Assembly (NCBI GenBank): GCA_020062545.1
Contig: JAGUWD010000007.1
Coordinates: 1 to 64,000 of the forward strand
Origin: Thermodesulfovibrionales bacterium
GTDB taxonomy: Bacteria; Nitrospirota; Thermodesulfovibrionia; Thermodesulfovibrionales; Dissulfurispiraceae
Reading direction: 5' to 3'
DNA: 64,000 nucleotides
The notes under the pieces are model-generated. The model was not told the origin of the DNA. It worked only from the letters and a program-made list of their open reading frames with translations, and searched no databases. The position numbers and the translations under genes were made by a program. Positions 1-64,000 of this stretch are shown piece after piece (position 1 is the first letter of the stretch; every line of letters starts with the position of its first letter).

Positions 1-48
1 CCCCCTGCTCCCAAGGCAGGTGCGCTAGCCAGGCTGCGCTACGCCCCG
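1..48 (-). tRNA. tRNA-Pro (anticodon TGG), 3' part cut off by the window edge
   Basis: Reverse complement reads CGGGGCGTAGCGCAGCCTGGCTAGCGCACCTGCCTTGGGAGCAGGGGG: acceptor 5' strand, D-arm, anticodon stem CCTGC/GCAGG with loop CTTGGGA. Confidence 0.9.
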
Positions 49-169
49 TAAATAATTAGAATACTAAAATGCCTTGATAAAAGTCAATTTGAGCCGCACT
101 TGCTATACCCGGATAGGTTTTTATAGCAGCGAAATGTTAAAATAGACAAATAAATTTTGGAGGACAATA

Positions 170-943
170 ATGTTAAGCATGAAGCATGTGGAGCCGGTAA
201 GGCTTCCGCTGGACGCAAAGTTCAAGTTCAGGTGCCATAAAGGCATAGGATGTTTTACAAAATGCTGTAGCAATATCGATATAATGTTAACACCCTATGA
301 TATTGTAAGATTAAAAAACAGGCTGGACATATCCTCAGGCGAATTTTTGGTTAACTATACCTATGTAGAGATAGACGAGAAAACATCACATCCTTTTGTA
401 TTTCTGAAAATGAACGAGGATGCGGAAAGAAAGTGCCCTTTTGTAACATCTGAGGGGTGTAACATATACACAGACAGGCCTGCAAACTGCCGATACTATC
501 CTGTCGGACAGGCATCACTTAAAAAAATGGACGATAAAATAAACGAGCCTATCACCGAGGAGTTCTATTTCTTCATTAAAGAGCCTCACTGTCTTGGCTT
601 TAACGAAAATGCCGAATGGATAATAAAGAGCTGGAGGGATGATCAGGGAGTTGATGTCTATGACGATATGAACAGGGGATGGAAAGATATACTGTTCAGG
701 AGAAATCTCCCCGGCCATTCGTTGGATGAAAAGAAACAAAAGGCATTTTATATGGCCTGCTATGATGTCGACAGGTTCAGGAGATTTGTGTTCGAGAGCA
801 AGTTCCTTGAGATGTTTGATATAGATGAAAAGACCTTAGAAAGAATAAAAAATGACGAGGCCGAATTGATGAAATTCGGGTTTGAATACACGAAGTATAT
901 ACTGATGATGGAAGAGACTCTGAAGCTTAGAAAAAGTTCATAG
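170..943 (+). CDS. YkgJ-family cysteine cluster protein
   Basis: CHKGIGCFTKCC...CPFVTSEGCNIYTDRPANCRYYPVG cysteine pattern typical of the YkgJ/Fe-S cluster family. Confidence 0.85.
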   Translation: MLSMKHVEPVRLPLDAKFKFRCHKGIGCFTKCCSNIDIMLTPYDIVRLKNRLDISSGEFLVNYTYVEIDEKTSHPFVFLKMNEDAERKCPFVTSEGCNIYTDRPANCRYYPVGQASLKKMDDKINEPITEEFYFFIKEPHCLGFNENAEWIIKSWRDDQGVDVYDDMNRGWKDILFRRNLPGHSLDEKKQKAFYMACYDVDRFRRFVFESKFLEMFDIDEKTLERIKNDEAELMKFGFEYTKYILMMEETLKLRKSS

Positions 944-1017
944 AGTTTATCGAGTCTCTTGAGTCTATTGTGTTTCTAACCCAACAAACTCTATAAACAC
1001 AACAAACCCGGTAAACT
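936..1017. repeat. Degenerate period-9 tandem repeat in inverted arrangement
   Basis: GAGTTTATC|GAGTCTCTT|GAGTCTATT|GTGTTTCTA ... ACCCAACAA|ACTCTATAA|ACACAACAA|ACCCGGTAA. Confidence 0.7.
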
Positions 1018-2034
1018 ATATCTTGCCTTTAGCTGCCCGCAGGCAGCGAGGATATCCTGCCCCTTACTCTTTCTTATTAAGGCAGTGATATGGCCTTTGA
1101 TGAGTATCTCCTGGAAGTCTAAAACCCGCGCATCCTCTGGCCTCTCAAACTTGGAACCTTCGTAAGGATTGAATGGTATGAGATTTACCTTAGATGGTAT
1201 TCCTTTCAAAAGATTTATGAGCCTTTTTGCATCCTCCGGCGTGTCATTGACATTTTTTAGCATCACATATTCAAATGTTATCCTTCTTCTTGGAGATAGT
1301 GGAAATTTACGGCATGCATTCAACAATTCTTTGAGGGGATAGGTTTTATTTATGGGCATTATATAATCCCTCACCTCATCTGTTGTCGCATTAAGTGATA
1401 TTGCCAGATTCACTGCAGGCGCTTTTTTCGGAAGCTCAAGGATCTTTGGAACAATGCCAGATGTGGAAAGGGTTATTCTCCTCGGAGATATTTTCATAAA
1501 TTCTGTGATCCTCCATAATGCATCCACAACATTATCAAAATTCGCCAGAGGCTCTCCCATGCCCATTAATACGATGTTTGTAATTTGCCTCGGTTTTATA
1601 GTTTTACTTACAGATATTATCTGATCGACAATTTCATGCGATTTGAGATTTCTCTTAAGCCCCAATTTGCCTGTAAGACAAAATCTGCAATCCATTGCAC
1701 AGCCTACTTGCGATGAAATACAGAGGGTTAATCGATCTTCATCAGGAATAAGAACACTCTCTATGGTCTCAGCGTCTTCAAGGCCAAAGAGGAATTTCTC
1801 TGTACCGTCTTCAGAAACCTGTCTGCCAAGCAGTTCAAGATTGCTTATGTATGCACTCTCCGAAAGCTTTTCTCTCAGGTCTTTTGATAGTTCCGTAATC
1901 TCCTGAATGGATCGGGCATGTTTTTCGTATATCCAGTGCAGGATCTGTTTTGCCCTGAAGGAAGGAAGGCCCAATTCTTTTATGAATGATTCCAATTCCT
2001 GTTTTGATAAGGCCTTGAGGTCGATTTTTTTCAT
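991..2034 (-). CDS. rlmN: 23S rRNA (adenine2503-C2)-methyltransferase RlmN, radical SAM
   Basis: CISSQVGCAMDCRFCLTG motif; full-length RlmN-like architecture. Confidence 0.95.
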   Translation of the reverse strand: MKKIDLKALSKQELESFIKELGLPSFRAKQILHWIYEKHARSIQEITELSKDLREKLSESAYISNLELLGRQVSEDGTEKFLFGLEDAETIESVLIPDEDRLTLCISSQVGCAMDCRFCLTGKLGLKRNLKSHEIVDQIISVSKTIKPRQITNIVLMGMGEPLANFDNVVDALWRITEFMKISPRRITLSTSGIVPKILELPKKAPAVNLAISLNATTDEVRDYIMPINKTYPLKELLNACRKFPLSPRRRITFEYVMLKNVNDTPEDAKRLINLLKGIPSKVNLIPFNPYEGSKFERPEDARVLDFQEILIKGHITALIRKSKGQDILAACGQLKARYSLPGLLCL

Positions 2035-2164
2035 TACATATTATAACAGCTTTCTACAGGGACAGAAAATTTGACCGCAATCCGTAATCATGGATGGAGG
2101 GTATGCTTCAAAGCCTTTAATAACATATCTCATTACGGATTGTAGTTTGACTTAGTAGTAGTAT

Positions 2165-2188
2165 ATGTGATACATTTTTGTATTACAT
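2165..2188. promoter_or_regulatory. Candidate operator palindrome upstream of the vapB-like gene
   Basis: ATGTGATACA-TTTT-TGTATTACAT, 10-bp arms with one mismatch, just upstream of the antitoxin start. Confidence 0.5.
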
Positions 2189-2202
2189 GAGCGGAGGACG
2201 AT

Positions 2203-2466
2203 ATGCCTGTAAGCGTCAGGCTGGACAAAGAGACCGAGGAGCTTTTAGACAAGGCAGCAAAAATTATCAGCATGTCAAAAAGCAGACTAATGAAGAACTC
2301 TATCCGGGAGTATTGTTCCAGAATAATATCCCAGAAGAAGCTCACCCCTTATGAGCTTTCTAAGGATTTGATCGGTAAGGAAGGAAGCGGGAGGAAAGAC
2401 CTTTCCACAAGAGGAGAGGAAATACTTCGGGAACTGTTCAGGAAGAAAAAGAATGATCGCAATTGA
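2203..2466 (+). CDS. Ribbon-helix-helix antitoxin (VapB-like)
   Basis: PVSVRLDKETEELLDKAAKIISMSKSRLMKNSIREYC RHH pattern; overlaps the downstream PIN ORF. Confidence 0.8.
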   Translation: MPVSVRLDKETEELLDKAAKIISMSKSRLMKNSIREYCSRIISQKKLTPYELSKDLIGKEGSGRKDLSTRGEEILRELFRKKKNDRN

Positions 2467-2866
2467 TACCGGGCCTATTGTCGCCCTTTTTGACAAGAAT
2501 GACGATAAGCATAGCCTCTGCCTGAACATTTTCAAGAAGATTCAAGAGCCGCTTATAACCACATGGCCTGTGCTTACCGAGGTGTTCTATCTCCTGAGTT
2601 TTTCATCGAGAGTTCAGGACGACATGTGGGAATTTATAGAGCGCGGTGTAGTGTCTATTTATGCTATCGATAAGGATTTAATGAAGACCTGTAGAAGGCT
2701 TATGAAAAAATATCACGACCTTCCGATGGACCTGGCTGATGCAACGCTGGTTGCAGTGGCTGAGGCCGAAAATATTACAACCATATTTACCCTCGATCAT
2801 AAAGACTTCAGAATATATAAAAAAGAGCACGGCAAGCATTTCCGGCTGTTGCCTGAAAGATTGTAG
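2453..2866 (+). CDS. PIN-domain toxin (VapC-like)
   Basis: MIAIDTGPIVALFD... PMDLADATLVAVAE...IFTLDHKDF: PIN acidic residues. Confidence 0.9.
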   Translation: MIAIDTGPIVALFDKNDDKHSLCLNIFKKIQEPLITTWPVLTEVFYLLSFSSRVQDDMWEFIERGVVSIYAIDKDLMKTCRRLMKKYHDLPMDLADATLVAVAEAENITTIFTLDHKDFRIYKKEHGKHFRLLPERL

Positions 2867-2916
2867 AGCGAACCGTAAACATGAGCAGGGAAGAGTATTT
2901 TGAGTTATTGAAGAAG

Positions 2917-2974
2917 GTTTAACGACTAAACTGTGCGGTGGCTATTAGCCATCCGCACGAGTGATTTGTTAGCC
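2917..2974 (-). mobile_element. Integron-type attC recombination site (58 bp)
   Basis: Minus strand: R'' GGCTAAC - AAATCACTCGTGCGGATGGCTAATAGCCACCGCACAGTTTAGTC - R' GTTAAAC. Inner imperfect palindrome GTGCGG-A-TGGCT/AGCCA-CCGCAC with one bulged base, as expected for attC extrahelical bases. The upstream ORF stop codon lies inside R''. Confidence 0.82.
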
Positions 2975-4265
2975 ACGAGTTGATACATTCACTCCCCACA
3001 CCTCTAAAATCGGCGCGAGATAAGAGGGGGTGGATGAAACAACTTCGGTTTTCTCTAACTTAATTTGTCCTAACATATTACGCTTAAACATTGTTATATA
3101 CTGCCGGCAGTTACCATCTGATGTTGCAACAATTACTACAAGAGCTTCCTTTTTATCACGCGCCTCTGATGGCAAGCGACCTGCCTTAAATTCATCAACT
3201 GAAGACATCCAAACCTCTGAAATCTCGATTAGGGCATCTACATGGAGTTGACGAATTTCATTTGCCAAGGTTCGTATTAGTGCGTATTTTTCTGCACGGT
3301 CACGAGCGTCGATCTGTCGTATTGTCCACTGCTGCGGAGTTCGCAGGAACATAATCCGAACGTGATATTTATCTTTCTGCAATATTTGTTTTGCCAGAGG
3401 CAAAAGTGATTCAGCTATATGAAAAGGGTCACCTTCTACTGTTAATGGTACTTTGAATTTATCAAATCCATAGCGCTTTACTGCTTTCATGGTCTGTTCT
3501 CGCTTCATTTGAAATGGTCGCTGACGGCAGACTAACGAGGCACCATCGGCAAGTGCAATGCGCGCAGTCCGAATCTCGGCTGTTGTTATCATACATGGTA
3601 GCCTTCCGTCGGTAGGTATGCTGCATTTGCCGCCAGAACAATGACGAGATTCAAAGCGAAAGCCAGCGCGCTCATGAGCTTCTTTGACAATATTCGATAA
3701 AACCCCGTATGCATGCGCGAGGGCTTCCAGTAGTTCCCAGTCTGGTAATTGTTTTGCAACCCACCTTCGTTCGATAGACAACACAAGGTCTTTCTTATTG
3801 CTTGAGAACGGCTCTGGCAAGGTGGTTGCTACCAATTCACAGGCAGTATCAAAGGGAAGCATAGGGGGCAACTCTAACGAAATATGCGCGAGTGAGAGGT
3901 TGTTATGCACAGTTGCAATGGCTGTGCTTTGTGTTTCCAAATCCGAGTTATGCACAACAATTGTTCGTGCTTCGCATAACCACAGCATTACAGGATCAGC
4001 TTTCATTTTTTCACGCCACTCAGCATACCACCTATCAAACTCAGGAATTGCATGTTTCTCGTTCTGAAGCATAAAGGTAACGTTTCGAAGAGCTTCAATT
4101 GCGGCGTTAAGGTTTGCCCGAAAGCCTTCATGGTCATTGTATGTCTCTAACACTTGGTGCCATAATCGATGCGACTGACTCAGTCGGCTGTGCGTGTTCG
4201 GCAGCGGACAGTTCACTTCAAATTCTGTGCTTTGGCCTTCGGCTCTCATATTATGATGTGGCTAA
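2923..4265 (-). mobile_element. Putative integron gene cassette carrying one unknown ORF
   Basis: Minus-strand 5' boundary G|TTAGCCAC (4266-4258) is perfectly complementary over 9 bp to the R''-side GTGGCTAAC at the 3' end (2976-2968). One ORF fills the element. Confidence 0.78.
2969..4249 (-). CDS. Hypothetical protein (426 aa), cassette-borne
   Basis: Long ORF starting about 16 nt inside the cassette and ending in the attC R'' box; no family recognised. Confidence 0.8.
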   Translation of the reverse strand: MRAEGQSTEFEVNCPLPNTHSRLSQSHRLWHQVLETYNDHEGFRANLNAAIEALRNVTFMLQNEKHAIPEFDRWYAEWREKMKADPVMLWLCEARTIVVHNSDLETQSTAIATVHNNLSLAHISLELPPMLPFDTACELVATTLPEPFSSNKKDLVLSIERRWVAKQLPDWELLEALAHAYGVLSNIVKEAHERAGFRFESRHCSGGKCSIPTDGRLPCMITTAEIRTARIALADGASLVCRQRPFQMKREQTMKAVKRYGFDKFKVPLTVEGDPFHIAESLLPLAKQILQKDKYHVRIMFLRTPQQWTIRQIDARDRAEKYALIRTLANEIRQLHVDALIEISEVWMSSVDEFKAGRLPSEARDKKEALVVIVATSDGNCRQYITMFKRNMLGQIKLEKTEVVSSTPSYLAPILEVWGVNVSTRG

Positions 4266-4382
4266 CGTTTATTTTTACGCTTATTCTGCATTTGATAACA
4301 TTTTATCCATCAAACGGTATACAGTCAAGCATTTTGATGAAGAATTTGCTGAAAAATTAAGCGGTTATTGTGTTTGTTAGAA
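4260..4382 (-). mobile_element. Candidate second, long attC-like site (123 bp)
   Basis: Outer boxes GGCTAAC (4260-4266) and GTTAGAA (4376-4382); nested inverted repeats CGCTTA/TAAGCG (4278/4358) and CATCAAA/TTTGATG (4308/4333) are nearly symmetric. Confidence 0.5.
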
Positions 4383-4432
4383 CGACAGTGCGACAGTAAA
4401 GCGGAAGCTCGGAAGATCGGGAAATCGAGAAA

Positions 4433-4452
4433 CGGGGGGCATAAGCCCCCCG
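4433..4452 (-). terminator. GC-rich hairpin, likely ahcY terminator
   Basis: CGGGGGGC-ATAA-GCCCCCCG just 3' of ahcY. Confidence 0.7.
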
Positions 4453-4463
4453 CCAGGTTAATA

Positions 4464-5723
<1,260 letters not shown>

Positions 5724-5783
5724 CTATTCTCCTTTCGCAAAAGGGGAACTATCCGTCCCCCTTTTGAAATCCCTCTGATATTT

Positions 5784-6947
5784 TTATACACCGGCGGCTT
5801 TCTTCAGAGTGCCAGCCATGTCTGTCTTTTCCCACGTAAATCCTTCCTCGTTCCTTCCGAAATGGCCGTAGGCCGCCGTCTTTTTGTATATTGGTTTTCT
5901 CAGATCGAGTTTTGTGATAATGCCCTTTGGCGTCATGTCGAAGTTTTTCACTATGAGTTTTGATATTTCTGGATCGGCTATTTTGCCTGTGCCAAATGTG
6001 TCTACAAAGACAGATACAGGCTCAGGCACGCCAATGGCATAGGCAAGCTGTATTTCGCATCTCGCTGCTATTCCTGATGCCACAATATTTTTGGCAATAT
6101 ACCTTGCCATGTAGGATGCGGATCTGTCGACCTTTGAAGGATCTTTGCCCGAAAAGCATCCTCCGCCATGGCTTCCGACTCCGCCGTATGTATCAACTAT
6201 AATCTTTCTGCCTGTTAATCCTGTATCACCCTGGGGACCGCCAATGACAAACCTCCCTGTAGGATTAATGTGATAAACAACACTCTCCTCATCGAGAAGT
6301 TCCGGAGGAATTACAGGCTTTATGACCTTCTCTATAATGTCTTCCCTCAGTTCCTTTAATGTTATATCAGGGCTGTGCTGGGATGATATGACAACCGTGC
6401 GCACCTTGTAGGGTTTGCCGTCTTTGTATTCGATGGATACCTGTGATTTGCCGTCAGGTCTGAGATAACCGAGCACATCCTTCTTTCTCACCTCTGTTAA
6501 TTTCCTCGTAAGCTTGTGCGCAAGCATAATGGTCATTGGCATCAGTTCAGGTGTTTCGTCACAGGCAAAACCGAACATCAAGCCCTGGTCCCCTGCACCT
6601 CCTATATCTACACCCATGGCTATATCCGAAGACTGCTTGTCTATGGATGTGATTACTGCGCAGGTCTCATAATCAAATCCGTATTTGGCCCTTGTATAAC
6701 CAATATCCTTTATCGTCTCTCTGACTATGTCAGGTATATGAACGTAACAGCTTGTTGTTATTTCTCCTGCAACAAATGCCAAGCCTGTTGTAACAAGGCA
6801 TTCACAGGCAACCCTCGCTATAGGGTCCTGTGCTAAAATCGCGTCCAGCACCGCGTCTGATATCTGATCCGCGATCTTATCCGGATGCCCTTCAGTAACA
6901 GACTCTGAAGTAAATAGGAAATCCTTTCCGTTTGTTATGCTTGCCAT
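5784..6947 (-). CDS. metK: S-adenosylmethionine synthase
   Basis: [54 protein letters not shown]. Confidence 0.97.
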
Positions 6948-6960
6948 GGCTCACCTCCAA

Positions 6961-7974
6961 TTATTTTATTAGCTCTTCTGCTATCTGTACCGCATTTAGC
7001 GCTGCGCCTTTTCTCAGGTTGTCAGACACAACCCACATGTTTATTCCATTATCGATTGACTCGTCTTCCCTGATCCTTCCTACATACACAGGGTCTTTGC
7101 CGGCCACATCGATTGGCAAGGGATACACATTTTTCTCGGGTGCATCGTATACAACAATGCCCGGTGCCTTTGAAAGTATTGATCGCACCTCATTGGGCAT
7201 TATCTTTTTTTCGGTCTCTATGTTCACGGACTCCGAATGTCCTCTGAATACAGGAACCCTGACCGTTGTTGCTGTGACCCTGATAGATTCGTCACCCATT
7301 ATCTTCTTTGTCTCGTTGACCATCTTCATCTCTTCTTTTGTGTAGCCGTTTTCGAGGAATTTATCTATGTGAGGCAGCACATTAAATGCTATCTGGTGAG
7401 GATAAACATTGCACTTTATCTCCCTGAAGTTCAACATGTCTGTTGTCTGCTGCAAAAGTTCATCCATTGCCTTTTTGCCTGTTCCGGAGACAGCCTGAAA
7501 TGTTGTAACCACGACCCTCTTTATCCTTGCAGCATCGTGTATTGGCTTTAATGCAACTACCATCTGTATTGTTGAGCAGTTTGGATTTGCTATAATGCCC
7601 TTATGCCACTTAAGGTCATGGGCATTCACTTCAGGGACAACAAGTGGAACCTCCGGGTCCATCCTCCACTGACTTGAATTGTCGACAACTACACATCCTG
7701 ATTTTGCTGCAATTGGCGCCCATATTTTTGAACGTTCAGCACCGGCAGAGAATAATGCAATGTCTATCCCCTTGAATGAATCCTCATTCAGGCTTTCCAC
7801 AGGGATTTCGCTGTCTTCAAACTGGAGCGTTTTTCCTTCAGACCGTTCTGATGCAAAAAGCCGGAGTTTTTCTACAGGAAATTTTCTCTCCTCCAGCACA
7901 GCAATCATCTCATTGCCCACTGCACCGGTAGCGCCAACAACAGCTACTACATACTTATCTTTCTTCTTTAACAT
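6961..7974 (-). CDS. asd: Aspartate-semialdehyde dehydrogenase
   Basis: VAVVGATGAVGNEMIAVLEER; GIIANPNCSTIQMV active-site region. Confidence 0.96.
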   Translation of the reverse strand: MLKKKDKYVVAVVGATGAVGNEMIAVLEERKFPVEKLRLFASERSEGKTLQFEDSEIPVESLNEDSFKGIDIALFSAGAERSKIWAPIAAKSGCVVVDNSSQWRMDPEVPLVVPEVNAHDLKWHKGIIANPNCSTIQMVVALKPIHDAARIKRVVVTTFQAVSGTGKKAMDELLQQTTDMLNFREIKCNVYPHQIAFNVLPHIDKFLENGYTKEEMKMVNETKKIMGDESIRVTATTVRVPVFRGHSESVNIETEKKIMPNEVRSILSKAPGIVVYDAPEKNVYPLPIDVAGKDPVYVGRIREDESIDNGINMWVVSDNLRKGAALNAVQIAEELIK

Positions 7975-8007
7975 CTCTCTTGCTCCTTTACTTCTCTTTA
8001 TCCTGAA

Positions 8008-9075
8008 TTACAATTTACTCACATAATTTGCGACCAGGTCTCCAACCTCCGTGGTCGAAAATCCCATCTTTCCTGCTGCAAGGCTCTTAATGTGTTTACC
8101 TGTCACTTCCATGACCGCTTTTTCGATTATTTTCCCTGCCTTGTCTTCTCCTAAGTGCTCAAGCATCATGCCTCCTGCACATATGGCAGCAAGTGGATTG
8201 ATAATGTTTTTACCTTTATACTTTGGTGCGGAGCCGCCTATGGGCTCAAACATGGAAACGCCTTCAGGATTTATATTCCCTCCTGCGGCAATACCCATGC
8301 CTCCCTGTATCATTGCACCCAGATCGGTAATGATGTCTCCAAACATATTATCCGTGACTATCACATCAAACCATTCCGGGTTTTTCACAAACCACATGGT
8401 TATGGCATCCACATGGGCATAATTCGCCTCTATCTCCTGATATTCCTTTGCAACCTCATAAAATGTCCTTTCCCATAGATCAAAGGCATATGTGAGGACA
8501 TTCGTCTTGCCGCATAAGGTAAGCTTGTTCATCTTATGCCTCTTTTTGCAGTATTCAAAGGCATACCTGATGCAACGTTCTACGCCCTTTCTTGTATTTA
8601 TCGATTCCTGAACAGCAACTTCGTCGGGTGTTCCTTTTTTAAGCACTCCTCCTGCACCGGCGTAAAGCCCTTCTGTGTTTTCCCTCACAACAACAAAATC
8701 GATATGCTCGGGTCCTTTGTCCTTCAAGGGGCATTCAACACCAGGATAAAGCTTAACCGGCCTCAGATTCACATACTGATCAAGCTCAAACCTCAATCTT
8801 AATAAAATGCCTTTTTCTAGAATCCCCGGCTTTACATCAGGATGTCCAATTGCGCCGAGATAAATGGCGTCATATTTTCTCATATCGTCTATGGCGCTAT
8901 CAGGCAGGATTTCTCCTGTCCTTAAATACCTATCTCCTCCAAAATCAAAATTATTAAAATTCAGACTAAATCCAAATCTCGACGACGCAGCATTCAGGAC
9001 CTTTATTCCTTCGGCTATAACCTCTGGCCCTGTACCGTCTCCAGGTATTACTGCAATTTCAAATGATCTTTTCAT
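8008..9075 (-). CDS. leuB: 3-isopropylmalate dehydrogenase
   Basis: [47 protein letters not shown]; adjacent to leuD. Start placed at [10 protein letters not shown], 4-bp overlap with leuD. Confidence 0.92.
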
Positions 9076-9593
9076 GCTGCGACTCCCTTTATCTTTTTCT
9101 TTGTCCACTCGATTAACCCTCCGGCAGCTATTAATTCCTGCATAAATGGAGGTATTGGTTTTGCTGTATATTGCTCGCCTGTTGAAAGGTTTTTTATAAT
9201 GCCTTTGTCAGCATCTATCTCAACGGTATCTCCTTCTTTAATTTTCTCCGATGCCTCGTCTGACTCGAATATGGGAAGACCGATATTAAAGGAGTTTCGG
9301 TAAAAAATCCGAGCAAAGCTCTTTGCGATAACTGCCTGAATACCAGAAGCCTTTATGGCAATTGGCGCATGCTCCCTTGACGAGCCGCATCCAAAGTTCT
9401 TACCTGCAACCACTATATCCCCGGGCTTTACTCTATTCGGAAATTCTTTATCAGCATCCTCCATTACATGCTTGGCAAGCTCATTGGGGTCGGATGTGTT
9501 GAGGTATCTCGCAGGAATGATTGCGTCTGTATCTATGTCATCACCAAATCTCCATACTTTACCTCTAAGCAGCATAAAAACCTCCATCAGCAC
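9072..9593 (-). CDS. leuD: 3-isopropylmalate dehydratase small subunit (start may be the internal [11 protein letters not shown])
   Basis: [35 protein letters not shown]. Confidence 0.93.
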
Positions 9594-9681
9594 AAGGGGG
9601 ACTTTGTCCTCCCTTGTAAAATCCTCCTATATTACATAGGATTTAAGCGAATATTATAAACTTTTTATTATAATAATTTCT

Positions 9682-10623
9682 ATGAAAAAAGTAATCATCC
9701 TTCTCGGGCCAACAGGGGTTGGTAAAACAGCGGTATCTATCCTTCTCGCAAAACATCTGAACACTGAAATCATAAGCTCCGACTCCATGCAGGTGTATAA
9801 GCACATGGATATTGGAACAGCAAAGCCATCTGAGAAAGAACAACAGATGATAAAGCACCACATGATAGACATTGTCGAGCCGTGGGAGACTTACAGCACA
9901 GGAGAATACATAAAAAATGTCCAGCTGATAATTGAGAATCTCCAAAAAGAAGGTAAGATTCCTATAGTTGTCGGCGGGACAGGGCTTTACATAAAGGCAA
10001 TGACAAGAGGGATTTTTAAAGGCCCTTCTGCTGACTGGGATTTGCGGAATGAGCTCCTTGAAATCGAGAAGGAATCGCCGGGATACTTATGCGAATACCT
10101 GAAATCCCTTGATCCCATGGCTGCCTCAAAGATAATGCCCACTGATACGAGGAGGATTATAAGGGCATTAGAAGTTTGTTTAAAGACTAACAGTGTAATG
10201 TCAGAATTACATCAGCTATTAACCCAGCCATTGCCTTATGAATTTATAAAAATAGGCATTACAAGAGACAGAAAAGAACTTTACAGGATAATAGAGCAAA
10301 GAGTTGATAAGATGATTAATGCGGGGCTTGTTGATGAGGTGAAAAATGTGATTCAAATGATCGAAGAACATTTTTCGAAGTCCGAACTTAACTCATCACT
10401 GTCTTCTATGCAGGCCATCGGCTACAAAGAAATAGCAATGCATCTAAATGGAGAGATCAGTCTTGAAGAGGCAATAGCCCTTGTGAAGAAACGGTCGAGG
10501 AATTACGCAAAGAGGCAGTTTACATGGTTTAAGAAAGAAGAAGGCATTCAATGGATAGATGTGACAGGAATATATGAGCCTTCTGATATATTCCAGAAGA
10601 TGCTACAATTTATTCATGCCTGA
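9682..10623 (+). CDS. miaA: tRNA dimethylallyltransferase
   Basis: LLGPTGVGKTAVSILLAKHLNTEIISSDSMQVYKHMDIGTAKPS. Confidence 0.96.
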   Translation: MKKVIILLGPTGVGKTAVSILLAKHLNTEIISSDSMQVYKHMDIGTAKPSEKEQQMIKHHMIDIVEPWETYSTGEYIKNVQLIIENLQKEGKIPIVVGGTGLYIKAMTRGIFKGPSADWDLRNELLEIEKESPGYLCEYLKSLDPMAASKIMPTDTRRIIRALEVCLKTNSVMSELHQLLTQPLPYEFIKIGITRDRKELYRIIEQRVDKMINAGLVDEVKNVIQMIEEHFSKSELNSSLSSMQAIGYKEIAMHLNGEISLEEAIALVKKRSRNYAKRQFTWFKKEEGIQWIDVTGIYEPSDIFQKMLQFIHA

Positions 10624-11341
10624 AATAAGGATCGGCTGCAGTGGATTTAATTATTGGGACTGGAGGGAAAACTTCTATCCTCCTGATTTGCCCCAGAGGA
10701 AGTGGTTTGAATACTATTGCACAGTCTTTAACACTGTTGAACTCAATGTCACATTTTACAGGCTTCCCCTCGCAAAGACCTTTGACAAATGGCACAAAGA
10801 AACACCTGATGATTTTGTTTTCTCGTTAAAAGGCAGCAGATTTATCACACATATAAAGAGGCTATTAGAGCCAAAAGAGTCTCTTGAGTTATTCTTTGAA
10901 AGGGCATTAAGACTAAAGGAAAAGCTGAAGGTTGTCCTCTGGCAGTTTTCTCCTGGATTTAAAATCGATATTGAACGATTGCAGAATTTCCTTAAATTGC
11001 TTAAAAAATATCCTGTAAAAAATACCCTTGAATTCAGGCACGAAAGCTGGATAACTGACGAGATTATTAACCTATGCAAAGAACATGATGTAAGCCTGTG
11101 CATGGCTGACTGGCCTGAGTTCATCGATGACCTTCCTGTTACCTCTGATTTTGTCTACATAAGGAGGCATGGCGAAGGCGGAAGCTATGCTACTTGTTAT
11201 TCAAAGATTGAACTCAAGAAAGATGCAAAACGGATAAAAAATTATCTGAAAGATGGAAAGGATGTATTTATTTATTTCAATAACGACTACCACGGTTATG
11301 CACCCAAGAATGCTAAGGAGTTAATAGGAATGGTAAAATGA
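10616..11341 (+). CDS. DUF72 domain-containing protein
   Basis: MPEIRIGCSGFNYWDWRENFYPPDLPQRKWFEYY... DUF72 signature; start placed at the internal ATG. Confidence 0.88.
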   Translation: MPEIRIGCSGFNYWDWRENFYPPDLPQRKWFEYYCTVFNTVELNVTFYRLPLAKTFDKWHKETPDDFVFSLKGSRFITHIKRLLEPKESLELFFERALRLKEKLKVVLWQFSPGFKIDIERLQNFLKLLKKYPVKNTLEFRHESWITDEIINLCKEHDVSLCMADWPEFIDDLPVTSDFVYIRRHGEGGSYATCYSKIELKKDAKRIKNYLKDGKDVFIYFNNDYHGYAPKNAKELIGMVK

Positions 11342-13056
11342 AAAATCAGGAGATTGCAAGAATCTTCAATGAAATCGCTGACCTGCTGGAGATAAAGGGA
11401 GAGAATCCCTTCCGCATAAGGGCATATCGCAGGGCTGCGCAGAATATTGAGGGACTGCCAAAGAGTGTCGAAGAAATTCCAAAGGAAGAACTCCTGAAAG
11501 TACCTGGAATTGGACAGGATCTGGCAGGGAAGATCGAGGAGTATATAAAGACAGGTAAGATGCAAGCTCATGAAGAGCTTAAACATGAAATACCTGAGGG
11601 ACTATTAACCCTGCTTTCAGTGCCCGGCCTTGGGCCGAAGACATCAAAATTACTTTATGAGAAATTGAAAATCAAAGGCATCGATGATTTAGAAAGACTC
11701 GCTTCAGAGCATAAACTGGTAGGTCTGCCCGGAATAAAGGAAAAGACAGAGGAGAATATCTTAAAAGGTATAGAAATGTTGAAAAGGGGCAAGGAGCGAC
11801 AGCCTCTCGGAAAGGTTCTTCCCATTGCCAATGACATTCTTGAACATCTGAAGAAAAAAGCCCCTGTTGATAAAATCGACCTTGCAGGGAGTTTGAGGAG
11901 ATGGAAGGATACCATAAAAGACATCGACATCCTTGCAACATCCGATAATCCAAAAGAGGTGATGAGGGTCTTTGTGCATCTCCCTCATGTAAAAGATGTT
12001 TTAATGCATGGCCCTACAAAATCCACTGTGATAATCCATGAAGACCTTCAGGTGGATTTGAGGGTTGTGGAAAAAGAATCCTATGGTGCAGCACTGGCAT
12101 ATTTCACGGGAAGCAAGGCGCATAATATAAGGCTCAGGGAAATGGCAATGAAGAAGGGACTTAAAATCAATGAATACGGCATTTTCCGTGAAAAGGACAA
12201 AAAGAAAATCGGCGGCGAAACAGAGGAGGATATTTATAAAATCCTGGGACTTCCATACATCCCTCCTGAATTAAGGGAAGATCAGGGAGAGATTGAGGCA
12301 GCACAGGAGGGGAGACTTCCAAGACTTGTTACTGCGGAGGAGATTAAGGGCGACCTACATGTACATTCGAAATGGAGCGATGGGAGTCATACATTCGAGC
12401 AGCTTGTTGATGCTGCAAAAGAACGTGGTTATTCATATATTGCAATAACAGACCATTCAAAGGGACTCGGCATTGCGAGGGGATTAACAGGAGAGAGGCT
12501 TCTGGAGCAGAAAAAGGAGATAAATGCAGTTAATAAAAAACTCAAGGGATTCAGGATCATCCACGGCATTGAGGTGGACATAAGGAGCGATGGGAGTCTG
12601 GATATTTCCGATGATGTGCTTAAAGAGCTTGATATTGTTGTTGCATCCATACATTCAGGATTTAAACAGCCCAGAAAGCAGTTGACATATCGTTTGGTAT
12701 CAGCAATGAAAAATCCATATGTAAGCATCATAGCGCATCCCACAGGAAGGCTTATAGGAGAAAGGGATGCATATGATGTGGATATGGATGAGATATTCGC
12801 TACTGCAAAGAAGACAGGAACTGCTATCGAGATAAATGCCTATCCTTTAAGGCTCGATATCAATGATACATATGCAAAAAGGGCAAAGGAGATGGGGATA
12901 CCAATTGTTATAGCAACAGATACCCATGTAATTAATCAATTCGATTACATGAGATACGGCGTATCTATTGCGAGAAGGGGATGGCTGGAAAAGGATGATG
13001 TGCTGAATACTCTGGAAGCGGAAAAGCTATTTAAACGGCTTAAGCCGTTTAAATAA
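11338..13056 (+). CDS. polX: DNA polymerase/3'-5' exonuclease PolX (Pol beta + PHP)
   Basis: Pol X N-terminal HhH plus C-terminal PHP domain (DLHVHSKWSDGSHTFEQL). Confidence 0.94.
   Translation: MKNQEIARIFNEIADLLEIKGENPFRIRAYRRAAQNIEGLPKSVEEIPKEELLKVPGIGQDLAGKIEEYIKTGKMQAHEELKHEIPEGLLTLLSVPGLGPKTSKLLYEKLKIKGIDDLERLASEHKLVGLPGIKEKTEENILKGIEMLKRGKERQPLGKVLPIANDILEHLKKKAPVDKIDLAGSLRRWKDTIKDIDILATSDNPKEVMRVFVHLPHVKDVLMHGPTKSTVIIHEDLQVDLRVVEKESYGAALAYFTGSKAHNIRLREMAMKKGLKINEYGIFREKDKKKIGGETEEDIYKILGLPYIPPELREDQGEIEAAQEGRLPRLVTAEEIKGDLHVHSKWSDGSHTFEQLVDAAKERGYSYIAITDHSKGLGIARGLTGERLLEQKKEINAVNKKLKGFRIIHGIEVDIRSDGSLDISDDVLKELDIVVASIHSGFKQPRKQLTYRLVSAMKNPYVSIIAHPTGRLIGERDAYDVDMDEIFATAKKTGTAIEINAYPLRLDINDTYAKRAKEMGIPIVIATDTHVINQFDYMRYGVSIARRGWLEKDDVLNTLEAEKLFKRLKPFK
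13028..13055. terminator. 28-bp perfect palindrome at the polX 3' end, possible bidirectional terminator
   Basis: TATTTAAACGGCTTAAGCCGTTTAAATA, between converging ORFs. Confidence 0.6.
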
Positions 13057-13058
13057 CA

Positions 13059-13217
13059 TCACTCCATCTTTTTCTCTTCTTCTTCTTTCTCAGAGGTCTC
13101 TTTTATCGATACATCCCTTACAAACTCGGCACATTTCTGTCCTGCCTTCATGGAGAACTGTTTCTGGCAGGTTGCCCTCCATGCACATACAATACATAAG
13201 ACCTTATTCTCACCCAT
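13059..13217 (-). CDS. Small Cys-containing protein (52 aa), absent from the ORF track
   Basis: MGENKVLCIVCAWRATCQKQFSMKAGQKCAEFVRDVSIKETSEKEEEEKKME; strong Shine-Dalgarno AGGAGG upstream. Confidence 0.7.
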   Translation of the reverse strand: MGENKVLCIVCAWRATCQKQFSMKAGQKCAEFVRDVSIKETSEKEEEEKKME

Positions 13218-14055
13218 TGCTCCTCCTGAAATATCTTGCTAAGACCTTTTCAATGTTGTTTATGATGCTGTCCTTTGCATTTATTATAAATATCTTTGGC
13301 CTCTCTGTCTGTATCTCGAAAAGCTCGCGCTCTATCCTTATAACTTCCGGGGGCTCTGAAAACCTGAGCTTCAGCTCATCCTCGAACATTGGGACCATCT
13401 TGTCCTTCATCCTTAGCTCCGTATCCATGAAGAATATGGCTATCTCCGGCATGAGGTCATAAACCCTGTCTAAAAAGGCAGAAACCTCTTTTTGGTATAC
13501 CTGCTTTGGAGGCGAGGACTTAATCTCCATGTAAAGGATTGAGCCGTCTATCTTTGCGAGGAGATCATAATCGCCGCCTATTCCTGGCCTTTTCATCTTT
13601 ACTCCCCATACGGCCTCCGAAGCGAATTCCCTTTTGAATATCTCTGCAACAAACCACTCAAGGGTTTCTCCAAAACTCTTGATAGGGCCTTTTTTAAGCC
13701 TATGGGCATTATTTTCGGGTGCAGCAAGTCTTGTTTTGACAAGATAGCTTATGTATTCGTCTGTAACCTCTTTTGTTGCGTACCGCGTCACCTGCTGAAG
13801 TGTAAACAGTGGCTGGTGCTTGATTACATCCCGCAGGAAGAGCCTGAAGGAATATCGTTTGAGCATCTCATAATATCCGTCAATAAATTTTTTTTCAGGG
13901 ATTAGAAGGTCATCTGAAGGTTCTTTCTTATAGATTCTAAAACCTCGTCTTTTGAGGATTGCAGACAGAGACGGGGTTAATTCGTTTAAGGCCTCTCTGA
14001 GCCGTTTAACCTCTGATCTGAGAAAATCGATCTCTGTTTCTTTTTCTTTAGACAC
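13210..14055 (-). CDS. Hypothetical protein with nuclease-like core (coiled-coil N-terminus, GGDYDLLAKIDGSILYMEIKSSPP)
   Basis: D...ExK pattern of PD-(D/E)XK-like folds. Confidence 0.7.
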   Translation of the reverse strand: MSKEKETEIDFLRSEVKRLREALNELTPSLSAILKRRGFRIYKKEPSDDLLIPEKKFIDGYYEMLKRYSFRLFLRDVIKHQPLFTLQQVTRYATKEVTDEYISYLVKTRLAAPENNAHRLKKGPIKSFGETLEWFVAEIFKREFASEAVWGVKMKRPGIGGDYDLLAKIDGSILYMEIKSSPPKQVYQKEVSAFLDRVYDLMPEIAIFFMDTELRMKDKMVPMFEDELKLRFSEPPEVIRIERELFEIQTERPKIFIINAKDSIINNIEKVLARYFRRSNG

Positions 14056-14076
14056 AAATTTTGAATAAAAACATTT

Positions 14077-14469
14077 TTAGACTACCTTGACAATAACCCT
14101 TCTGTGCCTTGGCCCGTCAAATTCGCAAAAATACACTGACTGCCATGTGCCGAGGAGTGCCTTGCCGTCTTCTATCGCAATAAATTTCGATACACCCACG
14201 AGGGTCGCTTTTATATGGGCAGGGGAGTTCCCTTCCATGTGCTGGTAATCACCCTCAAAAGGGATAAGCCTGTTAAGGGTTGCAAGGATGTCCCTTTTTA
14301 CTGATGGGTCTGCACCTTCGTTGATGGTAATGCCTGCTGTTGTGTGTGGCGCATATATATAACAAATCCCGCTCTTTACGCCCGATTCCTTAATTGCCTC
14401 ATGGATGTCATCTGTAATATCGATGAATTCGGTCTTTGCCTTGCTTTTTATGTTCAGGGTCTTAAGCAC
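14077..14469 (-). CDS. YjbQ/UPF0047 family (secondary thiamine-phosphate synthase-like)
   Basis: GICYIYAPHTTAGITINEGADPSVKRDI. Confidence 0.92.
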   Translation of the reverse strand: MLKTLNIKSKAKTEFIDITDDIHEAIKESGVKSGICYIYAPHTTAGITINEGADPSVKRDILATLNRLIPFEGDYQHMEGNSPAHIKATLVGVSKFIAIEDGKALLGTWQSVYFCEFDGPRHRRVIVKVV

Positions 14470-14926
14470 TGTACAATTCCTCCTTGAGCTGTCTGATGTT
14501 TTTTTTCAACACAGGGTGTATCTTGTCAGGCGCAATCTCAGAAAGGGGAAGTAGAACAAAATCCCTTTTGTGGAGCAGCGGATGCGGTATATGAAGATGT
14601 TCCATGTTAATTACTATATCATCATAAAACAGGATGTCAAGGTCGATGATACGCGGTCCCCACCTGACAGTCTCTTTCCTGCCCATTTCTTTTTCCACTT
14701 CCTTTAGCGTCTTTAGTAATTCCTCTGGTGAAAGCCCTGTCTCTGCCTCAACAGCCATGTTTATAAAATCGGGCTGTTCCTCTAATCCCCAAGGTTTTGT
14801 CTCGTACATCGAAGACGCTTTTTTTATGACAATGCCTTTATCCTTCAATCTTCCTATTGCATTCCTGCAATTAGCCTGTCTGTCTCCCATATTCGAACCA
14901 ATGCCTATGTGAACAATTGAGTTCAT
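14462..14926 (-). CDS. folK: 2-amino-4-hydroxy-6-hydroxymethyldihydropteridine pyrophosphokinase
   Basis: IGIGSNMGDRQANCRNAI; RWGPRIIDLDILFYDD. Confidence 0.95.
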   Translation of the reverse strand: MNSIVHIGIGSNMGDRQANCRNAIGRLKDKGIVIKKASSMYETKPWGLEEQPDFINMAVEAETGLSPEELLKTLKEVEKEMGRKETVRWGPRIIDLDILFYDDIVINMEHLHIPHPLLHKRDFVLLPLSEIAPDKIHPVLKKNIRQLKEELYSA

Positions 14927-15000
14927 AGAGTTGTTGTGTTTATAGGGTTTCTTGGGTTTTAACTCAAAAGACTCGATAAACTCAACAAACCCTATAAACT
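14921..15000. repeat. Second copy of the period-9 inverted repeat family
   Basis: GAGTTGTTG|TGTTTATAG|GGTTTCTTG|GGTTTTAAC|TCAAAAGAC|TCGATAAAC|TCAACAAAC|CCTATAAAC. Confidence 0.7.
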
Positions 15001-16158
15001 TTTCCTTATCCTCTCTACTGCCTCTTTTATTTTCTCAACAGACTGTGTGAGTGCGAACCTTATGTATCCCTCTCCCGGCGCACCGAAGCCGACACCGGGC
15101 GTTCCGAGCACGCCTGTCTTTTCGAGGAGATGGGCAACGAATGTTGTTGAGTCAAAGCCCTTTGGAACCTTTGCCCATAGATAAAATGTTGCCTTTGGTT
15201 TATTAATCTGGATGCCGAGCCCTTTGAGCCCTTCATAAAGCGCGTCCCTGCGCTCCTGATAGATGTTCCTTATGCCGGATAAAATGGAATCATCTGTTTG
15301 AAGCGCAACTATCGATGCCTCCTGAATCGCTTGAAAAACTCCTGAATCGAGGTTGGTCTTAATCTTGCCGAGGCCAAAAATCACATCTCTGTTGCCAACA
15401 GCAAAGCCGATCCTCCATCCGGTCATATTGTATGTCTTGGACAATGAATGAAACTCTATCCCCACATCTTTTGCGCCTTCCACATTGAGAAAGCTCATTG
15501 GCTTTTCATTATCGTAATACACTTCTGAGTATGCTGCATCGTGGCATATGATTATATTGTATTTCACTGCAAGCTCTATAGCATTTTTAAAAAAGCCTTC
15601 CGTGGCCACAGCAGCAGTAGGATTATTTGGATAATTCAAAAACATCAATTTTGCCCTTTTCAGTTTATCCTCAGGGATTGCCTTGAAATCGGGCAAAAAG
15701 CCGTTTTCTTCCTTAAGGGGCATTATGCAGGACTCTCCTCCTGCAAACAATGTCCCTACGGGATAGACCGGATAGCCGGGGGAGGGGACAAGGACAACAT
15801 CACCCGGATTTACAAAGGCAAGGGGAATGTGGCCAATGCCTTCTTTAGAGCCAATGAGGGACAACACTTCTGTTTTTGGGTCAAGGGACACGTTAAATCT
15901 CTGCCTGTACCAGTTTGCTACGGCTTCCCTGTAAGAGATCATCCCTTCATATGACGGATAGCGGTGGTGTGCCGGCTTATCAACTGCCTTTTTCATGGCA
16001 TCAACTATATGCTGAGGCGTAGGAATATCAGGGTCTCCGATGCTCAGGTCTATAACATCAACACCCCTTGAAAGGGCATCCTGCTTCATCTTGTCAATGG
16101 CTGCAAAGAGGTATGGCGGCAGGTTTTTCACACGGTCTGCCAGTTCAATCTTAATCAT
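14992..16158 (-). CDS. dapL: LL-diaminopimelate aminotransferase-like class I aminotransferase
   Basis: DVIDLSIGDPDIPTPQHIVDAMKKAV; SLSKTYNMTGWRIGFAVGN. Confidence 0.88.
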   Translation of the reverse strand: MIKIELADRVKNLPPYLFAAIDKMKQDALSRGVDVIDLSIGDPDIPTPQHIVDAMKKAVDKPAHHRYPSYEGMISYREAVANWYRQRFNVSLDPKTEVLSLIGSKEGIGHIPLAFVNPGDVVLVPSPGYPVYPVGTLFAGGESCIMPLKEENGFLPDFKAIPEDKLKRAKLMFLNYPNNPTAAVATEGFFKNAIELAVKYNIIICHDAAYSEVYYDNEKPMSFLNVEGAKDVGIEFHSLSKTYNMTGWRIGFAVGNRDVIFGLGKIKTNLDSGVFQAIQEASIVALQTDDSILSGIRNIYQERRDALYEGLKGLGIQINKPKATFYLWAKVPKGFDSTTFVAHLLEKTGVLGTPGVGFGAPGEGYIRFALTQSVEKIKEAVERIRKSL

Positions 16159-16180
16159 TATGAAGCCTCCTTAATATAGT

Positions 16181-16300
16181 TCGACAGTGCGATAGTTCGA
16201 TAGAATGGCAGTAAATATAGAATAAAATAATTCCATGGAAACTGTCGCACTTCCGATCTTCTGCGTTATCGTACTACGTTGTCGCACGTATTTTATCGCA
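16181..16300. repeat. Degenerate period-8 repeats (TTCGACAG|TGCGATAG|TTCGATAG...)
   Basis: Direct units followed by complementary units CTGTCGCA|CTTCCGAT|CTTCTGCG; related units at about 4379-4430. Confidence 0.55.
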
Positions 16301-16340
16301 GAAACCAGCAAAAGGTCAAAAACAGAATAGGCCTGGAAAT

Positions 16341-16373
16341 AAAAAGGGACGGCATTTTATTACCGCCCCTTTT
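16341..16373 (-). terminator. Hairpin terminator of the DUF5666-like gene
   Basis: AAAAGGGACGG...CCGCCCCTTTT downstream of the minus-strand ORF. Confidence 0.6.
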
Positions 16374-16392
16374 ATCCACTATTTATTTAGGT

Positions 16393-16752
16393 TTATTTTT
16401 TTGCCGGCTTTGCAGGTTCTGTGCTTTTTTTCTCTGTCTTTGAGGGTTTTATCTCGATGCTTTTCGCAATATTTTTCCCATCCACTTCAGAGTACTTCAC
16501 TGTCACCTTATCGCCAACCTGCACATCGGAAAGGGATTTTTTCTCTTTCTCTGCTTTTACCATGGTCTTCTCATCGGTTGAAATAACGACCTCGGCTTTT
16601 TTGCCTTTTACTGTTAGTGATTTGGCTGCTGCGTCCACTGCCGCGACTTCGCCTGTTATCTGTTTTACTTTCACCTTCTCCTTTGCGACAGCTACGCCTG
16701 CAATGGAAATAACAAGGAGAATCGAAAGCACAATTGAAAATACCTTCTTCAT
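16393..16752 (-). CDS. Secreted small protein, DUF5666-like
   Basis: Signal peptide MKKVFSIVLSILLVISIAGVAVA, then TGEVAAVDAAAKSLTVKGKKAEVVI...VQVGDKVTVKYSEVDGKNIAKSI. Confidence 0.75.
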   Translation of the reverse strand: MKKVFSIVLSILLVISIAGVAVAKEKVKVKQITGEVAAVDAAAKSLTVKGKKAEVVISTDEKTMVKAEKEKKSLSDVQVGDKVTVKYSEVDGKNIAKSIEIKPSKTEKKSTEPAKPAKK

Positions 16753-16779
16753 TAAAAACCTCCTCAACAGTTTGTAATA

Positions 16780-16814
16780 AACAAAGGGCAGGTGGCAATC
16801 ACCTGCCCTTTGTT
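16780..16814. terminator. Perfect 15-bp-arm hairpin between two small secreted-protein genes
   Basis: AACAAAGGGCAGGTG-GCAAT-CACCTGCCCTTTGTT. Confidence 0.6.
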
Positions 16815-16824
16815 GGAGAAGCAT

Positions 16825-17061
16825 TTATTTCTTCTCTTCTTTCTTTTCTTCTTTCTTTTCTTTTTTAGCTTTCTTCTTAGCTTTCTTCTCTTTCTTCTCT
16901 TCCTTCTTGTCAGCTTTATCAGCAGCCTTATCCTCGGCCTTCTTCTCCTCCATCTTTGGAGCTGCCTTGTCAGCCTTTGCCGGCTTCTCTGCTGCGAATG
17001 CAACTGTTGTCATTGCGAAAGCAAAAAGAAGTGCTACAACCAATGCTATGACCTTCTTCAC
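16825..17061 (-). CDS. Lys/Ala/Glu-rich low-complexity exported protein
   Basis: Signal peptide MKKVIALVVALLFAFAMTTVAFA followed by a K/E/A-rich tail. Confidence 0.75.
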   Translation of the reverse strand: MKKVIALVVALLFAFAMTTVAFAAEKPAKADKAAPKMEEKKAEDKAADKADKKEEKKEKKAKKKAKKEKKEEKKEEKK

Positions 17062-17192
17062 TATTTAATCACCTCCCTTTTTTTAGGAATTCCCCAATCT
17101 TTGGCAGACCCGATTATACAATTTATATGCCAAATTCAGCAAACATTAAAAAACCTTATTTGTCAATGAGATTATATGTGGAGGTTTTAGAT

Positions 17193-18578
17193 CTAATTCT
17201 TCTTTTGGGAAGGCATATCCTCTTTTGAGGATATGTTGAATTTTTCGAGCCTGTACCAGAATGTTTTATAGCTCATGCCGAGCAAACGGGCTGCCTTTGC
17301 TGCCACATTATTTGCCCTGGTCATTGCCTTTTTGATTAATTCTTTTTCGAGTTCCTCAAAATTTATGCCCTCTTCAGGGATTTCTATATCCAAGATGCCC
17401 TTGTCAGTTGGAAGCCTCAATTCACCCTTAATGTCATCAAGATTTATTATGTCAGTATCACTCATTAAAACAGCCCTTTCGATAACGGATTCCAGTTGCC
17501 TGATGTTGCCGGGCCAGTGGTAATCCATAATCGCCTTTATTGCGCTGTCGCTTATTCCCTTCATCCTTTTACCGAATTCATTGTTATATTTATCAATAAA
17601 GAATCTTACAAGAGATGGAATATCCTCCTTTCTGTCTCTTAAGGGAGGAATGTTAACTGTTACCACCTTAAGCCTGTAGTACAAGTCTTCCCTGAAAGTA
17701 CCCTTTATCACCTCTTTTTCGAGGTCCTTATTGGTTGCTGCTATTATCCTGACATCAACCTTTATGTTGTCTTTTCCACCTACCCTTCTGACCTCTTTAT
17801 CCTGCAGGACTCTTAATATTTTGGTCTGCATCAGAGACGGTAAATCACCAATTTCGTCCAGTAAAAGGGTTCCTTTATCCGATGATTCAAATATTCCTAT
17901 TTTTCTATGAGTAGCGCCGGTAAATGCACCCGGCTCATAGCCGAAGAGTTCGCTTTCGATGAGGTTTTCTGGTATGGCCGCACAATTAATGGCAGTAAAT
18001 GGACCCGTCCGACGCGGACTGTTATAATGGATTGCCCGTGCAATAAGCTCCTTTCCTGTACCACTTTCCCCCTGTATCAATACGGTTACGGAGGTCGGGG
18101 TTACCTTCCTGACCACCTCCATAGCTGCCTTCATGTTTTTGGATTCACCGACAATTCCCTCTATCTTGAACTTTTCAAAGAGTGCATCCTGTAATCTGAT
18201 ATTCTCTTTTAATAACTCCATTCTCTCTGAGGCTTTTTTAACAGTGAGAACAATGGCATCCTTTTCAAGAGGCTTTGTGAGGTAATCGAATGCACCTTTT
18301 TTCATTGCCTCCACTGCCGAGGATATGGTGCCGTAAGCTGTCATGATAATAACTGCAGGCTTGATCAAATCATCCGGAATGGTATCCAGAAGCTGCATAC
18401 CGCTCATGCCGCCCATCTTGAGGTCTGTTATGACCACATCTGGATTTAAGGCTTTTATAAGTTTGATCCCGTCTTCTGCCGAAGGAGCCGTATGGACTTC
18501 ATACCCCTCACCTTCAAGAATGGTTTGCAGTATGTCCCTCTGACGATGTTCATCATCAATTACGATTATTACAGACAT
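17193..18578 (-). CDS. Sigma-54-dependent response regulator, NtrC family
   Basis: REC domain, GESGTGKELIARAIH Walker A, GAFTGA loop, C-terminal HTH. Confidence 0.96.
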   Translation of the reverse strand: MSVIIVIDDEHRQRDILQTILEGEGYEVHTAPSAEDGIKLIKALNPDVVITDLKMGGMSGMQLLDTIPDDLIKPAVIIMTAYGTISSAVEAMKKGAFDYLTKPLEKDAIVLTVKKASERMELLKENIRLQDALFEKFKIEGIVGESKNMKAAMEVVRKVTPTSVTVLIQGESGTGKELIARAIHYNSPRRTGPFTAINCAAIPENLIESELFGYEPGAFTGATHRKIGIFESSDKGTLLLDEIGDLPSLMQTKILRVLQDKEVRRVGGKDNIKVDVRIIAATNKDLEKEVIKGTFREDLYYRLKVVTVNIPPLRDRKEDIPSLVRFFIDKYNNEFGKRMKGISDSAIKAIMDYHWPGNIRQLESVIERAVLMSDTDIINLDDIKGELRLPTDKGILDIEIPEEGINFEELEKELIKKAMTRANNVAAKAARLLGMSYKTFWYRLEKFNISSKEDMPSQKKN

Positions 18579-18580
18579 AA

Positions 18581-20035
18581 CTATGAACCCCCTTTTGGCA
18601 ATGGAAGGATCAGTTTTACATCGCTGCCCTTGCCTTCGGTGCTGTCGAACTCAACTCTTCCGCCATGTTCCTCCATAACCCGCATCGTCATGGGTAATCC
18701 GAGACCAAGACCGTTCTGCTTTGTAGAAAAAAACGGCTCAAATATCCTTGGAAGGTTTGCTTGCGATACCCCGATACCACTGTCTTTTATGGATAAAACA
18801 AACTCTTTACCGACAATTTCTGTTTTGATTGCAAGTGTCTTTTCTTGCGATGTCTCCATTGCATGAAATGCATTGGCAATGATATTCAATATGCATGATT
18901 TAAAGAGGTCTGTGTCAACATTGATTTCAACTTCAGCAGAGTAATCTTTGATAATGCTTATCCCGTCTGCCTCTGCCTTTGCCCAGATAAGTGCCATAAC
19001 ATCTTCCATGAGATGCGAGGACATCACTTTGTGAAGGTTAAGCTTAATCGGTCTGCTGTAATCGAGGAAATCATTTACCAGCTTATTAAGCCTGTGTACC
19101 TCCTGTTTTATGCCGCTTATGAGATTGTCAAACCTTTTTCTATCCCCTTCGTCTTTCGGCGGATATTTTTCGCCTATATGATCAACGCTCAGGCTGATAA
19201 AATTCAGGGGATTTCTGATCTCATGGGCAATATTCCTCGAAAGCTGTCCCAATCCCGAAAGATGTTCGGCCTCTCTCAGTTTTTCTTCCAGAGTTCGTGT
19301 TTCTTGCAGCTTTTGTACCATGAAATTAAAGCTTTCCGAGAGTTGTCCGATTTCATCCCTGCTCTTTACAGGTATATTCTGATTTAAGTCTCCAGCTGCA
19401 ACCCTCATGGCTGCATCCACCACATTCTGGATTGGCTGTGTATATCGTCTGGAAAGAATTAATGTCATAATAATGCCTATCCCGAAGACAAAAAGAGTTA
19501 CGATAATCCTTTTCAGTGCATTAATCCTGAGAATCTTAGAGAAGTCGTCCTTGTTTATCTTTAAATGAATATAGCCGTACTGTGTATTTTCTGCAACAAC
19601 AGGCACTATTATATTATATGTGCTTCCTTCATCAGAAATAGGCTCACCCAATTCTGCCCTGATGATGAGTTCCTTTCTCTTGTGGGTAATGGGCTGGCCT
19701 ACCTTTGCAAGATTACTGCTTGCCACGATCTCGTCTGCATTACTTATTATGGATATCTCTTTAACACCCTTTGCATTGAGTTCTTTTAGATATTTTGAAA
19801 GCCTTGCCTCATCAGTAGCCCCTGATGCTGTGACCTCTTCAACACCCACCTGTATAGCCTTCGTAAGCTCCATTGTCTGTCTTTCCAGTTCTCTGAAAAG
19901 GGCCTGCTCTGACTGTGAGTAAAGGAACATGAGCACCGAAATGAGGATAAAGCTGAGAAAAAGCATCATGAATACGAGTTTTCTGTTAAGGGAAAGATTG
20001 TAGGAGAGTTTTTTAAACATACCAAATAATAACAT
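18581..20035 (-). CDS. Sensor histidine kinase (TM-HAMP-HisKA-HATPase)
   Basis: LGQLSRNIAHEIRNPLNFISLSVDHI H-box; GLGLGLPMTMRVMEEHGG. Confidence 0.95.
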   Translation of the reverse strand: MLLFGMFKKLSYNLSLNRKLVFMMLFLSFILISVLMFLYSQSEQALFRELERQTMELTKAIQVGVEEVTASGATDEARLSKYLKELNAKGVKEISIISNADEIVASSNLAKVGQPITHKRKELIIRAELGEPISDEGSTYNIIVPVVAENTQYGYIHLKINKDDFSKILRINALKRIIVTLFVFGIGIIMTLILSRRYTQPIQNVVDAAMRVAAGDLNQNIPVKSRDEIGQLSESFNFMVQKLQETRTLEEKLREAEHLSGLGQLSRNIAHEIRNPLNFISLSVDHIGEKYPPKDEGDRKRFDNLISGIKQEVHRLNKLVNDFLDYSRPIKLNLHKVMSSHLMEDVMALIWAKAEADGISIIKDYSAEVEINVDTDLFKSCILNIIANAFHAMETSQEKTLAIKTEIVGKEFVLSIKDSGIGVSQANLPRIFEPFFSTKQNGLGLGLPMTMRVMEEHGGRVEFDSTEGKGSDVKLILPLPKGGS

Positions 20036-20056
20036 AGTATAATAATATAACTACAA

Positions 20057-20755
20057 ATGCTTATAGAAAACGCATCAAACATACTCAAAAAGATAAGTCA
20101 TGCTGCAATGCGTGCAGGCAGAAGCCCTGATGAAGTAAAACTCATTGCTGTTACAAAAACAGTCGGAATAGAAACCATAAAAGAGGCAATAGATGCAGGG
20201 TTGAGGGTATTTGGTGAAAACAGGGTTCAGGAGGCACAGAAAAAAATTTCAGATTTGAAATTTGAAATTTCGAATTCAAATATCGAGTGGCATTTGATAG
20301 GACATCTGCAAAAGAACAAGGCAAAATATGCAGTGCAATTATTCGATCTAATTCATACTGTTGATTCGGTCGAGCTTGCAGAAGAACTCAACAAACAGGC
20401 AGGAAAAATAGGAAAGATACAAAGGGTTCTTGTTCAGGTAAAATTATCTGAAGAGGAGACAAAGCACGGGATTTCTAAAGATGAGCTTACCCTGTTGCTT
20501 GAGGGAATAAATAAACTGAAAAACTTAAAAGTTGAAGGTTTAATGACAATGCCACCGTTTTTTGAAGACCCTGAAAAGGCAAGGCCATATTTTAAGAGGT
20601 TAAGAGAGATAAGAGATAACATTAACTCGTCACGCATTACGCATTACGCATTACGCGAACTCTCCATGGGCATGTCAAATGACTTTGAGGTTGCAATAGA
20701 GGAAGGGGCAACAATGGTGAGGATAGGGACGGCAATATTCGGAGAAAGGAAGTAA
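20057..20755 (+). CDS. yggS: YggS-family PLP homeostasis protein
   Basis: KLIAVTKTVGIETIKEAIDAG...GENRVQEA; LSMGMSNDFEVAIEEGATMVRIGTAIFG. Confidence 0.94.
   Translation: MLIENASNILKKISHAAMRAGRSPDEVKLIAVTKTVGIETIKEAIDAGLRVFGENRVQEAQKKISDLKFEISNSNIEWHLIGHLQKNKAKYAVQLFDLIHTVDSVELAEELNKQAGKIGKIQRVLVQVKLSEEETKHGISKDELTLLLEGINKLKNLKVEGLMTMPPFFEDPEKARPYFKRLREIRDNINSSRITHYALRELSMGMSNDFEVAIEEGATMVRIGTAIFGERK
20632..20656. repeat. Heptamer array (ACGCATT)x3 + ACGC in yggS
   Basis: Read directly, perfect units. Confidence 0.9.
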
Positions 20756-20812
20756 GGGCATTGATTTGGTGTGCTATAAGTGTTACACTATTTTTACAGG
20801 AGGTGATTGGCG

Positions 20813-21037
20813 ATGCCGACAAAGAATCCGAGAATTAATGTGGTGCTTGAAATGCCCCTCTATAAAAGCGTTCAACATCTTGCAGACAAAGAAGGTGTGT
20901 CTCTCTCTTTAAAAGTTCGTGACCTTATAAAAGAAGCTCTGGAATTAGAGGAAGATGCCGCCTTAGCTGCATTCGCAGAAAAGAGGGAGAAGACATTTAG
21001 CAAAGCAAAGACATTAAAACACAGCGAGGTCTGGTAG
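20813..21037 (+). CDS. RHH antitoxin (RelB/DUF6290-like)
   Basis: PRINVVLEMPLYKSVQHLADKEGVSLSLKVRDLIKEALE, directly upstream of a RelE-like ORF. Confidence 0.75.
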   Translation: MPTKNPRINVVLEMPLYKSVQHLADKEGVSLSLKVRDLIKEALELEEDAALAAFAEKREKTFSKAKTLKHSEVW

Positions 21038-21039
21038 AT

Positions 21040-21333
21040 TTGCTATTTGAACTTAGATATCACCCTGATGTTAAGACACTTGATATACCGTTGCTTAACG
21101 AGCGAATAAAAAAACGCATTAAAACAGCCATAGAATCCCGCCTCGCAACAGCGCCACATCAATATGGAGAGCCGTTGAGAAAAACACTTAAAGGCTACTG
21201 GAAATTGAGAGTCGGAGATTACAGAGTAGTATTTAAGATTGTAGATAACGAAATTTGGATATTTGGGATTATCCATAGGAAGCAGGTTTATGAGTCGATA
21301 GAAAAAAGGGTAAATGCTGAAAACATATTTTAA
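21040..21333 (+). CDS. RelE/ParE-family toxin (TTG start)
   Basis: GEPLRKTLKGYWKLRVGDYRVVFKIVDNEIWIFGIIHRKQVY. Confidence 0.88.
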   Translation: MLFELRYHPDVKTLDIPLLNERIKKRIKTAIESRLATAPHQYGEPLRKTLKGYWKLRVGDYRVVFKIVDNEIWIFGIIHRKQVYESIEKRVNAENIF

Positions 21334-24300
21334 GCGCATATCCGATGTTGCAAACAGGGGAGATGCAAGAGAGGAAAGCTACTATTCCTCACTCGAAGAA
21401 CTCCTGAAAAGCTATGCTGTTTCAGTTGGCAAAAAACAAATTTATATTACCACTCTTCCTAAAAAAACAGATGCCGGGAATCCTGATTTCAGAGTATGGG
21501 ATGGAAAGCAGCAGATTATCGGCTACATCGAAGCCAAAGCTCCAGCTATAGAATATTTAGACCAGATTCAAGCAACAGACCAGTTAAAACGTTATTTGCA
21601 TACATTTCCGAATCTATTACTTACCAACTTCTTTGAATTCAGACTCTATAGAAATGGCGCTCTGATAGACAAGGTTTTTATCGGCAGACCTTATCATATC
21701 TATAAGCTCAAATCTGTCCCTCTGGTTGAAAATGAAGAAAAGTTTTTAAATCTTCTTGAGAAATTTTTCTCATTCTCTTTGCCGAAAGTATATGATGCCA
21801 GAAATCTTGCGATAGAGCTTGCTAAAAGGACACGTTTCCTCAAGGATGAAGTAATTGCACAGGAACTGGAAGAGGAAGAGAAAAAAGGCAAGGGGAATAT
21901 ACTCAATTTCTATAAAGTTTTTAAAGACCATTTAATAAGCGGGCTTACGAAAGAGGATTTTGCAGACCTTTATTCACAGACTATCACCTATGGACTTTTT
22001 GCTGCCCGCACAAGGACAGAAAATGGTTTTAACAGAAAGCTTGCATATGACAGGATTCCAAAGACAATCGGGATTTTAAAGGATGTTTTTAAGTTCATCT
22101 CATTGGGCGATTTGCCGCAACAGATGGAATGGATTATCGATGATATTTCGGAGGTACTTGCTACCACTGATGTCTATAAGCTACTCGATGAATATTTTAA
22201 CAAGCATAAGGGGAAAGACCCTATTGTTCATTTTTATGAAACCTTTCTCGCAGAATATGACCCGAAAACAAGAGAAAAAAGAGGCGTCTATTATACACCA
22301 GAGCCTGTGGTCTCTTACATTGTACGATCACTTCATCATATCCTGAAAGAGCATTTTGATAAAAAAGACGGTTTTGCAAGTCAGTCTGTAACAGTCCTTG
22401 ACCCTGCAGCAGGCACACTCACCTTTCTTGCAGAGGCTGCGCATCTGGCAGTTGAAGAATTCACTTCAAAATATGGAGAAGGAAAGAGAAAGGGTTTTAT
22501 TAAAGAACATATACTCAAAAACTTCTATGCCTTTGAGCTTATGATGGCTCCTTATGCAATAGGTCACTTGAAGATGTCTTTTTTGCTTGAAGAGCTTGGA
22601 TATAAGCTTCAAGCAGACGACAGGTTCAAGCTCTATTTAACTAATACACTTGAAATGGAAGAACTTGCACAGACAGAACTTCCCGGCATGGTTTCACTTT
22701 CAGAAGAATCGCATTTGGCAGGAAAGGTTAAAAAAGAACAGCCTATTTTAGTTATCCTTGGCAATCCGCCTTACTCAGGGCACTCATCAAATATCGGAGA
22801 TTGGATATCTAAAGAGATAAAAACTTATTTTCAGGTTGACGGCAAACCGCTTGGCGAGAAAAATCCAAAATGGCTGCAGGACGACTATGTTAAGTTTATC
22901 CGCTTTGCGCAATGGAAGATTGACCAGGCTGGCGAAGGGGTTTTGGGCTTTATAACAAATCATAGTTATTTTGATAACCCAACCTTTAGAGGAATGAGGC
23001 AGTCTTTGATGAAGAGCTTTGATGAAATATATCTGCTCGACCTTCACGGAAACAGTCTAAAGAAAGAAAAATGCCCTGATGGCAGTAAAGATGAAAATGT
23101 CTTTGACATTCAACAAGGCGTTGCTATTGCGCTGTTTATCAAGAAAAAAGACGGTGCATCTGTCATTCCCGCTCGTCAGGAATCTTTCTTAAAGAAGGAT
23201 GCCGGACAAGCCGGCATGACAACAAAAGAGGGGTGTAAGATTTCACATTCGGAACTGTGGGGTATCAGAGAAGACAAATATGCATGGCTTAACAAACACG
23301 ATGTTAAAACAACAAAGTGGAAGACAATCAAGCCTAAGTCTGAGTTTTATCTTTTTATACCGAGAGATGAAGGACTTTTAAAACAATACGAAAAGTATCC
23401 TAAGATTACTGATATTTTCCCTGTAAATAGTGTCGGTATTGTTACGGCAAGGGACAACTTGACCATAAAATGGACATCTCATGAGATATGGCAAACTATT
23501 ATGAATTTTGTAAAACTCGATACAGAGTTAGCACGTCAAGCTTATAACCTTGGTGCTGATGTAAGAGACTGGAAAGTTGAACTTGCTCAGAAAGACTTAA
23601 AAGAAAACGGTTTAGATAAAAAAAGAATAGTTCCGATTTTATATAGACCTTTTGATATAAGATATACATATTACACTGGCAAATCTCGGGGTTTTCATTG
23701 TATGCCTCGTCCTGAAGTCATGCAGCATATGATGAGAGAAAATTTAGGATTGGTGCTTGCAAAGCGATATTCTATTGGCGAATATAATTATGCCTTTGTA
23801 GGTAATGGTATTATAGAAGGTCATGTTTTATCTGGGCAGCAAGGAATTACCTATAATTTCCCCCTTTATCTATATCAGCAAAAAGACAAACCTAAAAAGA
23901 AATCTCTAAGCAGCATTATGATGTTTTTTGAGCCGCAGGCAGAGTATGGTGTAAGAAAACCGAATCTGTTACCGGCATTGCTTGAAAGGCTATCGAAAGT
24001 ATACAAGAAAACACCAACACCTGAAGAAATCTTTTTTTATATCTATGCTGTGCTGTATTCGAATATTTACAGAACAAAATATGCAGAGTTCTTAAAGATA
24101 GATTTCCCGAGAATCCCTTTCACAAGCGGTTATAAGACATTTAAAAAATTAGCTGACTATGGTGAAAGGCTTGTTGAATTTCACCTTCTGAAATCATCGG
24201 AGATTGATACCCCGATTGCCAGATTTCAGGGTGAGGGAGATGATAAGGTTGAAAAGCTGAGATATGAAAAAGGGAAACTCTACATAAATAATGACCAGTA

Positions 24301-24517
24301 TTTTGAAGGAATTCCTTTAGAGGTTTGGAAATATCAGGTCGGCGGCTATCAGGTCTGCGAAAAATGGCTGAAAGACAGAAAGGGCAGGACATTATCTTTA
24401 GAAGAAATAAAGCATTACTGCAATCTTGCCACAGCCCTGAAAAGGACAATAGAAATCCAGGCAAAAATAGATAGCGCATATCCAGATATCGAAAAGGAAA
24501 TAATTGATTTTCTGTAA
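21314..24517 (+). CDS. Single-polypeptide restriction-modification enzyme (N-terminal PD-(D/E)XK nuclease + N6-adenine MTase + specificity region; Type ISP/IIG-like without an evident helicase)
   Basis: GNPDFRVWDGKQQIIGYIEAKAP; VTVLDPAAGTLTFLAEA; ILGNPPYSG MTase motif. Confidence 0.88.
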   Translation: MLKTYFKRISDVANRGDAREESYYSSLEELLKSYAVSVGKKQIYITTLPKKTDAGNPDFRVWDGKQQIIGYIEAKAPAIEYLDQIQATDQLKRYLHTFPNLLLTNFFEFRLYRNGALIDKVFIGRPYHIYKLKSVPLVENEEKFLNLLEKFFSFSLPKVYDARNLAIELAKRTRFLKDEVIAQELEEEEKKGKGNILNFYKVFKDHLISGLTKEDFADLYSQTITYGLFAARTRTENGFNRKLAYDRIPKTIGILKDVFKFISLGDLPQQMEWIIDDISEVLATTDVYKLLDEYFNKHKGKDPIVHFYETFLAEYDPKTREKRGVYYTPEPVVSYIVRSLHHILKEHFDKKDGFASQSVTVLDPAAGTLTFLAEAAHLAVEEFTSKYGEGKRKGFIKEHILKNFYAFELMMAPYAIGHLKMSFLLEELGYKLQADDRFKLYLTNTLEMEELAQTELPGMVSLSEESHLAGKVKKEQPILVILGNPPYSGHSSNIGDWISKEIKTYFQVDGKPLGEKNPKWLQDDYVKFIRFAQWKIDQAGEGVLGFITNHSYFDNPTFRGMRQSLMKSFDEIYLLDLHGNSLKKEKCPDGSKDENVFDIQQGVAIALFIKKKDGASVIPARQESFLKKDAGQAGMTTKEGCKISHSELWGIREDKYAWLNKHDVKTTKWKTIKPKSEFYLFIPRDEGLLKQYEKYPKITDIFPVNSVGIVTARDNLTIKWTSHEIWQTIMNFVKLDTELARQAYNLGADVRDWKVELAQKDLKENGLDKKRIVPILYRPFDIRYTYYTGKSRGFHCMPRPEVMQHMMRENLGLVLAKRYSIGEYNYAFVGNGIIEGHVLSGQQGITYNFPLYLYQQKDKPKKKSLSSIMMFFEPQAEYGVRKPNLLPALLERLSKVYKKTPTPEEIFFYIYAVLYSNIYRTKYAEFLKIDFPRIPFTSGYKTFKKLADYGERLVEFHLLKSSEIDTPIARFQGEGDDKVEKLRYEKGKLYINNDQYFEGIPLEVWKYQVGGYQVCEKWLKDRKGRTLSLEEIKHYCNLATALKRTIEIQAKIDSAYPDIEKEIIDFL
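23161..23221. repeat. Palindromic repeat element inside the R-M CDS
   Basis: TGTCATTCCCGCTCGTCAGGAATCTTTCTT...AAGAAGGATGCCGGACAAGCCGGCATGACA imperfect inverted repeat. Confidence 0.7.
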
Positions 24518-24579
24518 CAAAAGACAGTAACGAGTTAATAGTAACAAAGACTTGTCACTGCCGTTAAAGGAGGAAATAA

Positions 24580-25374
24580 ATGATTGGTTTTATTGGCGGC
24601 GGGAATATGGCAGAGGCCATTATAAAAGGAGTCAAGGGTCAGGAGTCAGGAGTCAGGAGAGATATTTTAGTATCAGAACCCAGAGAAGACAGGAGGAAAT
24701 ATCTCCAGCAGACCTACGGTATAAAAACAACAGGGTCAAATAAAGAGGTTGCATCTTCATGCAATATAATCATCCTTGCTGTAAAGCCTCAGAACATGGC
24801 AGTAGTCCTCGATGAAATAGCAGATCTGATAACCGAAGACAAAACAGTCGTTTCGATAGCTGCAGGGATAACTCTTTCATATTTACAATCAAAACTGAAA
24901 ACAAAAAAGCTCATCCGTGTAATGCCCAATACGCCTGCTATTGTTCAGGAAGGCATGTCTGTAATGTCTTTATGCGAGTGCTTTTCAGACAGGGACATCG
25001 CAATTGTCAGGGATATCTTTATGTCTGTGGGTAAGGTGCTTACCCTTCCAGAAAAATACATAGATACAGTAACGGCAGTATCAGGAAGCGGGCCTGCATT
25101 TGTGGCATTATTTATAGAGGCTATGATAGAAGCAGGGGGAAAAATGGGACTAAGTAAAGACAATGCATCAGAGCTTGCTATACAGACACTTATAGGTACT
25201 GCAAAGCTCCTTGATACAGGAATGCCTCCTGTAAAGCTCAGAGAAATGGTAACATCTCCGGGGGGCACAACAGCAGCAGGGCTTAAGGTATTTGAAGAAA
25301 AGGGGTTTAAAGATATAGTATATGATGCACTGCACGCAGCCAAAAAACGGGCAGAAGAGCTGGCAAAGGGTTAA
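24580..25374 (+). CDS. proC: Pyrroline-5-carboxylate reductase
   Basis: MIGFIGGGNMAEAIIKG; VSGSGPAFVALFIEAM; MVTSPGGTTAAGLKVFEE. Confidence 0.95.
   Translation: MIGFIGGGNMAEAIIKGVKGQESGVRRDILVSEPREDRRKYLQQTYGIKTTGSNKEVASSCNIIILAVKPQNMAVVLDEIADLITEDKTVVSIAAGITLSYLQSKLKTKKLIRVMPNTPAIVQEGMSVMSLCECFSDRDIAIVRDIFMSVGKVLTLPEKYIDTVTAVSGSGPAFVALFIEAMIEAGGKMGLSKDNASELAIQTLIGTAKLLDTGMPPVKLREMVTSPGGTTAAGLKVFEEKGFKDIVYDALHAAKKRAEELAKG
24628..24660. repeat. Heptamer array GGAGTCA|AGGGTCA|GGAGTCA|GGAGTCA|GGAGA in proC
   Basis: Read directly. Confidence 0.85.
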
Positions 25375-25406
25375 AAACGAGTAAATAAGTAAATGAGGAG
25401 GGAATA

Positions 25407-25721
25407 ATGTTTATATTCGGCAATTTGGTTTTAGCCGTAGCAAATGTGCTGGACATACTGCTTGATGTCTATAAGTGGGTCATTATAATCGCTGCGATTA
25501 TAAGCTGGGTCAGTCCGGATCCCTACAATCCAATTGTCAGATTCCTTTACTTGGTAACAGAACCTGTTTTAAGACCAATAAGAAGGCTCATCGGCGGGAG
25601 GCTCGGTCCCATAGACATTTCTCCTCTCATAGTAATTCTTGCTATTATATTTATCCAGAAATTCTTGATAAGTTCTTTGATAGAACTGGGCTATAAAATA
25701 AAAGGAGGGGCTGTAATATGA
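25407..25721 (+). CDS. YggT family membrane protein
   Basis: Two TM segments; SWVSPDPYNPIVRFLYLVTEPVLRPIRRLI. Confidence 0.9.
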   Translation: MFIFGNLVLAVANVLDILLDVYKWVIIIAAIISWVSPDPYNPIVRFLYLVTEPVLRPIRRLIGGRLGPIDISPLIVILAIIFIQKFLISSLIELGYKIKGGAVI

Positions 25722-26191
25722 GAATCACGCCGCTTGATATCCAGCAAAAGCAGTTTCCTATGAGACTCAGGGGATTCGATGTCGACGAGGTCTATTCTTT
25801 CCTTGAATTGATAAGGGAGGAACTTGAGGAACTCCTCAGAGAGAATTCATCGTTAAAAGAACAACTCAGCAGGGCAGACGGGCAACTTCAGGAATACAAA
25901 AACATGGAAGTCACCCTCCGCGAAACCCTGATGACTGCCCAGCAGATGGTGGAAGATTACAAGACAAATGCAAGGAAGGAAGCAGAGCTGATTCTAAAAG
26001 AGGCAGAGCTTAAGGCAGACAATATGATTAAAGAGGCGCAGGAAAAGGTGGTCAAGATACACGAAGACATTGTCGACCTCAAGGGGATCAGACGCCATTT
26101 CAAAGAGGAGATAAAGAGGCTTATAGACAGCCATCTCAAGATGCTCGAATTCGACAAGGAAAGGGAAGGGGAAGAATCAGGTGAAGTATAG
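25718..26191 (+). CDS. divIVA: DivIVA-domain protein
   Basis: MRITPLDIQQKQFPMRLRGFDVDEVYSFLELI. Confidence 0.92.
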   Translation: MRITPLDIQQKQFPMRLRGFDVDEVYSFLELIREELEELLRENSSLKEQLSRADGQLQEYKNMEVTLRETLMTAQQMVEDYKTNARKEAELILKEAELKADNMIKEAQEKVVKIHEDIVDLKGIRRHFKEEIKRLIDSHLKMLEFDKEREGEESGEV

Positions 26192-27425
26192 TGCCCTGAA
26201 GGGCATTCAGGATATCCTGCCTCCTGATATCCATATCTGGCAGAAGGTGGAGTCTACAGCACTGACAATATTCCGGAAATATGGATTTCAGGAAATAAGA
26301 ATCCCCATCATAGAATCCACGGACATATTTATCAGGAGCATCGGAGAAACAACGGATATTGTAGAAAAAGAGATGTACACATTTCCCGACAAGGCAGGCA
26401 GGAGCATTACTATGAGACCCGAAGGCACAGCTCCTGCTGTGAGGTGTTATGTTGAGCATCACCTTTATAATCTTCCTTCGCCCCAGAAATTCTTTTATTC
26501 AGGCCCGATGTTCAGATATGAAAGACCTCAAAAAGGCAGATTCAGACAGTTTTATCAAATAGGCGTGGAGGCGTTTGGGATTTCCCAGCCGTCAATGGAT
26601 GCAGAGATTATTGTCATGCTCAGGAATCTCCTCGAAGGGATAGGCTTGAAGGAAGTGAATTTCGAGCTTAACTCCATCGGCTGCGATAAATGCAGGCCTG
26701 ACTACAGGAATGCGCTTCTAAATTTTTTCAAGAGCAGATTATCAGATTTTTGTCCTGACTGTCAGAGGAGATATGAGTTAAATCCATTGCGCATCCTTGA
26801 CTGTAAAGTCGAAAGATGCATCGAGCTCAGACAGGGCGCGCCTCTGGTTACAGACCATTTATGCAGTGAGTGCAGGGAACACTTTGATGAGTTGATTTTT
26901 AGATTGCAGACCCTGAAAATCCCTTATACATTGAATCCAAATCTGGTAAGGGGGCTTGACTACTACACAAGGACAGCCTTTGAGGTAACGAGCGAACACC
27001 TCGGCGCGCAAAAGGCAGTGGCAGCAGGTGGAAGATACGACAAACTTGTTGAGGAATTCGGAGGTCCTCAAACGCCAGCAATAGGTTTTGCCCTGGGAAT
27101 GGAAAGAATCGTGACCCTATTAAAAGAAAATTGGACAGAGGAACATCCAGCGCCAAAGGTATTTATTGCAACTATTGGCAGAGAGGCTGAGATAGAAGGG
27201 TTCAGGATTGCTGAGGATATAAGGGCAAAGGGATTCTGGGTCGAGCCTAATTACGGAGGCGCCTCCCTGAAAAGCCAGTTGAGAAAGGCCGACAGGATCG
27301 GCGCTGAATTTGCATTCATAATAGGAGAGAACGAGCTAAAGGCTGGAAAGGTTCAATGGAAGAATCTGAAAAAAAGTGAGCAGGGAGAAGCGGAAATCAA
27401 AGATATCTTAACCCTATTAACATAG
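26181..27425 (+). CDS. hisS: Histidyl-tRNA synthetase (GTG start, overlaps divIVA)
   Basis: LKGIQDILPPDI; MRPEGTAPAVRCYVEH; LVRGLDYYTRTAFEV. Confidence 0.96.
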   Translation: MKYSALKGIQDILPPDIHIWQKVESTALTIFRKYGFQEIRIPIIESTDIFIRSIGETTDIVEKEMYTFPDKAGRSITMRPEGTAPAVRCYVEHHLYNLPSPQKFFYSGPMFRYERPQKGRFRQFYQIGVEAFGISQPSMDAEIIVMLRNLLEGIGLKEVNFELNSIGCDKCRPDYRNALLNFFKSRLSDFCPDCQRRYELNPLRILDCKVERCIELRQGAPLVTDHLCSECREHFDELIFRLQTLKIPYTLNPNLVRGLDYYTRTAFEVTSEHLGAQKAVAAGGRYDKLVEEFGGPQTPAIGFALGMERIVTLLKENWTEEHPAPKVFIATIGREAEIEGFRIAEDIRAKGFWVEPNYGGASLKSQLRKADRIGAEFAFIIGENELKAGKVQWKNLKKSEQGEAEIKDILTLLT

Positions 27426-27463
27426 GGGGATTTCACAAGGGAGACGCAAGTCCCTTTTGTGCG

Positions 27464-28837
27464 CTAACCAACAACATCCAGCCTTCTAACCCTTAGTTTC
27501 ACTCCGAGAGAATCTGTGATTTCTCTGCATTTATCAACATCAACTCCTTCTGCTGTAACAACGGTTGCTGTTACATCGGGAATATACTTCTTTGCCTCTC
27601 TTATGAAATTCACCACTTCATTAAATGCATTCTTGAACGCAGGCCTGCATATGCGGTTATAGGTCTCCTCATCCTGTGCATCGAGGCTTATTGATATTGA
27701 GTCTACAAGCCCCTGCAATTCAGGAAGAATGTTTCTTTTATGGATCAGATTTCCATGACCGTTTGTATTTATCCTTACTTTGCCGCCTTTTCCCTTTACC
27801 CATGAGGCAACGGATTTTACTGCATCAAGTCTCAGCAAAGGCTCTCCGTAGCCGCAAAAGACTACCTCTTTATATTCCGTGGGGTCTCCAATGGCATTCT
27901 TTAATTCTTCTTCCGTAGGCTCATGCTCAAGCCTGAGTTTATGTCCTTTTACAAAATCCGTATGAAATTTTACGCAGAAGGTGCATTTGCTTGTGCACCT
28001 GTTGGTTACATTCAAATAGAGGCTGTCTCTTATCCTGTAGGCAATTTCAGCCTCCGGCATCTCTCCAATGCCGAAGAGTCTTTTTGCGTTTACAGTTGTA
28101 ATCCTGTCTATATCTTCATAGGATATGCCTCTCAATTCAGCTATGAATTTTGCTGTATGAACAACAAATGCAGGCTCGTTCCTTTTGCCCCTCAAAGGCT
28201 CAGGCGTCAGATAAGGCGCATCCGTCTCGACAAGCAGATAATCATCAGGGATTGCCTTTGCTATCTCTCTTGACTTAGCAGCATTCTTAAATGTAACCGG
28301 CCCTGCAATGGATATATAAAAACCCAAGCTCATTACCCTCTCAGCCATCTCCATGTCCCCTGAGAAGCAGTGCATCACGCCCTTTGTAACACCTGATTCC
28401 TCAAGGATTTTAAGGGTATCTTTTTTTGCCTCTCTGCTATGGATAATAACAGGAAGGTTTATTTCCCTTGCATAGTAAAGTTGTTTTTTGAATACATCCT
28501 TCTGAATATCTCTTGGCGAATGGTCATAGTGATAATCGAGGCCTATTTCTCCAATGGCAACAATTTTACCCTTTGCCTTTTGCCCTTCGCCCTTTGCCCA
28601 TCTCTTTATCTGATTGAATATCTCTTCTGTAAAGTCCTTTGCATCATGCGGATGGATGCCGACAGTGGCATAAATGAAATCATATTTACTGGCAAGTTCT
28701 ACTGCACCCTTGCATCCCTCAAAATCAGAGCCAATGGTTATAATTGCCTCTAACCCTGCTTCCCTTGCCCTTTTTATGACATCTTCCCTGTCATTGTCAA
28801 AGGCATCCATTTCAAGATGACAATGTGTGTCTATCAT
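27464..28837 (-). CDS. TatD-family hydrolase fused to a radical SAM domain (TatD-associated radical SAM)
   Basis: MIDTHCHLEMDAFDNDREDV...VGIHPHDAK...VETDAPYLTPEPLRGKRNEP, then YLNVTNRCTSKCTFCVK radical SAM motif. Start set to the ATG overlapping the apgM stop. Confidence 0.93.
   Translation of the reverse strand: MIDTHCHLEMDAFDNDREDVIKRAREAGLEAIITIGSDFEGCKGAVELASKYDFIYATVGIHPHDAKDFTEEIFNQIKRWAKGEGQKAKGKIVAIGEIGLDYHYDHSPRDIQKDVFKKQLYYAREINLPVIIHSREAKKDTLKILEESGVTKGVMHCFSGDMEMAERVMSLGFYISIAGPVTFKNAAKSREIAKAIPDDYLLVETDAPYLTPEPLRGKRNEPAFVVHTAKFIAELRGISYEDIDRITTVNAKRLFGIGEMPEAEIAYRIRDSLYLNVTNRCTSKCTFCVKFHTDFVKGHKLRLEHEPTEEELKNAIGDPTEYKEVVFCGYGEPLLRLDAVKSVASWVKGKGGKVRINTNGHGNLIHKRNILPELQGLVDSISISLDAQDEETYNRICRPAFKNAFNEVVNFIREAKKYIPDVTATVVTAEGVDVDKCREITDSLGVKLRVRRLDVVG
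28565..28599. repeat. Heptamer array TTTACCC|TTTGCCT|TTTGCCC|TTCGCCC|TTTGCCC in tatD
   Basis: Five 7-nt units read directly. Confidence 0.8.
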
Positions 28838-30042
28838 GCTCCGAACTTCTTCAGCCTCAATGAATTTGCGAGTGCCAGAGGAATTAAATTCACTGCCGGT
28901 AATATGCCGAGTTCTCCTTTTGTGCATTCACGCTCTGAAAACCCTGAACATAAACCGCCAAGCACATATGGAGACTTTAACAAGACAGGCACTGGATGCC
29001 AGCTATGGCTCTTCAGCATGGCAGGTGTCGAGTGATCGCCTGTAATAATAAGTACATCTGATTTTAGCTCAAGTATTTGCGGTAGGAGTTTATCGAATTC
29101 CTCAATCCTTGCTGCCTTTCCTTCAAAATTCCCGTCTTCGCCGTATGAGTCAATCTTTTTTACATGCAAAAAGAAAAAGTCGTAATCATTATATTTTTGT
29201 TTTAAAAATTTAATCTCATCCTCAACGCTTCCTTCAATTGCAGGGGTATCCATTCCAACAAGCCTTGCAAGGCCTCGATACATCGGATATGTTGCGATTG
29301 CAAGGGATTTTAATCCGAATGCCTCTTCAAACGGTGGAATATGGGGCATTTGAGCAAATCCCCTTGTTAGAATAAAATTCGCCTTTTCTTCGCTTTTCAA
29401 TATCTCATGGACTTTGGTTATCAATTTTTCGGCAACCTTTGCCACCTTCTCTGCGCTTTTTGAGAGAGGTGTAGCAGGCAACGGAGCCTTTCCTTCTTTC
29501 TGCGGATCTGTATCAGGAAGCATTCCCGCATCAGGCTCAAGGTCATTCGGGAATCTGAACAGTACAGCAAATCTGTGCTCCATACCAGGGGCAAATATAA
29601 GTTCTACATCATCGATTTTTTTTATCTCGTCCTGCAATTTCTCCGTGAGCTTTTTGCTCTGCTCTGTGGGTATTCTTCCTGCCCTTCTGTCCACAATAAT
29701 TCCATTCTTAATTGTTGCATAGTTGCATCTTACAGCCACATCGGTTTTTCTGACCTCAAGTCCAAGACCGAGTGCCTCTAAAATTCCCCTTCCAATCTGG
29801 AATTCTATAGGATCATATCCAAAAATTCCGAGATGTCCTGGTCCGCTGCCAGGAGTTATTCCATAAGCAACAGGCACATGCAATCCGCATGCAGACTCTC
29901 GCGCAAGTGCATCAAGATTGGGTGTATTGGCTGCTTCAAGCTCTGTCTTGCCGTTGATTGGAAGTCCTCCGACTCCGTCAAGGACAACCAATATTATTTT
30001 TGAATCATTTTTCTGGATTAATGGTTTTATAAGCTTTTGCAT
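28834..30042 (-). CDS. apgM: 2,3-bisphosphoglycerate-independent phosphoglycerate mutase (archaeal-type ApgM)
   Basis: IILVVLDGVGGLP; YGITPGSGPGHLGIFGYDP. Confidence 0.92.
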   Translation of the reverse strand: MQKLIKPLIQKNDSKIILVVLDGVGGLPINGKTELEAANTPNLDALARESACGLHVPVAYGITPGSGPGHLGIFGYDPIEFQIGRGILEALGLGLEVRKTDVAVRCNYATIKNGIIVDRRAGRIPTEQSKKLTEKLQDEIKKIDDVELIFAPGMEHRFAVLFRFPNDLEPDAGMLPDTDPQKEGKAPLPATPLSKSAEKVAKVAEKLITKVHEILKSEEKANFILTRGFAQMPHIPPFEEAFGLKSLAIATYPMYRGLARLVGMDTPAIEGSVEDEIKFLKQKYNDYDFFFLHVKKIDSYGEDGNFEGKAARIEEFDKLLPQILELKSDVLIITGDHSTPAMLKSHSWHPVPVLLKSPYVLGGLCSGFSERECTKGELGILPAVNLIPLALANSLRLKKFGA

Positions 30043-30155
30043 GTCAAACTCCTTAGAATTAGGATATGAAATGATAATGCAAGAATCTCTTTTTTGGCAA
30101 CTGAAAACTTGACGATTGCGGAGTATTTTTTGTATTGTAACTATCTGATATTTGT

Positions 30156-30231
<76 letters not shown>

Positions 30232-30310
30232 GATAAATTCTTTGAACTCCTTTCCAAAATGCTGCTTTAAAAATAACCTCTGAATCTGTGATAAACTTAA
30301 TCAGGTCAAG

Positions 30311-32101
30311 ATGAAAGCCAAAAATACCCTTACCATAGAATTCGCAGCAGGCGCCCTTCTCAAGAGAGGCCTGGTTTCAGCGGAGCAGTTTAATGACATA
30401 ATCCTGAAAGGAGAAAAACAGAGGGAGCGCCTGCAAAGGTATCAGGAGGCGACCTACTCGAGGAGACTGCACAGGGTCACCTATTTTGTCTCTCCGGCAG
30501 AGGCCGTATCATCATTCAATATCGAAATGCCCGGCAAAAACGGAAGATTGCTCACCGAAGACATTATTACAGAGGCCATTGCAGATGAAGTCGGAATAGA
30601 GTATAGGAAGATAGACCCCCTGAAGCTCGATCTCGATGTGGTAACAAAATATGTCCCCCGTCTTTTTGCATTGAGGCATCTCATTATCCCGATAGACGAT
30701 AAGAACGGCTCTGTAGTCATGGCAGTTGCCGACCCTTTCAACCTCGAGGCCGTAGAGAGTCTTCAAAAGGCAAAAGGTCTGAAGATAAGGCTTGTACTCA
30801 GCTCTAAAACAGACATAATGAAGATTGTGAGGGAATTCTTCGGATTCCATGCATCGCTCAGCGCAGCAGAAGCAGAGATGAAGGCAGGCATTGAACTGGG
30901 CAACCTCGAACAGTATTTTAAATTGAAACTGCCCGGCGAGGTGGATGCAACAGACAGGCATATTGTCAATGCAGTGGATTACCTCCTTCATTATGCATTT
31001 GAGCAGAGGGCAAGCGACATCCACATCGAGCCGAAAAGGGAGAAGTCATTTGTCAGGTTCAGGATAGACGGGGCATTGCATTACATCCACACTATCCCCA
31101 GATCCCTTCATCCGCCTATAGTATCGAGGATAAAGACTCTGTCAAGGATAGACATAGCGGAAAAGAGAAGACCCCAGGACGGAAGGATCAAGACGAGTCA
31201 CAAAGGAAAGGATATAGAGTTGAGGGTCTCCACCCTGCCTGTTGCATTCGGCGAAAAGGTGGTCATAAGGATATTCGATCCCGACATACTAATGCAGGAC
31301 CTCGATCAGATCGGTTTTTATCCGAGGGAATACCAGGTGTACAATGCCTTCATAAGAAAACCCAATGGCATTATACTCGTTACAGGACCCACCGGGAGCG
31401 GAAAGACTACCACACTCTATTCCACATTGAAGACCCTCTCTTCTCCTGACGTGAACATCGTCACCATAGAAGATCCCATAGAAATGGTTGTGGAGGAATT
31501 CAATCAGGTGGGTGTGCAGCCTGCCATTGGCGTAACCTTCGCAAAGGTGCTCAGGACAATACTGCGTCAGGACCCGGATATTATAATGGTCGGAGAAATA
31601 AGGGATAAAGAGACTGCAGAGAATGCTGTTCAGGCTGCTCTAACAGGACACCTCGTCCTTTCCACATTGCATACCAATGATGCGCCATCTTCCATTACAA
31701 GACTCCTTGACCTCGGCATTCCTTCTTTTTTGATATCATCCACTCTAATAGGGATAGTTGCACAGAGACTTATTAGAAAGATATGCCCGTTCTGCAAAAA
31801 GGAGAGGGCTCTTACAGAGGAAGAAGTGGAGCATCTGAAGCTTGGCCCGAAAGAGTACAGGGTATTTTTTGGCGAAGGCTGTCTTGAATGCAGGGGAACT
31901 GGCTATAGGGGCAGGACAGGAATCTTTGAGGTAATGGAATTCACGGATAAGCTGAGGGATGTAATGTCAGATGCGGTTGAATTGCATAGGTTGTACGAAG
32001 TTGCAAGGGCGGACGGCTTGATTAATCTGAGGCAGGTTGCTATCAGAAAGATGCTGGAAGGTGTCACTACATTTGAAGAGGTCATAGCTGTAACAGGATA
32101 A
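30311..32101 (+). CDS. GspE/PulE/PilB-family secretion/pilus ATPase
   Basis: LVTGPTGSGKTTTLYSTLK; DPDIIMVGEIRDKETAENAVQAALTGHLVLSTLHTNDAPS; CPFCKK...CLECRGTGYRGR zinc motif. Confidence 0.94.
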   Translation: MKAKNTLTIEFAAGALLKRGLVSAEQFNDIILKGEKQRERLQRYQEATYSRRLHRVTYFVSPAEAVSSFNIEMPGKNGRLLTEDIITEAIADEVGIEYRKIDPLKLDLDVVTKYVPRLFALRHLIIPIDDKNGSVVMAVADPFNLEAVESLQKAKGLKIRLVLSSKTDIMKIVREFFGFHASLSAAEAEMKAGIELGNLEQYFKLKLPGEVDATDRHIVNAVDYLLHYAFEQRASDIHIEPKREKSFVRFRIDGALHYIHTIPRSLHPPIVSRIKTLSRIDIAEKRRPQDGRIKTSHKGKDIELRVSTLPVAFGEKVVIRIFDPDILMQDLDQIGFYPREYQVYNAFIRKPNGIILVTGPTGSGKTTTLYSTLKTLSSPDVNIVTIEDPIEMVVEEFNQVGVQPAIGVTFAKVLRTILRQDPDIIMVGEIRDKETAENAVQAALTGHLVLSTLHTNDAPSSITRLLDLGIPSFLISSTLIGIVAQRLIRKICPFCKKERALTEEEVEHLKLGPKEYRVFFGEGCLECRGTGYRGRTGIFEVMEFTDKLRDVMSDAVELHRLYEVARADGLINLRQVAIRKMLEGVTTFEEVIAVTG

Positions 32102-32103
32102 AA

Positions 32104-32838
32104 TCAAACCCCTCTCGATAATCTTTCGATAAGTGGTATTGGCAGTCCATACATCCTCATCTCATTTTGTGTCTTTTCTATGTCATATTCAACACGATGA
32201 AGTTTCACCGATGCATCATCGATGATCGCATAACATGCCCTCGGGTCTCCATCCCTTGGCTGGCCTACACTCCCTACATTAATGATATATCTTTCTGTAT
32301 CGCCTATTTTCGCTTCGTTTCTGTATGTTGACATCTCTCCTGAAGGCATCCTCTCGATTATAAATGGCTGGTGGCTGTGGCCTAAGAGGCATATCTTATT
32401 GTCGAAGTAATGAAAGTTGACCTCTGCATCCCACAGTGTCAGGATGTAATGCCATTCTTCAGGTTTTTTTGGTGTTGAATGCACGAGGAATATCTTTTTA
32501 TCTTCTATTTCTTTCGAGATTAAAAATGTCTTTAGTATGGATAGATTTTCTTTGCTGATTTTTTCCTTTGTCCATAAGATGGCTGCCTTTGCATATGGGT
32601 TGAAAAAATCGATATCTGTCAGCCCGAGCACTGCCCAATCATGGTTTCCTGCAAGGAGGATTTTGCATTCGGAGTTCAGGACTGCAATGCATTCATCGGG
32701 ATCCGGGCCATAGCCAACAGCATCGCCAAGAAAGAGGATATCTGTTATTTTTTTCTTTTTAATGTCTTTTAAAACAGACTTGAGTGCCTCGATATTTCCG
32801 TGGACATCCGAGATTACAGCGTATCTCATTTCTGGCAA
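32104..32838 (-). CDS. Metallophosphoesterase (YfcE/MJ0936-like)
   Basis: AVISDVHGNIEALKSVL; FLGDAVGYGPDP; LLAGNHDW; LLGHSHQP. Confidence 0.9.
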   Translation of the reverse strand: MPEMRYAVISDVHGNIEALKSVLKDIKKKKITDILFLGDAVGYGPDPDECIAVLNSECKILLAGNHDWAVLGLTDIDFFNPYAKAAILWTKEKISKENLSILKTFLISKEIEDKKIFLVHSTPKKPEEWHYILTLWDAEVNFHYFDNKICLLGHSHQPFIIERMPSGEMSTYRNEAKIGDTERYIINVGSVGQPRDGDPRACYAIIDDASVKLHRVEYDIEKTQNEMRMYGLPIPLIERLSRGV

Positions 32839-33260
32839 TATTCTTTTGCTATCTTGTCGAGGATGCCGTTGATAAAGGCTGCAGATTCTGATGTGGAATA
32901 CTTTTTTGCGATCTCAAGTGCCTCATTAATAGTTACGGCATTAGGGATGTCCTTCCTGAATAACAGCTCGTATGTGGCAAATCTCAATATATTCCTGTCA
33001 ATACTCGCCATCCTCGATATCTTCCACTTCTTTGCCACCTTTTGAATCAATGGGTCTATTTCCTTGAGGTTTTCAATAGTCCCTGTGATTATGTCCTCGG
33101 CAAAGGCCTTTGTATCAGGGTCTTTTTCATCCGTATCTGCCCAGAAGAGTTCAAGGCTCTCTCTATATTCAGACAGATTGCCCTTTTTTTTGCTATTATT
33201 TATAAAGTCGATCCTGTAAAGAAATTGAAGTGCGTACTCCCGTGCCTTTCTCCGTTTCAT
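32826..33260 (-). CDS. nusB: Transcription antitermination factor NusB
   Basis: RRKAREYALQFLYRID; SIDRNILRFATYELLFRKDIPNAVTINEALEIAKKYS. Confidence 0.95.
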   Translation of the reverse strand: MKRRKAREYALQFLYRIDFINNSKKKGNLSEYRESLELFWADTDEKDPDTKAFAEDIITGTIENLKEIDPLIQKVAKKWKISRMASIDRNILRFATYELLFRKDIPNAVTINEALEIAKKYSTSESAAFINGILDKIAKEYCQK

Positions 33261-33264
33261 AAGG

Positions 33265-33726
33265 TTATAATTTTCTGAGCACCTGTGCCATTTCTATTGC
33301 CGTAATTGCAGCATCCCATCCCTTATTGCCTGCCTTTGTTCCTGCCCTTTCAACAGCCTGCTCTATGGTGTCCGATGTTATCACGCCAAAGGCTATTGGA
33401 ACGCCTGTTTCCATGGATGCCGATGCAATGCCCTTTGAGACCTCTGCTGCAACATAATCGAAATGCGGTGTTGCACCTCTTATCACCGTGCCGAGACATA
33501 TGACTGCATTATATAAGCCCTTTGATGCCATCTTTTTTGCAACGAGGGGAATCTCAAATGATCCGGGCACCCTTACCACCTCTATGTCGTCTTCCTTTGC
33601 CCCATGCCTTACAAGGGCGTCTATTGCGCCATCGAGGAGACGCGATGTAATGAAGTCATTAAACCTGCTTACGATGATACCGAACTTAAGACCCTTTGCC
33701 TGAAGCTCTCCTTCTATAATTTTCAT
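33265..33726 (-). CDS. ribH: 6,7-dimethyl-8-ribityllumazine synthase
   Basis: [54 protein letters not shown]. Confidence 0.96.
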
Positions 33727-33766
33727 AATAAACCTCCGGATTTAATTTACGCATATTTTATCATAA

Positions 33767-34894
33767 TTACGGATAAAACAATTCAAATCTCCTCGTCCTG
33801 ATATTTATCAATATGCCTGCTGCTATAAAATTACTCAAAAGTGCTGTGCCTCCATAGCTCACAAAAGGCAGCGGTACTCCCACTACAGGCATTATTCCGA
33901 GGGTCATTCCTATATTCACGCAGAAATATACGAAAAACATTGCGGTTATACCCAGGGCAGTCAGTCTCCCGAATTCATCCTTTGCCCTCATGGCTGTGTC
34001 CAGTCCCCTTAAAAACAGCATCAGATAAATGACGAGGAGCAAGATGCTTCCTGCAAAGCCCCACTCTTCTGCAAAAACCGAGAATATAAAATCCGTATGC
34101 TTTTCAGGTAAAAACCTCAATGGCCCCTGAGTTCCCTTTAAATAGCCCTTGCCAAAAAAACCGCCGGACCCTACGGATATTTTTGACTGATTGATATGAT
34201 AGCCTATGCCCGCAGGATCTACGTCCGGGTCAATGAAGGCGACAAGGCGATTTTTTTGATAATCCTTAAGCCCTTCCCAGAAGATGTGGCCGAGAAATGG
34301 AATAGAGATAAGCCCGATAATAACTATCACTGTTATGATCTTTTTGCTTATTCCCTTTGAAAGGGAGAGTACTACAAATAGAGACATAAGGAGGATTGCA
34401 GTTCCAAGGTCAGGCTGTTTAATCAGTAATATTAATGGCAGTATGCCAAATATGAAAAGGCTTTTCATGGAAATCTTATCAACAGAATTTCTACCCATAT
34501 TTGTCAGATAAGAGGAAAAAACGAGTATAAAGAATATCCTGAAAAATTCAGAGGGCTGAAATGAGATAGGGCCTATGCTTAACCACCTCTGAGCACCCAT
34601 GCTCGTTCTTCCTCCGAAGATGACAATTAAAAGGAGGAGAAGCCCTAAGCCGTATAATGGATAGGAGATTCTATAAAGCCATATGTAGTCTATGGATACA
34701 ACAACAAATAAAACCGCGGTGCTTATAAAAAGCCATAATATCTGTTTCAAATAGAAGTCGGGATGTTCTCCAACCCCGAGGGGAGGCCTCGTTGCGCTGT
34801 AAATAGTCATTATCCCTATAATGGCAAGGGAGATTACTATCAGGAAGGTTATCCAGTCGAAATTCTTGATTAATCTTCTGTCAATTTTCAGCAT
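33767..34894 (-). CDS. rodA: Rod shape-determining protein RodA
   Basis: SEDS family: TEKHTDFIFSVFAEEWGF-like segment (PEKHTDFIFSVFAEEWGFAGSI). Confidence 0.95.
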   Translation of the reverse strand: MLKIDRRLIKNFDWITFLIVISLAIIGIMTIYSATRPPLGVGEHPDFYLKQILWLFISTAVLFVVVSIDYIWLYRISYPLYGLGLLLLLIVIFGGRTSMGAQRWLSIGPISFQPSEFFRIFFILVFSSYLTNMGRNSVDKISMKSLFIFGILPLILLIKQPDLGTAILLMSLFVVLSLSKGISKKIITVIVIIGLISIPFLGHIFWEGLKDYQKNRLVAFIDPDVDPAGIGYHINQSKISVGSGGFFGKGYLKGTQGPLRFLPEKHTDFIFSVFAEEWGFAGSILLLVIYLMLFLRGLDTAMRAKDEFGRLTALGITAMFFVYFCVNIGMTLGIMPVVGVPLPFVSYGGTALLSNFIAAGILINIRTRRFELFYP

Positions 34895-34945
34895 ATGTTT
34901 AATTCAGGCAATAGGCTCCGGGAAAAATATTTCCGGATATATTAC

Positions 34946-36706
34946 TTATTGCCTCTTGCCTATAGCCTCTTGCCCGTTTTTGCTTTTCATATACGCCTCG
35001 ATTGCCCTCTTTGCTATAGGTGCTGCAACAGCTCCCCCTCCGCCTCCGTGCTCTACAAAGACAGAGAGTGCTATCTCCGGATTATCAACAGGGGCGAATG
35101 CAACAAACCATGCATGATCCATAAACCTCTCTCCTGACAGCCCCTTTTTCTTGCCCACGACCTGAGCAGTCCCTGTTTTCCCGGCTATAACAGTCAGGGA
35201 TGACCTTGCACCCTGGGCAGTACCGTTAGGATCATTAACAACACCCGATAGCGCCTCTTTTATCATTTTTATGGTTTCAGGTTTTAAGTTTATTATTCCT
35301 GACGGGGACTGATCGATCTTTATTAATGACGGCTTATATATCTTTCCACCGTTGGCGAAGGTTGCTGTCATTAATGCCATCTGAATCGGAGTGGCAGTAA
35401 TATAACCCTGTCCTATGGCTGAAATAAAAGTATCGCCGAGGTACCACGGAAGGCGTTTCTTTTCTTTTTTCCATTCTGCATTTGGGATCAGACCCTTTCT
35501 TTCCTTCACAGGTATAAGTTCGATGCCGGTCTCTCTTCCAAGCCCGAAGGCGGTTGCATATTTATAGATTTTATCTATCCCGAGCCTTCTGCCCAGTTCA
35601 TAGAAATATACATCGCAGGACTCCACAATTGCCCTGTGAAAATCGACCGGGCCATGTCCTCCCTTTTTCCAGCATCCGAATGTCCATCTCCCGTAATTTA
35701 TGCCGCCGGTGCAATTGATTTTCGTGTCAGGGTTTATAATGCCTTCTTCGAGGGCTGCTATTGCCGTTATTATCTTGAACGTGGAGCCGGGAGGATACTG
35801 GCTTTGCACCGCCCTGTTGAGCATGGGCTTCTTTTTATCCTCCATAATGGCCTTCCAGTCATTGTAGGCTATTCCCATGGAGAATATGTTCGGGTTAAAG
35901 GATGGGAGGCTTTCGAGCGCAAGAATCTCCCCTGAATCGGGCTTTATTGCCACAAGTGCGCCGGCCTTTTCTCCGAATGCATCTTCAACAGCCTTCTGTA
36001 TGTTTATATCAATGCTCAGGTTAATGTCTGTACCCTTAACCGAAGGCCTTTCCTGTATCATCCTTAACTCCCTGCCAAGTGCATCTACCTCTATAATCCT
36101 CTCTCCGGGCATTCCCCTCAACTGGTTGTCGAACAATGCCTCCACTCCCCACTGGCCTATCAATGCATCCGGTGGAAAGTACCTTAACTCGGGGTTATTT
36201 AACTGGTACGCGGTTATCTTTCCGAGATAACCGATTATGTGCGCTCCAACCTTGCCGAAGAGATACTCCCTTCCTACATCTGTCTCAACAAAGAGTCCCG
36301 GAAAATCAGACCGTCTTGCCTCAATGCGGGCTATCTCCCCAAAGCTCAGCCCCTGTTTAAGCTTTACAGGAACAAAAGGGCTGTTGTCCTTTTTGTTTAG
36401 CTTTTCTTCGACCTCTTTTTTGGTCAAACCGAGGAGTGCAGCGAGCGAACCTGTGTCTATGCCCCTGAAATTGTCGGTGGTTATGGAAACGCTGAAGAAC
36501 GGGATATTTTTCACCAGTGGTGTTCCGTTTCTGTCGTATATAATACCCCTCGGCGCAGGTGTCTTTAGTATTCTCAGTCTGTTGTCCTCGGACAGTCTTT
36601 TATATTTGTCTCCGTCAAGTATCTGAAGCTGCCAGAGGCGGAAACATAAGATCAACAGTATCCCGATGATGATGTAAGAACCTAATTGTATTCTCTTCAG
36701 AATCAT
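34946..36706 (-). CDS. mrdA: Penicillin-binding protein 2
   Basis: RGIIYDRNGTPLVKN; SQYPPGSTFKIITAIAALE; GKTGTAQV. Confidence 0.95.
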   Translation of the reverse strand: MILKRIQLGSYIIIGILLILCFRLWQLQILDGDKYKRLSEDNRLRILKTPAPRGIIYDRNGTPLVKNIPFFSVSITTDNFRGIDTGSLAALLGLTKKEVEEKLNKKDNSPFVPVKLKQGLSFGEIARIEARRSDFPGLFVETDVGREYLFGKVGAHIIGYLGKITAYQLNNPELRYFPPDALIGQWGVEALFDNQLRGMPGERIIEVDALGRELRMIQERPSVKGTDINLSIDINIQKAVEDAFGEKAGALVAIKPDSGEILALESLPSFNPNIFSMGIAYNDWKAIMEDKKKPMLNRAVQSQYPPGSTFKIITAIAALEEGIINPDTKINCTGGINYGRWTFGCWKKGGHGPVDFHRAIVESCDVYFYELGRRLGIDKIYKYATAFGLGRETGIELIPVKERKGLIPNAEWKKEKKRLPWYLGDTFISAIGQGYITATPIQMALMTATFANGGKIYKPSLIKIDQSPSGIINLKPETIKMIKEALSGVVNDPNGTAQGARSSLTVIAGKTGTAQVVGKKKGLSGERFMDHAWFVAFAPVDNPEIALSVFVEHGGGGGAVAAPIAKRAIEAYMKSKNGQEAIGKRQ

Positions 36707-36707
36707 A

Positions 36708-37214
36708 TCAATCCGTCAGCCGGAATTTGCTCGGCTTCAATATTATACCAAATGGTATGTTGACAACTGTTTGTATTAAGATTGTCTGCAATGCATCGAG
36801 GATGCTTATGTTTATACTGGTAAAGATAATCCGGGAGCCTGCAACCAAAACTCCATCGAGCATTGTAAAGACGACAATGGTTATCACACCCAAAAGGGGT
36901 GTCCATTTAAAGACGACCTCGGTAAAGACCACTATAGTCAGAAAACCGGTTAAGCCCTTGCTGAAAAAATTAGGGCCTATGATCGAACCCGATAGGATGT
37001 CTTCCAGTAGGCCGACAAAGGCGCCGAAGACCATGCTCTTTATCTCTGACCTGCTTCCGAAATAAACATCCGCCTTGTGGCTTCGAGGAAGGCTCCTCAG
37101 GCTGAAGAAATAAACGAGTACAATCGAGAGGCTTAACGGTCTGTGGAAAATGGAAAGCTGCGTCTGTATGAGGAAGGTTAGAAAAATAAAAAGTGCCCAC
37201 TTTGCATAGTTCAT
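36708..37214 (-). CDS. mreD: Rod shape-determining protein MreD
   Basis: Position between mreC and mrdA; multi-TM MreD-like sequence. Confidence 0.88.
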   Translation of the reverse strand: MNYAKWALFIFLTFLIQTQLSIFHRPLSLSIVLVYFFSLRSLPRSHKADVYFGSRSEIKSMVFGAFVGLLEDILSGSIIGPNFFSKGLTGFLTIVVFTEVVFKWTPLLGVITIVVFTMLDGVLVAGSRIIFTSINISILDALQTILIQTVVNIPFGIILKPSKFRLTD

Positions 37215-37216
37215 AA

Positions 37217-37992
37217 TTACTTGCCGAGAATAACTACCTCTTCTATTTTTGCATCGGACTGAAACGGTAAGACCTTTATATCCTGGAAAAATTCGATCCC
37301 TTCTTTTCTGACACTGCTCACGACGCCAACGAGCAACCCCGGAGGGAAAATGCCATCGAGCCCGGAGGTAACCGCCACTTCACCCTTTTCCACACCCTCT
37401 TCCGGCGGTATATATTTGAGGATGCAGTACCGGTGGCCTGTACCGGATATAACTCCTTCGTGTCTGCTGTTCTGAAGCCTGACGGCAACAGAAAAGTTCG
37501 GGTCTTTCAGGAGCAATACCTCCGAAAAATTATCCTTTACCGAGTATATCTTGCCCACCAGGCCTTTTGGCGTAATAACAGACATATCCTTTTTAATGCC
37601 GCTATTTTTACCCTTATCGAGGATCATGGTATGCAGCAACCTGTCATAACCACGCGCTATCACCTTTGCAGTGGTTACATAATCGGGAAGGTGCTCTTTT
37701 AAAGACAGAAGTTCCTTGAGCCTCTTGTTCTCCTGAACTATCTCTGCATATCGCTGTTTCTCGGTGAGGGCGGCAGTAAGTTCCTTTCTGAGCCTTTTGT
37801 TCTCTTCAAATGTGCCCCAGAGTTCACGGAATGTCATGGTAACATTTAGAGTGAAATTGTTAAAGACGTCGTATGGGTATGATAAAATCCTGAAGAGCGC
37901 AGAAGGCCTTCTGTTGTGATGGTATGTTATCAGCATAAGGGCAATCAGAGAAAGCAAGAACAGGATGATGATTCTCTTTTTGCCTTTTGACA

Positions 37993-37993
<1 letters not shown>
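37217..37993 (-). CDS. mreC: Rod shape-determining protein MreC
   Basis: TM + coiled coil + VIARGYDRLLHTMILDKGKNSGIKKDMSVITPKGLVGKI. Confidence 0.95.
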
Positions 37994-39024
<1,031 letters not shown>

Positions 39025-39034
39025 TTAAACCCTC

Positions 39035-39439
39035 CTATCCCTCAATTACCTTTGTATTCGCTATATCGTCTCCAAGTCTCATGCCGTCCTTGTTTCCCAG
39101 CATCAGGAGAAATTCCAATGCTAAAATAACAACAACAAACAACCACCCGACTAAGGGAATCTTGTAAAGCAGGAGCGCTGCTGTCAGTATTGCGTTTCTC
39201 AGCACAGAGTCCCTGAAAGTTCCCGAACTGCCGGTGGAAAGGGATATTACCCTCAATCGCAATATCTTCTTCCCAATGCTCCTGCCGTCAAAAAGGCCGT
39301 CACTAATGAGAAGATAAACGAGACCGGCGAGATACCCTACCTGAGGTATGGTTTTGGCTGCTGCGGCTATAATAATAAAATCCAGCGTTTTAGCTATAAC
39401 CCTTAGCAGCAAGCTTGCCTTTGTACTCTCCTCAGGCAT
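39035..39439 (-). CDS. RDD family membrane protein
   Basis: AKTLDFIIIAAAAK...GRSIGKKILRLRVIS. Confidence 0.85.
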   Translation of the reverse strand: MPEESTKASLLLRVIAKTLDFIIIAAAAKTIPQVGYLAGLVYLLISDGLFDGRSIGKKILRLRVISLSTGSSGTFRDSVLRNAILTAALLLYKIPLVGWLFVVVILALEFLLMLGNKDGMRLGDDIANTKVIEG

Positions 39440-39642
39440 CGTTAATACTATCAGATGGCCATTCTTTTTTTCAAGGACGACTTCGTTCCCCCTTATGTAG
39501 AGGAGTGGTAAATTTTATTTTAATATGCTACTATACGCAAAAATGCAATATACACTAAAAATAGTATATATTTACAGATGTTTATGATATACTTTTTGTT
39601 AATAAACTTAAAATAAATTTATCCTTTTACAGGGGGTTCTAT

Positions 39643-41418
39643 ATGACAAAAAGCGGTGTGAGGTTTCTCATTTTTCTGCAATTGATTATAGCCATAATAG
39701 CAGCAGTTCCTTCACTCGTGCATTCCGGCGAGATCATTATAAAGCCAGGAAAATTCGACCACTTCAATATCTCAATGCCAGACAGGATAGTTGCCGGAGA
39801 AGAGGTCTCCATAAGATTGCAGGCAGTGGATGCCTTTAATAACATTATCACTAATTTCGGAGAGACCGGAAAGGAGTTCCATGCAACGGTTTCCGGCTCT
39901 GCCTCGATAAACCCTGCAACCTTTAAATCAACCTCCTTTATAAACGGAACTTTAACGATAAACATTTTGGATAAGGTCGCCGAGACCATTAACCTTTCTA
40001 TAAAGGAGAGCGGTATCCCCATCCCTCTTCTGTCAAAAGATTTGACCATAACCCCCAGCAAACTCAATTCTTTTGTGATAAAAGGACCGAGAACAGCCCA
40101 TGCAGGTGAAAAATTCGATGTAAAGATCATTGCAAAGGACTCCTTTGGGAACACTGTTTCAGAGCCGATTTTCGGGAAGAATATGAATCTTATATTCAAG
40201 GGCAATGCCGAACCCAGGATCGATATGCCTGCAATCCCTGACTTCAAAAATGGTATATGCTATGTCTCACTTATATCACAAAAGGCAGGTACTGCAATAG
40301 TCGAGGCAAAGGATTTAATCACGGGGAGTTCTGGGACAAGCGAAAAAATCGAAATAATCAACGGTCCTGTGAATTCATTCAGAGTCTTCGTTCCCAAAGA
40401 AGTTATTGCAGGCGAGCCCTTTGAAGTGTCCGTAGTCGCCGTTGACCGTTTTGGCAATGTCGTATCAAATTATTCTACAACAGGGAGCGGTGTGATAATA
40501 ACTTCATCCGGCAAATTTAAACCATTCCCTTCCTCGTTACCGGCGTATGAATTCATAAACGGGCAGGCAAAATTTGATCTCAGATACGATGCTGCCGAAG
40601 ATATATCCATAATCATCACAGAAATGGGGAAGATCCAAAAAGGCATGAGCGAGGGCATAAAGGTGGTTTCGCCGATACCAGAGAGGTATGAAATTACGAC
40701 CCCTGATTCTGCAGTTGCAGGGCAGAAGTTCAAGATAAAGATAACAGTCTACAACCAACTCGGGCATGTAATCAGGAATTACAATATAGTCGGACCTGAT
40801 GTCCAGCTTTCTACAACAGGTACAGGAACACTTATGCCTAACAGGATACCCGCATCCGAGTTCGTGAATGGCACAGCAGTCGTTGAGGTTCAATACAACA
40901 AGTCTGAATCTTTTGCAATTACTGCCGGTCCTGTAAAACCTGCAGTGGCTGTAAAGAAACCTGCTACAGCACCAGCTAAACATCTGGCAAAGGCAGCGCC
41001 ACCTGCAAAGGAGCTAAAGGAGTCGAAGAAGCAGAAGAAGGCAAAAGAAGAAAAAAAGGATAAAGAGAAGGAGAAAAAAGTAGAGGCAAAGGCCATTGAG
41101 ATTACAAATGTATCTCTTGTTGAGCCAAAGAAGAAGTCCACCATCTCGATACACATCCCGAATCTCAATACAGCCGTAAAATACAGCGCATCTTCAGAAA
41201 CAATCGAGGGCAAAAAATGGATTGTTGTCAGGATAAAGCCGGCAGTGAGCAAAATAGAAAAGGCCGTGAAGTTCGAATCATCCTTTGTCGGCAATGTTGT
41301 GGTAGAGGAAGACAAGAAGGAAAAAGGTGCTGTGCTCGTTAAGATCGAACAACTAAAGCCCACAAAGTTTCATGTAACAAAGGGGAAAAACTCCCTTACC
41401 GTTATTTTGAAACACTGA
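39643..41418 (+). CDS. Exported protein with about four Ig-like repeats and a C-terminal AMIN-like domain
   Basis: Signal peptide; repeated (F)xVxxPxxxxAGexFxvxIxaxDxfGNxVxxY segments; C-term VKYSASSETIEGKKWIVVRIKPA...HVTKGKNSLTVILKH. Confidence 0.72.
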   Translation: MTKSGVRFLIFLQLIIAIIAAVPSLVHSGEIIIKPGKFDHFNISMPDRIVAGEEVSIRLQAVDAFNNIITNFGETGKEFHATVSGSASINPATFKSTSFINGTLTINILDKVAETINLSIKESGIPIPLLSKDLTITPSKLNSFVIKGPRTAHAGEKFDVKIIAKDSFGNTVSEPIFGKNMNLIFKGNAEPRIDMPAIPDFKNGICYVSLISQKAGTAIVEAKDLITGSSGTSEKIEIINGPVNSFRVFVPKEVIAGEPFEVSVVAVDRFGNVVSNYSTTGSGVIITSSGKFKPFPSSLPAYEFINGQAKFDLRYDAAEDISIIITEMGKIQKGMSEGIKVVSPIPERYEITTPDSAVAGQKFKIKITVYNQLGHVIRNYNIVGPDVQLSTTGTGTLMPNRIPASEFVNGTAVVEVQYNKSESFAITAGPVKPAVAVKKPATAPAKHLAKAAPPAKELKESKKQKKAKEEKKDKEKEKKVEAKAIEITNVSLVEPKKKSTISIHIPNLNTAVKYSASSETIEGKKWIVVRIKPAVSKIEKAVKFESSFVGNVVVEEDKKEKGAVLVKIEQLKPTKFHVTKGKNSLTVILKH

Positions 41419-41422
41419 CAAA

Positions 41423-41504
41423 TAAGGTAAAGGTAGAGGTAAAGGTAAAATAGAGGAAAGGGTTAAGCAAAGGCCTTTCTTTACCTTTGCCTTTACCTTT
41501 TTAC
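41423..41504. repeat. Inverted arrays of a degenerate GGTAAA hexamer
   Basis: AAGGTAAAGGTAGAGGTAAAGGTAAAATAGAGGAAAGG...CCTTTCTTTACCTTTGCCTTTACCTTTTTA. Confidence 0.75.
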
Positions 41505-41514
41505 TGTCTTAATT

Positions 41515-42420
41515 ATGGGATTCTTAGACAAACTAAAATCAGGCCTTACAAAGACAAAGAAGAATATTGTCGAGAGGGTTGAGTCAATACTCCTGAGCAG
41601 GAGTATTGACGATTCAGCCATTGAAGACATCGAAGAAGTGCTTATCACATCGGATGTTGGAGCAGAGGCTACAGATGAGATAGTAAGCCTTCTTAGAGAA
41701 AAAGTAAAATCTGGTGAAGTGAAGAACCCAGATGATGTAAAGTCCTGTTTAAAAAACGAAATGGCTCTATTGCTCGGCAAATCCCAGCCACTTGTAACCT
41801 TCGGAGAAAAGCCATTTGTAATCCTTACAGTTGGCGTCAACGGCGTGGGCAAAACCACGACCATAGGCAAGCTTGCATCGAGATTCGTATCTGAAGGAAA
41901 TACTGTAATCCTTGCTGCTGCGGATACATTCAGGGCTGCTGCAATAGAACAACTCGAAATATGGGCGAAGCGCTCAGGAGCGGATATAATCAAGCACCAG
42001 AGCGGCTCTGACCCTGCTGCCGTTGCCTTTGATGCTGTGGAGGCTGCAAAGGCGAGGGGAATCGATATAGTCATCATTGATACAGCAGGAAGGCTCCACA
42101 CAAAGAGCCACCTTATGGATGAACTTAAAAAGATTAACCGTGTCATCAAAAAATCCATACCCGATGCACCGCAGGAGATTCTTCTTATAGTTGATGCAAC
42201 AACAGGTCAAAATGCCTTGAGGCAGGCGCAGATATTCAACGAGGCAATAGGCATAACAGGCATTGCCCTTACAAAACTCGATGGCACTGCAAAGGGCGGG
42301 ATTATCTTTGCTATAAAGAAAGAGCTTGGCATACCTGTAAGGCTTATCGGCATAGGCGAGGGAGTTGACGACCTCAAAGATTTCGATCCCGAGGATTTTG
42401 TTACTGCCCTGTTTGAGTAA
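41515..42420 (+). CDS. ftsY: Signal recognition particle receptor FtsY
   Basis: VGVNGVGKTTTIGKLASRF; DTAGRLHTKSHLMDELKKI; TKLDGTAKGGIIFAI. Confidence 0.97.
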   Translation: MGFLDKLKSGLTKTKKNIVERVESILLSRSIDDSAIEDIEEVLITSDVGAEATDEIVSLLREKVKSGEVKNPDDVKSCLKNEMALLLGKSQPLVTFGEKPFVILTVGVNGVGKTTTIGKLASRFVSEGNTVILAAADTFRAAAIEQLEIWAKRSGADIIKHQSGSDPAAVAFDAVEAAKARGIDIVIIDTAGRLHTKSHLMDELKKINRVIKKSIPDAPQEILLIVDATTGQNALRQAQIFNEAIGITGIALTKLDGTAKGGIIFAIKKELGIPVRLIGIGEGVDDLKDFDPEDFVTALFE

Positions 42421-42533
42421 TAATTAGGCTCACCGTATAAATATCAAATTTAAACTTCCATATACCCCTAATTTTCACTGCCATGGTGTTGGCAATGTGG
42501 TCTGCTAAGCTTTCTTTAGGTAGGAGGTGCGGC

Positions 42534-43046
42534 ATGTTAAACAGAAGGGATATATTAAAGATTGCGGGGGCTTTTTGTGGTTTTGGCTTGACCAGCTTTT
42601 CTGCTACAGGCTTAAAAGCAAACAATGAGACAAAAGAAGAACCATTTATTTATTATTCTACAATCCATCCTGACGGCAGGATAATTATCCCGCAACTGCT
42701 CAGAAATAAAGTGAAGATGAAAGGCTACAGTAATGTATATATAGCACTGCATGTTTTTGACGACTGCATAAATATCTACTCTCAGCATGAATGGGATTGT
42801 CTGAAAGAAAAGATAAACAAAAATCTTAACGGCCCGACCAAGGGATATGCTGAGTATTTTATCGAGAGGGTCATCTCTTCTGTTCAGGGGACAAAAATAG
42901 ATAATCATGGCCGGATGTTTGTCAGTGATGAACTCAGAAATCATGTGGGTATTGGTGTTGGTGAAGACATTATAATACTGGACAGAGACCGTAAAATCGA
43001 GATCTGGAGCATGAAAAAATGGTATCCGGAAAAATTCAGGTCATGA
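42534..43046 (+). CDS. MraZ/SpoVT-AbrB-fold protein with N-terminal twin-arginine signal-like sequence
   Basis: MLNRRDILKIAGAFCGFGLTSFSATGLKA (RRDILK Tat-like motif + hydrophobic stretch), then two MraZ half-repeats HPDGRIIIPQLLRNKV and DNHGRMFVSDELRNHVGI, ending RKIEIWSMKKW. SD GGAGG upstream of the ATG. Confidence 0.82.
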   Translation: MLNRRDILKIAGAFCGFGLTSFSATGLKANNETKEEPFIYYSTIHPDGRIIIPQLLRNKVKMKGYSNVYIALHVFDDCINIYSQHEWDCLKEKINKNLNGPTKGYAEYFIERVISSVQGTKIDNHGRMFVSDELRNHVGIGVGEDIIILDRDRKIEIWSMKKWYPEKFRS

Positions 43047-43082
43047 AGCGGGTATATATAAAATTCAGATGGAGGGGCTGTC

Positions 43083-44009
43083 ATGTCATATAAATTCGAC
43101 TCTTTGATTATGATCCTCAATAAACTGGACAGTAAGGAAGAGGTGACGGTGCATTCCCTAATGAATGACCTCGAGATGAGCCAGAGGACTATATACCGTT
43201 ATATACAGACCTTGCAGATAGCCGGATTTCCGATTATTTATGACAGGGAAAAAGAGAGCTATGTTTTTAGCGAAGGTTATAGCTTAAGAAAGCCAAAATT
43301 GTCAGTTGAAGAAACCCTAACCCTTGCTCTTTCAAAAAAACTGCTAAAAAATTTCGGCCCTGACATAGAGAAGAGTCTTGGCAGCATAGAAGAGAAGCTT
43401 TCAGTTAAGAATGCCGACATCCCAAAGCACATTGTCCTTACTGCCGAAGAGATGCCGGCTTTTGTTGGCGCCAATCTTGGCATTATCCATCATGCAAGAA
43501 CAAACTATCAGAGGATTGAAATCGTTTACAGGGCATTGTATTCTGATGAAGAAACAGTGCGTAAGGTTGACCCTTATTATCTCTTTTTTCAAGATGGCTT
43601 CTGGCATTTAAGAGGATACTGCCATCTGAGAGAGGAGTTAAGAACATTCGCACTTGACAGGATAATATCAGTTAAAATTCTCAATGAATACTTCATCCCG
43701 CAGAATATCTCTCCTGAAGACGAGCTTTCCGGTGCATTCGGTACGATGGTCGATGGAGAGCCGGTTGAAGTAGTGCTAAGATTTGACGCTGATATTAAGC
43801 CATATGTCTTGAGAAAAAAATGGCATAAGAGCCAAAAAGAAAGAGAACTCAAGGACGGTTCCCTCGAAATGACATTTACCGTAAATGGTACCAATGGCAT
43901 AAAACCGTGGATTTATCAATGGCTGCCGCATGTGGATGTGGGTGAGCCGGAAGAATTAAAAAGGCTCGTTGATAAGGATTTAAAAGAAGCGGCAAAAAGG
44001 AACGGATGA
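43083..44009 (+). CDS. HTH + WYL-domain transcriptional regulator
   Basis: N-term HTH (VHSLMNDLEMSQRTIYRYIQTLQIAGFPI), WYL region VYRALYSDEETVRKVDPYYLFFQDGFWHLRGYCHLREELRTFALDRI. Confidence 0.92.
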   Translation: MSYKFDSLIMILNKLDSKEEVTVHSLMNDLEMSQRTIYRYIQTLQIAGFPIIYDREKESYVFSEGYSLRKPKLSVEETLTLALSKKLLKNFGPDIEKSLGSIEEKLSVKNADIPKHIVLTAEEMPAFVGANLGIIHHARTNYQRIEIVYRALYSDEETVRKVDPYYLFFQDGFWHLRGYCHLREELRTFALDRIISVKILNEYFIPQNISPEDELSGAFGTMVDGEPVEVVLRFDADIKPYVLRKKWHKSQKERELKDGSLEMTFTVNGTNGIKPWIYQWLPHVDVGEPEELKRLVDKDLKEAAKRNG

Positions 44010-44194
44010 AATTAGTTTGGCTTATGCGCAATCTTGCACTTAGACAGCAAATAAAATATGAGCGTGAAAGAAGACGCTTGATTAAACTTATCCTCGTGCC
44101 TCTTGTTGTCTTGCTTGCAATAGTTATAGCTATGAACCTCGGAAGGCTGTTTAAAACTGCCTATCAGCTTTTACAGTCAGCGGTTTGTAGGTGA
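44006..44194 (+). CDS. Small single-TM basic protein
   Basis: 4-bp overlap with the WYL gene; RRRLIKLILVPLVVLLAIVIAMNL. Confidence 0.6.
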   Translation: MKLVWLMRNLALRQQIKYERERRRLIKLILVPLVVLLAIVIAMNLGRLFKTAYQLLQSAVCR

Positions 44195-44463
44195 TGAGAT
44201 TTTTTATCTTATGTTTTATCCCGTAATAATCGAAACAGGTTTCTTCGCTGATTGAATAAGGGCAGGAAAATTTACATCAGCCAAGAGTAATAATTCAAAC
44301 TGCTTAAATAGTAAATGTGTCCAAGTTTTGACGAATCAAAGTTTTTGAGATTATCCATAATGACAAGTGACGTATCTGGCTGTACATTGAAAAGCAGTAT
44401 AATTATGCAAAAAATCAAAAGATCATTGAAAAACAGGGATGTCCAAAATGGCATCTATACAAA

Positions 44464-44967
44464 TTACAGATCTTTATTTAATACAGGTAGTCTGCCTGTG
44501 ACTCGAACATGGATAGATAACAGATACTTTTCTAATGCCAAAGCTAAAAGTGTTTTCTCAGAGACAAGTTTAATTGTATAGACAACCAGTTCTCCATCAG
44601 CAATTTGCCTTTTGATATCAGCAGGCACATCAGCATCGCTATGCCAATCATTGTATTTAAACCGTGGGGTGCACACCTCTCGCGAATTTGGTTCATATAT
44701 AAGACCCATATGCTTCCATACCCTGCCACCTAAGTCCCCTTCGCTTTTCCCGATATACCAGATATCTCTCTGACAACTTTCTATTGGGATATTCCAGTTA
44801 TCAGAGAGTGCCTCTGCATATAAATAAATACCTGTGCAGTCCCCAAAAGGTACTTTTTCTCCCTTGTGGAAATTAAAGTGCCACGGCTTACTATACTGAA
44901 CATTTGCTTCAATGCCTTGAATTTTGATGAAATTCTCAATATGGCTTCTAATATCCTTAACCTTCAT
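44464..44967 (-). CDS. GIY-YIG-like nuclease-domain protein
   Basis: GIYLYAEAL...DIWYIGKSEGDLGGRVWKH...RLPVLNKDL. Confidence 0.65.
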   Translation of the reverse strand: MKVKDIRSHIENFIKIQGIEANVQYSKPWHFNFHKGEKVPFGDCTGIYLYAEALSDNWNIPIESCQRDIWYIGKSEGDLGGRVWKHMGLIYEPNSREVCTPRFKYNDWHSDADVPADIKRQIADGELVVYTIKLVSEKTLLALALEKYLLSIHVRVTGRLPVLNKDL

Positions 44968-45219
44968 AAGTTTCTACCTATTCAATTTTGCAATTATAAC
45001 ATGAAGCTCCAAATGAAGCACAAGAGGCAGAAGAGGAGCATACAACAATTTTATCTAACTCCGGCTAATGCTTTATTTCAGTCACGGTAAATCCGCAGTG
45101 AATCATTGACAATTGAAAATTGAAAATGTCCTCAATAATAGAGCAGTCTTTAAGACTGCCATACTGCTGGCAGCAGGATATGTTATTTTCTTAATAAATC
45201 TTATTTTGGATGGAAAGAC

Positions 45220-45594
45220 ATGATAGAGAAAAAGGTCGGCATCTTCTTTTTTGTTGAAAACGAGATATTAATGGATGCTGTGCCTGTTGCGAATGGTGAG
45301 CCTTATGGAGATGCAATTCAGTACAGCAGCCATTATGAATTCTGGGAAAGTCTTGTACCCAGAACAATAACCGAAAGGGAATTCAAGGCAAGGGCGTATG
45401 ATGCTCATCCTCGGGGAAGGGTTGTGTATTTCCCGAAGAAAAAGAAGTTCTGCATCTATCATGACGCATGCCTGAAATCAAATGCTGAACTCAGCAAAGT
45501 AGTAGAAAACTTTGGACTGAAAGACATGGATGCCGAATTTGCAAATGACGAACATTACAAATGCGCCGGATGCAATCCTTATTTTCTTGATTAA
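45220..45594 (+). CDS. Hypothetical protein (124 aa)
   Basis: Intact ORF in the accessory island. Confidence 0.65.
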   Translation: MIEKKVGIFFFVENEILMDAVPVANGEPYGDAIQYSSHYEFWESLVPRTITEREFKARAYDAHPRGRVVYFPKKKKFCIYHDACLKSNAELSKVVENFGLKDMDAEFANDEHYKCAGCNPYFLD

Positions 45595-45635
45595 ATTGCC
45601 ATGCGCCTTTCGAGAAACAATATGAGGAGGTTCGC

Positions 45636-46070
45636 ATGAAAGAAGAATTAGGAGTAAGATTTAAAGGCGGTATCATAGAAGGCACTATACAAAATATGGA
45701 AACAGGAGAGATTTCAAATGTAAGGCATTATCTGTTCTGCACTGACCTTGAGTTCTTTACAATTGCAAAAATAGAGCGTGTGGATAGTTTTAAACTACCG
45801 GACAATTCATGTCAGATTTCGGTTGATTGCAGCGGACTGGACAGCATAGGACAGGTTTTTAAATTGGATCTGAACTTCTTTCCTGAATCTGTAGAGACAA
45901 AAGACAGGCTGCTTGAAGATTTGAAGGTTGATTCTATCTTTGTTGTTAGAGGGGCGTATGGCATAATAGACAATCCACCTCTTATTACCTTAACCGACCC
46001 TCATTACGAACCTGTTTATTCTCGGTCTCTTGAAAATGAGATAAGGGAGGTTTTCAAAGTAAATAAGTGA
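45636..46070 (+). CDS. Hypothetical protein (144 aa)
   Basis: Intact ORF, RBS GAGGAGG upstream of the ATG. Confidence 0.7.
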   Translation: MKEELGVRFKGGIIEGTIQNMETGEISNVRHYLFCTDLEFFTIAKIERVDSFKLPDNSCQISVDCSGLDSIGQVFKLDLNFFPESVETKDRLLEDLKVDSIFVVRGAYGIIDNPPLITLTDPHYEPVYSRSLENEIREVFKVNK

Positions 46071-46147
46071 TTGTGTAGCGAGAAAATGCAAAATGAGGAG
46101 CATTAAAAGTGTGTTCTCTGTAATCCTTATTTTCTTATTAAATTGCC

Positions 46148-46438
46148 ATGCCGATTATCGAAAAACATTGTGAGGAATCCATTCAATTATTTGGAAAACC
46201 TTATGCAGAAATCCATAAGTGGCTTGATGAATTTGCCGGAAGCAAGGAATATGGCTACAGGCACAGAAGAAAACGACACCATGAAGATGGCATCCGTCAG
46301 GTTATATAGCTTTTCGGAATAGAAGCAGGTGAAGCGGCAAGACAGCACATAATCTTTGATCTGAAGGAGGATGGCTGGACTGATAGAGATCGATTTCCGA
46401 AGGATGAGAGAGATTATATTGAAATGGGGCTGTTTTGA
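46148..46438 (+). pseudogene. DUF6915-like protein interrupted by one in-frame TAG
   Basis: MPIIEKHCEESIQLFGKPYAEIHKWLDEFAGSKEYGYRHRRKRHHEDGIRQVI*LFGIEAGEAARQHIIFDLKEDGWTDRDRFPKDERDYIEMGLF*: the frame continues coherently after the stop. Confidence 0.7.
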
Positions 46439-46511
46439 CTGCCACACTGCTGGCAACAGCATGGGTTATAATGAGCTATAAACACCAAACCTGAATGGAG
46501 GTTTAATCATA

Positions 46512-47987
46512 ATGACACTTGATAAGAACGCTTTTCTCAGTAAATCCCTTTTCCTCAGAGGGCTCAGGTGTTACAAGTCCCTTTATCTTCATAAATACCA
46601 GCCTGAGTTAAGGGGTGAAGTTCCTGAATTTCAGAATTCTCTACTTGAAAGTGGCATGGATGTTGGGATGTATGCCAGAAAATTATTTCCTGATGGAATA
46701 GAGATTCCTTTTGATGAGATGTCAATCGCAGAGCAGATTGATAAGACAAAGAAGACAATTGATGTAGGGGCAACGACATTATATGAGGCGGCATTTAATT
46801 ATGATGATGTATTTATTAAGGCCGATATCTTGCACAAAGGCAAGGGAGGATGGAAAATATACGAGGTAAAATCTTCCACATCTGTTAAAGATTATCATCT
46901 TGAAGATATTGCAGTTCAGTATTATGTCATAAAAGGCATAGGACTTCCTGTTTCAAAGGTATGTCTTGCCCATATAAACAACCAGTATGTGAGGAATGGG
47001 GAGATAGAGGTTGATGAGCTATTTGCCATTGTCGATTTAACTGATTCTGTGATAGAAAAACAGGACTTTATCAAAGACGAAATTGAAAAGATGAGGGATA
47101 TATTAAAGGACAGCATGCCGGATATAGAGATTGGCAAACATTGCTCCGAACATTACGATTGCGACTTTAAGGGACATTGCTGGAAGCATATACCTGAAAA
47201 CTCTATTTTCAGCATAGAAAGCAACTGGATAGATAAATTTTCATACTATAGACAGGGAATAGTGCATTTTGAAGACCTGCCAATGGATAAGTTAAACAAT
47301 AAACAGAGGATGTATGTTGAGGCATTTCTTGAGAAAAAGGATTTTGTTGAAAGGGAAGAAATAGAAAACTTTCTCTCTGCACTGTGGTATCCAATGTATT
47401 TTCTTGATTTTGAGACATTCTATACTTCTATTCCGTTGTATGAGGGGACAAGACCATACCAGCAGATTCCCTTTCAATATTCTCTACATTACATTGAAAA
47501 TAAAGGGGCTAATCCCAAACACTCTGAATATGTTGCCGCTCCGAATTGTGATCCAAGAAAGGAACTATTGGAAAAGCTTTTAGCTGAAATACCTACCAAT
47601 GCATGTGTAATTGTCTATAACCAAACCTTTGAAAAAGGCGTACTAAAGGGACTTGCCGAAGCTTTTCCTGCATATGCAGACTGGATTGTGCCTTTTATCG
47701 AAAATATAAGGGACTTGATGGTTCCTTTCAGAAGAAAAGCCCTCTATCATTGGCAAATGTATGGTTCGCATTCCATAAAGGCCGTTCTTCCTGCGCTTAT
47801 ACCTGAATTGAGCTATGAAGGATTGGAAATAGCTGACGGAGGCATGGCAATGGATGCATATTTTCACATGTGCCGGTCAAAAGACCCTGATGAAATAGAA
47901 AAAATCCGCACATCATTGCTTGAATACTGCAGACTCGATACGCTTGCAATGGTGAGGATACTGGAGAGGCTATACAAGCTTAAGTAG
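46512..47987 (+). CDS. DUF2779-family predicted nuclease (PD-(D/E)XK-like + RNase H-like exonuclease)
   Basis: [73 protein letters not shown]. Confidence 0.88.
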
Positions 47988-48957
47988 CTGTTTGAGTAAG
48001 GCTTCCGATTTTTCTGATCTTTTTATATCTCTCTTCTATCAACTTCGCAGGGCTTTTTGATTGGAGTGGTTCCAGAGACTTCAAGATATATTCTACTAAC
48101 CTTTTTGCTGTTGTTTCTGGCTCCCTGTGTGCGCCGCCGAGGGGCTCAGGAATAATGTCATCGATAATCTTGAATGACTTCAAATCATCGGCAGTGAGTT
48201 TCAATGCGTCTGCTGCCCTTGAGAAGTCATCGGCAGTAAGCTCCCCACCTTTTCTCCATAGAATAGCTGCACAACCTTCAGGCGAGATTACTGAATATAC
48301 AGAATGCTCCAACATGTAAAGTCTATCTGCAATGCTTAATGCAAGGGCGCCACCGCTTCCACCTTCGCCTATCACTATGGAGATTACCGGGGTTCTGATC
48401 CTCGACATCTCCATGAGATTTGTTGCTATTGCCTCTGCCTGCCCTCTCTCCTCAGCGCCTATTCCTGGATAAGCCCCTGGCGTATCGATAAAGGTCACGA
48501 TAGGCATCTTAAATCTCTCTGCCAGTTTCATTAATCTCAGCGCCTTTCTGTATCCTTCTGGATTGGGCTGCCCGAAGTTTCTGAATATCCTTTCCTTTGT
48601 GCCTCTGCCTTTCTGATGACCAATAATGACCATAGGGATACCGTTAATCTTTCCAACTCCCCCTACAATTGCAGGGTCATCCGCGAATCTTCTGTCTCCG
48701 TGCAGTTCGATGAAATCCTCAACTATCATACCGATATAATCGAGTGTGTACGGCCTTTCGGGATGGCGCGCTATCATGGTCTTTTGCCACGGAGTGAGAT
48801 TTGAAAATATCTCTGAGCGTAATTCCTTTGCCTTTTTTTCGAGGCGCTTTATTTCCGATGCTATATCTATTTCCGTGCCATCGGAAAGCTTTCTAAGTTC
48901 TTCAATCTTTGTTTCGAGGTCTTCTAATGGTTTTTCAAAATCAAGGTAATAACCCAT
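47980..48957 (-). CDS. accA: Acetyl-CoA carboxylase carboxyltransferase subunit alpha
   Basis: [51 protein letters not shown]. Confidence 0.97.
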
Positions 48958-48973
48958 GGCATCTCCGCAATAT

Positions 48974-49056
48974 TTTAAGTAGTCAAGTAGTTAGTAGTTA
49001 AGGGTTAAGGGGACAGAATTTCTAACCCTTGACTACTTAAATACTTAACTGCTTAT
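48974..49056. repeat. Inverted arrays of a degenerate AAGTAGTY repeat
   Basis: TTAAGTAGTCAAGTAGTTAGTAGTTAAGGGTTAAGGGG...CTAACCCTTGACTACTTAAATACTTAACTGCTTA. Confidence 0.75.
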
Positions 49057-52000
49057 TTTTACTGTTACTCCTGTAATCCTTTCTGCCTCTGCTGCAAAAT
49101 TGCCGCAGGGCGGGAGTTTAGAAGCTATAATAACACAATAATCAGGAAGATAAAACTTGAATGATATGCTGTCTTTGCCGTTTGGCGTATCTCCCATTAA
49201 TCTCTTTATTGTCCTGAGCTTTTCAGCAGTGTCTTCAAAGTTGTCGCATTTCATGGCCACTTCATATTTCGTGCAGAGTTCCATGTCTGCAAGGCTCTGT
49301 ATCTCCCTCGCCATAACCTTTACTCCCTTCTCTGACTTGAACACCTGTCCTCTTATCATTATCAGATTGTTTTTTTTAAGAAGGTCCGCACTCTTTTTAT
49401 AAAGATCAGGAAATACGAGCATCTCGCAGCTTCCTGTCTCGTCTTCAAGATTCAGATAAGCTGTAATCCCCTTTTCTTTTGCTCTTGTCTTCATGTCGCT
49501 TATAATTCCTGCAACTGTAACATCAGCCCGCTCGTCCCTGTCCTCCACTCCTGATAGTTGTATAACATCCATATTGGATAATGTCTTTCTGTATCTTGTC
49601 AACGGATGGCCTGATATATAGAAACCGAGGGCATCCTTTTCGTAGCTCAATAATGTTGTTTCATCCCAGGGCTGGACTGCATTAACAGCGATATCGCTGT
49701 CCCCGAAGAGTCCTGGACCGAAGCCGTTTGGCTTATGAGATGACGTTAAGGCATCAATTGCCTTTGCCCGTGCAAAGGCAGGAGACATAGAACAGCAAAC
49801 AGATGACAGACAATTTTTATCTGACTTCTGTAGATAAAGGGAATCAAAGGCGCCTGCCTTTATCAGGCCTTCGACAACCTTCTTGTTCACCTTTTTGTTG
49901 TCCACCCTTGAAAGGAATTTATCAAAGGATTCAAAACTGCCGTTCTGTCTCTCCTGAAGAATTATCTCTATGGCTGCAGAGCCGACCCCCTTTACTGCCT
50001 CGAGCCCAAACCTCACGGAGCTTCCAACGATCTTGAACTCTCTTTCGCTTTCATTAATATCAGGCGGCAATATCTCTATGGACATGTTCCTGCATTCATT
50101 TATGAGCTTGACGATCTTATCTGTATCACCCATATCAGCGCTGAGGTTTGCTGTCATGAACTCAACAGGATAATGTGCTTTTAAATATGCTGTCTGGTAT
50201 GCAAGATATGCATAGGCTGCAGAATGAGATTTGTTGAATCCGTATTCTGCAAAGAATGCCATCAATTCAAATAGTCTTGCAGCCTTTTTCTCGGGTACTC
50301 CATTGGCAATGGCGCCGCTCAGGAAGACCTCTTTCTGTTTTTCCATCTCCTCCGGCTTTTTCTTTCCCATAGCCCTTCTGAGGAGGTCTGCCTGCCCCAT
50401 CGAAAAGCTTGCTATCTTGTTTGCGATCCTCATAACCTGCTCCTGATAAAGGATTACCCCATAAGTCTCGTCGAGTATCTCCTTTAATTGGGGCAGTTCG
50501 TATTCAACCTCTGTCTCTCCTTTTTTCCTCTTTATGAAGTCGTCAATCATTCCGCTGCCGATAGGGCCCGGTCTGTAAAGGGCAACGAGGGCAATGAGGT
50601 CTTCGAATCTGTTAGGTTTCATTTTTACGAGTATATCCCTCATGCCAGCGCTTTCAAGCTGGAATATGCCGGTTGTCTCTCCAGAACTTAAAAGCCTGTA
50701 AGTCTCTTCATCTTCCAGTGGAATCTCGGAGAGGACTATATGCTTTCCCTGCTGCCTTATGTAATCAATGGTTTTTTCGAGGACGGTGAGTGTCTTTAAT
50801 CCGAGGAAATCGAACTTCAGAAGGCCTACACTCTCTACAGATCCCATGTCGAACTGGGTGGTAATGGTCTCTTCAGAAGGATTTTTATAAAGCGGCATGA
50901 AGTCTGTCAACGGTTTCGGCGCTATAACAACCCCTGCTGCATGGGTGGATGCATGGCGTGATAATCCCTCAAGCCTCTTTGCAATATCCAGCAACTCTTT
51001 TACTGTCGGGTTGCTGTCATATAATTCCTTTAACTGCGGCTCTAATTTCAGGGAATCGTCAATGCTTATATTATGCCCTGGGATAAGTTTCGCAATTTTG
51101 TCAACATCTGCATAGGGAATATCCATTACCCTTCCCACATCCCTTATTGCTGCCTTTGCAGCCATTGTCCCGAATGTTATTATCTGGGCAACATGGTCGC
51201 TGCCGTATTTTTCAGAGACATAATTGATAACCTTTGGCCTCCTATCCTTGCAGAAATCCACATCGATATCAGGCATGCTTATTCTTTCCGGATTTAAGAA
51301 TCTCTCGAAGAGGAGGTTGTACTTAATCGGGTCTATCTCTGTTATATCGAGACAATATGCAACAAGACTCCCTGCTGCAGAGCCTCTTCCGGGGCCTACA
51401 GGGATGCTGTTTTTTCTTGCATAGCTTATGAAGTCCCAGACTATGAGGAAATAAGAAGAATAACCCATCTTCCTTATCATCTGAAGCTCCATCTTAAGGC
51501 GTTCAAGATAATTTTGTGGAGGATTGCCTTTGAATTTAGCCCTAAGTCCGTTGATGGCTAAGTCTTCGAGATAGGAATCGGGTGAAACGCCATTGGGCAG
51601 TTCGTACTTTGGAAGAAGGCTCTTTCCGAGGACGAAATCGAGATTGCACCGTTCGGCAATCATCCTTGTGTTTAATATGGCCTCTGGCGTCTCGTAAAAT
51701 GCCTGTTTCATCTCGTCAGGGGATTTGAAATAGAACTCATTGGTTGACATCCTCATCCTCTTTTCATCCTTTACAGTCTTACCTGTCTGTATGCAGAGAA
51801 GGATGTCATGCGCCTTTGCATCTTCTTTTTTAAGGTAATGGCAATCGTTTGTGGCAACAAGGGGGATATGGAGTTCCTGAGAAAGCTCGATGAGTTTTCT
51901 GTTTGTCTCCTCTTGCTCAGGCATTCCGTTGTGCTGTATCTCGAAAAAGAAATTCTCAGGGTCGAGGATGTGCTTGTACTGTAAGGCTGCCTCACGTGCC

Positions 52001-52485
52001 CTTTCTATCTGACCATACTGAAGATAATAGGGTACCTCTCCTTTAAGGCATGCAGTAAGGCCTATAAGCCCGCCGCTGTATTGCTCGAGGAGTTCTTTGT
52101 CTATCCTTGGCTTGTAATAGAAGCCTTCCAGATAAGCCTTTGAAACGAGGGATGTAAGATTTTTGTAGCCATTGCTGTCTTTAGCGAGGAGTATAAGGTG
52201 AAAGGCTGCCTCCTCTGAAAGGCCATTGTCCATATTCGTCTTTGACCTGTCAAATCTGCTGTTAGGGGCAACATATACCTCACAGCCGATTATGGGTTTT
52301 ATGCCCTTTTTTATGGCCTTTTTATAAAACTCGATGACGCCAAAGAGATTGCCGTGGTCGGTGATAGCAACAGCAGGCATTTTATAGGCAGATGCCTGCT
52401 CCACAAGCTCATCGATCTTTATTGCACCGTCCAAAAGGCTGTATTCTGTATGCAAATGGAGGGGGACAAAATCAGAATGCTGCAT
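49045..52485 (-). CDS. dnaE: DNA polymerase III subunit alpha
   Basis: FVPLHLHTEYSLLDGAIKIDELV; PDIDVDFCKDRR; GPGRGSAAGSLVAY. Confidence 0.97.
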   Translation of the reverse strand: MQHSDFVPLHLHTEYSLLDGAIKIDELVEQASAYKMPAVAITDHGNLFGVIEFYKKAIKKGIKPIIGCEVYVAPNSRFDRSKTNMDNGLSEEAAFHLILLAKDSNGYKNLTSLVSKAYLEGFYYKPRIDKELLEQYSGGLIGLTACLKGEVPYYLQYGQIERAREAALQYKHILDPENFFFEIQHNGMPEQEETNRKLIELSQELHIPLVATNDCHYLKKEDAKAHDILLCIQTGKTVKDEKRMRMSTNEFYFKSPDEMKQAFYETPEAILNTRMIAERCNLDFVLGKSLLPKYELPNGVSPDSYLEDLAINGLRAKFKGNPPQNYLERLKMELQMIRKMGYSSYFLIVWDFISYARKNSIPVGPGRGSAAGSLVAYCLDITEIDPIKYNLLFERFLNPERISMPDIDVDFCKDRRPKVINYVSEKYGSDHVAQIITFGTMAAKAAIRDVGRVMDIPYADVDKIAKLIPGHNISIDDSLKLEPQLKELYDSNPTVKELLDIAKRLEGLSRHASTHAAGVVIAPKPLTDFMPLYKNPSEETITTQFDMGSVESVGLLKFDFLGLKTLTVLEKTIDYIRQQGKHIVLSEIPLEDEETYRLLSSGETTGIFQLESAGMRDILVKMKPNRFEDLIALVALYRPGPIGSGMIDDFIKRKKGETEVEYELPQLKEILDETYGVILYQEQVMRIANKIASFSMGQADLLRRAMGKKKPEEMEKQKEVFLSGAIANGVPEKKAARLFELMAFFAEYGFNKSHSAAYAYLAYQTAYLKAHYPVEFMTANLSADMGDTDKIVKLINECRNMSIEILPPDINESEREFKIVGSSVRFGLEAVKGVGSAAIEIILQERQNGSFESFDKFLSRVDNKKVNKKVVEGLIKAGAFDSLYLQKSDKNCLSSVCCSMSPAFARAKAIDALTSSHKPNGFGPGLFGDSDIAVNAVQPWDETTLLSYEKDALGFYISGHPLTRYRKTLSNMDVIQLSGVEDRDERADVTVAGIISDMKTRAKEKGITAYLNLEDETGSCEMLVFPDLYKKSADLLKKNNLIMIRGQVFKSEKGVKVMAREIQSLADMELCTKYEVAMKCDNFEDTAEKLRTIKRLMGDTPNGKDSISFKFYLPDYCVIIASKLPPCGNFAAEAERITGVTVKISS

Positions 52486-52757
52486 GAGAAATTTTACAGC
52501 TATAGAGAAAGTTTAGTCAAATACCAAACCTAAATTGAGCGATTCTATGGTTGGATTTTGCAAGGCAGGTGCTGCGGAAAGACTTTAAACGCCGCACTTG
52601 TGTAAACTTCTATCTGGTATCTGTCATCTACTACTTCGGATACTTGATGGATGATGCTTATGTTATCTCTCATATGCACATGAACGAGGACTTTTTAAAG
52701 TCTTATAGCAGTGCCTGCCTTACAAAATCAGTCATAAAATATGCTATTCTCTAAATT

Positions 52758-53291
52758 ATGAAAGGTCTTGTCTTATGGATAACAGGTCTGCCCGGAAGTG
52801 GCAAGAGCACGATTGCTGATGGCATAAAAGATCGCTTTCCTGATTTTGTGATCCTCAGAATGGATGAACTTCGGAAGATTGTTACGCCTAAACCGACATA
52901 TTCTGAAGATGAAAGGGAGATGGTATACCGTACAATTGTTTATACTGCAAAGACCCTTTCAGAGCTTGATCACAATGTCATTATCGATGCCACAGGGAAC
53001 ATGAGGAGATGGAGAGAGCTTGCAAGACAGCTTATCCCGAATTTTGCTGAAATTTATCTGAAGTGTCCCATAGATGTTTGTATGGAGAGGGAGGTTTCGC
53101 GCAAAAAAACACGCGGAGCACCAAAGGACATATATAAAAAGGGCAGGGCCGGATGGCCTGTGCCGGGAGTGCAGGTTCCATATGAAGAGCCTTTAAATCC
53201 TGAACTTACCATAGAAACAGATAAGGCCTCTCTAAAAGAGGCCTTATCTGTGATTTGTGGATTTATCAATAGACAGAAATTACGACCTTAA
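52758..53291 (+). CDS. Adenylylsulfate kinase-like P-loop kinase
   Basis: LVLWITGLPGSGKSTIADGI; GAPKDIYKKGRAGWPVPGVQVPYEEPLNPELTIETD. Confidence 0.85.
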   Translation: MKGLVLWITGLPGSGKSTIADGIKDRFPDFVILRMDELRKIVTPKPTYSEDEREMVYRTIVYTAKTLSELDHNVIIDATGNMRRWRELARQLIPNFAEIYLKCPIDVCMEREVSRKKTRGAPKDIYKKGRAGWPVPGVQVPYEEPLNPELTIETDKASLKEALSVICGFINRQKLRP

Positions 53292-53357
53292 ATTAAGTTT
53301 TTTTTCAACGATTACTGAATGCTATAATAATCTGTTTTTTATTCATGGGAGGTTCGT

Positions 53358-53909
53358 ATGGATAAGTTTTTCCTCGACAAAAACAATACCGCACTGGTAA
53401 TTATCGATATTCAGGACAGGCTTGCGAATGTAATGAAGATGCGGGAGGAGGTTGTTAAAAACTGCCTCCATCTTATCGAGCTTTCAAAGATGATGAATAT
53501 TCCAATAGTTGTGACCGAGCAGTATCCAAAGGGGCTTGGTCAGACAGTTGCTGAAATAAAAGATGCCCTTCCGTCTTATCAACCAATAGAGAAACTTACC
53601 TTTAGCTGTTGCGAAGAGCCCAATTTCCTGAATGAGATAAAGAAGCTCAACAAAAAAAGTATTATACTCACAGGCATGGAGACCCATATATGCGTGCTTC
53701 AGACATGCATCGGCCTTCTAAAGGAAGGCTTCCATGTCCATCTTGTGAGGGATGCTGTTTGTTCAAGGGCAAAGGAGAACTGGAAGGCAGGCGTTGAATT
53801 CATGCGCGATGCAGGCGCAGTAGTAACATGCACAGAGACGGTTTTGTTCCAGTTGTTAAAAGTTGCTGGCACTGAGGAGTTTAAGAATATTTCGAAGAGG
53901 ATTAAGTAG
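53358..53909 (+). CDS. Isochorismatase/cysteine hydrolase family protein
   Basis: TALVIIDIQDRLANVM; ILTGMETHICVLQTCIGLLKEGFHVHLVRDAVCSR. Confidence 0.92.
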   Translation: MDKFFLDKNNTALVIIDIQDRLANVMKMREEVVKNCLHLIELSKMMNIPIVVTEQYPKGLGQTVAEIKDALPSYQPIEKLTFSCCEEPNFLNEIKKLNKKSIILTGMETHICVLQTCIGLLKEGFHVHLVRDAVCSRAKENWKAGVEFMRDAGAVVTCTETVLFQLLKVAGTEEFKNISKRIK

Positions 53910-53939
53910 AGCTAAAACCCTTAGCCGGCATTATTCGCC

Positions 53940-53971
53940 AAAAAATGGGACGTCAGGCTGTCCCATTTTTT
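53940..53971 (+). terminator. Hairpin terminator with poly-T
   Basis: AAAAAATGGGAC-GTCAGGCT-GTCCCATTTTTT following the isochorismatase gene. Confidence 0.8.
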
Positions 53972-53972
53972 A

Positions 53973-54011
53973 CGGTGGCTATCAACCATCCGCACGAGTG
54001 AATTGTTATGT
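53973..54011 (-). mobile_element. Truncated attC (R''-L''-core retained; R' side lost)
   Basis: Plus-strand CGGTGGCTATCAACCATCCGCACGAGTGAATTGTTATGT matches 2936-2974 at 33/39 positions (33/36 up to GTTA). Confidence 0.75.
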
Positions 54012-54012
54012 G

Positions 54013-54216
54013 TTACTTGGTTATTGTTTCTACTATGGAGATGTCTTTTTTTATCCACTCATTTACTATCGTTGCAACCTCAACGCCTTTTTTCTTTGAG
54101 AATTTTCTTAGCACTTCCATCATGGCTGGCTCGATGTAAATAGGTAGATATAATTCTGCATCTGGCCGATAAAACTTACCCCTCTCACCTTTTGAAAAAT
54201 CGTATTCTTTTTTCAT
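54013..54216 (-). CDS. BrnA-like antitoxin
   Basis: FYRPDAELYLPIYIEPAMMEVLRKFSKKKGVEVATIVNEWIKKDI; paired with a BrnT-like ORF. Confidence 0.72.
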   Translation of the reverse strand: MKKEYDFSKGERGKFYRPDAELYLPIYIEPAMMEVLRKFSKKKGVEVATIVNEWIKKDISIVETITK

Positions 54217-54500
54217 TTATTTTCCTCCTGATACTGTTTTGACTCTTTTCTTGTTGCCTTACGAGCAGAAATAATTCTAATTCTGTAAGAATCAGCATCC
54301 ACCTGCTGGAAAGTATGTACTGCTACCAACAAGCTGCCGTTCCTGTCAATTCCAATTGTAGCCCACCTGTCTTCATGTTCGCTATGCTCGGTGTCGAAGA
54401 CGCTTACCATTCTTGGATCCAGAAAAATAGTGGATGCCTGCTCAAAACTGACTCCATGTTTTGCCAAAAATAGACCACTTATCACGGTATTTTTCGACAT
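54213..54500 (-). CDS. BrnT-family toxin
   Basis: KHGVSFEQASTIFLDPRMVSVFDTEHSEHEDRWATIGID...RIRIISARKATRKESKQYQE. Confidence 0.88.
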   Translation of the reverse strand: MSKNTVISGLFLAKHGVSFEQASTIFLDPRMVSVFDTEHSEHEDRWATIGIDRNGSLLVAVHTFQQVDADSYRIRIISARKATRKESKQYQEENK

Positions 54501-54873
54501 CTTTCAGATTTATGGCGTACCATTCCGAGTTTTTATTTTTTGAATATACCATTTTTTCAGAAATTACTCTGCTCGGCACTATGAAATACTCTATCATCTC
54601 TCCCGACTTATTATGACGCAGATTTACCAACACATAAATATGGTTGCCCGACACCTGCTCTTTTGCCTTTTTCGTAAGAAGCCAGAAATTGAAAGTGCGG
54701 GCATTCGTTTTAACCTGAACTGAAAAAGTATTTTGGCAAGATTGGTCTGTTGCCAGAATATCAGCTCCTATAGCGCTTCTTGAAGTAGGAGATGCTATAA
54801 ATCCTAATCTTGATAGTTCAGATGCAACAAGATAGACGCCTCGCATCCCCGTCAATTGCTGTTTAGATGCCAT
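54442..54873 (-). CDS. PD-(D/E)XK-like nuclease-fold protein (start likely MASKQQ)
   Basis: SAIGADILATDQSCQNTFSVQVKTN pattern. The annotated upstream Met lies in the cassette R' box, so the internal start is preferred. Confidence 0.65.
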   Translation of the reverse strand: MASKQQLTGMRGVYLVASELSRLGFIASPTSRSAIGADILATDQSCQNTFSVQVKTNARTFNFWLLTKKAKEQVSGNHIYVLVNLRHNKSGEMIEYFIVPSRVISEKMVYSKNKNSEWYAINLKDVEKYRDKWSIFGKTWSQF

Positions 54874-55086
54874 AATCTCATTCCCTTTCTTACACATAAC
54901 ATATAATATCCGACTTTCTTATTCCCCCTCTGATTTCATTATCACTATAACATATTTTCTTTACTTTGCAAAGATAAAACACTAAAAATCAATTATATAG
55001 CATTCCCACAATTCCGTATTCTGTGATAATATGGACTAAAAGCGAAAGGTCGTAAAACATGGCAAAATTGTCCGGAGCGAAAAAAA

Positions 55087-57096
55087 TTATGTCTTTACCC
55101 CTACCTTCAGCATCTGCTCTTTCAATTTTTTCAGCTTATCCCTTATCTGTGCTGCCTTTTCAAAATCAAGATTTTTTGCAGCCTCTTTCATCTCTGCTTC
55201 AAGCTTTTTTATTGTATCTTCGCTCAATTCGTATTCAGCCTTTTCTTCAGCTACCATAGGCACTGTGAAATAATCGGATTCATAGATCGAGCCGAGGATG
55301 TCCTTTATCTCACTCTTTACTGTTTCAGGGGTTATATTCATTTTCTTGTTATATGCTGACTGAATTTTTCTTCTCCTCTCTGTCTCATCAAGCGCCTTTT
55401 TCATGGAACGGGTTATTGTGTCTGCATAGAGTATTACCTCTCCATTTACATTTCTTGCTGCACGGCCTGCTGTCTGGATTAAAGAACGCTCGGAGCGGAG
55501 GAATCCCTCTTTGTCCGCATCGAAAATGGCAACGAGGGAGACTTCAGGCAAATCGAGCCCTTCCCTCAATAAATTGACGCCTATAAGCACATCGAATTGT
55601 CCGAGCCTCAGGTCTCTCAATATTTCAACCCTTTCGAGTGTGTCTATGTCAGAGTGCAGATACCTTGCCCTTACGCCGAGTTCTGTATAATAGTCTGTCA
55701 AATCCTCTGCCATCTTCTTTGTCAATGTTGTAACCAAAACCCTTTCGCCTTTTTCTGCCCTTGTCCTTATCTCTCCAAGGAGGTCTTCTACCTGTCCCTT
55801 TACCGGCCTCACGATCATTTTCGGGTCCATAAGTCCTGTCGGTCTTATAACCTGCTCGATAATCCTTTTCCCTGATTTTTCGATCTCGTATTCCGAAGGT
55901 GTTGCAGAAACATAAATCACCTGATTTGTGCGGTGCTCAAACTCTTCGAACTTCAATGGCCTGTTGTCAAGCGCAGAAGGCAACCTAAAGCCATAATCAA
56001 CGAGGGTCTGCTTCCTTGAACGGTCACCTTCATACATGCCCCCGATCTGCGGGACTGTGGCATGTGATTCATCTATTATCATGAGATAATCTCCATTGGA
56101 AGGCCCGCTTATGAGATAATCTATCAGTGTATACGGCGGCTCACCTGGAAGCCTTCCGCTTAAATGTCTCGAATAATTTTCTATGCCGTGGCAGTAGCCG
56201 AATTCTTTCAGCATTTCCAGATCGAATCTTGTCCTCTGTTCAATCCTCTGGGCATAGAGCAATTCACCCTTATTCCTGAAATATCTCATCCTCTCTTCGA
56301 GCTCTTCTTCTATTCCTTTCAATGCCCTTTCGAGCTTTGGCCTCGGAGTGATCCAGTGGCTGTTAGGATAAAGTGTAAGCCTCTGTAGCCTCTTTATTAT
56401 CTCTCCTGTTAAGGGATCGAATTCATGAATCGCATCTATGTCGTCGCCGAAAAATTCCAGCCTGATTGCCATATCCCGGGAAAAGGCCGGATATATCTCT
56501 ACGATATCACCTCTTACCCTGAAGCTCCCCCTTTTGAACTCCGCATCAGAGCGTACATAGAGCATCTCAACCAATCTTTTCAAAAACTCATCCCTCTTTG
56601 TCCTCATTCCTTCTTCGATAAAGAGATGCATCCCCAGATAATCCTCTGGAGAGCCTATTCCGTAGATGCATGAAACAGATGCCACAACAATTACATCTTT
56701 CCTTTCGAGGATGGACATGGTTGCAGAATGCCTTAATCTGTCGATGTCATCATTTATTAAAGAGTCTTTTTCTATGTATGTATCTGTTGTTGGTATATAC
56801 GCCTCTGGCTGATAGTAATCATAGTAACTGACAAAGAACTCTACTGCGTTTTCAGGAAACAGCTCTTTGAATTCTCCGTAAAGCTGTGCAGCAAGTGCCT
56901 TGTTGTGAGCAATGACAAGGGTGGGTTTGTTCACATTTGCAATGACATTCGCCACTGTAAATGTCTTGCCGGAGCCTGTAACACCCAGTAGAACCTGATG
57001 CTTGAGCCCCTTTATTACACCTTCGGTTAGATGCTCTATTGCCTTTGGCTGGTCGCCTTTTGGAGAAAAACCTGTTTTTAATTTAAATTCATGCAT
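55087..57096 (-). CDS. uvrB: Excinuclease ABC subunit B
   Basis: [43 protein letters not shown]-terminal UVR motif. Confidence 0.97.
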
Positions 57097-57143
57097 GGTT
57101 TTATGTTAAAATAATTTCACATAAAAGGTAAAAGAGGAATACT

Positions 57144-58571
57144 TTGGATAGAAATATCCGTTTACAGTCAGCCTTTCACGATATTCATGAAGAATGCGGA
57201 ATATTCGGTGTTTTTGGACATCCTGAAGCCGCCAACCTTACCTATTTAGGACTTTATGCACTCCAGCACCGCGGACAGGAAGGTGCAGGCATATGCTCTG
57301 CTGATGGTACGCAGCTTTATTTAGAAAAATCCATAGGCCTTGTTGCGGATATATTTACGGAAAAAAGGATAAAGCGCCTTCCGGGAAACCTGGCAATAGG
57401 ACATAACAGGTATTCCACAGCAGGCGGCGGCGGCCTGAAGAATGTCCAGCCACTTGTTGCAAATTACGCGCTCGGTACAATTGCAGTGGTCCACAACGGT
57501 AACCTCATTAATGCAGAGCAGTTGAAGGATGATCTGGAAGCAGAGGGCGCCATATTCCAATCCACATCAGACAGTGAAGTGATCCTCCACCTTATTGCAA
57601 GGTCAAGGGACGATAACCCGCATGAACGCATAGCAGAGGCGCTCAGGAGTGTTACCGGAGCTTTTAGCCTCCTTTTTCTGAGGGAATCGGAACTTATAGC
57701 CGTAAGAGACCCAATGGGCGTGAGACCGCTTTCAATCGGACAGGTTGACGGTGCTTATGTTGTTGCTTCGGAGACCTGTGCATTTGACCTCATCGGTGCT
57801 GAATACATCAGGGATGTGGAGCCGGGCGAAATGGTGATCATAAACCACAACGGCCTTCAATCCATTAAAGCATTGCAGAGTTTCAGAAAGGCATTCTGCA
57901 TATTCGAGTTCATATATTTTGCTCGTCCGGACAGCCACATCTTTAACCATATATGTGTCAACACAATGAGAAAGGAATTCGGAAGACAGCTCTCAAGGGA
58001 ATCGCTTGTAGATGCCGATATCGTTATACCTGTCCCCGATTCAGGGGTCCCTGCTGCCATTGGTTTTGCAGAGGAGGGAAAACTTTCTTTTGATTTTGGA
58101 TTAATAAGAAACCACTACATAGGCAGGACATTCATAGAGCCGAAGCAGAGCATAAGGCATTTTGGGGTAAAGATAAAACTCAACCCTGTGAGGGATCTCC
58201 TGATGGGTAAGAGGGTTATAGTTGTGGACGATTCGATAGTAAGAGGCACTACGAGCAAAAAGATTGTGAAGATGATAAGAGAAGTTGGCGGCGCAAAAGA
58301 GGTTCATATGAGGATATGCTCTCCGCCTACGGTTGGGCCATGTTTTTACGGGATAGACACACCAACAAGGCAGGAGCTCATCGCATCGAGCCACATGACC
58401 GAGGAGATAAGGAAATACATAACTGCAGACAGCCTTTCATATCTGAGCATCGAGGGATTAAAGAGCATTGTTCCTAATCCCGAAAACTACTGCACTGCAT
58501 GTTTTGACAATAACTATCCTATCCAGTTCCCCGGAGAGAGATTGGAACAGATGGAACTGATATTTGCATAA
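57144..58571 (+). CDS. purF: Amidophosphoribosyltransferase
   Basis: [52 protein letters not shown]. Confidence 0.96.
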
Positions 58572-58572
58572 T

Positions 58573-59718
58573 ATGGTTACAAAGACCATTCAGGCAATAT
58601 ATAAGATCAATTTAGGAATTAAAAGGGATGAGAGAGTTCTCGTGTTTACAGACAGGATTACACCTTCGGAAGTTTTACACGAAAATGACCTTTGCAGACG
58701 TGAAAGACTGAGGGATATAGCGTTATTGACAGTGGAGATCGGAAAGGCATTCACGAGAAAGATTGCCTATCATGAATATGCTGCCACAGGAAGCCATGGT
58801 GCAGAGCCTCCTGAAGAATTGTGGGGCATGGCCTTTGGACAAAAGGCTGTAGGCGAGCTCAAAAGGCACAGGCTTTTAGCCCAGCTTATAAAAAAGGGGA
58901 TTACAGATGACGGAATAAAAAAGGCAGAGGCTATTATTTCTAAAAACAAGAGGTCTGCTGTAAATGCTGTAATCGCCCTTTCCAATTATTCTACGAGTCA
59001 TACGAGATTCAGGGATTTTTTAACCCGTGTTTGTGGATGCAGATATGCAAGCATGCCCATATTCGAATTCTCGATGCTCGAAAGCTCCATGAATGTCGAT
59101 TGGAAGAGATTGTCAAAGAGGACAAAGGCTATAGCGAAGATCATTAACACTACAGAAGCCATAGAAATAAAAGCCCCGAACGGCACCCACATTACCCTAT
59201 CAAAAAAAGACAGGCAGGCATTATCTGATGACGGCATACTCACAAAACCCGGATCATTCGGCAATCTTCCTGCCGGTGAAGTTTTTCTTGCGCCTGTTGA
59301 AGGCAGCGCAGAAGGCAAACTTGTTCTTGAATGGGCGCCAACAAGAGAACTGAAATCTCCCATAACCTTAATCATCGAGGGAGGCGTTGTAAGAGAAATA
59401 ATCGGAAACGAGCCTTATGCCGATTACCTCAGGGAAAAGCTTAATGAGAGGGATGAGAACAGGAATATTGCAGAGCTTGGAATAGGAACGAACGACAGGG
59501 CAAAAAGACCTGACAATATCCTCGAATCAGAGAAGATTTTAGGGACAATACATATTGCCCTCGGTGATAACAGCTCATTTGGAGGAAATGTAAAGACGCC
59601 ATTCCATCAGGATTTTGTATTTTTCAAACCTACGGTAATGCTAAAAACAAAAGATAACAAATGTGTTTATCTGCTAAAGGACGGTATTTTATCACCAAAA
59701 AGAGAATTATCCTGCTAA
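58573..59718 (+). CDS. M29-like aminopeptidase
   Basis: NTTEAIEIKAPNGTHITLS; LPAGEVFLAPVEGSAEGKLV; ELGIGTNDRAKRPDNILESEKILGTIHIALGDN. Confidence 0.82.
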   Translation: MVTKTIQAIYKINLGIKRDERVLVFTDRITPSEVLHENDLCRRERLRDIALLTVEIGKAFTRKIAYHEYAATGSHGAEPPEELWGMAFGQKAVGELKRHRLLAQLIKKGITDDGIKKAEAIISKNKRSAVNAVIALSNYSTSHTRFRDFLTRVCGCRYASMPIFEFSMLESSMNVDWKRLSKRTKAIAKIINTTEAIEIKAPNGTHITLSKKDRQALSDDGILTKPGSFGNLPAGEVFLAPVEGSAEGKLVLEWAPTRELKSPITLIIEGGVVREIIGNEPYADYLREKLNERDENRNIAELGIGTNDRAKRPDNILESEKILGTIHIALGDNSSFGGNVKTPFHQDFVFFKPTVMLKTKDNKCVYLLKDGILSPKRELSC

Positions 59719-60023
59719 TCGGTATAGGATGCATCCTTTGGGGTTATTATCAGCTTTTTGTAGTAGACATGGAAGAGTCATTCGTCAATAAACAGGTAAC
59801 AGTTTTAACTGCAGAAGGAGAACTCACAGGGAAGGCTGTCACTGTTAAGAACAATGCAATAGCCGTATCGCATAACGCAACCATTATAGAGGTGCCAAAG
59901 CATAGTATTGTCAGGGTTGAAGGCCTACGGCCAGATGCCTATGAAACCAGAAGGGTCTTATATGCAATAACTATTTCGGTATCCGGCGGAATTATTATAT
60001 GGATTGCATTATTCTTTTTATAA
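59661..60023 (+). CDS. Small two-TM membrane protein (start uncertain)
   Basis: IILLIGIGCILWGYYQLF and C-terminal YAITISVSGGIIIWIALFFL; overlaps the preceding CDS. Confidence 0.6.
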   Translation: MCLSAKGRYFITKKRIILLIGIGCILWGYYQLFVVDMEESFVNKQVTVLTAEGELTGKAVTVKNNAIAVSHNATIIEVPKHSIVRVEGLRPDAYETRRVLYAITISVSGGIIIWIALFFL

Positions 60024-60033
60024 TGGAGGTTTT

Positions 60034-60348
60034 ATGGAGGCGATTGTTGTTTATATAACCGCACCAAATGAAGAGGAGGCAGCAAAGATTGCAAAAACAA
60101 TTGTGGAAAAAAGGGTTGCAGGCTGCGTGAATATTGTAAAGGGTATCCGTTCCATATATAGCTGGCAGGGAAAGATTGAGGATGATGCTGAGGTCTTGAT
60201 GATTGTCAAAACCCAGAGGCATTTATTTGAGCCTCTTAAAAAACGTGTTAAAGAGTTGCACAGCTATACTGTGCCCGAGATAATTGCCTTGCCAATAATT
60301 GAAGGCTCGGAGGATTATCTCAACTGGCTGAAGGAAGTGACTGAGTGA
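60034..60348 (+). CDS. cutA: Divalent cation tolerance protein CutA
   Basis: VVYITAPNEEEAAKIAKTIVEKRVAGCVNIVKGIRSIYSWQGKIEDDAEVLMIVKT. Confidence 0.96.
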   Translation: MEAIVVYITAPNEEEAAKIAKTIVEKRVAGCVNIVKGIRSIYSWQGKIEDDAEVLMIVKTQRHLFEPLKKRVKELHSYTVPEIIALPIIEGSEDYLNWLKEVTE

Positions 60349-60656
60349 AAGATAAGATTTATACAGACATAATCTGCAAGGAATTCTGCAAGTACTACAA
60401 AGAAGGCAAGGAAGAGCTTCACTGCAATGGATATGAAATTCTGAGAAATAACCTAACGCCTTATGAATTAAAGATGCTTGTCGGATCATTGAAATGCGGA
60501 GATGAGATTAAAAACCATATTCCTGCAAAAAATAAAAAATTGATAAACCTTGTATGCAAAAGGTGCGATTTTTTTATTGACGGATGCGATTATACAGACA
60601 ACCGCTCAGAACCACCATGCGGAGGATATATAATTATCAACCTACTATGCGGTTGA
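60345..60656 (+). CDS. Hypothetical Cys-rich protein
   Basis: IICKEFCKYYKEGKEELHCNGYE...CKRCDFFIDGCDYTDNRSEPPCGGY; 4-bp overlap with cutA. Confidence 0.75.
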   Translation: MKDKIYTDIICKEFCKYYKEGKEELHCNGYEILRNNLTPYELKMLVGSLKCGDEIKNHIPAKNKKLINLVCKRCDFFIDGCDYTDNRSEPPCGGYIIINLLCG

Positions 60657-61008
60657 TCTGTCTCTGCCTCGTATTTTCTGGACTTGTATTTTCAGCAGCC
60701 CTGTTTGTATTCTGGTATGCCTGTACTGCTCGCTGGGATTCGATATTTTTATTTTCCTGAGTTTTTTGTTGTGTCTCCACATTAGGGGTATTTGCAGTTC
60801 TGCTCGCATTTTTGGCCCTGCCCTGTCTGCTCAGGGTCACTCTGACATCCTCTGAAGATGGATTATTTCTTTCTGCATTCTCTCTCTGCTGCGGCTGCCT
60901 CTGGGTTTGCTGTAACTGTGGATCCTTTTTCTTTTGAATATCGTATCTTGAAATTATATCTGTTTGTAATTGGTTATTTGATGTCTGGTTTACCGGCATT
61001 TTAAACAC
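60637..61008 (-). CDS. Predicted disordered Q/N/R-rich protein (likely start MPVNQTSNN)
   Basis: Low-complexity ORF directly downstream of hisD. Confidence 0.6.
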   Translation of the reverse strand: MFKMPVNQTSNNQLQTDIISRYDIQKKKDPQLQQTQRQPQQRENAERNNPSSEDVRVTLSRQGRAKNASRTANTPNVETQQKTQENKNIESQRAVQAYQNTNRAAENTSPENTRQRQINRIVG

Positions 61009-62278
61009 CTCCTCTTCTTATCCTGATTGTATTGGCGTGCGCCTCAAGCCCTTCTGCGTCGGCAATCGCCTCTACAGTATCTGATAAAAGCATAAACCCT
61101 TTTTTGTCAAATTGCAAGAGGCTTGTTCTTTTTATGAAATCATAGACTCCAAGAGGAGATGAAAATCTTGCTGTGCCGCCTGTAGGAAGGGTGTGATTTG
61201 GGCCTGCTGAATAATCTCCAAGGGGTTCGGGTGTCCATTGTCCCAGAAAAATGGCACCTGCATTTTCTATCATCTCAGCGTCCTTTTCAGGTTTTTTTGT
61301 CATTATCTCAAGATGTTCGGGGGCAATCTCATTTGCTATATCTGCGGCCTCTTTAATGCTCTTTGTCTTGATTATAGCCCCGAATCTTTCCAATGATTTC
61401 TTTGCTATATCTTTTCTTTTCAATCCCTTAAGTTGAATATTCAATTCCCGAATTACATTGCCTGCAAGAACTTCTGAATCTGTTATCAATATGCTGGATG
61501 CCAGCTCATCATGCTCTGCCTGACTTAGCATATCAGCAGCGACAAATTCAGGATTTGCGGTTTCATCTGCGATTATCAATATCTCGCTTGGCCCTGCAAT
61601 CATGTCGATGTCAACTTCTCCAAAGACCATTTTTTTTGCGAGGGCAACATAGATATTTCCGGGGCCGACTATCTTATCCACTTTTTTTATGCTCTCTGCG
61701 CCGTATGCCATAGCGCCGACTGCCTGAGCGCCTCCAATCCTGTAAATCTCTTTAACGCCGAGCATCTCGATTGCTGCCATAACATAAGGATTTGTTTCTC
61801 CGTTAGGCGTGGGAACACATAAGCATATATTTTTAACACCTGCTACCTGCGCCGGGATGACATTCATTAACACTGTTGAGGGATAAGATGCCTTTCCTCC
61901 GGGAACATACACGCCTGCCCTTTCTATAGGCCTGATTATCTGTCCAAGCAATGCACCATCTTTCTTAAAAGACCATGATTTTTCCCTTTGTTTTTCGTGA
62001 AAATCCCATATTCTTTTGGCTGACAATTCCAATGCCTTGACGGCGTTTTTGTCTGCCTTTTTTACATGCTTCGTGACATCAGAGACTTTTAGCCTTAGAG
62101 GGAGGTCGTGTTTGTCGAATCTGCGGGTGTATTTTTCTACTGCAGAATCTCCATTTTTCCTCACATCAGCAAGGATATTTTTTACTGCCTTTTCTATTTC
62201 GGGATTGACGCCTGATGCCCTTTTCCTGAGGAGCTTAAGGAATGCTGATATTTCTTTTTTGTTTTCTATAATTTTCAT
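61001..62278 (-). CDS. hisD: Histidinol dehydrogenase
   Basis: AGVYVPGGKASYPSTVLMNVIPAQVAGVKNI; AGPSEILIIADETANPEFVAADMLSQAEHDELAS. Confidence 0.97.
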   Translation of the reverse strand: MKIIENKKEISAFLKLLRKRASGVNPEIEKAVKNILADVRKNGDSAVEKYTRRFDKHDLPLRLKVSDVTKHVKKADKNAVKALELSAKRIWDFHEKQREKSWSFKKDGALLGQIIRPIERAGVYVPGGKASYPSTVLMNVIPAQVAGVKNICLCVPTPNGETNPYVMAAIEMLGVKEIYRIGGAQAVGAMAYGAESIKKVDKIVGPGNIYVALAKKMVFGEVDIDMIAGPSEILIIADETANPEFVAADMLSQAEHDELASSILITDSEVLAGNVIRELNIQLKGLKRKDIAKKSLERFGAIIKTKSIKEAADIANEIAPEHLEIMTKKPEKDAEMIENAGAIFLGQWTPEPLGDYSAGPNHTLPTGGTARFSSPLGVYDFIKRTSLLQFDKKGFMLLSDTVEAIADAEGLEAHANTIRIRRGGV

Positions 62279-62302
62279 GGTGATGAATTATATCATAAAA
62301 GA

Positions 62303-62332
62303 AAAGGGGCGGACAAAAATGTCCGCCCCTTT
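62303..62332. terminator. Perfect 13-bp-arm hairpin, acs terminator
   Basis: AAAGGGGCGGACA-AAAA-TGTCCGCCCCTTT. Confidence 0.8.
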
Positions 62333-62354
62333 GAAAATGATTTTTGATTTGTTT

Positions 62355-64000
62355 CTACAATCTTCCCTTAAGCAGGTCATCAACTACTGATGGGTCAGCA
62401 AGCGTGGAGGTGTCTCCCAGATCCTCCACATCTCCTCTTGCAATCTTTCTGAGGATCCTCCTCATTATCTTGCCGCTCCTTGTCTTTGGAAGGCCTGGCG
62501 CAAACTGGAGTTTGTCAGGAGTTGCAATTGGGCCTATTACTGTTCTCACATGCCCTACAAGTATCTTCTTCAGTTCATCAGATGGCTGATGTCCCTCCTT
62601 GAGGGTTACATAAACATATATGCCCTCGCCCTTAATCTCGTGCGGAAAGCCAACCACTGCTGCCTCTGCAACCGCCTCATGACTGACAAGTGCTGATTCG
62701 ACCTCTGCAGTACCAAGCCTGTGTCCCGAGATGTTGATGACATCGTCTATCCTTCCCATGAGCCAGTAGTCGCCGTCTTCATCTACCCTTGCTCCGTCTC
62801 CTGTAAAGTATTTTCCGGGGAACCTTGAGAAGTAGACCTCTTTGACTCTCTTGTTTTCAGTATCTCCATATGTTCCCCTTATCATTCCCGGCCAGGGTTT
62901 TTCTATTACGAGGTATCCTCCTTCGTTGACACCTGCAGGTGAGCCGTTTTCTTTAAGTACTGCAGGAACTACTCCCGGGAATGGCCTGTTTGCAGAGCCT
63001 GGTTTCAGTGTCATTGCGCCGGGAAGGGGTGTTATGAGTATTCCTCCTGTCTCTGTCTGCCACCATGTGTCCACAATGGGCAGTTTGCCTTTTCCAACAT
63101 GGGTGTGATACCACATCCATGCCTCGGGGTTTATTGGTTCTCCAACGCTTCCGAGCACTCGGAGAGATGAGAGGTCATGTTTTGTGACCCAGCTTTCTCC
63201 TTCCCTCATGAGTGCCCTTATTGCAGTTGGAGCAGTATAGAAAATGTTCACCCTGTGTTTGTCGCAAATCTCCCAGAACCTTCCGGGATTGGGATATGTA
63301 GGAATACCTTCGAACATTAAGCTTGTTGCTCCATTGCTCAATGGCCCGTAAACAATGTAGCTGTGTCCTGTTACCCATCCTATGTCAGCAGTGCAGAAGT
63401 GGATGTCTTCATCGTGGTAGTCGAATATCCATCTGAATGTGAGGTTTGTGAAGAGCATGTATCCGCCTGTTGTGTGAAGGACGCCTTTTGGTTTTCCTGT
63501 TGAGCCTGATGTATAAAGGATGAATAATGGATCTTCAGAATCCATCCATTCAGGCTCGCAATAGTTTGCTATATCAGGGGCGTTGATCTCATCATGCCAC
63601 CATAAGTCTCTGCTCGGCTCCATGTCTATAGCAGGGTCTGTTCTTTTTACAACTATCACCTTTTCGACATTAGGACATTCATGGAGTGCTTCGTCTGCAT
63701 TAGCCTTCAGAGGAACAAATCTTCCACCTCTTACTCCCCTGTCTGAAGTGATTAATAGTTTTGACTGACAGTCCTGAATCCTGTCTCTGAGTGCCTGCGC
63801 GCTGAATCCTCCGAATACTATGCTGTGGATTGCCCCTATCCTTGCACAGGCAAGCATTGCTATTGCAAGCTCCGGTATCATCGGCAGATAGATGGTTACC
63901 CTGTCTCCTTTTTTTACACCGTGCTTTTTAAGTACATTGGCAAACCTGTTGACCTCATAATAAAGTTGCTGATATGTGTATGTCCTGTAACCTCCGCCGT
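62355..64000 (-). CDS. acs: Acetyl-CoA synthetase (5' end outside the window)
   Basis: [43 protein letters not shown]; the frame stays open to the window edge upstream of the listed Met. Confidence 0.94.

Follow-up and report, generated by a model that had tools for sequence, protein, structure and literature searches.

The gene at positions 42534..43046 (forward strand) of the window, the whole 64-kb stretch of DNA analysed here, encodes a divergent MraZ-family protein of 170 amino acids that begins with a predicted twin-arginine (Tat) signal. A preliminary description of this DNA had already pointed to this open reading frame, which we confirm together with its sequence, and had raised the idea of an exported MraZ: the observation of an MraZ with a Tat signal is real and unusual, and the idea of its export is plausible, judging from the N-terminal sequence. 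To this we add a mobile island, the repeat that flanks it, an operator that ties the gene to a WYL regulator, and a second division-protein domain with a Tat-like start in another genome. In the reading that we favor, at roughly even odds (a probability of about 0.5), Tat-MraZ would be an orphan, Tat-targeted paralogue of MraZ, carried by a mobile island, switched by the WYL regulator, and acting on the cell envelope or on division rather than on the dcw cluster. The homology and fold, the signal motif, the paralogy, the island, the operator and the link of this operator to one WYL subfamily were all computed, as detailed below.

The assignment to the MraZ family rests on both profile and fold. 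Pfam model PF02381 matches the protein over two stretches with 52.8 bits, for a cut-off of 23, and a genome-wide search recovers each half, with 28.6 and 26.1 bits: the two halves recognized in the preliminary description are thus found by both approaches. That description had also suggested a structure prediction. The AF2 model, built from 40 aligned sequences, turns out to be MraZ-like: it has a pLDDT of 81, the values being about 90 and above over the greater part of the domain and dropping under 50 at residues 16-34, and its top 16 PDB matches in Foldseek are all MraZ (E from 3e-10 to 3e-6), among them the M. genitalium MraZ-promoter complexes.

Like MraZ (PF02381, TIGR00242), the protein has two SpoVT-AbrB-like halves, their GR arginines and the fold. 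Residues G48, R49, P53, R57, C78, D123, R127, W158 and W163 are invariant in 39 canonical relatives and are kept here. It differs from these relatives in 17 of 40 conserved columns, including D45H, K47D, R111E and P131S. The first half (42648..42824, forward strand, pLDDT mostly about 90) carries the motif HPDGR, in which the two changed positions are occupied by D and K in all aligned canonical relatives; because of D45H, this half loses the DxxxR motif that the second half (42885..43022, forward strand) retains as DNHGR. The C-terminal tail is shortened, and the score of 47.1 bits against the equivalog model TIGR00242 does not reach its cut-off of 98.35. Three further differences from MraZ, the Tat-like N-terminus, a site outside the dcw cluster and a missing GTGG-repeat box, are taken up in the following paragraphs. 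Retention of both GR arginines is what would be expected if DNA binding were still under selection; it would fit poorly with a role in the periplasm, and counts against one.

The start of the gene is fixed at the ATG at 42534 by a strong Shine-Dalgarno sequence, AGGAGGTG (42522..42529, forward strand), that ends 4 nucleotides before it. As the preliminary description had stated, no ATG lies in frame between signal and domain: the methionine that follows is residue 62, within the MraZ domain. The sole alternative start, a TTG at 42588, lies inside the signal and lacks a good Shine-Dalgarno sequence, and on these grounds we reject an internal start that would remove the signal. An in-frame ATG upstream, at 42483, falls within the palindromic operator at 42477..42496, and is for this reason an unlikely start.

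The predicted signal, MLNRRDILKIAGAFCGFGLTSFSATGLKA (42534..42620, forward strand), contains the motif NRRDILK followed by 18 uncharged residues. Among random N-termini, 0.05% have a TATFIND-like motif with at least 13 uncharged residues, and none of 400,000 has the full form S/T/N/D-RR-x-Phi-L-K. The Pfam model TAT_signal scores between 13.4 and 17.0 bits, under its cut-off of 22.7, and this counts against an explanation by Tat export. The pattern RRD-[FIL]-L-K occurs at 11 sites of the genome, and, besides Tat-MraZ, at least 5 of the 11 lie where a well-formed open frame begins. These include a formate-dehydrogenase-like (FdhA-like) protein, two of molybdopterin type and a 4Fe-4S protein, functions being read from the sequence; a sample start from this genome that is similar to that of Tat-MraZ is MGVSRRDFLKISGG. 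The genome also encodes TatC. Tat-MraZ shares with these molybdopterin and Fe-S enzymes the N-terminal RRD[FIL]LK signal and the placement of the Shine-Dalgarno sequence, but differs from such ordinary Tat substrates in its cargo, a fold of DNA-binding type without cofactor. The DNA of the signal matches no other gene of the genome, and we reject the hypothesis that it was copied from one. The motif, and its likeness to the N-termini of the genome's own Tat substrates, bear out the earlier claim of a Tat-like signal, and make export of the protein a plausible prediction.

A rival reading holds that this twin-arginine N-terminus is unused: the protein would be a second DNA-binding MraZ, one that stays in the cytoplasm, loosely at the membrane, and either helps to regulate the island or acts as a competitor of the canonical MraZ. 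The low TAT_signal score agrees with it, as do the retained fold and residues G48, R49, R57, D123 and R127, and regulators are commonly encoded beside their targets. It must nevertheless accommodate a start that includes the signal and has a strong Shine-Dalgarno sequence, an N-terminus that matches those of real Tat substrates of the same genome, the 17 altered columns with D45H and K47D among them, and the lack of a GTGG box before the gene; we hold it to be somewhat unlikely. A variant of this reading turns export into an off-switch. Since Tat transports folded proteins, a folded regulator could be removed in this way: the precursor would act in the cytoplasm until exported, and its activity would report on Tat capacity or on membrane energization, much as export of FlgM reports on flagellar assembly. 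The combination of a preserved DNA-binding face with a good Tat signal is what such a switch would require, but the argument proceeds by analogy, for a singleton gene, and we regard this variant as very improbable.

The preliminary description had also suggested looking for a canonical mraZ elsewhere in the genome. There is one, on contig C19, upstream of rsmH, ftsI and murE, so that the hypothesis of a genome lacking the canonical gene is rejected. The canonical gene thus takes the dcw place, while Tat-mraZ lies between ftsY and accA. The promoter of the canonical gene contains three GTGG repeats with a period of 10 bp, the MraZ box, and no such box precedes Tat-mraZ. From these two facts, the presence of a canonical mraZ with rsmH elsewhere and the missing box, we conclude that Tat-MraZ, as far as gene context tells, is not the dcw regulator.

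PF02381 matches 153 of the 176 genomes of the order, and this genome is the only one of the 176 with four domain matches, that is, with two MraZ proteins. No Tat-tagged orthologue was found in 31 genomes of the family, 176 of the order and 396 of the phylum, nor in GTDB contigs; the viral contigs, phages and plasmids searched contain only ordinary MraZ without signal, and the matches labeled as phage look like host DNA within phage records. In 80 MraZ loci whose downstream genes were examined, 79 have rsmH, and none has a Tat-like start. With a single sequence at hand, conservation of the signal cannot be demonstrated, which counts against our preferred reading. Tat-MraZ is 39% identical to the resident MraZ. 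In a phylogenetic tree it lies among Nitrospirota sequences, apart from the resident protein; its branch is very long, at 2.72 changes per site, and its position is therefore unsure. This identity and this branch lead us to reject a recent duplication of the resident mraZ.

A singleton on so long a branch, with a shortened C-terminal tail and altered conserved columns, could also be the result of chance: a Tat start fused to a stray mraZ in a mobile island, transcribed because it stands before a WYL gene, with no selected function. Yet the frame is open over 170 codons, both halves are foldable and keep their key residues, and the Shine-Dalgarno sequence is strong. Moreover, in a separate island, discussed below, the same operator precedes a gene in which a Tat signal is joined to the domain of another division protein, and a single accident does not suffice to explain both. 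We consider a chance fusion unlikely.

Downstream of Tat-mraZ, the layout is operon-like, as initially proposed, with Tat-mraZ as its first gene. The ATG of the next gene (43083..44009, forward strand) comes 36 bp after the stop of Tat-mraZ, and has its own GGAGG. It encodes a transcription regulator of 308 amino acids with HTH-WYL-WCX architecture (Pfam WYL 71.4, WCX 52.6 and HTH_11 34.1 bits), whose phmmer matches among PDB relatives are PafBC, a DeoR-family WYL regulator and BrxR. The stop of the WYL gene is overlapped by 4 bp, in the form ATGA, by an open frame of 62 codons (44006..44194, forward strand); such overlaps are a usual sign of coupled translation. Its product has no family match and contains one strong hydrophobic segment, with a mean Kyte-Doolittle value of 3.03; in its size and single transmembrane (TM) segment it resembles division inhibitors of the DidA/SidA type. 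A promoter scan of 42300-44600 gave nothing informative.

Both the 36-bp distance and the overlapping single-TM frame are as the preliminary description had them. Its interpretation survives in part: the MraZ fold, the Tat-like signal and the operon-like layout stand, export is a prediction, and the proposed look for a canonical mraZ has given a positive answer. Neither an MraZ nor a similar TM protein adjoins the close orthologues of the WYL gene, so that a conserved MraZ-WYL-TM trio is rejected; this missing conservation of the MraZ-WYL pair counts against the reading that we favor.

The link between Tat-mraZ and the WYL gene comes instead from a palindrome, first seen by a repeat search. 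The exact sequence TGCCA-N6-TGGCA occurs three times in the window, always in the island and each time ahead of a transcription unit: at 42477..42496, before the Tat-mraZ/WYL/TM operon; at 45155..45174, before the open frame that starts at 45220; and at 46438..46457, followed at 11 bp by a TATAAT, before the gene that starts at 46512. We call these sites putative operators. No exact copy was found in 398 kb of this genome (G000) beyond the island, nor away from WYL genes in 839 kb of this and related genomes (the 398 kb included); the other WYL loci contain 19. Of 11 close WYL orthologues, which have 41-68% identity and are scattered across the class, 10 are preceded by the operator at no more than about 130 bp, with one mismatch or none, and in the remaining one compensating changes give TGACA-N6-TGTCA; more distant WYL genes do not have it at that position.

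The 28 aligned sites yield the consensus ACTGCCA-taatgC-TGGCAGt, and 26 of them have a TAnnnT hexamer 6-12 bp behind. The operator thus stands where a -35 element would be, with a set spacing to the -10 element, as in WYL activators of the DriD/SiwR type. At Tat-mraZ, the right flank of the operator is poor, ending in AAT and not in GT, and the -10, TAAGCT, is weak, which counts against our preferred reading. Given an operator restricted to the island, and the same palindrome before close relatives of the WYL gene, Tat-mraZ very probably belongs to the WYL regulon; that the WYL protein binds this palindrome is a prediction.

Two known WYL regulators are close in design: DriD is an activator in DNA damage that recognizes a 20-bp pseudo-palindrome at promoters with a poor -35 (PMC12340889), and SiwR, also an activator in DNA damage, a 19-bp palindrome between -35 and -10 (PMC10693628). 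The island shares with the DriD-DidA system of Caulobacter a WYL regulator, a palindrome over the -35 at a fixed spacing to the -10, a small single-TM protein and a possible link to division. It differs from that system in the palindrome itself (ATACGAC-N7-GTCGTAT for DriD), in the position of the TM protein inside the WYL operon and in the added Tat-MraZ. With SiwR/PafBC and BrxR/CapW it has in common the HTH-WYL-WCX type of architecture and the control of nearby genes, as well as the palindrome in the case of SiwR, but its regulon differs in comprising nucleases and division-protein domains. Among WYL proteins there are also repressors of defence systems.

We now turn to the island itself. 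An insertion of 5.57 kb separates ftsY from accA, with the 12-bp direct repeat CTGTTTGAGTAA at both edges: the left copy (42409..42420, forward strand) is the 3' end of ftsY, stop included, as read at the junction, and the right copy (47988..47999, forward strand) is at the edge of accA. In a genome of the same genus (G001) the site is empty: the two genes are convergent, with overlapping 3' ends, and CTGTTTGAGTAA is present once. Since the repeat sits in this overlap, both genes keep their ends nearly unchanged. Judged from these flanks, the Tat-mraZ operon is part of a mobile accessory island; no integrase was recognized within it. Besides the operon, the island encodes a possible GIY-YIG nuclease (44464..44967, reverse strand), which has no Pfam match and weakly resembles a GIY-YIG protein encoded in the WYL island on L194; a 124-residue protein (45220..45594, forward strand) with a homologue behind an operator in that same island (26% identity, pairwise E=1e-14); a 144-residue protein without family match (45636..46070, forward strand); and a DUF2779 protein with RNase H-like and Cas4-like parts (46512..47987, forward strand).

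Insertion at the ftsY-accA junction has happened more than once: one genus shows two independent insertions there, each flanked by direct repeats of 12-15 bp taken from the overlapping gene ends. The second, in G003, is about 0.95 kb long, with a 15-bp repeat of the same region (L083:12443-12457 and 13422-13436), and encodes a small protein that resembles, by eye, a DUF5615/PIN-type toxin (L083:12517-12867).

The assembly is fragmented, in 47 contigs, and one might fear that a mis-assembly or a wrong start has joined a foreign signal to the MraZ domain. But the reading frame is the same throughout, a Shine-Dalgarno sequence precedes the ATG of the signal, both edges of the island are explained by the 12-bp repeat when compared to the empty site, and genes of the island have counterparts in the WYL islands of further genomes: an artefact is hardly credible.

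In related islands, the genes behind operators are the WYL gene itself and genes for DUF2779 (57% identical, in the L198 island, to that of the window), HEAT-repeat, TPR, HNH, ClpP-like and response-regulator proteins, as well as a homologue of ORF 45220. None of these islands has an MraZ or a homologue of the 62-residue protein, so that the trio is local to the window. A viral or plasmid origin is rejected, as no close relative of Tat-MraZ, of the WYL protein or of the protein that we now describe was found in the viral contigs, phages and plasmids searched. In G430 (locus L194, on contig C170), an operator with one mismatch (L194:12003-12022) precedes a gene for a protein of 178 amino acids (L194:12073-12609) that begins in a Tat-like manner, with MKRREILKGLVAAGIAMCIPRISFG, and goes on to an FtsZ C-terminal domain: PF12327 scores 26.3 bits (E 9e-6), just below its cut-off of 27, and phmmer relates it to FtsZ with E 0.003. 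Short DivIVA-domain proteins are found behind the WYL operator in two genomes (L194:9501-9728 and L197:12823-13074). That Tat signals would mark pieces of division proteins in two WYL islands was noticed after the fact, and should be read as a lead, not as proof.

Other genes of these islands may be mentioned. A gene for an AbrB-type antitoxin is divergent beside the WYL gene in two of them (L194:7025-7273 and L197:7116-7364), with a Doc-like toxin gene in L194 (6651-7028). The G430 island also encodes a 265-residue protein without Pfam match that resembles, by eye, uracil-DNA-glycosylase-like folds (L194:12617-13414), and in G011 a gene for a ClpP-like protease (L204:10148-10699) adjoins a double copy of the operator.

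Assuming that Tat-MraZ is indeed targeted as its signal predicts, the following mechanism can be proposed. The WYL regulator very probably binds the 20-bp palindrome in place of the -35 and switches the three units of the island together: how much Tat-MraZ, small TM protein and regulator is made would then be set jointly, along with the two other units. It is most likely, by analogy, an activator responsive to DNA damage or phage, like DriD or SiwR; the trigger is suggested by DriD, SiwR, PafBC, BrxR and CapW. Once the operon is induced, the MraZ domain would take its fold while still in the cytoplasm, and TatABC would then move it across the inner membrane to the outer side, where the protein would stay tethered through its signal or be freed after LKA. 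Together with the small TM protein, it would then act on the cell envelope or on the division apparatus, and not as a dcw repressor. The inferred parts of this scheme are export, whether the WYL protein activates or represses, the kind of stress that it senses and any effect on division. DriD induces DidA, a division inhibitor of 71 amino acids with a single TM segment (PMC4211646), and for the whole operon this pair is the nearest working model. The precedent, along with the FtsZ C-terminal domain with its Tat-like start and the DivIVA-domain proteins behind the same operator, counts in favor of a link to division.

It is tempting to go further and conjecture a mobile WYL regulon of the Thermodesulfovibrionia that would deploy an exported or tethered MraZ and FtsZ C-terminal domain, DivIVA-domain proteins and a DidA-like TM protein in order to halt division under DNA damage or phage attack. 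We consider this wider conjecture quite unlikely.

By its sequence and setting, Tat-MraZ is a variant of MraZ that is new to description, in a WYL-linked island; no Tat-tagged MraZ was found elsewhere in the collections or the literature searched. To our knowledge, the WYL regulon of this island was also previously undescribed. A single palindrome defines this regulon in about a dozen genomes, with a second Tat-tagged division-protein domain within, and it is this shared operator that makes the idea testable. If Tat-MraZ is exported, then either an AbrB-like DNA-binding fold would be used outside the cytoplasm, or export itself would be a regulatory step. The island points to an uncharacterized regulon for stress or defence, which may include a checkpoint on division, in the Nitrospirota, a phylum in which, as far as we know, little is known of either.
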